Origin: Pseudomonadota bacterium
Lineage (GTDB): Bacteria > Pseudomonadota > Gammaproteobacteria > Competibacterales > Competibacteraceae
Direction: 5' to 3'
Length of the DNA: 36,174 nucleotides
NCBI GenBank assembly: GCA_018240295.1
Contig: JAFEGB010000345.1
Location: 1-36,174, forward strand
Part shown: positions 1 to 36,174 of the stretch, piece by piece
Layout of the letters: every line of letters starts with the position of its first letter
Position numbering within the stretch: the stretch's first letter is position 1
The notes under the pieces: model-generated
The model's input: the letters and a program-made list of their open reading frames with translations, nothing else
The model's database searches: none
Told to the model about the DNA's origin: nothing
Program-made: the position numbers and the translations under genes

Positions 1-2364
1 AAGACCCCGGCGCCGCCGCCGCCGCCGCCGGTGCCGACCGAGGTGGCCGAGGGCATGGACGAGATCGTCGTCGAGTTCCTGACCGAGAGTCAGGAGAACC
101 TCGACCGCCTCGACAACGAGTTCGTCGCGCTCGAGGCCGCGCCCGATGACCGCGACACGGTCGCGAGCATCTTCCGCACCATCCACACGATCAAGGGCAC
201 CTGCGGTTTCCTCGGCTTCTCGAAGCTCGAAAAGCTCACGCACGCCGGCGAGAACCTGCTCTCGAAGCTGCGCGACGGTCGCATCCGCCTGAATCAGGAG
301 CGCACGACGGCGCTGCTGAAGATGGTCGATGCCGTGCGCGTGATGCTCGGCTCGATCGGTGCGAGCGGCCACGACGGCAACGAGACCTATCCGGAGCTGA
401 TCGAGCTGCTGACGGCGCTGCAGAGCGACGGCGCGGCCCCGGCGGCGGCCGCGCCGGCTGCGAAGCCGGTGGTGCCGGCCCTCGGCGAGATCCTCGTGCA
501 GCAGGGCGTGGTCGCGCCCGAGCGCGTCGATGCCGCGCTGTCGAAGCAGGATGCCGGCGATCCGCGCCACGTCGGCGAGATTCTCGTGCAGGAGGAGGCC
601 GTGAAGCCGGCGGCGGTGGTCGAGGCGCTGAAGGCGCAGAAGGACGTCGCGAAGGAGGTCAAGGCGCCGGCGGTGGCCGAGACCTCGATCCGCGTCGATG
701 TCGGCCTGCTCGATCACCTGATGAACCTCGTCGGCGAGCTGGTGCTGACCCGCAACCAGGTGCTGCAGTACTCGAAGTCCGCCGACGATTCGCGCTTCGC
801 GGCGACCTCGCAGCGGCTGAACCTGATCACCACCGAGCTGCAGGAAGGCGTCATGAAGACGCGCATGCAGCCGATCAACAACATCTGGAACAAGGTGCCG
901 CGCGTCGTGCGCGACCTCGCGCTCGGCGTCAGCAAGCAGATCCGCGTCGAGATGGTCGGCAAGGAGACCGAACTCGACAAGTCGCTGATCGAGGCGATGA
1001 AGGACCCGCTGACCCACCTCGTGCGCAACTGCGTCGATCACGGCATCGAGGCGCCGGACGTGCGCGTGCAGAAGGGCAAGCCCGCCGAGGGCGTGCTGAC
1101 GCTGCGCGCCTACCACGAGGGCGGGCAGGTCATCGTCGAGATCGCCGATGACGGTGCCGGCATCGATCCGCAGAAGCTCAAGTCCAAGGCGCTGCAGAAG
1201 GGCCTGATCACGGCCGAGCAGGCCGAGGCGATGTCGGCGCGCGAGCTGATCAACCTGATCTTCCTGCCCGGCTTCTCGACCGCCGAGAAGGTCACGAACA
1301 TCTCCGGCCGCGGCGTCGGCATGGACGTGGTCAAGACCAACATCGAGAAGATCAGCGGCAACATCGAGCTGCGCAGCGAGCTTGGTCACGGCACGCTGTT
1401 CAAGATCAACCTGCCGCTGACGCTGGCGATCGTGCCGGCGCTGATCGTGACCTCCGGCGGCCAGCGCTTCGCGATCCCGCAGGGCAGCCTGCAGGAGCTG
1501 ATCCGCCTCGACGCCGCGCAGGGCATCGAGCAGATCCACGGCGCCCACGTCTACCGGCTGCGCGGCAAGCTGCTGCCGCTCGTGTACCTGAACCGCGAAC
1601 TCGGACTCGAAGGTGCGACGCGCAACGCCAACATCGTCGTGCTGCAGTCCGACAAGCGCCGCTTCGGGCTGGTGGTCGACGAGATCAACGACACGCAGGA
1701 AATCGTCGTCAAGCCGCTCTCGAAGCTGCTCAAGGGCCTGACCGTGTTCGCCGGAGCCACGGTCATGGGCGATGGCCGCGTCGTGCTGATCCTCGACATC
1801 CTCGGCCTCGCGCAGCGTGCGCGCATCGTCGGCGAGACGCGCGACCACGGTGCGGCCGAATCCATCGCCAACGGCGACGTGAGCGGCGAGGCGCAGAACA
1901 TGCTGCTGGTGCGCTCGCCCGGCGACGGACGGCTCGCGATCGCGCTGTCGAAGGTCGCGCGCCTGGAGGAATTCCCGCGCAATTCGCTGGAGATGGCCGG
2001 CTCGCAGGAGGTCGTGCAGTACCGCAAGCAGATCCTGCCGCTGGTGCGCCTCGAGGACGTGCTGCCCGAGCGCCGGCGCTTCGACCGCTACGAGGACATG
2101 GCCACGCTCGACGAGAGCGTCGTGCAGGTCGTCGTCTACACGGTCAACGGCCGCAGCCTCGGCCTGGTCGTCGACCAGATCATCGACATCATCGAGGAGA
2201 ACCTCGACCTGACCGGCGATCCTTCGCGCGAGGGCGTGCTCGGCACGACGGTGCTGCAGGGCCGTGTCACCGAGGTCTTCGATGTCGATGGTTTCCTTGA
2301 ACGCATGTTCGCCGCGCTGTTCCCGGCCCGGCCGACTGCCCGCCTGAGCAGCACGGTGTACTGA
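1..2364 (+). CDS. cheA: Chemotaxis histidine kinase CheA, 5' end outside window
   Basis: CheA autophosphorylates on an Hpt histidine and passes phosphate to CheY and CheB. The frame is open from base 1 and begins with a proline run, so the protein probably extends upstream; GTG at 31 and ATG at 55 are in-frame alternatives. Numbering from the GTG: Hpt domain about 8-130 with phospho-acceptor His52 in HTIKG; an Ala/Pro linker; two related segments, LGEILVQQGVV (151-) and VGEILVQEEAV (181-), where a P2 domain would be expected; dimerisation and ATPase domains from about 217 with N-box HLVRNCVDHGIE (329-340), G1 DDGAGID and G2 GRGVGMD; then a CheW-like P5 module and a second CheW-like module to the C-terminus. 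There is no receiver domain. The stop overlaps the cheW start (ATGA). The family call is very safe; the true N-terminus is unknown. Confidence 0.95.
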   Translation, partial: KTPAPPPPPPVPTEVAEGMDEIVVEFLTESQENLDRLDNEFVALEAAPDDRDTVASIFRTIHTIKGTCGFLGFSKLEKLTHAGENLLSKLRDGRIRLNQERTTALLKMVDAVRVMLGSIGASGHDGNETYPELIELLTALQSDGAAPAAAAPAAKPVVPALGEILVQQGVVAPERVDAALSKQDAGDPRHVGEILVQEEAVKPAAVVEALKAQKDVAKEVKAPAVAETSIRVDVGLLDHLMNLVGELVLTRNQVLQYSKSADDSRFAATSQRLNLITTELQEGVMKTRMQPINNIWNKVPRVVRDLALGVSKQIRVEMVGKETELDKSLIEAMKDPLTHLVRNCVDHGIEAPDVRVQKGKPAEGVLTLRAYHEGGQVIVEIADDGAGIDPQKLKSKALQKGLITAEQAEAMSARELINLIFLPGFSTAEKVTNISGRGVGMDVVKTNIEKISGNIELRSELGHGTLFKINLPLTLAIVPALIVTSGGQRFAIPQGSLQELIRLDAAQGIEQIHGAHVYRLRGKLLPLVYLNRELGLEGATRNANIVVLQSDKRRFGLVVDEINDTQEIVVKPLSKLLKGLTVFAGATVMGDGRVVLILDILGLAQRARIVGETRDHGAAESIANGDVSGEAQNMLLVRSPGDGRLAIALSKVARLEEFPRNSLEMAGSQEVVQYRKQILPLVRLEDVLPERRRFDRYEDMATLDESVVQVVVYTVNGRSLGLVVDQIIDIIEENLDLTGDPSREGVLGTTVLQGRVTEVFDVDGFLERMFAALFPARPTARLSSTVY

Positions 2365-2804
2365 TGAGCGACGACGCGCAGTACTGCACCTTCCGCCTCG
2401 GCAGCCTGTTCTTCGGGGTGGAAGTCACGAAGGTCCAGGAAGTCATCCGCTACCAGGAGATGACGCCGATCCCGCTCGCCCAGCGCACGGTCTCGGGCCT
2501 GATCAACCTGCGCGGCCAGATCGTCACGGCGATCGACCTGCGCCGGGTGCTCGAATTCGAGGACCGTCCAGCCGACGAACGGCCGATGAACGTCGTGATC
2601 CGCACCGACGAAGGCGCGGTCAGCCTGCTGGTCGATCGCATCGGCGATGTGATGCACGTCGATTCCGACAGCTTCGAGCGCGTGCCCGACACCGTCACCG
2701 GCGTGGCCCGCGATCTGATCCTCGGTGCCTACAAGCTGCCGGACACGCTGCTGCTGGTGCTCGACACCGACCGCATCGTCGGCAGCGACGACGGCAGCCA
2801 CTGA
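2364..2804 (+). CDS. cheW: Chemotaxis coupling protein CheW
   Basis: A 146-residue single-domain CheW scaffold, the usual length, which would link receptors to CheA at the membrane array. It contains the family core: an early FRLGSLFFGVEV strand, VQEVIRYQEMTPIP, and GLINLRGQIVTAIDLR around residues 47-62, then a second barrel half with VSLLVDRIGDV. The ATG overlaps the last base of the cheA stop (ATGA), so translational coupling with cheA is likely. The next large gene, cheB, starts about 270 bp downstream, an unusually wide gap for this operon. Confidence 0.95.
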   Translation: MSDDAQYCTFRLGSLFFGVEVTKVQEVIRYQEMTPIPLAQRTVSGLINLRGQIVTAIDLRRVLEFEDRPADERPMNVVIRTDEGAVSLLVDRIGDVMHVDSDSFERVPDTVTGVARDLILGAYKLPDTLLLVLDTDRIVGSDDGSH

Positions 2805-2977
2805 AGTTCCGGCCCCCGGTTTCCGGCCGCAGGCAGGCACAAGAATCATGGACAGACCGGCTCGGGTGCGCTTTGCTGCGCGGCCCGGGTCGCTCCGGGT
2901 CTGCGCGGCTGGCGACGGGGCCGGTGGCGACCGAAACCGAACCGCACCGCAGGCGTCGGGCCCCGGAGAGGGCAACG

Positions 2978-3052
2978 ATGGATGAATACGTGCCGAAGCC
3001 ATATCCGGGTGCCATGCCGGGCCCGACCCACGGCCTGCCCGGCCTGACGTGA
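2978..3052 (+). CDS. Possible 24-residue peptide ORF between cheW and cheB
   Basis: An ATG preceded by GGAGAGGGCAACG (plausible ribosome site) opens a 24-codon frame ending in TGA 21 bp before cheB. The product would begin MDEYVPKPYPGAMPG and is Pro/Gly-rich, with no recognisable domain, signal or membrane segment. It fills the otherwise empty cheW-cheB gap. It may be a translated leader that couples cheB translation, a degraded gene remnant or chance. No family is recognised and no function is claimed. Confidence 0.3.
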   Translation: MDEYVPKPYPGAMPGPTHGLPGLT

Positions 3053-3073
3053 CTGCCGCTTCCGGAGCCCGCC

Positions 3074-4246
3074 TTGGACCGCATCCGCATCCTCATCGTC
3101 GATGACGCAGTCGTCGTGCGGCGCATGCTGTCGACGCTGCTCGCCGAAGACCCCGAACTGGAGGTCGTCGGCACGGCCGTCAACGGCGCCGATGCGCTGC
3201 GCAAGATTCCCGATCTGCGGCCGCATCTGCTGATCCTCGATGTCGACATGCCGGAAATGAACGGCCTGGAGACGCTGACCGTGCTCGGGCGCGAGCATCC
3301 GCGGCTGCCGGTGATCATGTTCAGCAACCTGACGCGGCGCGGCGCGCAGACCACGCTCGAAGCGCTGGCCCTGGGCGCCAAGGACTACGTGACCAAGCCC
3401 GAGAGCGTCGGCAGTGCCGGCGAGGCGCTGGAGCAGGTGCGTGCCGCGCTGGTGCCGAAGATCAAGGCGCTGTGCCGGCCCTGGGAGCCGGCACCGGCGG
3501 TGCTGGCCCGGCGCAGCCACGAACCGCCTGCAGCCCGGCAGGCGCCGCCCTCCGCCCCTGCGCCTGCACCGGCCGCTCCGGTTTCCCACGCCGCGCATGC
3601 TTCCGCGCCCCCGCTGCCGTCCCCGGTGCTGGCGCCGATGACCCGTCGCGGCGGCATCGAACTGGTCGTGATCGGCTGTTCGACCGGCGGTCCGAACGCG
3701 CTCGCCACCCTGGTCGCGGCGCTGCCGCGCGGGCTGGCGGTGCCGGTGGTGGTCGTGCAGCACATGCCGCCGGTGTTCACGCGCATGCTGGCCGAGCGGC
3801 TCGATGCGCTGTCGCCGCTGAGCGTGCGCGAGGGCAGCGATGGCGCGCGCATCCAGCCCGGGGAGATCTGGATCGCGCCCGGTGATTTCCACATGACGGT
3901 GCGCCGCTCGGCCGATGGCCTGCATCTGGGGCTCAATCAGGGGGCGCCCGAGAATTCCTGCCGGCCGGCGGTCGACGTGCTGCTGCGCTCGGCGGTGGCC
4001 GCCTGCGGCGCCCGCGTGCTCGGCGTGATCCTGACCGGCATGGGCCACGACGGCCTGGCCTCGTCGATGCGCCTGCGCGAGGCCGGCGGCCAGCTGCTCG
4101 CGCAGGACGAGCGCAGCAGCGTCGTCTGGGGCATGCCGGGCAACGTCGTGCGGGCCGGACTCGCCGATCGCGTGCTGGCGATCGAGGACATCGGCCCGGA
4201 AATCGCCGCCCGTGTGCGCGGCGAAGGCGGCAGGCACGGATGCTGA
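3074..4246 (+). CDS. cheB: CheB receptor-glutamate methylesterase/response regulator
   Basis: CheB demethylates or deamidates receptor glutamates when phosphorylated by CheA, giving adaptation against CheR. The TTG start is chosen because GGAG lies 7 bp upstream and the receiver domain begins immediately (RIRILIVDD). Receiver about 1-125: acidic pair Asp10/Asp11, phospho-acceptor Asp56 in LDVDMPEMNG, Lys108. A long Ala/Pro linker spans about 138-190. Catalytic domain about 195-385: Ser203 (GCSTGGPN), His230 (VQHMPP) and Asp326 (TGMGHDG) form the expected triad. Length 390 is slightly above typical because of the linker. Its end overlaps the cheR start by 7 bp, so the opposing methylation enzymes are probably translationally coupled. 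Confidence 0.95.
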   Translation: MDRIRILIVDDAVVVRRMLSTLLAEDPELEVVGTAVNGADALRKIPDLRPHLLILDVDMPEMNGLETLTVLGREHPRLPVIMFSNLTRRGAQTTLEALALGAKDYVTKPESVGSAGEALEQVRAALVPKIKALCRPWEPAPAVLARRSHEPPAARQAPPSAPAPAPAAPVSHAAHASAPPLPSPVLAPMTRRGGIELVVIGCSTGGPNALATLVAALPRGLAVPVVVVQHMPPVFTRMLAERLDALSPLSVREGSDGARIQPGEIWIAPGDFHMTVRRSADGLHLGLNQGAPENSCRPAVDVLLRSAVAACGARVLGVILTGMGHDGLASSMRLREAGGQLLAQDERSSVVWGMPGNVVRAGLADRVLAIEDIGPEIAARVRGEGGRHGC

Positions 4247-5058
4247 CCGCGACCGATTTCGACTACGTGCGCCGGCTGGTGCTGGAGCGCTCGGCGATCC
4301 TGCTCGAACCGGGCAAGGAATACCTGGTCGAGCTGCGCCTGAAGCCGATCGTGCGCATGCGCGGCCTGCGTGATCTCGGCGAGCTGGTGCAGCTGCTGCG
4401 CACGGACGTGAGCGGCAGCCTGCAGCGCGAGGTCGTCGAGGCGATGACGACCAACGAGACCTCGTTCTTCCGCGACGTGCATCCGTTCGAGACCCTGCGC
4501 CAGTGGGTGCTGCCGGAACTGCTGCGCAACCGCGCCGGCGAGCGTGTGCTCAACATCTGGTGCGGCGCTGCATCGAGCGGGCAGGAGGTCTACTCGATCG
4601 CGATGACGCTGCGCGAACACTTTCCGGAACTGGCGCACTGGCGCGTGTCGATCGTCGCCACCGATCTCTCGCGCGAGATGATCCTGCGCTGTCGCGAGGC
4701 CCGCTACAGCCAGCTCGAGATCAACCGCGGCCTGCCGGCCAACCTGCTCATCAAGTATTTCGAGCGGGCCGACATGGACTGGCGCATCCGCGAGGACGTG
4801 CGCCGCATGATCGACTTCCGCGAGATGAACCTGGCCGGCAACTGGGCCGGCCTGCCGGTCTGTGATCTCGTCTTCCTGCGCAACGTCCTGATCTATTTCG
4901 ACGATGCGACCAAGCGCCAGATTCTCGGCAAGGTCCGCGGACTGATGCGGCCGGGGGGCTACCTGTTCCTCGGCAGTTCCGAGACGACGCTGAATCTGGA
5001 CAGCCGGTTCGAACAGGTGAAGTTCGACCGCACCCTCTGTTACCGCGTGCGAGCCTGA
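4240..5058 (+). CDS. cheR: CheR chemotaxis protein methyltransferase
   Basis: CheR methylates receptor glutamates using S-adenosylmethionine. The 272 residues show the helical N-terminal domain (about 1-75), the TNETSFFRD junction motif (about 71-79), the SAM-binding NIWCGAASSGQEVYS segment (about 105-119), ATDLSREML-like strand ATDLSREMIL, and the late FLRNVLIYFD motif. There is no C-terminal TPR extension. The ATG overlaps the end of cheB, and the next gene follows after 10 bp with a strong AAGGAGA ribosome site. Confidence 0.95.
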   Translation: MLTATDFDYVRRLVLERSAILLEPGKEYLVELRLKPIVRMRGLRDLGELVQLLRTDVSGSLQREVVEAMTTNETSFFRDVHPFETLRQWVLPELLRNRAGERVLNIWCGAASSGQEVYSIAMTLREHFPELAHWRVSIVATDLSREMILRCREARYSQLEINRGLPANLLIKYFERADMDWRIREDVRRMIDFREMNLAGNWAGLPVCDLVFLRNVLIYFDDATKRQILGKVRGLMRPGGYLFLGSSETTLNLDSRFEQVKFDRTLCYRVRA

Positions 5059-5068
5059 AGGAGACCAA

Positions 5069-5512
5069 ATGAACATCGGACCGAATGAAATCGGTGAAAT
5101 CGTGGCCAGCGTCTGGGCAACGATGCTCGGCGGCGAACTGTTCGCGCTGCCCGGCAGCATCGAGCTCGAAGGCGAGCTGATCAGCGGCGAGATCCACATG
5201 CGCGGCGAGGACGGCTTCGAAGGTCTGGTGCGGATCGTCGCCAGCCTGCCGGTGGCGCAGGCGGCCGCCCGAGTCATGTTCACGACCGACACGCCGGACG
5301 ATCGGGACGCCACCGATACCATCGCCGAGCTGATCAACATGATCGGCGGCAACATCAAGTCGCTGATCGCCGAGGACGCCAGGCTGGACCTGCCAAAGGT
5401 CACGCACGGCCAGCCCGACACCAGCGCCGACGCGGCGGCGATCGCCCGCGCCGATGCCGATTTCATCGCGGCCGACCATCCTTTCCGGGTCACGCTGCTG
5501 AGAATGCGATAA
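5069..5512 (+). CDS. cheX: CheX-like CheY-P phosphatase candidate
   Basis: A 147-residue soluble alpha/beta protein of the CheC/CheX/FliY group, whose members dephosphorylate CheY-P. The diagnostic helix is DTIAELINMIGGNIKS, with Asp83, Glu87 and Asn90 matching D-x3-E-x2-N and the Gly pair after Asn as in CheX. The following proline, Pro109, comes after 18 residues rather than the usual 21-22, so the loop is slightly short. An AAGGAGA site stands 6-7 bp before the ATG. With no cheZ in the operon, this and the gene at 6011 are the obvious phosphate-removal candidates. Enzyme activity is inference from motif and context. Confidence 0.8.
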   Translation: MNIGPNEIGEIVASVWATMLGGELFALPGSIELEGELISGEIHMRGEDGFEGLVRIVASLPVAQAAARVMFTTDTPDDRDATDTIAELINMIGGNIKSLIAEDARLDLPKVTHGQPDTSADAAAIARADADFIAADHPFRVTLLRMR

Positions 5513-5622
5513 AATTCCGCGTTCCGGCGGGGGTGTTTCCCGCCATCGGCCGGCTGCCGCGGCACACCCGAGGCCCGGCCGCACCGACCCTACCCGGAAC
5601 CCAACAGCGGAGCATTGATTTC

Positions 5623-5982
5623 ATGAAGATTCTCGTTGCCGACGACAGCAAGGCCATGCGCAGCATCGTCATCCGTACCCTGCGTCAGGCCGGCTACAGC
5701 GGGCACAAGGTCATCGAGGCCGAGAACGGCGCCCAGGCGCTCGAACTGGCCAAGGACGAGGAGCCGGACCTGATCGTTTCCGACTGGAACATGCCGGAAA
5801 TGAACGGTCTCGAATTCCTGAAGGCGCTGCGTGCGGCCGGCATGGACACGCCGTTCGGCTTCGTGACCACCGAGGCGAGCCCCGAGATGCGCGCGCTCGC
5901 CGACGAGAACGGTGCCGCCTTCCTGATCACCAAGCCGTTCACCGCCGAAGACTTCCAGAAGCACTTCGACGAATACCTCTGA
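5623..5982 (+). CDS. cheY: CheY single-domain response regulator
   Basis: A 119-residue stand-alone receiver: acidic pair Asp7/Asp8, phospho-acceptor Asp54 in VSDWNMPEMNG, Thr81/Thr82 switch region, and Lys103 in ITKPF. It is very close to flagellar-type CheY, which carries the signal to the motor switch. Start chosen at MKILVADDSK because the receiver fold begins there; the upstream in-frame extension is low-complexity non-coding sequence. The 110-bp gap before it contains a GGCGGG/CCCGCC stem (5526-5544) and a GATAAAAT box overlapping the cheX stop, so a separate cheY transcript is possible but weakly supported. Confidence 0.95.
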   Translation: MKILVADDSKAMRSIVIRTLRQAGYSGHKVIEAENGAQALELAKDEEPDLIVSDWNMPEMNGLEFLKALRAAGMDTPFGFVTTEASPEMRALADENGAAFLITKPFTAEDFQKHFDEYL

Positions 5983-6010
5983 GCTTTTCCTGCGCCAGCG
6001 AGGACCCGCC

Positions 6011-6478
6011 ATGCTCCGACTGCCCACGCCCGATACCGTCACCCGCCTGCTGTCCGGCCTGCTCGGGGTGAAGGTCGGGGTCGTCGACAACAAGGTCGAC
6101 GACGCCAAGCTGGTCGTCTGCGGCGTGTTCGCGTCGGCCGTCCATCATGAAGCGGCCTTCTGCCTGCTCGACATTCCGTTCGGGGCAGCGGCCGGGGCAG
6201 CGCTGTCGATGATGCCGGCTGACGTGGCCAAGGAATACGTCAAGAAGGGCAAGCTCGACGAGGACATCCGCGACAACTGCGCCGAGGTCCTCAATGTCTG
6301 TTCGCGGCTGTTCACGTCCTCCGACGCGCATCGCGTGACGCTGACGGTCAAGACCTTCCACCCCGAGCCGATTCCGGCCGAGGTCAAGGCGGCGCTGGCG
6401 GGCAGCCAGCGGCTGAACCTGAACCTCAGCGTCGATCGCTACGGTGGCGGCGCGCTGGTGCTGATCATTCCCGGCTGA
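6011..6478 (+). CDS. Divergent CheC/CheX-family protein after cheY
   Basis: A 155-residue protein, last gene of the chemotaxis operon, 28 bp after cheY with GAGGA upstream of the ATG. Overall it resembles no close family by eye, but the helix DNCAEVLNVCSRLF gives Asp88, Glu92 and Asn95, and a proline (Pro118) follows after exactly 22 residues. This matches the phosphatase consensus [DS]-x3-E-x2-N-x22-P of CheC/FliY. N-terminal residues about 20-75 form alternating strands as expected for half of the pseudo-symmetric fold. It is probably a second CheY-P phosphatase or a regulatory paralogue of the CheX-like gene at 5069; the function is inferred. It ends 3 bp from a convergent gene. Confidence 0.65.
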   Translation: MLRLPTPDTVTRLLSGLLGVKVGVVDNKVDDAKLVVCGVFASAVHHEAAFCLLDIPFGAAAGAALSMMPADVAKEYVKKGKLDEDIRDNCAEVLNVCSRLFTSSDAHRVTLTVKTFHPEPIPAEVKAALAGSQRLNLNLSVDRYGGGALVLIIPG

Positions 6479-6481
6479 GCC

Positions 6482-8440
6482 TCACGGCGCGCGGGCTTCG
6501 ATCCTCTCGACCTCGAAACCGTGCGCAGTGCCGCCGAGGCGGCTCTCGTAGATCGCCATGTACTCCCAGACACGCCGCACGTAGGCGCGGGTCTCGGAGT
6601 AGGGGATCGTGTCGATCCAGACATCGGCCGCGAGTTCCGTGCCGGCCGGCAGCCATTCTCCGACCCGGCGCAGGCCGGCGTTGTAGGCGGCTGTCGCCAG
6701 CACGGGATTGCCGCCGAAGCGATCCAGCAGCTGGCGCAGGTAGACGCTGCCGAGGCGGATGTTGACGGCCGGATCGAACAGCTGGCTGTTGTCGCCCAGG
6801 CGGTAGCCGATGCTGGACGCCACGCCGCGGGCGGTATCCGGCAGCAGCTGCATCAGTCCGAGGGCACCGGCACCGGAGCGCGCTTCGGGCAGCAGCGTGC
6901 TCTCGACGCGCGCCACCGCGTACAGCCAGGCCGGTGGCAGCTGCGTGTCCTGCGCGGCGTTCTCGAATTCGCTGCGCCAGGGGGTCGGGAAGCGCAGCAC
7001 CAGATCATCCCAGTCGCCGGCACGCGCAAGCCAGATGATCGCCTGGCCGTACCAGTTCCAGTCGGCGGCGAGCAGCGCAGCGGCGCGCCAGGTGGCGGTG
7101 TCGGCATTGCGCAGCACCGGTTCCCATTCACTGCGCGCCTCGCCCGGGCGTCCGAGCAGGAAGAGTTCCCGGGCACGCTGCACGGCCGGTCGCGCGGCGA
7201 GGCCGCGCAGCGTGGCGACCGGCGGACGCGGCAGCGGTCGCTGCGTCCACGCCGGGGTCGTGCCGATGCGGCGGGCGGCGAGCAGGCCGTAATAGTCGCG
7301 CTCGCCGGCGAGTTCGCGGTACAGGCGCTCGGCCGCGCCGTTCTGGCCGCTGCTTTCGAGCGCCCGTGCCCGCCAGTAGCGCCAGCCTGCCTGTGCGGCC
7401 TGCGCGGCCGGCATGTGTTCGATCGAGCGCAGCACCAGGGGCCAGTCGCCCTGGGCGAGACCGAGGCGCGCGCGCCATTCCCGGGTCGAGTCATCCTCGC
7501 GGCTGCTGCCGAGGGCATCGAGCCGGCGCAGCGCATCGGGGTGGCGGCGCGCGGCGAGCAGCACCGCCAGCCGGCGTTCGAGCGGCAGCAGTTGCTCATC
7601 GGCGATGAGGCCGCGACGGCGGATTTCGTCGAAGGCCGGCGCGGCCTCGGCGCTGTTGCGCTCGATCCAGCGCGCCAGTCCCCAGGTGACGATGCCGGCA
7701 CCGCGGTCACTGCCGGCCATCTGCAGATCCGGAGCCTGCAGGATCAGGGCCGGGTTCTGGTCAACCTGCAGCCAGAGCCGTGCCCAGGCCTGATCGGCCG
7801 GTTCGAGCCAGGTCTGCACCGGACGGGCGGCCGCCGGGTTGCGGGCGCCCATCAAGGCGGCGAAGCGCTGCCAGGCGAGGGCCGGCGTCAGCCCGCCCTG
7901 ACTGGCCCAGGCCTGCACCGGCCGGTCACAGGCGGCCGGCAGCGGCTGTTCGCGCAGCCACAGCGCCTGGAAGTTGTTGAGCGCGACATCGGGGCGGTCG
8001 CGATTCAGCAGGGCCGTGCGGTACAGGCAGTCGAGCTCGGGATCCGGGCCGGGGCGGTAATCGGCGATCACGTCGTCCCAGCGCGACTGCTCGGCCAGCG
8101 CCCGCAGCCAGGCGCCACGCAGGCGGGCGGCGGCCGGCACGTCGGCCCACTGGCTCAGGAACTGGCGGATCTCGGCGCTGGAGGCCGTGGCGAGGTTCTG
8201 GCCGAGTTCCCGGGCACGCAGATAGGGGTAGAGCGGATAGTCGCGCAACTGCGGCGACAGGGTGCGCATGCGCGTGCGATCGCCGGCGGCGAGGGCACGC
8301 TCGGCGTCGAGGTAGCTCTGGCGCTGGGCGGCGAGGGCGGTTTCGCTGAGCGGCGCGGCCGCGGCCGGGTCTGCGGCGATCGGTGCGGTGAGGGCGAGCA
8401 GCAGCGCGACCGGCAGGCCGCGCAGGCGGGTGGGGAACAC
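6482..8440 (-). CDS. slt: Soluble lytic murein transglycosylase (Slt70 type)
   Basis: A periplasmic enzyme cleaving the MurNAc-GlcNAc bond of peptidoglycan with 1,6-anhydro product formation. The 652 residues match Slt70: signal peptide about 1-23, a long helical superhelix (about 30-480), and a C-terminal SLT domain. The catalytic glutamate is Glu513 in ARVESTLLPEARS, followed by GALGLMQLLPDTA and the AAYNAGLRRV motif. GTG start at 8440 lies 10 bp after the stop of the upstream transglycosylase and lacks a clear ribosome site, suggesting coupling. Both genes appear to form one operon running toward, and ending 3 bp from, the chemotaxis operon. Confidence 0.93.
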   Translation of the reverse strand: MFPTRLRGLPVALLLALTAPIAADPAAAAPLSETALAAQRQSYLDAERALAAGDRTRMRTLSPQLRDYPLYPYLRARELGQNLATASSAEIRQFLSQWADVPAAARLRGAWLRALAEQSRWDDVIADYRPGPDPELDCLYRTALLNRDRPDVALNNFQALWLREQPLPAACDRPVQAWASQGGLTPALAWQRFAALMGARNPAAARPVQTWLEPADQAWARLWLQVDQNPALILQAPDLQMAGSDRGAGIVTWGLARWIERNSAEAAPAFDEIRRRGLIADEQLLPLERRLAVLLAARRHPDALRRLDALGSSREDDSTREWRARLGLAQGDWPLVLRSIEHMPAAQAAQAGWRYWRARALESSGQNGAAERLYRELAGERDYYGLLAARRIGTTPAWTQRPLPRPPVATLRGLAARPAVQRARELFLLGRPGEARSEWEPVLRNADTATWRAAALLAADWNWYGQAIIWLARAGDWDDLVLRFPTPWRSEFENAAQDTQLPPAWLYAVARVESTLLPEARSGAGALGLMQLLPDTARGVASSIGYRLGDNSQLFDPAVNIRLGSVYLRQLLDRFGGNPVLATAAYNAGLRRVGEWLPAGTELAADVWIDTIPYSETRAYVRRVWEYMAIYESRLGGTAHGFEVERIEARAP

Positions 8441-8450
8441 GACGGAGGAC

Positions 8451-9110
8451 TCAGTATTCGCGGCGGTAACGGTCGTAGAGATCGAGCACGCGCGCGACGT
8501 AGACGCGGGTTTCCTCGATCGGCGGCACGGCGTACCCGTTGCGGATCACGGTGTTCTCGCCGGCGTTGTACGCAGCGATCGCCAGGGTCATCTGCTGGAA
8601 CTGGTCGAGCAGCAGGCGCAGGTAACGGGCTCCGCCATGCAGGTTCTCGGTCGGATCGAAGGCATCGCTGACGCCGAAACGCCTGGCGGTCGCCGGCATC
8701 AGCTGCATCAGGCCCATGGCGCCGGCACGCGACACGGCCAGCGGATCGTAGGCGGATTCGGCGGTGATCACCGCATGCAGCAGCGCCGGTTCGAGCCGGT
8801 ACTGGGCTGCGACGGCATGGATGGCCGGGCTGTAGAGCTTGCGGCGGGCCGAGCTTGCGACGCGCGTGGTCGGCAGATGACCGAGGCTGACGCCGGGCGG
8901 CAGCTGGGCGGTCGCCGGCCGATAGTCGGACGGTGCGTCGGGGCGATTGGCGTAGCTTGGCGTCGCCATCGTCACGCGGTAGCGCGAGTCGCCGTCACAG
9001 ACGTTGCTGATGTGCAGCACGCCCTGGGCGTCGCGATAGGAGCAGATGTCGGCCGCTGCCGGCAGGGCACACAGACTGCCGAGACACAGGAAAAGTATCC
9101 GGTGCTGCAT
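8451..9110 (-). CDS. Secreted DUF4124-SLT lytic transglycosylase
   Basis: A 219-residue exported protein. The start is set at MQHRILFLCL because a signal peptide (about 1-20) begins there; the in-frame extension upstream is basic and non-family. Residues about 21-48 are DUF4124-like (DICSYRDAQGVLHISN). The SLT domain covers about 92-215, with catalytic Glu118 in TAESAYDPLAVS, then AGAMGLMQLMPATA and IAAYNAGENTV. It likely cleaves glycan strands in the periplasm, perhaps for envelope machine insertion. It is 10 bp upstream of the Slt70-like gene. Confidence 0.88.
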   Translation of the reverse strand: MQHRILFLCLGSLCALPAAADICSYRDAQGVLHISNVCDGDSRYRVTMATPSYANRPDAPSDYRPATAQLPPGVSLGHLPTTRVASSARRKLYSPAIHAVAAQYRLEPALLHAVITAESAYDPLAVSRAGAMGLMQLMPATARRFGVSDAFDPTENLHGGARYLRLLLDQFQQMTLAIAAYNAGENTVIRNGYAVPPIEETRVYVARVLDLYDRYRREY

Positions 9111-9322
9111 GGTGCGAGGTTCATCCGGCTGCGACGTTTGCCGCGGACGGGTGTCCGGGGCGCCGTCTATTCTGGTCGGGGCGCCCGGCGGGGGGCCGGG
9201 GCTACGGCAGCAGCAAAGTACTGGATGGCGGCAGCGGACACAACCGTCTGTCGCCATTGAGGTTCGGGCGCCGTTCATTTCCTCTGAGGGTCCGCGTCCC
9301 CGGCGGGCCATGGCGGACAGCG

Positions 9323-10863
<1,541 letters not shown>

Positions 10864-10873
<10 letters not shown>

Positions 10874-10884
10874 GGAGGCCGGCC
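10864..10884. repeat. GC-rich hairpin over the ppk2 stop codon
   Basis: GGCCGGC (10864-10870) and GCCGGCC (10878-10884) form a 7-bp stem around a TGAGGAG loop that includes the ppk2 stop. No T-run follows on the plus strand. It may help end or stabilise the ppk2 transcript. Confidence 0.4.
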
Positions 10885-10907
10885 GGACTCCGGCGCGGGC
10901 CGGCCAG

Positions 10908-10931
10908 AAAAAAGCCCCGCCGCGGCGGGGC
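10908..10931 (-). terminator. Intrinsic terminator of the BI-1 gene
   Basis: Read on the minus strand: GCCCCGCCGCGGCGGGGC forms a self-complementary GC stem followed directly by six T residues (plus-strand A-run 10908-10913). It lies 33 bp beyond the stop of the minus-strand BI-1 gene. On the plus strand it lacks a T-run. Confidence 0.85.
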
Positions 10932-10963
10932 TTGGCTGGCTACGACCCGTGCCGCAGCAGCGA

Positions 10964-11641
10964 TCAGTCGTCGCTGCCGAGAATGCCGAGCAGCTGCAGC
11001 AGGCTCGTGAACAGGTTGAAGATGTCCAGATACAGCGCGACGGTCGCCATGATGTAGTTGGTCTCGCCGCCGTGCAGGATCGAACTGGTGTCGTACAGGA
11101 TGAAGCCCGACATCAGCATCACGACCATCGCCGAAACCGCAACGTGCAGGCCCGGCACGGAGAAGAACATCGCCGCGAGGCTCGCGACCAGCGCGACGAT
11201 CAGGCCGACGAACAGGAATCCGCCCATGAAGCTGAAGTCTCGGCGCGACACCAGCACGTAGGCCGACAGCGACAGGAAGATCAGGCCGGTCAGGCCCATC
11301 GCCCCCATGACCAGTTCGCCGCCACCCGGCAGCGCCAGGTAACGCGACAGCACCGGGCCGAGCGTGTAGCCCATGAAGCCGGTGAACGCGAACACCGAGG
11401 CCAGGCCCCAGGCGCTGTTGCGCAGCTTCATCGTCAGGAACAGCAGGCCGAACATCCCGACCAGCATCAGCAGCCAGTGCATCGGCGGCGCCTGCGTGAC
11501 GACGGCGAAACCGGCGGTGGCGGCGCTGAACAGCAGCGTCATCGACAGCAGCAGGTAGGTGTTGCGCAGGACGCGATGGCCCTGCACCGTGGACAGCGCA
11601 CCGGTGCGGGCGCCGACCGGCAGCGGTTGATACGAGTTCAT
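10964..11641 (-). CDS. BI-1/YccA family integral membrane protein
   Basis: A 225-residue Bax inhibitor-1 family membrane protein with about seven hydrophobic segments, typical of the YccA/YbhL group. YccA modulates FtsH protease in E. coli and other members act as pH-sensitive calcium leak channels; which role applies here cannot be read from the sequence. Start MNSYQPLPVG is supported by GGAGGT 8 bp upstream. Late segments include FILYDTSSILHGGE and YLDIFNLFTSLLQLLG, the conserved C-terminal family block carrying the acidic residues. It is a monocistronic unit bounded by a promoter at 11715-11742 and a strong terminator at 10908-10931. Confidence 0.9.
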   Translation of the reverse strand: MNSYQPLPVGARTGALSTVQGHRVLRNTYLLLSMTLLFSAATAGFAVVTQAPPMHWLLMLVGMFGLLFLTMKLRNSAWGLASVFAFTGFMGYTLGPVLSRYLALPGGGELVMGAMGLTGLIFLSLSAYVLVSRRDFSFMGGFLFVGLIVALVASLAAMFFSVPGLHVAVSAMVVMLMSGFILYDTSSILHGGETNYIMATVALYLDIFNLFTSLLQLLGILGSDD

Positions 11642-11714
11642 CGTCGGTGACCTCCGGGGATGATCGACGTGGCAATGGACCGGCCGGACAGCGACCGGTT
11701 CCAGCGACACATTG

Positions 11715-11742
11715 ATATTACCTGTAAGAAAAAGGTCTGCAA
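11715..11742 (-). promoter_or_regulatory. Sigma70-type promoter for the BI-1 gene
   Basis: On the minus strand, TTGCAG (11742-11737), a 16-bp spacer and TAATAT (11720-11715) match the -35/-10 consensus well in an otherwise GC-rich region. The predicted start of transcription is near 11708, giving a leader of about 67 nt before the ATG at 11641. Confidence 0.6.
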
Positions 11743-11748
11743 GTCCGG

Positions 11749-11780
11749 AAACCTTGCGATTCTTAATCAAGGTTAAGAAT
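11749..11780. repeat. Overlapping inverted repeats upstream of the BI-1 promoter
   Basis: ATTCTTAA (11759-11766) and TTAAGAAT (11773-11780) form a perfect 8-bp dyad with a 6-bp centre, centred about 62 bp upstream of the predicted BI-1 transcription start. A second dyad overlaps it: AACCTTG (11750-11756) with CAAGGTT (11768-11774). A third pairing is AAGGT (11732-11736) with ACCTT (11751-11755). The first dyad looks like a dimeric activator or repressor operator; the regulator is unknown. Confidence 0.55.
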
Positions 11781-11874
11781 TGTCTGAGCTGCGAGTCCGA
11801 AGCGCGACTGCAGACCGACGCCCTGCCAGGAGCCAGCATAGACGGCTGGTCCACGTACCTGATCGGAAGCTGCC

Positions 11875-12144
11875 ATGTCGATTCACGGAAGAATGCAGGC
11901 CCTGCTGGCCGGCCTGCTGCTGATTGCCAGCAACGGGGCATGGGCGCAGGTGTTCAAGTGCGTCGATGCCGCCGGCCTGACGAGCTACAGCCAGACGCCC
12001 TGTACCGCCGATGCCCGGGAAGTCGGCCGCTGGCAGGGCCGGGTCGGCGCGGTGATGATTCCGGCGGGGGCCGCGGCCGTCACGATGCGCCCGGTCGACG
12101 TGAACCGCACGAAGCTGCCGGTGCAGGCTCCTTCGCAGCCGTGA
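11875..12144 (+). CDS. Small secreted DUF4124 protein
   Basis: An 89-residue exported protein. It has a signal peptide about 1-24 ending GAWA, then a short DUF4124-type segment with VFKCVDAAGLTSYSQTPC and a Pro/Ala-rich tail. GGAAG precedes the ATG. DUF4124 domains are common at the N-terminus of periplasmic proteins (one occurs in the transglycosylase at 8451), and the stand-alone form has no assigned function. The gene converges on zapE with a 10-bp gap. Confidence 0.75.
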   Translation: MSIHGRMQALLAGLLLIASNGAWAQVFKCVDAAGLTSYSQTPCTADAREVGRWQGRVGAVMIPAGAAAVTMRPVDVNRTKLPVQAPSQP

Positions 12145-12154
12145 GGCGCTGCCC

Positions 12155-13279
12155 TCAGGGCAGGTGCGGGCGGGCCAGAAATTCCTTGGACTGCATCTCC
12201 TGCAGCCGGCTGATCGTGCGCTGGTACTCGAACTTCAGCTTCTCGCCGACGTAGATCGCTTCGCACGGAGCGGCCGCGGCGAGGATCAGCTTGACGTTGC
12301 GGTCGTAGAACTCGTCGACGAGGTTCAGGAAGCGCCGCGCGGCGTTTTCCATGGTCCAGTCCAGCACCGGCACCCGGCCGATCAGCACGGTGTGGAACTG
12401 CCGGGCGATCTCGATGTAATCGTTCTGCGAGCGCGGCCCGTCGCAGATTTCCGCGAAGTCGAACCAGACCACGCCGTCGGCCAGTTCGCGCGTGCGCAGG
12501 AAGCGACCCTCGATCTCCAGCCGGGCATTGTGCTGGCCCGGCTCCGGGGCCAGGGAGCGGAAGGTCTCGGCCAGCACGGTCTCGGCGCGCGCATCGAGCG
12601 GGTGGTGGTAGATCTCGGCGCGCTCCAGATAGCGCAGCCGGTAATCGGTGCCGCCATCGACGTTGACGACCTCGCAGTGCGTCTTCAGCAGCTCGATCGC
12701 CGGCAGGAAGCGCGCGCGCTGCAGGCCGTCCCTGTACAGCAGGTCGGGCGGGATGTTGGTGGTCGTGACCAGCACCACGCCGCGCTCGAACAGCGCCGCG
12801 AGCAGGCCGTGCAGCAGCATCGCGTCGGTGATGTCGGCGACGAAGAACTCGTCGAGACAGAGCACGCGCAGGTTCTCGGCAAGCTGCGCGGCGACGATCT
12901 TCAGCGGATCCTGCTGGTGTTTCACGTCCTTCAGCCGCGCATGCACCATCTGCATGAAGCGATGGAAGTGCAGGCGCTGCTTCTCGCGAAACGGCAGCGT
13001 GTCGTAGAAGGTGTCGACCAGATAGGTCTTGCCGCGCCCGACTCCGCCCCAGAAGTACAGGCCGCGGATCGCCGGCGCGGTCGGCGCATCCGCCTCCCGG
13101 CCCTTGCCGAGCAGCTTGCCGAACAGGCCGCCGCCGCTGCGCACCGGCACGGCCGCAGGCTGCGGCCGGGCGATCAGGGCATCGTGCAGTTTCTGCAGCA
13201 GGCGCACGGCGTGTTCCTGGGCCGGATCGTGCGCGAAGCCCGGGCGCTTCAGGTCCTGCTGGTAACGGGAATACGGCAT
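12155..13279 (-). CDS. zapE: ZapE/AFG1-like cell division ATPase
   Basis: A 374-residue AFG1-like P-loop ATPase. ZapE in E. coli associates with FtsZ at late constriction and under low oxygen. Start MPYSRYQQDL is the family N-terminus. Walker A is GGVGRGKT (78-85), followed by YLVDTFYDTLP; Walker B is LCLDEFFV (140-147), followed by ADITDAMLL, a family signature. The C-terminal block contains WFDFAEICDGPRSQNDYIE and the final EFLARPHLP. It follows cysQ by 68 bp on the same strand, so nudE-cysQ-zapE may be cotranscribed. Confidence 0.93.
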   Translation of the reverse strand: MPYSRYQQDLKRPGFAHDPAQEHAVRLLQKLHDALIARPQPAAVPVRSGGGLFGKLLGKGREADAPTAPAIRGLYFWGGVGRGKTYLVDTFYDTLPFREKQRLHFHRFMQMVHARLKDVKHQQDPLKIVAAQLAENLRVLCLDEFFVADITDAMLLHGLLAALFERGVVLVTTTNIPPDLLYRDGLQRARFLPAIELLKTHCEVVNVDGGTDYRLRYLERAEIYHHPLDARAETVLAETFRSLAPEPGQHNARLEIEGRFLRTRELADGVVWFDFAEICDGPRSQNDYIEIARQFHTVLIGRVPVLDWTMENAARRFLNLVDEFYDRNVKLILAAAAPCEAIYVGEKLKFEYQRTISRLQEMQSKEFLARPHLP

Positions 13280-13347
13280 GGCGATGGCTCGGACGGCAGG
13301 AATGCGGCAGTGCGGCATTGTGCGCAGCCGCCAGGGGCAGCGGCAAG

Positions 13348-14166
13348 TCAGGCCGGGGGGCTGCGACGCGGCAGATAGCGGGTCCAGTCGTGGCCGGCGT
13401 CGCCGAAGGCCAGGAAATCCGGGTTGATCAGCGTGTGCCGGGCGTTGTAGCGCAGTGGCCGGCGTGCGCCGTCGCAGAGCCCGCCGCCGGCTTCCTCCAG
13501 CAGGATCTGCGAGGCTGCCGTGTCCCATTCGCTGGTCGGGCCGAAGCGCGGATAGACGTCGGCCTCGCCCTCGGCGATCAGGCAGGCCTTCAGCGCGCTG
13601 CCGATGCCGCGGTAGACGTGCTCGCCGAGGTAGCCGAGATAGGTCTGCAGCAGGTGGCCGGTATGCCGGCGCGAGCCGGCGACGCGCACCGGCCCGCTGC
13701 CGAGCGCCCGGCAGCGGATCGGCACCGGCGTGCTGCCCGGCACGAGCTTCCAGGCGCCGCCGCCGCGCCAGGCCCAGTAGGCCGCGCCGCTGACCGGCAT
13801 CAGGATCAGCCCGAACACCGGGAGGTGGTCTTCGACCAGCGCGATGTTGATCGAGAACTCGCCGCTGCGGGCGACGAACTCGCGCGTGCCGTCGAGCGGA
13901 TCGACGAGCCACAGCCGTGGCCAGCCCAGCCGCTGCGGGTGTTCGTCGGGCGCTGATTCCTCGGACAGCACGGGGATGTCCGGCGTCAGGCGCGCGAGGC
14001 CTTCGCAGAGCACGGCGTGCGCGGCGAGGTCGGCCGCCGTGACCGGCGTGCGGTCGGACTTCAGGTGAATCGCGAAGTCGGAGGCATAGATGCGCAGGAT
14101 TTCGCCGGCGGCCCGCATGGCCAGTGCCAGCACCGGTTCGGCGAGGGCGGCGAGGGCGGTATCCAT
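13348..14166 (-). CDS. cysQ: 3'(2'),5'-bisphosphate nucleotidase CysQ
   Basis: A 272-residue inositol-monophosphatase-fold enzyme that hydrolyses PAP, the by-product of sulfate assimilation, to AMP and phosphate. Metal-ligand motifs are present: SEES (68-71), VDPLDGTREF (88-97), and the late WDTAASQILLEEAGG. Start MDTALAALAEPVL is taken from the domain boundary; the frame remains open upstream but overlaps nudE. It begins 20 bp after the nudE stop, an arrangement consistent with a nucleotide-clearance operon in gammaproteobacteria. Confidence 0.9.
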   Translation of the reverse strand: MDTALAALAEPVLALAMRAAGEILRIYASDFAIHLKSDRTPVTAADLAAHAVLCEGLARLTPDIPVLSEESAPDEHPQRLGWPRLWLVDPLDGTREFVARSGEFSINIALVEDHLPVFGLILMPVSGAAYWAWRGGGAWKLVPGSTPVPIRCRALGSGPVRVAGSRRHTGHLLQTYLGYLGEHVYRGIGSALKACLIAEGEADVYPRFGPTSEWDTAASQILLEEAGGGLCDGARRPLRYNARHTLINPDFLAFGDAGHDWTRYLPRRSPPA

Positions 14167-14186
14167 CGGCTGGGCCGGCCGGGTGC

Positions 14187-14735
14187 TCAGCGCGCTGCGG
14201 CGAGTGCCGCGCGCGCCAGAAACAGCGCGGCGATCGAGCGGGCCTCGGTGAAGTCGGGCCGCGCGAGCAGCGCATCGAGCTCCGACAGCCGCCACGGCAC
14301 CACCTCGATCGCTTCGGGCTCGTCGCCGGGGCGGGTTTCCGGATAGAGGTCCTCGGCGAGCACGAGGTGCGTGACGTGCGCGAAGTAGCCGGGGGCGATG
14401 GTCGCCGAGCGCAGCAGCGTCAGCCGGCGCGCGCCGTGGCCGACTTCCTCCATGATCTCGCGGTTGGCGGCGGCGAGCGGGTCTTCGCCGGCCTCGACGA
14501 CGCCCTTCGGGCAGCCGAGTTCGTAGCGGTGCGTGCCGGCGGCGTATTCGCGCACCAGCAGGCAGGTGTCGGCGTCGAGCATCGGCACGATCAGCACCGA
14601 GCCGTGACCACCGCTCGGCACGCGTTCGAATTCGACCTCGACACCGTTGGCGAAGCGCAGGTCGACCTTCTCGACCCGGAACAGACGCGAGCGGGCGACC
14701 GTTTCGGTCGCGAGGATTTCGGGGAGCGGGCGCAT
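14187..14735 (-). CDS. nudE: Nudix hydrolase NudE (ADP-sugar/NADH type)
   Basis: A 182-residue Nudix enzyme resembling NudE, which hydrolyses ADP-linked compounds such as ADP-ribose and NADH. The Nudix box G-x5-E-x7-RE-x2-EE-x-G fits exactly at 78-99 (GVVEAGEDPLAAANREIMEE...). NudE-type context residues ELGCPKG precede it and APGYFAHVTHLVLAEDL follows. Start MRPLPEILATETVARSRLF is the usual family beginning. Its neighbours are cysQ downstream and, divergently, a YrfG-like nucleotidase; the nudE, yrfG, cysQ association is a known gammaproteobacterial grouping. Confidence 0.88.
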   Translation of the reverse strand: MRPLPEILATETVARSRLFRVEKVDLRFANGVEVEFERVPSGGHGSVLIVPMLDADTCLLVREYAAGTHRYELGCPKGVVEAGEDPLAAANREIMEEVGHGARRLTLLRSATIAPGYFAHVTHLVLAEDLYPETRPGDEPEAIEVVPWRLSELDALLARPDFTEARSIAALFLARAALAAAR

Positions 14736-14749
14736 GGCGGCGATTGTCG

Positions 14750-14792
14750 GTCGCGGCCGCGACGACGACAAGCGGGCTGCGCACGTCATAAT
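14750..14792 (+). promoter_or_regulatory. Promoter and palindrome between nudE and yrfG
   Basis: ACGACA (14765-14770), a 16-bp spacer and CATAAT (14787-14792) form a plausible plus-strand promoter with a start near 14799, about 30 nt before the yrfG ATG. Just upstream, GTCGCGGCCGCGAC (14750-14763) is a perfect palindrome that could serve as an operator shared by the divergent genes. Confidence 0.4.
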
Positions 14793-14829
14793 CGGGCGGA
14801 CGCCCCCTGCCTGCCCCCGGAGGCACCCG

Positions 14830-15507
14830 ATGGCAAGCCCGCCGTGGACCCGCATCGACACCGTGCTGCTCGACATGGACGGCACGCTGCTCGACCTGCG
14901 TTTCGACAACCATTTCTGGCTCGAACACCTGCCGGCGCGCTGGGCCGCGCTGCACGGCCGTGAGCCGGCCGCGGCCCGCGAGGAACTGCTGGCGCGCTAC
15001 CGCGAGGTCGAGGGCACGCTGGCCTGGTACTGCGTCGAGCACTGGTCGCGGGCGCTCGCCGTCGACGTGGTCGAGCTGAAGCGCGAGGTCGAGCACCTGA
15101 TCCGCTTCCTGCCGGATTCGCTCGATTTCCTCGCAGCACTGCGCCAGGCCGGCAAGCGCGTCGTGCTCGCGACCAACGCCCATCCGTACAGTCTGGCGCT
15201 GAAGGCCGAGAAGACCGGTCTCGGCGGGCATTTCGACGTGCTGGTCAGCGCGCACGAATTCGGCGTGCCGAAGGAGCATCCGAAGTTCTGGGCCAGCCTG
15301 CAGGCGCGCATCGGCTACGACCCGCCGCGCACGCTGTTCCTCGACGACAGCCTGCCGATCCTGCGCGCCGCGCGTGACTACGGGCACATCGGCCATCTGG
15401 TGTCGATGCTGCGCCCGGACAGCGCGCAGCCGCTGCGCGCGCGCGCCGAGTTCGCAGCCGTGCTGAGGCTCGGCGAGCTGCTGCCGGTGCTGCCCTCCGG
15501 GGAATGA
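14830..15507 (+). CDS. yrfG: HAD-family GMP/IMP nucleotidase (YrfG-like)
   Basis: A 225-residue HAD phosphatase like YrfG, which dephosphorylates purine 5'-nucleotides. Motif I is LLDMDGTLLDL, with nucleophile Asp15 and Asp17. The motif II region is VVLATNAHPYSLALK, with YrfG-type Asn-Ala. Motif III Lys sits within VPKEHPKFW, and motif IV is LFLDDSLPIL. The cap includes the WYCVEHWSRAL segment typical of this subgroup. The ATG at 14830 has GGAGG 6 bp upstream. It is divergent from nudE and likely functions with NudE and CysQ in nucleotide housekeeping. Confidence 0.88.
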   Translation: MASPPWTRIDTVLLDMDGTLLDLRFDNHFWLEHLPARWAALHGREPAAAREELLARYREVEGTLAWYCVEHWSRALAVDVVELKREVEHLIRFLPDSLDFLAALRQAGKRVVLATNAHPYSLALKAEKTGLGGHFDVLVSAHEFGVPKEHPKFWASLQARIGYDPPRTLFLDDSLPILRAARDYGHIGHLVSMLRPDSAQPLRARAEFAAVLRLGELLPVLPSGE

Positions 15508-15534
15508 GTCCGGATTTGCCAGGACCCGGAAACG

Positions 15535-15564
15535 CGCGACGGCGCGGGGGAGCGCGCCGTCGCG
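15535..15564. terminator. Perfect 12-bp hairpin between convergent yrfG and mltD-like genes
   Basis: CGCGACGGCGCG (15535-15546) and CGCGCCGTCGCG (15553-15564) pair perfectly around a GGGGAG loop. It lies 27 bp after yrfG and 35 bp after the opposite gene's stop. There is no T-run on either side, so termination is inferred from location and stem strength. Confidence 0.5.
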
Positions 15565-15599
15565 GGTTCAGACAAGCCGGGGGCGGATGGATCAGGCCA

Positions 15600-16847
15600 T
15601 CAGCGCACGCCGCGCTTGCGGGCCGGAGCAGCGGCGGTGCGCGGCGGGTCGGCCATCGCGATCAGCTCGGCCGGTGTTGCCGGCTGACCGGCGGCGGCCA
15701 GCCGCGCGAGCGTCTGATCGGGCACCCAGACCGTCGCGCCGGCCGGCAGCATCGCCCGGCCGCCGAGGGCGGCCGGCGACCAGCCCGGGTTCAGCGCCGA
15801 GAGCTGCTCGACCGACAGGCCGTAGTAGCTTGCCAGATGCGGGGCCGAGGTCGGGTGATCGAGCACGACGTTTTCGCGCGGCACCGGGATGCCGCGGGCC
15901 GGCGTCACGACCGTGCGTCCGGCGAGTTCGCGGGCGGCCAGGAACTGCGCGTAGAAGTTGCGCGACGCGAAGCCGAAGGCCTTGCCGTCGTAGTCCCAGA
16001 CGATGCGGCCGATGTCGGCGCCGTGCAGGCTGCGTGCTTTGGCCAGTCCGCCGACGCCGTGGTTGTACGAGGTGATCGCGAGTCCCCAGTCGCCGAGCCG
16101 GCTGTAGGCATCGGCGAGATAGCGCGCCGCACCCTGCGCGGCCACCAGCGGATCGAGCCGCTCGTCGGTGGCCGTGTGCACGACCATGTAGCTCTTCGCC
16201 GTCGAGGGCATGAACTGGAAGATGCCGGCGGCGCCGACCGAGGAGCGGGCGCTGGCCTGGAACGAGGATTCGACGTGCGGCAGGTAGGCGAGGTCCCCGG
16301 GGACACCGGCCGACTGGAAGATCTCGCGGAAGCGCTGGTCGTAGCGCGCGCCGATCTCCAGGCCGCGCGCGAAGCGCTCGCGGATGCCGCGCTGCGCGCG
16401 CAGCCGCTCGGCGGCACCGATGACGCCGGCCTCGCCGGCGCTGCTGGCGACGATGCGCTCGCGCAGGCGCTTTTCATCGGCGTTCAGCGATTCGCCGGCG
16501 AGCTGCTTGCGTTCGAGTTCGCGCAGCTGCGCCTGCAGGCCGTCGCGACGGGCGCGCAGCACGGACTTGTCATCGGTGCTCAGCCCTTCGCGCGCGCCGC
16601 CGGGCAGGTCGACGATCTCGTAGACCAGATCGAGATAGCGTTCGTCGTGCAGCGCGTACTGGCCGAGGCTCCAGCTGCCGTAGACCTGCTTCCAGAATTC
16701 GACCGGCGCGCGCAGGTTCTCGGGCGCCGGGAACGGCCCCTGGCGCACGTACGGGCCGCTCGGCTTCGGATCGACGCTGGCGCAGGCCGCAAGCACGCAG
16801 AGAGCCGCTGCCGCGAGCAGGCGGCGGACCGGACGGGTGTGATGCAT
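15600..16847 (-). CDS. MltD-like membrane-bound lytic transglycosylase lipoprotein
   Basis: A 415-residue lipoprotein. The start at MHHTRPVRRLL is chosen because AGGGGG lies 7 bp upstream and a lipoprotein signal with lipobox LAAC (Cys22) follows. The next residue is Ala, suggesting outer-membrane sorting. The middle region (about 95-165) is charged and helical. The SLT domain from about 170 has catalytic Glu193 in YLPHVESSFQ, then GAAGIFQFMPSTAKSY and ITSYNHGVGGL, as in MltD. A single degenerate LysM-like segment (about 326-376, with HLASYYGLSVEQLSALNPG) would bind glycan. MltD usually carries two LysM motifs. Confidence 0.85.
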   Translation of the reverse strand: MHHTRPVRRLLAAAALCVLAACASVDPKPSGPYVRQGPFPAPENLRAPVEFWKQVYGSWSLGQYALHDERYLDLVYEIVDLPGGAREGLSTDDKSVLRARRDGLQAQLRELERKQLAGESLNADEKRLRERIVASSAGEAGVIGAAERLRAQRGIRERFARGLEIGARYDQRFREIFQSAGVPGDLAYLPHVESSFQASARSSVGAAGIFQFMPSTAKSYMVVHTATDERLDPLVAAQGAARYLADAYSRLGDWGLAITSYNHGVGGLAKARSLHGADIGRIVWDYDGKAFGFASRNFYAQFLAARELAGRTVVTPARGIPVPRENVVLDHPTSAPHLASYYGLSVEQLSALNPGWSPAALGGRAMLPAGATVWVPDQTLARLAAAGQPATPAELIAMADPPRTAAAPARKRGVR

Positions 16848-16990
16848 CGGAAAACCCCCTGAAGATCCCCTCGGTCGCCGGGGCACCGGTGACCGCCCGA
16901 ATTCTGGATTCGTGACCGCGATTTATAGAGGCAGCAGGCCGGCCCCGGCAAGCCGCGTTGTACGACCGATGCCGGGGGCACGCGCAGGCT

Positions 16991-17443
16991 TCAGCGCGGC
17001 TCGTCGAGGTTCCAGTTGCCGATGTCGGCGTCGATGCCTTCACCGCCCGGGTGGCCGTCGCCGCCGAGCGAGTAGATGTCGATCGGACCGTGCTGGCCGG
17101 GGTTGGCATACAGGTAGAAGCGGTTCCACGGATCCTTCGGCACCTGCGGCAGATAGGGGCCGTGCCAGTTCATCGACTCGGCAGCCTCGGCCGGCTTGTG
17201 CGCGAGGGCTTCGAGGCCGACGGCGGTCGCCGGGTAGCGGCCGGTGTCCTTCTTGTAGCGGTTCAGGGCTTCCTGCAGCGTGCGGATCTCGGCGCGCGCG
17301 GCGCGCTGGCGCTTCTCGTCGGGCCGCTCCATGACCCGCGGCACGATCAGCGCGGCGGCCACGAGCAGGATGATCAGCACGGCGAGCGACTCGATGAGCG
17401 TGAAGCCGAAGCTGCTGCTGCGGCGACGAAGGCGGGTGGGCAT
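16991..17443 (-). CDS. gspG: Type II secretion major pseudopilin GspG (orphan)
   Basis: A 150-residue class III prepilin. It has a short basic leader, then the processing site G|FTLIESLAVLIILLVAA with conserved Glu at +5, a hydrophobic helix, and the GspG C-domain with LNRYKKDTGRYPA, GLEAL and a late SLGGDGHPGGEG calcium-loop-like segment. Start MPTRLRRR is preferred over an upstream ATG at 17482 because a probable extended -10 covers that region. No other gsp genes are in the window. It may serve a T2SS encoded elsewhere or a specialised pseudopilus. The mltD-like gene follows on the same strand after 143 bp. Confidence 0.9.
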   Translation of the reverse strand: MPTRLRRRSSSFGFTLIESLAVLIILLVAAALIVPRVMERPDEKRQRAARAEIRTLQEALNRYKKDTGRYPATAVGLEALAHKPAEAAESMNWHGPYLPQVPKDPWNRFYLYANPGQHGPIDIYSLGGDGHPGGEGIDADIGNWNLDEPR

Positions 17444-17477
17444 GCGCGGGGCGGTCCTGCTGGGGCGTGGGCGGGGG

Positions 17478-17486
17478 ATCATAGCA
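17478..17486 (-). promoter_or_regulatory. Extended -10 promoter for gspG
   Basis: On the minus strand, TGCTATGAT (17486-17478) is an extended -10 element, with a predicted transcription start near 17471, about 28 nt before the chosen ATG. No good -35 is visible. A CCGCGCG-AAA-CGCGCGG hairpin (17488-17504) lies immediately upstream and could modulate it. Confidence 0.45.
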
Positions 17487-17661
17487 ACCGCGCGAAACGC
17501 GCGGCAGCGTCCGCGTGAGGACCGCGCACCCGGCCGGGCGTTCCCGTCATCGCCGGGTCATGCGCCTGCAAGACGGGCGCAACCGCAGCGCAAGCAGGCT
17601 GCAAGAAGCACTGCCCAGACTCGCCGGCCATCGTCCAGAGGCCGCCGCGGAGTCCGCCGCC

Positions 17662-18453
17662 ATGCTTGCGCATCCCGTCCCGTCGCCATCCATCGCCACC
17701 GAAGCCGTCGTCGCGCCGCTGGCCGAAGCCCGGCGCGCGCCACGCCTGAGCGTGCAGCTCGCCGTGAGCGAGGCCGAAGTGCGCGAAGCGCAGCGGCTGC
17801 GCCATGCGATCTTCGTCGAGGAGATGGGCGCGCGCCTGCACAACACCCTGCCCGGCCATGACGACGACGCCTTCGATCCGCACTGCCGGCACCTGCTGGT
17901 GCGCGAGACGGCGGGCGGGCGGCTGATCGGCTGCACGCGGCTGCTGACCGACACCGCGGCGCGTGCCGCCGGCGGGTTCTACTCGGAGACGGAATTCGAG
18001 CTGGGACCGGTACGCGGGCTCGCCGGACGCATCGCCGAGATCGGCCGCACCTGCGTGCACCGCGAGCACCGCAACGGCGCGACGATCGCGACGCTGTGGG
18101 CCGGCATCGCCGGTTTCGTCGCCGAACATGAGGTCCGGTATCTGATCGGCTGTGCGAGCGTGCCGCTCGCCGAGGACATGGCGCAGCGCGTGTTCTCGGA
18201 GCTGGCCGCGCAGCACCTGACCGAAGACACGCTGCGCGTGCGCCCGCGCCAGCCGCTGCCGCGGCGTGATCTCGATGCGCGCGGCAGGGCCGTGCTGCCG
18301 CCGCTGCTGAAGGCTTATCTGCGCGTCGGTGCACGCATCGCCGGCGAGCCCTGCGTCGATGCGGATTTCGGCTGCGCCGATCTGTTCATCCTGCTCGACA
18401 CCGTGCAGCTCGAACGCCGCTACGCCCGCCACTTCCTGGATCGTCCGCAGTGA
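17662..18453 (+). CDS. olsB: Ornithine-ACP N-acyltransferase, OlsB-like (GNAT/hemolysin-like)
   Basis: A 263-residue GNAT-fold acyltransferase of the OlsB group, which transfers a 3-hydroxyacyl chain from ACP to ornithine to give lyso-ornithine lipid. Family features are RLRHAIFVEEMGARL (about 46-60), HLLVRE, AEIGRTCVHREHRNGATIATLW (about 130-150), YLIGCASVPL, and a C-terminal DFGCADLFILL. Start MLAHPVPSP has GGAG 9 bp upstream. It overlaps the downstream acyltransferase (GTGA), so the two are coupled. The pair matches olsB-olsA order; the lipid product is inferred. Confidence 0.82.
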   Translation: MLAHPVPSPSIATEAVVAPLAEARRAPRLSVQLAVSEAEVREAQRLRHAIFVEEMGARLHNTLPGHDDDAFDPHCRHLLVRETAGGRLIGCTRLLTDTAARAAGGFYSETEFELGPVRGLAGRIAEIGRTCVHREHRNGATIATLWAGIAGFVAEHEVRYLIGCASVPLAEDMAQRVFSELAAQHLTEDTLRVRPRQPLPRRDLDARGRAVLPPLLKAYLRVGARIAGEPCVDADFGCADLFILLDTVQLERRYARHFLDRPQ

Positions 18454-19229
18454 GCGCGGCCGGGCTGATGCGGGCGCTGCGCCGGGCCTGGCGGCTGCCG
18501 CTGCTGATCCTGCTGCTCGGGCTCGGCTGCGCGATCGCCGCCTGCCTGCCGGGCGGCGCCGGGCGGGTGCCGTCTCCGGCGCCGATGGTGTGGTGGAGCC
18601 GCCGGCTGTGCCGGCTGCTCGGCGTGCGCATCGTCTGTCACGGCACGCCGCTCGCCGGCCGGGCGCTGCTCGTGGCCAACCATGTGTCCTGGCTCGACAT
18701 CATGGTGCTCGCCGCGGTCTGTCCGACGCATTTCCTCGCCAAGTCCGAGGTGGCCGGCTGGCCGCTGTTCGGCTGGCTGTGCCGGCGTGTCGGCACGGCC
18801 TTCATCCGCCGCGGGGCCGGGGACGGCGCGCAGGCGGCGGCTGCAGAACTGGTCTGGCGGCTGCAGCGCCACGACGGCCGCGTGCTGGTATTCCCCGAGG
18901 GCACCTCGACCGACGGCCGCGGCGTGCGCCGTTTCCATGCGCGGCTGCTGCAGGCGGCCGAGCGTGCGCAGTGCCCGGTGCAGGCGCTGGCGCTGCGCTA
19001 TCCGGTCGCCGGGGGCGGCACGCATCCGGCCGTGCCCTTCATCGGCGACGACGAGCTGCTCGCGCATCTGTGGCGGCTGCTCGGCGAGCGGCGTATCGAG
19101 GCCGAGGTGAGCTGCCTCGCGCCGCTGCCGGCCGGCATCGGCCGTGACGCGCTGGCCCGGCGCAGCCACGCGCAGATCGCCGCGGTGCTGGCCGGCGACG
19201 ATCCGCAGCCCCGGCGCGCCATCGGCTGA
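18450..19229 (+). CDS. olsA: Lysophospholipid/ornithine lipid O-acyltransferase, OlsA/PlsC-like
   Basis: A 259-residue PlsC-family membrane acyltransferase. It has a hydrophobic N-terminal helix (about 15-35), motif I NHVSWLD (HX4D), KSEVAGWPLFGW, and motif III FPEGTSTDGRGV. The GTG start overlaps the olsB stop by 3 bp. Coupled to OlsB, it most likely acylates lyso-ornithine lipid; a general 1-acylglycerol-3-phosphate acyltransferase role is the alternative. It ends at a strong hairpin shared with convergent rsmJ. Confidence 0.82.
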   Translation: MSAAGLMRALRRAWRLPLLILLLGLGCAIAACLPGGAGRVPSPAPMVWWSRRLCRLLGVRIVCHGTPLAGRALLVANHVSWLDIMVLAAVCPTHFLAKSEVAGWPLFGWLCRRVGTAFIRRGAGDGAQAAAAELVWRLQRHDGRVLVFPEGTSTDGRGVRRFHARLLQAAERAQCPVQALALRYPVAGGGTHPAVPFIGDDELLAHLWRLLGERRIEAEVSCLAPLPAGIGRDALARRSHAQIAAVLAGDDPQPRRAIG

Positions 19230-19233
19230 AATC

Positions 19234-19262
19234 CGCTCGCCGGCTTCAGGCGCCGGCGAGCG
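19234..19262. terminator. Perfect 11-bp hairpin between olsA and rsmJ
   Basis: CGCTCGCCGGC (19234-19244) and GCCGGCGAGCG (19252-19262) pair perfectly around TTCAGGC, which contains the rsmJ stop codon. It sits between convergent genes and has no T-run. A bidirectional end-of-transcript role is likely but inferred. Confidence 0.5.
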
Positions 19263-20046
19263 TCACGTACACGTCGTAGCGCGTGTTCGGGCTTGCGATC
19301 ACATGCGAGGGCGCCCGCCCGGCCAGCGGCGGCGCGCCCTTCGGCCGCTTGACGACGACGCGGCGCAGCGCGACCGCCAGCGCCGGGGCGAGCAGCGCAT
19401 CGGCATCCAGGTCGTCGCCGACCACGGCGCGGAAGGCGCGCATCTCCTTCTTCACCAGCGCCGACTGTTCACGGTGCGGATACATCGGGTCGAGGTAGAT
19501 CACCTCGGGCCGCTGCGCCGGCGCGGCCTGCGCTTGCTGCGCGGCTGCCTGCAGCCAGGCGCTGCCGTCGGCGTGGACCAGCTGCACGCGCTCGCGCACC
19601 CAGGAACCGATGCCGGTGTCGGCGGCGGCGCGGGCGATGCCGTCATCGAGCAGCGCGCACACCACCGGGCTGCGCTCGACCAGCGTCACCCGGCAGCCGA
19701 GCGCGGCGAGCACGCAGGCATCGCGCCCGAGTCCGGCGGTCAGGTCGGCGACCGCCGGACAGGCGCCGCCCTTGAGTCCGATCGCCCGCGCCAGCGGCTG
19801 GCCGCGGCCGCCGCCGAAGCGCAGCCGGTGTCCGAGCGCACCGCCGGTCCAGTCGACGTGCACCGGTCCGGGCGCGTCCGCACCGCGACCGAGCAGTGCG
19901 AGCCCGGTCGCGTCGAGCCGCAGCCAGTACGTTCCGTACAGCGCGTCGATGTCCGCCAGCACGGGCAGGCCGTAGCGCGCGGCAAGTCCGGCAGCCTCGG
20001 CGTGACGGGCGGGGTCGGTGCAGACGAGCGGCAGGAGGGCTGGCAT
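19246..20046 (-). CDS. rsmJ: 16S rRNA m2G1516 methyltransferase RsmJ
   Basis: A 266-residue SAM-dependent methyltransferase matching RsmJ (YhiQ), which modifies G1516 of 16S rRNA. Diagnostic blocks are ARAIGLKGG, VADLTAGLGRDACVLAALG (SAM site), VTLVERSPVV, and YLDPMYPHREQSALVKKEMR, almost identical to the family signature. The C-terminal VKRPKGAPPLAG is also typical. It is preceded by the phaC terminator, so it probably has its own promoter, which I could not identify. Confidence 0.93.
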   Translation of the reverse strand: MPALLPLVCTDPARHAEAAGLAARYGLPVLADIDALYGTYWLRLDATGLALLGRGADAPGPVHVDWTGGALGHRLRFGGGRGQPLARAIGLKGGACPAVADLTAGLGRDACVLAALGCRVTLVERSPVVCALLDDGIARAAADTGIGSWVRERVQLVHADGSAWLQAAAQQAQAAPAQRPEVIYLDPMYPHREQSALVKKEMRAFRAVVGDDLDADALLAPALAVALRRVVVKRPKGAPPLAGRAPSHVIASPNTRYDVYVTLAGA

Positions 20047-20100
20047 GGCGGACGTGGGGCGAGGCTTTGCGTGGACGGGCCGCAGGCGCGTGCGGCGCGG

Positions 20101-20136
20101 AAAACAAAAAGGCGGAGGACGCGAACGTCCTCCGCC
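20101..20136 (-). terminator. Intrinsic terminator of phaC
   Basis: On the minus strand an 11-bp perfect stem (GGCGGAGGACG/CGTCCTCCGCC, 20111-20136, CGAA/TTCG tetraloop) is followed by a T-rich tract (plus-strand AAAACAAAAA, 20101-20110). It lies 24 bp beyond the phaC stop. Confidence 0.9.
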
Positions 20137-20159
20137 CCCGTTTCACCGGTGCGTGCGGA

Positions 20160-21956
20160 TCAGATGCGCACCTTCACGAAGGAGCCCGGGGCATCCTCGA
20201 TCGGCGTGAGCTTGCCGCCGCCCGGCTGGCGCGCCGGCACCTTCTCGCCGACCATCGGCTCGACCCAGGTCTTCCAGTGATTCCACCACGAGCCGTCGTG
20301 CTGCTCGGCCCCGGCCAGCCAGTCGCCGGCGTTCGGCGGCAGCTTGTCGTTGGTCTGGAAGCCGTACTTCTTGGAGGTCGCCGGATTGATGACGCCGGCG
20401 ATGTGGCCGGAGCCGCCGAGCACGAACTTGACCGGGCCGCCGAGCAGCTGCGTGCCCTTGTAGGTCGAGGTCCACGGCGCGATGTGGTCTTCCTTGGTGG
20501 ACAGGAAGAACACCGGCGTCTTGATCTTGGCGAGATCGATCGGCTGGCCGAGCAGCGTGATGCCGCCGGCATCCTTGAGCTTGTTGTTCAGGTACATGTT
20601 GCGCAGGTAGAAGCTGTGCATCTTGCGCGGCATGCGGGTCGAATCGGAGTTCCAGTACAGCAGGTCGAAGGCCATGGGGTCCTTGCCCATGAGGTAGTTG
20701 TTGACGACGAACGACCAGATCAGGTCGTTGGCGCGCAGCATGTTGAACACGCCGGACATCGCCGTGCCTTCGAGATAGCCCTTCTCCTCCATGTGCTTCT
20801 CGATCAGCTCGATCTGTTCCTCGTCGATGAACACCTCCAGCTCGCCCGGCTCGCTGAAGTCGAGCATGGTCGTGAAGCAGGTCGCGGCCTTGATGCGGTT
20901 GTCACGCTTGGCGGCGAGATACGCCAGCGTCGACATCAGCAGCGTGCCGCCGAGGCAGTACGAGGCGGCGACCACCTCCTTCTCGCCGGTGGCCTCGCGG
21001 ATCGCGTCGAGCGCGGCCAGCGTGCCTTCCTTCAGGTAGTCCTCGAAGTTCTTGTCGGCGAGGGTCTCGTCGGGGTTGACCCACGAGATCGTGAACACCG
21101 TGAAGCCCTGATCCACCGCCCACTTGATGAAGGAGTTCTTCGGGCCGAGGTCGAGGATGTAGTACTTGTTGATCCACGGCGGCACGATCAGCAGCGGCTT
21201 CTGATAGACCTCTTCCGTGGTCGGCGTGTACTGGATCAGCTGCATCAGCGGCGTCTGGAACACGACCTTGCCCGGCGTCGCCGCGACGTTCTTGCCCGGC
21301 TCGAAGGCTTCGAGGTCGGTCATGCGCACGCGCAGCTTGCCCTTGCCGCGATCGAGGTCCTCCAGCAGGTTCGCGAGGCCCTTGATGAGGTTCTCGCCGC
21401 CGGATTCGAGGGTTTCCTTGACCACGCGCGGGTTGGTCAGCGCGAAGTTCGTCGGCGCCAGGGCATCGATGTACTGGCGCGTGTAGAACTCGACGCGCTG
21501 CGCGGTCTTGGTGTCGAGGCCCTCGACGCCGGTCGCGGTCTTGTGGATCGTGCGCGCGGCGAGCAGGTAGCTCTGCTTGATGAAGTCGAACACCGCGTTC
21601 TCGACCCAGGCCTCGTCCTTGAAGCGCTTGTCATCGGGCGCGGGCTTGACCACCGGTTCGACGGTCTCGCCGGCGAGGCGCCGCGTCGTCGCCTGCACGA
21701 CGTTCAGGTATTCCTGCCAGAAGTTCATCTGCGCTTCGATGATCTTCGCCGGATCGGCCAGCAGCTTCTGCGACAGCTCCAGAAACGACTTGGCGACGAT
21801 GCCCGGGTCCGGCACCTGGAAGTTGTCGCGGGCCGCGAACTCCTGCACGAGGCTCTGGCTGCGCTCGGCGATCTTGCCGAGGTTCTCCGCGAGCTTCTGC
21901 GTGTCGGGCAGGTTGACGTTCGGGAGATTGAACGGAGGCGTGTTGCTGTCGGCCAT
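20160..21956 (-). CDS. phaC: Class I polyhydroxyalkanoate synthase PhaC
   Basis: PhaC polymerises (R)-3-hydroxyacyl-CoA, typically 3-hydroxybutyryl-CoA, at the surface of PHA granules. The 598-residue length is class I. It has a variable N-terminal region (about 1-100), the PhaC_N block around LTNPRVVKETLESGGENLIKG (split here by ordinary family sequence), LLIVPPWINKYYILDL (255-270), and the alpha/beta-hydrolase core with Cys334, Asp490 (KEDHIAPW) and His518 (GGSGHIAGVINP). The box around the nucleophile reads ASYCLGGT, with Ser where most class I enzymes have Gly. GGGAG precedes the ATG. No phaA, phaB, phasin or phaR is in the window, so this is a detached phaC. Confidence 0.94.
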   Translation of the reverse strand: MADSNTPPFNLPNVNLPDTQKLAENLGKIAERSQSLVQEFAARDNFQVPDPGIVAKSFLELSQKLLADPAKIIEAQMNFWQEYLNVVQATTRRLAGETVEPVVKPAPDDKRFKDEAWVENAVFDFIKQSYLLAARTIHKTATGVEGLDTKTAQRVEFYTRQYIDALAPTNFALTNPRVVKETLESGGENLIKGLANLLEDLDRGKGKLRVRMTDLEAFEPGKNVAATPGKVVFQTPLMQLIQYTPTTEEVYQKPLLIVPPWINKYYILDLGPKNSFIKWAVDQGFTVFTISWVNPDETLADKNFEDYLKEGTLAALDAIREATGEKEVVAASYCLGGTLLMSTLAYLAAKRDNRIKAATCFTTMLDFSEPGELEVFIDEEQIELIEKHMEEKGYLEGTAMSGVFNMLRANDLIWSFVVNNYLMGKDPMAFDLLYWNSDSTRMPRKMHSFYLRNMYLNNKLKDAGGITLLGQPIDLAKIKTPVFFLSTKEDHIAPWTSTYKGTQLLGGPVKFVLGGSGHIAGVINPATSKKYGFQTNDKLPPNAGDWLAGAEQHDGSWWNHWKTWVEPMVGEKVPARQPGGGKLTPIEDAPGSFVKVRI

Positions 21957-22170
21957 GAAGGCGCTCCCTGGTGGTGGATTCGCCGGTCACGGCCGGCGCT
22001 GTCATCGTGGAAAGCCGGGCGGGCACGCCCCGGACGGGCAGGGGGTGCTGCGGCGGGGCCGTACATTAAGCCTTCGCACCGCATCGCGGAATACGCAGCG
22101 GGTGCAGGTTTGCCCGAGGCCGGGCATTGTGGAACCATGCCGCACGAAGATTTCGGCAGGTGATCCGGTG

Positions 22171-22788
22171 ATGGCGACGGGCGGGTTCGAGGGCGTAAGG
22201 CGGGGCTGGCTGCTGGCCGTGCTGGTCGCGGCGCTGCCGCTGGCACAGGCGGACGAAGTCGAGGATCGCGTCGGCCGCGGGCTGGCGGCGTATCGCAAGG
22301 GTCAGTACGCCGAGGCGCTGCAGGCGCTGGCCGTCGCGAGCAGCGCCGTGCAGGCGAAGCTCGCCGGCGAATACCGCAACCTGCTGCCGCCGGCGCCGGC
22401 CGGCTGGGAAGCCGAGGATGCCGAGGTCCGCGCCATCACCGTGCCTGCTGCCGACGGTGGCAGCGGCGTGCAGCTGAGCCGGCGCTACTTCCGCGAGGAA
22501 GAGGAACTCGCGCTCGAGGTCGCCGTCGATTCGCCGCTGATCGCCGGGCTGGACCTGATGCTGTCCGATCCGAAGCTGCTCGCCAGCGACCCGGCCGTGC
22601 GCCCGTACCGCATCGGCGACAATCGCGGCCTGATCCGCCGCCACGGTGACGATCTCGAAGTGTCGGTGATGGTCGGGCGGCGCGTGCTGGTGCGCGTCAG
22701 CGGCAGCAACCTCAAGGAAGACGCCGAAGCCGAGTCGCTGCTGTCGTCGATCGACTTCGCCGGCCTGTCGCAGCGGCTGCTGAACTGA
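22171..22788 (+). CDS. Secreted protein of unknown function
   Basis: A 205-residue protein with a signal peptide about 1-27 (ending PLAQA), followed by a short helical segment (GLAAYRKGQYAEALQAL) resembling a single TPR unit. A beta-rich domain follows, containing ITVPAADGGSGVQLSRRYFREEEEL and ending DAEAESLLSSIDFAGLSQRLL. I do not recognise a named family. ATG at 22171 is chosen, with an AGGTG-type site 9 bp upstream; GTG at 22168 is an in-frame alternative. It is a single gene, divergent from phaC and convergent with the GGDEF gene (7-bp gap). It is likely periplasmic. Confidence 0.7.
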   Translation: MATGGFEGVRRGWLLAVLVAALPLAQADEVEDRVGRGLAAYRKGQYAEALQALAVASSAVQAKLAGEYRNLLPPAPAGWEAEDAEVRAITVPAADGGSGVQLSRRYFREEEELALEVAVDSPLIAGLDLMLSDPKLLASDPAVRPYRIGDNRGLIRRHGDDLEVSVMVGRRVLVRVSGSNLKEDAEAESLLSSIDFAGLSQRLLN

Positions 22789-22795
22789 CAGCCCT

Positions 22796-24664
22796 TCAGG
22801 CCCAGCGCTGCGGCGCGCCGAGCACCTCGCCCTGGCCGTGGCCGATGCCGAGCGCCTGCAGCGCGGCAAGCTGTGCCGCCGTCTCCACCGACTCGGCGAT
22901 GACCGGCAGCGCCAGCGCCCGTCCCAGCGCCGCGATCGCCGCGACGAAACCCTGCTCGATGCGCCCCCCGGGCAGGGCGCGCACCAGCGCGCCGTCGAGC
23001 TTCAGGCCATCGGCCTGCAGCGTCCGCCAAGCAGCCGGAGCCGCGAGTCCGAGCCCGACGTCGTCGATCAGCACGCGGCAGCCGAGCGCCCGCAGTCCGG
23101 CCATGGTCGTCCCGATCGCCGGCTGGCCGGCAAGCGCATCGCGGGCATTCACGTCGAACGCGAGGCGGCCGGCGGCAACCCCGGTGGCCGCCAGGCGCGC
23201 GCGCAGGTGCGGCAGATATTCATCATCGGCGAGGCTCGCGCTGCCGAGGTTCAGCACGTAGCGGTGCGTATCGCCGGGGCGGGTCGCCAGGGTGTCGAGC
23301 ACGATGCCGAGCGCGGCCCGATCCAGCGCCGCCGCGAGCTGCAGGCGCTCGGCCGCATCGAGGAAGGCTCCGGGGCGCAGCTCGCCGAGTTCGGGATCGA
23401 GCAGGCGCAGGAACAGCTCGGCATCGGCCGGCGCCGGTGCGCCCCCGCCGGTCAAGGGCCGGATCGGCTGCGCGTACAGCGCCAGGCGCCGGTCATGGAT
23501 CGCCGCACGCAGCCGGGTTCCCCAGTCGCTGCCGGCCACCGGCGCTGCCGCGACCGTGGCCTCGGGGGCGTGCAGCCGCCAGCAGTCGCGCCCGGCGAGC
23601 TTGGCCGCGTAGCAGGCGGCATCGGCACCGGCCAGGGCTTCGGCCGTGCCCGGATAGCGGCCGTCGAGCGCGGCAAGCCCGATGCTGACGCCGACCGCGT
23701 ACTGCTGGCCCTGCCAGTCGAGCCGGAAGTCGCGCACGGCCGCGAGCATTTTTTCGGCGACGCGCTCGCCGTGGGCGGCCGGACAGCCGTCGAGCAGCAC
23801 GGCGAATTCGTCGCCCCCGAGCCGGGCGAGGGTGTCGGAGCCGCGGATCTGGGCTGCGAGCACGATGGCGAGCCCGCGCAGCAGCGCATCGCCGGCGGCA
23901 TGACCGCCACCGTCGTTGACCTGCTTGAAGCGGTCGAGGTCCATGAACATCAGCACGTGCGGGCGGCCGTCGTCGATGCGCTGCGCGACGCGCTGTTCGA
24001 ACTCGCTGCGGTTGACGAGGCCGGTCAGCGGATCGTGCGCGGCCCGGTGCGACAGGCTGCGCGTCAGCTCGCGCTGGCGCGCCACGTCGCGACAGACCAG
24101 CACCGCCCCGCCGGGCTCGCCATTCTCGCCGGCGAGGATCGGGGTCAGCGACCACGCCACCGGGATGCGCTCGCCGTCGCCGCGCACGAACAGGGCCTCC
24201 TCGTCACGCCAGGTTTCGCCGCGCGCGAGCAGGCCGGCGTAGTCGGGCGGCTCGACCCCGGGGCCGAGCAGCAGCGGCAGCAGCGGCCGGCCGCCGAGCG
24301 CCTCCTGCGGCCGGCCGAGCAGCTGCACGGCGGCCGGGTTCACCAGCGTCGCGCAGCCGCTGCGATCGAGCACGCACAGGCCGTCGGCGATCGAGTTCAG
24401 CACCGTCAGCAGCGTGTTGCGCTCGGCGCCGGCGCGCAGCGCCGGACTGGCACCGAGCCGGGCGAGCTCGGCGTAGACCTGCTCGATGGTGTGGTCGAAA
24501 TGCCGCTGTTCCTCGTCCCAGGCCGTGAAGTGACGGCTCAGGCCCTCGGTCAGCCGCTGCCAGAGGGCTGCCGGCACCGGCCCGCGCGCCTCGCGCAGGC
24601 CGATGCGCTCGAGCTCGGCGAGCAGCCGCGGATGCAGCGGGCGGGGCGGCGGATGGGGGCGCAC
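22796..24664 (-). CDS. PAS-GGDEF-EAL protein, likely diguanylate cyclase with degenerate EAL
   Basis: A 622-residue cytoplasmic c-di-GMP protein without membrane helices. Residues about 1-80 are helical. PAS is about 84-195 (TVLNSIADGLCVLDRSG). GGDEF is about 205-365, with intact GGDEF (283-287) and an RGSD inhibitory site (274-277) at the correct five-residue offset. The EAL-like domain is about 382-620. In it EAL reads ELF (415-417), the ITE metal motif reads VNA (504-506), DDFGTG reads DDVGLG and EGVET reads ESVET, so phosphodiesterase activity is doubtful. It probably makes c-di-GMP with product feedback, the EAL serving as a binding module. GTG start. It follows an NTF2-like gene by 33 bp. 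Confidence 0.88.
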   Translation of the reverse strand: MRPHPPPRPLHPRLLAELERIGLREARGPVPAALWQRLTEGLSRHFTAWDEEQRHFDHTIEQVYAELARLGASPALRAGAERNTLLTVLNSIADGLCVLDRSGCATLVNPAAVQLLGRPQEALGGRPLLPLLLGPGVEPPDYAGLLARGETWRDEEALFVRGDGERIPVAWSLTPILAGENGEPGGAVLVCRDVARQRELTRSLSHRAAHDPLTGLVNRSEFEQRVAQRIDDGRPHVLMFMDLDRFKQVNDGGGHAAGDALLRGLAIVLAAQIRGSDTLARLGGDEFAVLLDGCPAAHGERVAEKMLAAVRDFRLDWQGQQYAVGVSIGLAALDGRYPGTAEALAGADAACYAAKLAGRDCWRLHAPEATVAAAPVAGSDWGTRLRAAIHDRRLALYAQPIRPLTGGGAPAPADAELFLRLLDPELGELRPGAFLDAAERLQLAAALDRAALGIVLDTLATRPGDTHRYVLNLGSASLADDEYLPHLRARLAATGVAAGRLAFDVNARDALAGQPAIGTTMAGLRALGCRVLIDDVGLGLAAPAAWRTLQADGLKLDGALVRALPGGRIEQGFVAAIAALGRALALPVIAESVETAAQLAALQALGIGHGQGEVLGAPQRWA

Positions 24665-24697
24665 GGGATGAGGCCGGAACCGGGAAGCGAGGCGCGG

Positions 24698-25162
24698 CTA
24701 GTGCAGCCGCCCGCCCGGTCCGCCGATGGCGATCGCGCGCCCGGGCGAGGCGTGATGCAGCACCATGCGCCAGTGGCCGTCGCTGCCGCGCCGGTAGACG
24801 TTGGTGGCCAGCACCGGCTGCGCCGGCTGCTCGTCGGCATCGAGCACGGTGATGTGCTCCTGCACGAGGCGCACGCGCAGTTCACCGCCGTCGAGCTCGC
24901 GCACGCTGCCGATCGTGAAGCGCAGGCGCGTGCCGCTGCCGAAGATGCGCTTCCAGCCTTCGAGCACCTGCGGCCGGCCCTGCAGGCGCGGCCCGAGCGG
25001 ATGCACGCAGGTGCAGGCCTCGCCGGGCTCCCAGACGCGGCGCATGCCGTCGAGATCGGCGGCTTCGATGGCAGCGTAGAAGGCGAACTCGGTGGCTTCC
25101 GGACTCGGGAAACCGTGGTCGTCGTCGGAGCTGCTGCGGTCGGGAGGCGAGGGTGGGTTCAT
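24698..25162 (-). CDS. NTF2-like (SnoaL-type) protein
   Basis: A 154-residue single-domain protein with the NTF2-like cone fold pattern. It has an early helix pair (EFAFYAAIEAADLDGMRRVW), then CVHPLGPRLQGRPQVLEGWKRIF, and paired strands ending GHWRMVLHHASPGRAI. Members include ketosteroid isomerase-like enzymes and ligand-binding accessory proteins; no catalytic assignment can be made. Start MNPPSPPDRSS is the first ATG consistent with the fold, and the upstream in-frame sequence is low-complexity. It lies just upstream of the GGDEF-EAL gene and may be its partner or sensor. Confidence 0.72.
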   Translation of the reverse strand: MNPPSPPDRSSSDDDHGFPSPEATEFAFYAAIEAADLDGMRRVWEPGEACTCVHPLGPRLQGRPQVLEGWKRIFGSGTRLRFTIGSVRELDGGELRVRLVQEHITVLDADEQPAQPVLATNVYRRGSDGHWRMVLHHASPGRAIAIGGPGGRLH

Positions 25163-25513
25163 GGCCGCAGGACGATACGGACTCGCCACGCCGGCGCCAA
25201 GCGCCGGTGCCCGGATTTTGCGTCGTGCCGGTGCCGTATCGCTGCCGCGGTGCCGCCGCAGCGGCGGCGGCGGCACCTCGTCTGCCTGCACGGCAGCGTC
25301 GGCGGCACGCACCTCTGGCGCCATGATGTGCGTATGTAGCTGATCCGGAAGGCTTCGCCGGTGGGTGGCCGCGCCGCTTGCGGGCGTTGCGCATCATCCG
25401 GAAACCTGTGCAAACGGCGGCTGCACCAGATGAAAAGCCGGTATACTCGCGCGCCTTGTCACGCCCGTGGCACACGTGTCCCGGGCCGATCCTGCCAGAG
25501 AACGCCATCTCCC
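25163..25513. other. Intergenic region with two GC hairpins and the fabA promoter region
   Basis: This 351-bp stretch between divergent genes has no credible ORF. It holds a CCGGCGC-CAA-GCGCCGG hairpin (25191-25207), an 11-bp perfect stem GGTGCCGCCGC/GCGGCGGCACC (25249-25277, 7-nt loop) and a TATACT -10-like hexamer at 25442-25447 upstream of fabA. I see no named RNA element. Confidence 0.5.
25442..25447 (+). promoter_or_regulatory. Probable fabA -10 element
   Basis: TATACT is a near-consensus -10 in a GC-rich context, 66 bp before the fabA GTG. No convincing -35 is visible at 16-18 bp, which would suit an activator-dependent promoter. FadR or FabR-type sites were not recognisable by eye. 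Confidence 0.45.
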
Positions 25514-26032
25514 GTGAGCACCCGTCAGAACAGTTACACCTACGAAGAACTCCTCGCCTGTGGTCGCGGCGAGCTGTTCGGCCCCGGCAACGCCCAGCTG
25601 CCGCTGCCGCAGATGCTGATGGTCGATCGCATCCTCAGCATCACCGAGGACGGTGGCGAATTCGGCAAGGGCCAGATCATCGCCGAGCTCGACGTGCGTC
25701 CCGACCTCTGGTTCTTCGGCTGCCACTTCACCGGCGATCCGGTCATGCCGGGCTGCCTGGGGCTCGATGCCATGTGGCAGCTGGTCGGTTTTTACCTCGG
25801 CTGGATGGGCGGACCGGGCCGCGGCCGGGCGCTTGGCTGCGGCGAGGTCAAGTTCTCGGGTCAGGTGCTGCCGAGCGCGAAGGTGATCACCTATCGCATC
25901 AGCATGAAGCGCGTGATCCTGCGCAAGCTGGTCATGGGCATCGCCGATGCCGTCATGGAGGTCGACGGCCGCCCGATCTACTCCGGCAAGGATCTGCGGG
26001 TCGGGCTGTTCACTTCCACCGACGGCTTCTGA
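25514..26032 (+). CDS. fabA: FabA 3-hydroxydecanoyl-ACP dehydratase/isomerase
   Basis: FabA dehydrates 3-hydroxydecanoyl-ACP and isomerises trans-2 to cis-3-decenoyl-ACP, the branch point to unsaturated fatty acids. The 172 residues match the family length. Catalytic His71 and Asp85 lie in [18 protein letters not shown]. Family blocks include [26 protein letters not shown] and the end [13 protein letters not shown]. The GTG start is placed where homologues begin; the Shine-Dalgarno is weak. fabB follows after 10 bp, forming the classic fabAB operon. Confidence 0.95.
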
Positions 26033-26042
26033 GGGGGCTGCC

Positions 26043-27263
26043 ATGCGTCGCGTCGTCGTCACCGGCATCGGTATCGTTTCGAGCATCGGCGTCAACCGCC
26101 ACGAGGTGCTCGCCGCGCTGCGCGAGGGCCGAAGCGGCATCGAGTTCAGCGAGCGCTACCGGGAGCTGGGCCTGCGCTCGCAGGTCCACGGTCCGATCCG
26201 CATCGAGAAGGAGGCGCTGATCGACCGCAAGGTCCTGCGCTTCATGGGCGATGCGGCCGCGTTCAACTACCTGGCGATGCGCGAGGCGATCGAGGATGCC
26301 GGCCTGCCGCCCGGAATGGTCTCGAACGAGCGCACCGGCCTGATCGTCGGCTCCGGCGGCGGCTCGCCGGAACACCAGGTCGATGCCGTCGACCTGCTGC
26401 GCACCAAGGGCGTGCGCCGCGTCGGGCCGTACATGGTCACGCGCACGATGAGCAACACGACCTCGGCGTGCCTGGCAACGCCGTTTCGCATCCGCGGCGT
26501 CAACTATTCGATCAGCTCGGCCTGCGCGACCAGCGCGCACTGCATCGGCAATGCCGCCGAACTGATCCAGTGGGGCAAGCAGGACGTGATGTTCGCCGGC
26601 GGCGGCGAGGAAGTGCATGCGAACATGACCGTGCTGTTCGACGCCATGGGCGCGCTGTCCTCGAAGTACAACGACACGCCGACGCGCGCCTCGCGCGCTT
26701 ACGATGCCGATCGTGACGGGTTCGTGATCTCCGGCGGCGGTGGTGTCGTCGTGCTCGAAGCCCTCGATCACGCACTGGCACGCGGCGCGAAAATCTACGC
26801 CGAGATCACCGGCTACGGTGCGACTTCCGACGGCTACGACATGGTCGCCCCGTCCGGCGAGGGCGCGGTGCGCTGCATGCGTCAGGCGATGGCAACCTGC
26901 CCGACGCCGATCGACTACATCAACGCCCACGGCACCTCGACCCCGCTCGGTGACACGCGCGAGCTCGATGCGGTGCGCGAGACCTTCGCCGGTGGTCGCG
27001 TGCCGTACATCAGCTCGACGAAGTCGCTGACCGGGCACGCGCTCGGGGCCGCCGGCGTCAACGAGGCGATCTATTCGCTGCTGATGCTGGAGCACGACTT
27101 CGTCGCCGCCTCCGCCAACATCGAGCGGCTGGACCCGCAGGCCGAAGGTCTGCCGATCGCGCTCGAACGCATCGACAACGCCGGGCTGAACACGGTGATG
27201 TCGAACAGCTTCGGGTTCGGCGGCACCAACGCGACGCTGATCATGAGCAGGTATCGCGGCTGA
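26043..27263 (+). CDS. fabB: FabB 3-oxoacyl-ACP synthase I
   Basis: FabB elongates cis-3-decenoyl-ACP made by FabA, committing chains to unsaturation. The 406-residue thiolase-fold enzyme has catalytic Cys161 ([11 protein letters not shown]), His296 ([11 protein letters not shown]) and His332 ([10 protein letters not shown]), the Cys-His-His set of elongating KAS enzymes. The C-terminal [15 protein letters not shown] is standard. A GGGGG-type ribosome site precedes the ATG. The operon closes with the intrinsic terminator at 27290-27320. Confidence 0.95.
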
Positions 27264-27289
27264 AGCCCGTCAGCTGCCATCCGTGCGAG

Positions 27290-27320
27290 GGCGGCGTCCG
27301 TTTAGGGACGTCGCCTTTTT
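27290..27320 (+). terminator. Intrinsic terminator of fabAB
   Basis: GGCGGCGTCC (27290-27299) pairs with GGACGTCGCC (27306-27315) with one G-T pair and a 6-nt loop, followed by TTTTT. It lies 26 bp after the fabB stop. The next roughly 200 bp to the repressor stop at 27517 shows no gene. Confidence 0.92.
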
Positions 27321-27516
27321 CATTCATGCAGGCCGCTGCCAGGGGAGGGCAGGGTGGAGAAGCCGGTCAGGTCGGCGGGGGAACAGGTCAGGCCCGGCAG
27401 GGAACGGCCCCGGATCGCCGGGAAGCCGTCACCGGTTTGGCGGGGGCAGATCGGCGCGGGGCCGCAACACTCGGACGTGGCCGCGCAACCGGGCAGGCAG
27501 GGCTCACCGGCAGGGA

Positions 27517-28152
27517 TCAGAAGCGTTCGAGCCGGGCGGCCACGCTGCCGATCAGCGTATCCAGCCCCGACAGCGCACGCAGCGGATCGGGCCAGTCGGG
27601 GTTCGAGGCGCGCAGCACCCGCCGGTCGCCCTCGACGATCAGCTCGCGCAGCACCGGTTCGGTGGCGCCGCCCGGCAGCACCAGCACGATGCCGCCATGC
27701 ACCGGCGGCCGGTCAGGGTCGATGTAGACGAGTTCGCCTTCGAGCAGGCGGGGCGCCATGCTGCAGCCGCGCACGCGCAGCACGAACGCGGCGGGTCCGA
27801 GCGGCACCGGCGACGGCAGCCATTCCTCGGCGCCGACCCGGTAGGCGTTGCGGCCGATGTCGGGCCAGCGTGCTGCGGTGCTCCAGTCGATCAGCGGGTA
27901 ATCGCTGCGGCCTTCGCCGGCGGCGAGTTCATCGGGGCGCATGGCGCCGACTCCCGTGACCAGCCACTCGACGTTGACGGCGAGCGCACGTGCGGCCGCC
28001 ACGAGGTTTTCGGGGCGCAAACCCTTCGATTCCCCGCTTTCCCATTGCGAGACGGCCGCACGGCTGACGCCGACGGATTCGCCCAGCCTGAGCTGTGACC
28101 ATCCCCTGGCCTCCCGTGCTTCCCGGATGCGTTGTCCAAGTGTTGTTCCCAT
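27517..28152 (-). CDS. XRE-family repressor with S24 peptidase-like domain
   Basis: A 211-residue CI/LexA-like transcription factor. The HTH is about 5-66 (LGQRIREAREARGWSQ, then VGVSRAAVSQWESG recognition helix). A linker follows, then an S24 fold from about 85 (YPLIDWS...) with the serine motif GCSMAPRLLEGE (Ser131). The position expected for the catalytic Lys, 38 residues later, is Arg169 (VLREL), and the usual Ala-Gly cleavage pair near the WvqAG-like segment reads Ala-Ala (93-94). It may therefore bind and oligomerise without self-cleavage, although an AG also occurs at 78-79. It is divergent from a small membrane gene, and three GCATGC boxes lie between them. No other phage gene is nearby. 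Confidence 0.88.
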   Translation of the reverse strand: MGTTLGQRIREAREARGWSQLRLGESVGVSRAAVSQWESGESKGLRPENLVAAARALAVNVEWLVTGVGAMRPDELAAGEGRSDYPLIDWSTAARWPDIGRNAYRVGAEEWLPSPVPLGPAAFVLRVRGCSMAPRLLEGELVYIDPDRPPVHGGIVLVLPGGATEPVLRELIVEGDRRVLRASNPDWPDPLRALSGLDTLIGSVAARLERF

Positions 28153-28158
28153 GGTGCG

Positions 28159-28211
28159 GCATGCTACTGCCGTACCCGGGCAGGCATGCTTGATCCGGAT
28201 GTCAAGCATGC
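28159..28211. promoter_or_regulatory. Three-box operator of the XRE/S24 repressor
   Basis: GCATGC occurs at 28159-28164, 28184-28189 and 28206-28211, with centre spacings of 25 and 22 bp. Boxes 2 and 3 also form a perfect 10-bp inverted repeat, GCATGCTTGA (28184-28193) and TCAAGCATGC (28202-28211). Box 3 extends to the palindrome AAGCATGCTT. Box 1 is 7 bp upstream of the repressor ATG, and boxes 2-3 overlap the predicted divergent promoter, as expected for autoregulation plus repression of the divergent gene. Confidence 0.7.
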
Positions 28212-28218
28212 TTACCAT
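28190..28218 (+). promoter_or_regulatory. Predicted promoter of the small membrane protein gene
   Basis: TTGATC (28190-28195), a 17-bp spacer and TACCAT (28213-28218) match four of six bases at each hexamer. The spacer holds operator box 3 and box 2 abuts the -35. Transcription would start near 28226, about 65 nt before the proposed ATC start, with a CCGGAG/CTCCGG stem (28232-28253) in the leader. A perfect TTGACA also occurs on the minus strand at 28205-28200, but I found no -10 at proper spacing. Confidence 0.4.
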
Positions 28219-28290
28219 CCTAGCGAAATTTCCGGAGCCGGACCAGTCTCCGGCATCCACAACAACATCATCTGCACAGGGAGGTGTGCC

Positions 28291-28500
28291 ATCGACTTTC
28301 CATCCATCTCCGTCTTCTGGTTCTGGCCTTACCTGATGCTGTCGCTCGGCAGCTCGGTGCTGCTGGTCGGCTGTCTGATGCTGCGGGTGGCCTGGCGTGA
28401 ACACATGCCGGCGCACTACCGCCTGCTCGGCGGGATCGCAGTCCTGGCCGGTCTGGCGATCCTGCTTTGCGCCGGCTGGCTGGGGATCAGGGGCTGCTGA
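28291..28500 (+). CDS. Small two-helix membrane protein, possible ATC start
   Basis: A 69-codon frame with two hydrophobic segments, FWFWPYLMLSLGSSVLLVG (about 9-27) and LLGGIAVLAGLAILLCAGWL (about 44-63), separated by a basic loop (RVAWREHMPAHYR). AGGGAGGTG ends 6 bp before ATC at 28291 and there is no ATG, GTG or TTG in frame at that distance. In-frame alternatives are ATG 28186, which would precede the predicted transcript, and ATG 28336, inside helix 1 without a ribosome site. No family is recognised. Under the repressor's operator it could be a stress- or damage-inducible membrane peptide; that is speculation. Its end overlaps the convergent DUF3293 gene by 14 bp. Confidence 0.55.
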   Translation: MDFPSISVFWFWPYLMLSLGSSVLLVGCLMLRVAWREHMPAHYRLLGGIAVLAGLAILLCAGWLGIRGC

Positions 28501-28936
28501 GTCCGCTGCAGCGCAGTTCGGCCACCGTTTCACGGCCGCCGCAGACGTATGCAAGCTGACCGTAGCGGAGTGCAAGCCGGTGTGCGAGTGCCGCATCCAG
28601 CCCCGGCACCAGCCAGGCCGGCTCCGGCGGCCAGGCGGCATCGGCCGGCAGGCCGTGGCCGCTCCAGCCCGGCCGCCCGAGCCGCGCCAGCAGTCGTCCG
28701 AAGTGCAGGTGCCGCCTGCGGTTGTGCGCATCATCGAGCAGCTGCGCCCGCGGATTGCAGGCACCGATGTATACCCAGCGGTCGTGGCCGCACCGTGCCA
28801 GCTCGCGATCGAGGACCGGATGCCGCTTTCCGATGCGGATCTCGACCGGACCGAACGGCGTCAGCGCCGTGTAGCGGGTCGCCAGAAACGCCTGCAGCAG
28901 CGCCCCGGACAGCGCAAGGGCCGGGGGCGGACTCAT
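28487..28936 (-). CDS. DUF3293 domain protein
   Basis: A 149-residue protein resembling DUF3293. It has an N-terminal FLATRYTALTPFGPVEIRIG, the block WVYIGACNPRAQLLDDAHNR, then PPEPAWLVPGLD and LALRYGQLAYVCGG, typical of the family. It is cytoplasmic with no signal or membrane segment, and its function is unknown. Start ATG at 28936 precedes MSPPPALALSGALLQAFL. It converges on, and overlaps, the small membrane protein gene and is divergent from the crotonase gene. Confidence 0.75.
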   Translation of the reverse strand: MSPPPALALSGALLQAFLATRYTALTPFGPVEIRIGKRHPVLDRELARCGHDRWVYIGACNPRAQLLDDAHNRRRHLHFGRLLARLGRPGWSGHGLPADAAWPPEPAWLVPGLDAALAHRLALRYGQLAYVCGGRETVAELRCSGLSSP

Positions 28937-29019
28937 GCCCGATCACCCGGCCCGGCACTGGCCGTGGACCCGGGCTCGGCGTAGCTTCGTGCCGGTAGCG
29001 GATCACTGGGGGCATCGGC

Positions 29020-29790
29020 ATGCAGGGTGAAATCCGGATCAGCCGCGAACAGGCCGTGCTCTGCCTGCGCGTGCATCGGCCCGGGCGGCGCAACGCCCTG
29101 ACCAACGAACTGTATGGCGCGCTCGCCGATGCGATCCTCGGCGCGCAGGACGACCCGGCCGTGCGTGTGCTGCTGATCACCGGCGGCGAGGACTGCTTCA
29201 CGGCCGGCAATGATCTCGGCGAATTCGCGGCCGGTCCGCCGGCCGACACCGATGCACCGGTGTTCCGTTTCCTGAGCGCCCTGGTCGCCTGCGAGAAGCC
29301 GCTGGTTGCGGCCGTCTGCGGCGTGGCGGTCGGCATCGGCACAACGCTGCTCTGCCATTGCGATCTCGTCTACGCCGCGCAGGATGCCCGCTTCCAGCTG
29401 CCGTTCGTCAGCCTCGGCCTCTGCCCGGAAGCGGCTTCCAGCCTGCTGCTGCCGCGGCTTGCCGGCCATGCGCGTGCCTCCGAATGGCTGCTGCTCGGCG
29501 AGCCATTCGGGGCCGAGGCCGCGCAGGCGGCGGGACTGGTCAACGAGGTGCTGCCCGCCGGCGAAGTCCTGCCCCGCGCGCTGGCCCGCGCGCAGCAGCT
29601 CGCCCGCCAGCCGCCGGCCGCCGTGCGCCTGACCCGGCAGCTGCTGAAGGCCGCCGACCGGGCGGCGGTCGAGCGCACGCTGGGCATCGAGGCGCAGGCC
29701 TTTCTGGGCCGGCTGGCCTCCCCGGAGGCCGCGGAGGCTTTCGCGGCGTTCGCTGAGAAGCGCGCGCCGGACTTCTCGCGCTTCGACTGA
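29020..29790 (+). CDS. Enoyl-CoA hydratase/isomerase, isomerase-type active site
   Basis: A 256-residue crotonase-fold enzyme acting on acyl-CoA. Oxyanion-hole segments are FTAGNDLGEF (60-69) and CGVAVGIGTTLL (100-111). In the catalytic region, FQLPFVSLGLCPEAASSLLL (125-144), the position of the first hydratase glutamate (in QPEI of ECH) is Phe129, while Glu137 sits where delta3,delta2-enoyl-CoA isomerases have their single acid. The protein is therefore more likely an enoyl-CoA isomerase than a hydratase. A GGGGG ribosome site precedes the ATG. No other beta-oxidation gene is adjacent. Confidence 0.87.
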   Translation: MQGEIRISREQAVLCLRVHRPGRRNALTNELYGALADAILGAQDDPAVRVLLITGGEDCFTAGNDLGEFAAGPPADTDAPVFRFLSALVACEKPLVAAVCGVAVGIGTTLLCHCDLVYAAQDARFQLPFVSLGLCPEAASSLLLPRLAGHARASEWLLLGEPFGAEAAQAAGLVNEVLPAGEVLPRALARAQQLARQPPAAVRLTRQLLKAADRAAVERTLGIEAQAFLGRLASPEAAEAFAAFAEKRAPDFSRFD

Positions 29791-29813
29791 TCCGCTCGCG
29801 GCCCGCAGGCGAT

Positions 29814-30455
29814 TCATGTCGGCAGGGCGGCAGGCGGCGCGGGCCGCAAGCGCCAGATCAGCGTCACGTTGTCGCGCGGCATCGCTTCGATCGACAGAAG
29901 CTCGAAGCCGTGCGTCTTCGCCAGGGGCAGCAGATCAGCGAGTTCGCGCACGCCCTGCAGCGGATCGCGGGCGCGCAGCGCGGCATCGAAGCGCAGGTTG
30001 CTGTCCGCCGAGGCCGGGCCGTCGAGCACCGGCCCGTACAGAAAGAACAGGCCATCCGGGCGCAGCGAGCGCGCCAGTCCGGCGAACAGGGCGATGACGC
30101 CGCGCCACGGCAGGATGTGGGCGGTATTGGCCGTGTAGGCGTGATCGACACCGGGCACCGGCCATTCGCCGGCCAGCACATCCAGCGGGCAGGGCGGCGG
30201 CAGGTTCGGCAGCCCGGCGAGCGCGAGCCGGGCGGCAAGACCGGGCAGCAGGGCCGGCAGCTCACTTGCGAGCCAGCGCAGCCAGGGCAGGGCGGTGGCG
30301 AAATGCACGGCGTGCTGACCGGTGCCGGCGCCGAGTTCGAGCACGCTCGCCGGCGAGCGCAGATGGCGTTGCAGCACCGTGAGGATGGCCTGCTTGTTCT
30401 CATCGGCCGCCGGGGCCCAGGGCAGGGAAGCGGAGTCGGGTTCGATGCGGTTCAC
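29814..30455 (-). CDS. DUF938 SAM-dependent methyltransferase-like protein
   Basis: A 213-residue class I methyltransferase-like protein of the DUF938 family. It shows ADENKQAILTVLQRHL (family N-terminal block), SAM motif VLELGAGTGQHAVHFA (38-53), the later VDHAYTANTAHILPW, GLFFLYGPVL and DSNLRFDAALRARDP segment. The substrate is unknown. The GTG start at 30455 agrees with the family N-terminus. It is a single gene between convergent crotonase and divergent DUF1223. Confidence 0.85.
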   Translation of the reverse strand: MNRIEPDSASLPWAPAADENKQAILTVLQRHLRSPASVLELGAGTGQHAVHFATALPWLRWLASELPALLPGLAARLALAGLPNLPPPCPLDVLAGEWPVPGVDHAYTANTAHILPWRGVIALFAGLARSLRPDGLFFLYGPVLDGPASADSNLRFDAALRARDPLQGVRELADLLPLAKTHGFELLSIEAMPRDNVTLIWRLRPAPPAALPT

Positions 30456-30562
30456 GGTCCACGGTTTCGGGTGAGTCCGGCGCCTGCATCCGGCCGGCGT
30501 CCGGCAGCGTAACGGAGACGGCCCGTTTCCCGCGGGCGGTTCCGCTGTCGAGGATATCCGTG

Positions 30563-31330
30563 ATGCGCCGCCGATCGATGTGGATTCGCCTGTTCGCCGC
30601 TGCCGCCCTGCTGCCTGCCGCCCTGGTGCAGGCCGCCCAGAGCTTCGAAAGTCCGCCGCAGCAGGTCGCGCTGCTCGAACTGTTCACGTCGGAAGGCTGC
30701 AGCAGCTGCCCGCCGGCCGATGCCTGGCTGAGCACGCTGGTCCGGGATCCACGGCTGTGGCAGACCCTGGTGCCGGTCGCCTTCCACGTTGATTACTGGG
30801 ATGGTCCCGGCTGGCAGGACCGCTTCGCGACACCGGCCTTCAGCGCCCGCCAGCGCCGGCACGTCGGGCACGGTCTGGTGCGTCAGGTCTACACCCCCGG
30901 CTTCGTCGTCGCCGGGCACGAGTGGCGGGGCTGGTTCGGGGGCGAGACCCTGGCCCCGGCCGCTCCGGCCGCCGGCGTGCTGCGCGCCACGCTCGACGGT
31001 CAGCGCATCGACGTGCGCTACACCCCGCACGGGGGGGCAGACGGTGCACTGCAGGCGCGTGTCGCCGTGCTCGGTTTCGGTCTTGGCAGCGAGGTGCGGG
31101 CCGGCGAGAACGCCGGTCGCAGGCTCAGGCACGATTTCGTCGTGCTCGGCTTCGATGGCTTCGCACTGCACCCGGACGGCAGCGGGCACTGGACGGGGCA
31201 GGGGACGCTGCCGGCTGCGCAGCTGCCGGCTCCGCGCCATGCACTGGCGGTCTGGATCGAGCGCAACGGCGAACCGGCGCCGCTGCAGGCGACCGGCGGC
31301 TGGCTGGCCCTGCCGGCGGCGGGTCCGTAG
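30563..31330 (+). CDS. Secreted DUF1223 thioredoxin-like protein
   Basis: A 255-residue exported protein. It has a signal peptide about 1-24 (ending ALVQA), then a thioredoxin-fold segment with LLELFTSEGCSSCPPADAWL (Cys46 and Cys49), FHVDYWDGPGWQDRF and VYTPGFVVAGHEW, all DUF1223 hallmarks. The CSSC pair suggests redox or metal handling in the periplasm, unproven for the family. ATG at 30563 is preferred over GTG at 30560 because GAGG lies 9 bp upstream. It precedes pgm by 36 bp and might be cotranscribed. Confidence 0.87.
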   Translation: MRRRSMWIRLFAAAALLPAALVQAAQSFESPPQQVALLELFTSEGCSSCPPADAWLSTLVRDPRLWQTLVPVAFHVDYWDGPGWQDRFATPAFSARQRRHVGHGLVRQVYTPGFVVAGHEWRGWFGGETLAPAAPAAGVLRATLDGQRIDVRYTPHGGADGALQARVAVLGFGLGSEVRAGENAGRRLRHDFVVLGFDGFALHPDGSGHWTGQGTLPAAQLPAPRHALAVWIERNGEPAPLQATGGWLALPAAGP

Positions 31331-32998
<1,668 letters not shown>

Positions 32999-33200
32999 GC
33001 GTCCGCCGGACGTCGAATCACGACCCGCAGCCGCCGGGTTGAAATGTTTCCGATGGTGCCGGATCGGCAAATCCCTTGCTGCACTGCGGCATCCGGCTTG
33101 CCAGTACCGTGAGCCGGCGGGTAAGGTGCCGCGACTTGCGTGCGGCGGACCGTTGCCCGTATCCGCTACCGCCGAAATCTACCTGTTCAAGAGACCTGTC

Positions 33201-34535
33201 ATGAAGATCACGATTTTCGGGACTGGCTACGTCGGACTCGTCACGGGCGCCTGTCTGGCCGAGGTCGGCAACCACGTGCTGTGCGTGGACGTTGACGAAA
33301 CCAAGATCGAAAACCTCAAGCGCGGCATCATTCCGATTTACGAGCCCGGGCTGGACGAAATCGTCAAGCGCAATCTGGCCGCCGGCACGCTCGAATTCAC
33401 CACCGAAGCCGCAGCCGGCGTCGCCCACGGCTTGTTCCAGTTCATCGCCGTCGGCACGCCTCCCGATGAGGACGGTTCGGCCGACCTGCAGCACGTCAAG
33501 GCCGTCGCCCGCACGATCGGCCAGCACATCACCGACTATCGCATCATCGTCAACAAATCGACGGTGCCGGTCGGCACGGCCGATGTCGTGCGTGCCGCGG
33601 TGCACGAGCAGCTGGCGCTGCGCCAGGCCGAAATCGCCTTCGATGTGGTTTCCAATCCGGAATTCCTGAAGGAAGGCGCGGCCGTCGATGATTTCATGAA
33701 GCCGGATCGCATCGTCATCGGCACCGACGACCCGCGCACCACCGAACTGCTGCGCGTGCTGTACGAACCCTTCAACCGCAGTCACGGACGGCTGGTGGAA
33801 ATGGACGTACGCTCGGCCGAGCTGACCAAATACGCCGCCAACGCCATGCTGGCGACCAAGATCAGCTTCATGAATGAAATTGCCAACCTGGCGGAGCGAC
33901 TCGGGGCCGACGTTGAAAAGGTGCGCGTCGGCATCGGTTCCGATCCGCGCATCGGCTATCACTTCATTTATCCGGGCTGTGGCTATGGCGGCTCGTGTTT
34001 TCCCAAGGATGTCAAGGCGCTGGAGCGCACGGCTCGCGAAATCGGTTACCGCGCCGAATTGCTGACGGCCGTCGAATCCGTCAACGATCGCCAGAAGACG
34101 GTGCTGTTCGAAAAGATCCGCCAGCATTTCGGCAACGGGCTTTCCGGCCGGACCTTTGCGCTCTGGGGCCTGGCCTTCAAGCCGAAAACCGATGACATGC
34201 GCGACGCACCGAGTCGTGTGCTGATGGAAGCCTTGTGGGCGGCCGGTGCAAAGGTGCGAGCGCACGATCCCGAAGCAATGAAGGAATGTCGTCGCATCTA
34301 CGGTGAGCGTTCCGATCTCGTGCTCTGTGACAAGCCGGAGCAGGTACTCGAAGGCGCCGATGCGCTGGTCGTCGTGACCGAATGGAATGTCTTCCGCAGC
34401 CCCGATTTCGACCTGATCAAGGCGCGTCTGAAGTCGCCGGTGGTGTTTGATGGCCGCAACCTCTATGACCCGGAGCGCATGAAACGCGCAGGGTTCATGC
34501 ATTACGGCATCGGCCGGGGGAGCGCTTTGCGCTGA
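33201..34535 (+). CDS. ugd: UDP-glucose 6-dehydrogenase
   Basis: A 444-residue NAD-dependent enzyme oxidising UDP-glucose to UDP-glucuronate. It has Rossmann motif [48 protein letters not shown], Lys210 region [14 protein letters not shown], and catalytic Cys266 in [13 protein letters not shown], then a C-terminal UDP-binding domain with [16 protein letters not shown]. Start [10 protein letters not shown] is the family N-terminus. Codons look less GC-biased than in the preceding genes (GAA, TTT and TAT are common). It lies 98 bp upstream of manC. Confidence 0.95.
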
Positions 34536-34633
34536 GTTTCGATCAGAGAGTTTTCGATCCGAATGAGCAGCCAAGTTTCCGGATTGATTTGATGTATGCC
34601 CGTTATCCGTCGTGAAATGAGAGGAAATGGCTG

Positions 34634-36058
34634 ATGTCTTCGATCGTTCCGGTAATCCTGTCCGGTGGCAGCGGTACGCGGCTGTGGCCGCAGTCGCGGG
34701 AAGCCTATCCGAAACAGTTCCTGCCGCTCGTCGATGATCTGACGCTGTTGCAGAACACGGCCAGGCGCATCGACGGACTGCCGGGACTCGTGGCCCCGCT
34801 GCTCATATGCAATGAGGAGCACCGGTTCATGGTCGCCGAGCAACTGCGCATATGCGGTGTGCAGTCCTCGGCGATCCTGCTGGAGCCGGTCGGACGCAAC
34901 ACCGCACCGGCGGTTGCACTCGCTGCCCTGCATGCATGCGCCGATGGCAGTGATCCATTGCTGCTGGTGCTGCCGGCAGATCATGTGATCCAGGATGAGA
35001 ATGCATTCCGCGCGGCAGTGGTCGCAGCCCTGCCGGCCGCCGAAGCCGGCCGCCTGATCACCTTCGGCATCGTGCCGACCACTGCTGAAACCGGTTACGG
35101 CTACATCCGGGCCGGCGGGGCCGCCGAAGGGAGTGTGCGCAGTGTCGATCGCTTCGTCGAAAAGCCGGATCGCGAGACAGCCGAACGTTATGTGACCAGT
35201 GGCGAATACTACTGGAACAGCGGGATGTTCCTGTTCCGGGCTTCGGTGTTCCTCGCCGAACTGGAGGCGCATGCGCCGCAGATTTTCACGGCCTGCCGGG
35301 CTGCCCTGCAGGGCGCGAAATCAGATGCGGACTTCATCCGTGTCGATGCCGAGGCCTTCAGTGCCTGCCCGTCGGATTCGATTGACTACGCGATCATGGA
35401 GAAAACGCGCGCTGCCGCCGTGCTGCCGCTGGCCTGCGGCTGGAATGATGTAGGGTCGTGGTCGGCGCTCTGGGAGGTCTGTAACCGCGACACCGACGGC
35501 AATGTCGCCTGCGGCGACGTGATCAGTGTGGACAGTCATGGCTGCTACGTGCGCGCTGGTCGCCTGATCGCGACGGTCGGCGTCAGTGATCTCGTCATCG
35601 TGGATACCGACGATGCCGTGCTTGTCGCCCACAAGGATCGGGTACAGGAGGTCAAGCGTGTCGTTGCGCAACTGAAGTCCGGTGGTCGCAGCGAATGGAA
35701 GCATCATCGCAAGGTTTACCGCCCCTGGGGGGCATACGATTCGATCGATGCCGAAGATCGTTTCCAGGTCAAGCGCATCACGGTGCGTCCGGGCGCAGCG
35801 CTGAGTTTGCAGATGCACCATCACCGGGCCGAACACTGGATCGTCGTCAAGGGCACGGCGCGCATCACGCGCGGCGATGAAGTGTTCCTGCTGAGTGAAA
35901 ACCAGTCCACGTACATCCCGCTTGGCATTACCCACCGGCTTGAAAACCCCGGCCGCATCCCCCTCGAACTGATCGAGGTTCAGTCGGGTGCTTATCTCGG
36001 AGAGGACGACATCGTGCGTTTCGAGGATGTCTACGGTCGCCAGGGCACTCAGGGTTGA
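34634..36058 (+). CDS. manC: Bifunctional mannose-1-P guanylyltransferase / mannose-6-P isomerase
   Basis: A 474-residue type II PMI/GMP enzyme (ManC/AlgA/XanB class), making GDP-mannose and interconverting fructose-6-P and mannose-6-P. The N-terminal nucleotidyltransferase has [20 protein letters not shown] (11-30), PADHVI, ETGYGYI, FVEKP and [10 protein letters not shown]. The C-terminal cupin isomerase domain (about 355-465) has [11 protein letters not shown] and [23 protein letters not shown] precedes the ATG. It is followed by the manB-like start after 7 bp. Confidence 0.95.
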
Positions 36059-36065
36059 GACGACG

Positions 36066-36174
36066 ATGACGATGACCCTTGACTGTTTCAAGGCATACGA
36101 TATTCGCGGGCGTTTGCCAGACCAGCTCAATGAAGAGATTGCCTGGCGCATCGGGCGGGCGTATGCCGCCGAAC
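36066..36174 (+). CDS. manB: Phosphomannomutase/phosphoglucomutase (ManB/AlgC-like), 3' end outside window
   Basis: The frame opens at ATG 36066 (ATG 36072 is also possible) and runs off the window after 36 codons. The visible part includes [20 protein letters not shown] and WRIGRAYAA, the invariant N-terminus of bacterial phosphomannomutases (FKAYDIRG). It starts 7 bp after manC; together they convert fructose-6-P to GDP-mannose. The catalytic serine region is beyond the window. Confidence 0.85.

Follow-up and report, generated by a model that had tools for sequence, protein, structure and literature searches.

Between a repressor gene and a small membrane-protein gene in a genome of the genus Plasticicumulans lies what is probably a domesticated immunity region of the P22 type, locked in its repressed state. 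The window (the whole stretch of DNA that we analysed, 36,174 nucleotides) is one complete contig, C272. Cryptic prophages are the usual place in which domesticated phage repressors are recognised. In the present case, a P22-type operator-promoter unit is detached from any visible prophage and stands in front of what is best read as a resident gene, between fabB and a DUF3293 gene, in two species. fabA and fabB flank the locus on one side. On the other come genes for the DUF3293 protein, an enoyl-CoA hydratase, a methyltransferase, a DUF1223 protein and a phosphomannomutase-like protein. Among the ORFs listed for the window, no phage structural or integration gene adjoins the locus. There is a clear pattern to which parts have been kept and which have been lost. 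If the locus works as we argue below, it is a compact natural case of a genetic switch turned into a one-way latch, and it could show what use a host makes of such a module, or how it copes with one.

The only same-genus relative in the genome collection is Plasticicumulans acidivorans DSM 23606 (G001), and much of what follows leans on it. Both genomes have fabB, the repressor gene, the membrane gene and DUF3293 in that order. These two species are the only ones that hold the complete locus, so the evidence from conservation amounts to a single comparison. Features of the locus are collected in Table 1.

Table 1 Features of the repressor-membrane gene locus, in window coordinates
Feature	Coordinates	Strand	Sequence	Basis and remarks
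Repressor, 211 aa	27517..28152	-		P22 C2-like HTH (residues 5-67) and S24/CI C-terminal domain; Pfam HTH_3, Peptidase_S24; PHROG 4
OR3 position, box 1	28155..28168		AGTAGCATGCCGCA	25 bp from OR2; degenerate, matrix score -3.6
Putative repressor -10	28161..28166	-	TAGCAT	Predicted; 8 nt before ATG
OR2, box 2	28180..28193		TCAAGCATGCCTGC (read towards repressor)	Predicted operator; matrix score 15.8; identical in P. acidivorans
PR-like promoter, membrane gene	28190..28218	+	TTGATC-N17-TACCAT	Predicted from homology; -35 overlaps OR2 edge, -10 overlaps OR1 edge
OR1, box 3	28202..28215		GTAAGCATGCTTGA (read towards repressor)	Predicted operator; matrix score 22.4; P. acidivorans counterpart GTAAGTATGCTTTA
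Shine-Dalgarno-like site	28279..28284	+	GGGAGG	Sequence; GGGAG in the same place in P. acidivorans
Small membrane protein, 69 codons	28291..28500	+		Two predicted transmembrane segments (hydropathy); apparent start ATC

Two predicted operators and a third position

The first-pass annotation had read this intergenic region as a lambda-like operator built from three GCATGC palindromes. The hexamers themselves are all there, between the repressor gene and the rightward membrane ORF. They occupy 28159-28164, 28184-28189 and 28206-28211; their centres, at 28161.5, 28186.5 and 28208.5, are 25 and 22 bp apart. The perfect 10-bp inverted repeat that had been reported is there too, formed by GCATGCTTGA (28184-28193) and TCAAGCATGC (28202-28211). 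Hexamer statistics carry the argument only a short way. GCATGC is not enriched in the window (22 copies observed, 31.2 expected), and a triple packed within 53 bp turned up in 4 of 200 dinucleotide shuffles, which makes the hexamers on their own weak evidence. We also considered GCATGC as the motif of a regulon and rejected it: with up to two mismatches allowed, CAAGCATGCTTG has 34 occurrences per strand and its reversed control 31, so a dispersed regulon is absent. One perfect CAAGCATGCTTG palindrome stands alone, without a partner, at 1792-1803 of L032 (G000, contig C285:1792), between an integrase-like gene and a gene for a GGDEF-domain protein.

Phage relatives of the repressor provide a longer motif. 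It is a 14-bp sequence, (G/T)(T/C)AAGNNNNCTTAC-like, whose AAG and CTT arms scarcely vary. Its centre varies among phages, and GCATGC as the recognition box finds no support. IMG/VR contigs encoding related HTH domains carry operators such as GTAAGCATGCTTAC, TCAAGCATACTTTC and GTAAGTTTGCTTAC between the repressor and a divergent cro. Scanning viral contigs with the two-operator DNA pattern alone returned seven of them. In four, L153, L154, L155 and L157, the pattern has a Cro-like gene to its left and a C2-like repressor to its right (L154 is the same contig as L123, and L157 the same as L122). L154 also has a second tandem operator, at 10968-10997 on the minus strand, about 900 bp from the first and beside a ParB-like gene. 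It resembles an OL array.

The scoring matrix was built from 13 phage operators, with no Plasticicumulans sequence in its training. Run over 36,161 window positions, this phage-only matrix gives box 3 rank 1, box 2 rank 2 and box 1 rank 525. None of 200 dinucleotide shuffles reached box 3's score of 22.4, and none had a pair of sites, no more than 30 bp apart, that both scored at least 15. Might the boxes nonetheless be a chance cluster in an intergenic region, with no operator function? GCATGC is, after all, no commoner than expected, and shuffled DNA does yield triples. The 14-bp motif derived from phages, its spacing and its conservation in P. acidivorans make this hardly credible; at the level of sequence, chance is refuted for boxes 2 and 3, which look like true 14-bp operators. 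For the box 1 hexamer, chance is the likely account. The 10-bp inverted repeat is the pair of facing half-sites of two adjacent 14-bp palindromes, OR1 and OR2.

In P22 (operator cores at 38, 61 and 86) and in five IMG/VR phage contigs, OR1 and OR2 are 23 bp apart and OR2 and OR3 25 bp apart. The corresponding distances in the window are 22 and 25 bp, near enough to P22 to assign boxes 3, 2 and 1 to the OR1, OR2 and OR3 positions. P22, with its 23/25 spacing, is the model for this operator array rather than lambda, and these spacings in homologous phages test the array better than the shared helix face that had been invoked for lambda. Box 1 has precisely the position expected of OR3. Its arms do not fit the motif, however: it is a bare hexamer whose flanks show no likeness to an operator. 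Its P. acidivorans counterpart, TGTACCATGCAGGC, likewise scores as background. Of the three operators with lambdoid spacing that had been proposed, then, two match the phage motif and deserve the name; the third position is present but at background, and a working third operator is unsupported.

In P. acidivorans, box 3 is GTAAGTATGCTTTA and box 2 is TCAAGCATGCCTGC, again 22 bp apart. OR1 and OR2 have been kept there while the leader towards the membrane gene diverged, and the intergenic region has otherwise diverged as well. The first-pass annotation had declared in advance that it would be refuted if the boxes were not conserved upstream of orthologous repressors. Boxes 2 and 3 come through this comparison; box 1 does not. 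A genome scan for further clusters had also been proposed, as a way of finding other targets. The window's genome has a single copy of the array, TAAGYATGCTT-N-CAAGYATGC. A looser two-operator pattern picks out the locus in both Plasticicumulans genomes plus one extra match in the window's genome, which is at control level; the conserved array is present once in each of the two genomes. By these pattern searches, the repressor would have one target and no OL.

The repressor and its release

The array was said to adjoin a repressor, and it does. The repressor is of the CI/C2 type, with both a lambda/434/P22-type HTH and the S24 domain in place. The protein is a full-length homologue of P22 C2 (33% identity over 97%), and its C-terminal S24/LexA-like fold is recognised by Pfam PF00717 (E=1e-12). 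We predicted its structure from a six-sequence alignment (pLDDT 82). A fold search with the model put lambda repressor first, the lambda C-terminal domain aligning with a TM of 0.72-0.73 and an rmsd of 2.0-2.1; the N-terminal domain of P22 C2 gave a TM of 0.92-0.94 by target length. A plasmid search found only repressors of less than 60% identity, P22-like and others.

RecA-stimulated self-cleavage goes with a set of residues, Ala-Gly, Ser and Lys, and the window repressor does not have the full set. Aligned with P22 C2, BcepC6B, Shewanella M16-3 and others, it has A93-A94 in place of AG, keeps Ser131 and has Arg169 at the catalytic Lys. That Lys is present in all seven phage or prophage repressors compared; both Plasticicumulans species have Arg. 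The P. acidivorans repressor also has Gly for Ser, and no AG. Its frame contains an in-frame TAG at codon 94 (L002 1780-1782), between the HTH and the C-terminal domain, with the remainder open. Isolated N-terminal domains of the P22 C2, 434 and lambda repressors bind weakly (PMC3991615), so the P. acidivorans copy may be impaired, if the TAG is real.

Selection on the repressor has been uneven. Between the two species, Ka/Ks is about 0.12 for residues 1-68 (Ks near 1) and 0.61-0.66 over the C-terminal remainder. In the neighbouring DUF3293 gene the ratio is 0.59, and in fabB it is 0.2. These ratios point to strong purifying selection on the HTH. The C-terminal value of around 0.65 is no looser than that of DUF3293, so part of the contrast between the two halves of the repressor is locus-wide.

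All this bears on whether the locus does anything at all. It might be decaying prophage scrap with no present role, which has survived by chance in two related species. The nonsense codon and lost Ser of P. acidivorans would fit such a history, as would an ATC at the start of the window's membrane gene and the finding of a single locus in two species; given that ATC and the TAG, the module may indeed be decaying rather than purposeful. We think scrap possible but unlikely. An HTH Ka/Ks of 0.12 with Ks near 1, and operators kept while the membrane-gene leader diverged, each argue that DNA binding continued after the species split.

The residues also bear on the most ambitious claim of the first-pass annotation, a bistable or thresholded switch in which binding at all three boxes gives the membrane protein a threshold, or two states. 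There are indeed three boxes, near-lambdoid in spacing, and box 1 coincides with the OR3 position. A bistable CI/Cro toggle needs two mutually repressing regulators, however, and the locus has one. The locus lacks cro, and the window's genome encodes no relative of the phage Cro. Box 1 is background in both species, and the residues for SOS cleavage are lost. In the dicA/dicC system of E. coli, the closest one to have been studied, stable switching needs the Cro-like partner DicC (PMC10448788). Such a switch is very unlikely here.

The reading we prefer, that of a domesticated immunity region locked on, sorts the parts into two groups. Those kept would hold the repressed state: the HTH, OR1, OR2, the PR-like promoter and the placing of OR2 over the repressor promoter. 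Those lost would have released it: Cro, an OR3 that matches the motif, the cleavage dipeptide and the catalytic Lys. With the release parts gone, SOS is not expected to lift repression: the repressor would be locked on. Derepression would have to come by another route, for example through an antirepressor or if the repressor itself were lost.

The membrane gene and its promoters

How would the latch work? The C2 homologue would bind OR1 and OR2 (boxes 3 and 2), which overlap the PR-like promoter. In phages such a promoter reads into cro; here it would now read into the resident membrane gene, and the repressor would keep that gene off or low. Boxes 2 and 3 had been said to cover a predicted divergent promoter, and the homologous hexamers are in place to suggest that they do. 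The layout is the same in P. acidivorans, and phages L123 and L157 have TTGACA-N18-TACCAT in alignment with it. The hexamers are imperfect, and a strict sigma-70 consensus scan matched no promoter, the PR-like hexamers included.

On the opposite strand, OR2 would sit at the -35 of the repressor's own promoter. The putative -10 is only 8 nt before the repressor ATG (in P. acidivorans, TACCAT is 6 nt before it), which predicts a leaderless transcript. From this -10 to the centre of OR2 is 23 bp in the window and in P. acidivorans, and 22 in P22. In the P22 geometry, with OR2 at the -35 of the repressor promoter, C2 stimulates its own synthesis. The locus may therefore have kept a P22-like geometry for positive autoregulation.

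A single small membrane protein had been proposed downstream of the array, and the rightward ORF, with its two hydrophobic segments, fits that description. It stands where phages carry cro. Its start at 28291-28293, preceded by GGGAGG at a suitable distance, is ATC in the window and ATG in P. acidivorans, and the next in-frame ATG is at 28336. The ATC is a rare start codon, a sequence error or the loss of the gene's start. No significant family was found for the protein in Pfam, PHROGs or NCBIfam. Its profile matches in 3 of 39 family genomes and, across 274 class genomes, in the window only. Homologues come from P. acidivorans (the syntenic ORF, 34% identical) and genus g7 (31%).

In genus g7, which belongs to the same family, the membrane gene (L170 5389-5613) lies beside the DUF3293, hydratase, methyltransferase and DUF1223 genes, behind a non-coding leader of about 350 nt; the locus has no repressor and no operator-like sites. 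The best reading of these arrangements makes the membrane gene the resident and the phage unit an addition in front of it. fabB is elsewhere in g7, so the phage unit may instead have been lost there.

Why such a unit should be kept is a separate question from how it works. One tentative answer, unlikely in our view though compatible with the main account, is protection against homoimmune phages: the locked-on repressor would shut their PR, and the membrane gene would be a bystander or a second line of defence. IMG/VR phages do carry GTAAGCATGCTT(A/G)C and TCAAGCAT(A/G)C operators, and the HTH and operators are conserved while the parts for induction are lost. We found no host link, however, between those phages and Plasticicumulans; the phages have a GC content of 54-65%, the window one of 69%. 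Immunity alone would also give no reason to conserve the putative promoter of the membrane gene, yet it is conserved. A more elaborate proposal, and quite an improbable one, is that the immunity region was captured. Selection would have kept the holding parts (HTH, OR1, OR2 and PR) and discarded cro, OR3 and autocleavage. A repressor owned by the host, in a neighbourhood of core genes, would then both confer immunity to homoimmune phages and turn phage antirepression into a signal to express the membrane protein.

Comparison with known systems

Literature searches turned up no account of this locus, and nothing on regulation in Plasticicumulans. The nearest studied parallel to the locked-on region we propose, also in a chromosome, is the dicA-dicC locus of the Qin cryptic prophage of Escherichia coli, where a P22 C2-type repressor without the Ala-Gly bond likewise governs a small protein (PMC10448788). 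DicA is released by an antirepressor. Qin differs in that DicA has 135 aa, dicC is cro-like, there are three operators on both sides, the antirepressor Rem is present and the system is bistable (PMC10448788).

The phage contigs L153, L154/L123, L155 and L157/L122 have OR1 and OR2 nearly identical to those of the locus, and the same layout of promoter-like hexamers. A recognition helix of the VSRAAVSQWE type, as in the locus repressor, occurs in L122/L157, with variants in the others of this set. These contigs differ in being genuine phage loci that have cro. In three of them OR3 directly adjoins the start of the repressor, and the repressors of the set, at 117-145 aa, are too short for an S24 domain.

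The other close system is the right operator of Salmonella phage P22 immC (c2 - OR3/OR2/OR1 - cro). Unlike P22, the locus has no cro, no OL by genome pattern search, a degenerate OR3 and a repressor that has lost its cleavage residues; a membrane gene lies downstream of the PR-like promoter, and no prophage genes are seen beside it. OR1 and OR2 are 23 bp apart in P22 and 22 in the locus. Common to both are AAGNNNNCTT operator cores and the 25 bp between OR2 and OR3. As in P22, OR2 would lie over the -35 of the repressor promoter, and the predicted divergent PR would overlap OR1 and OR2.
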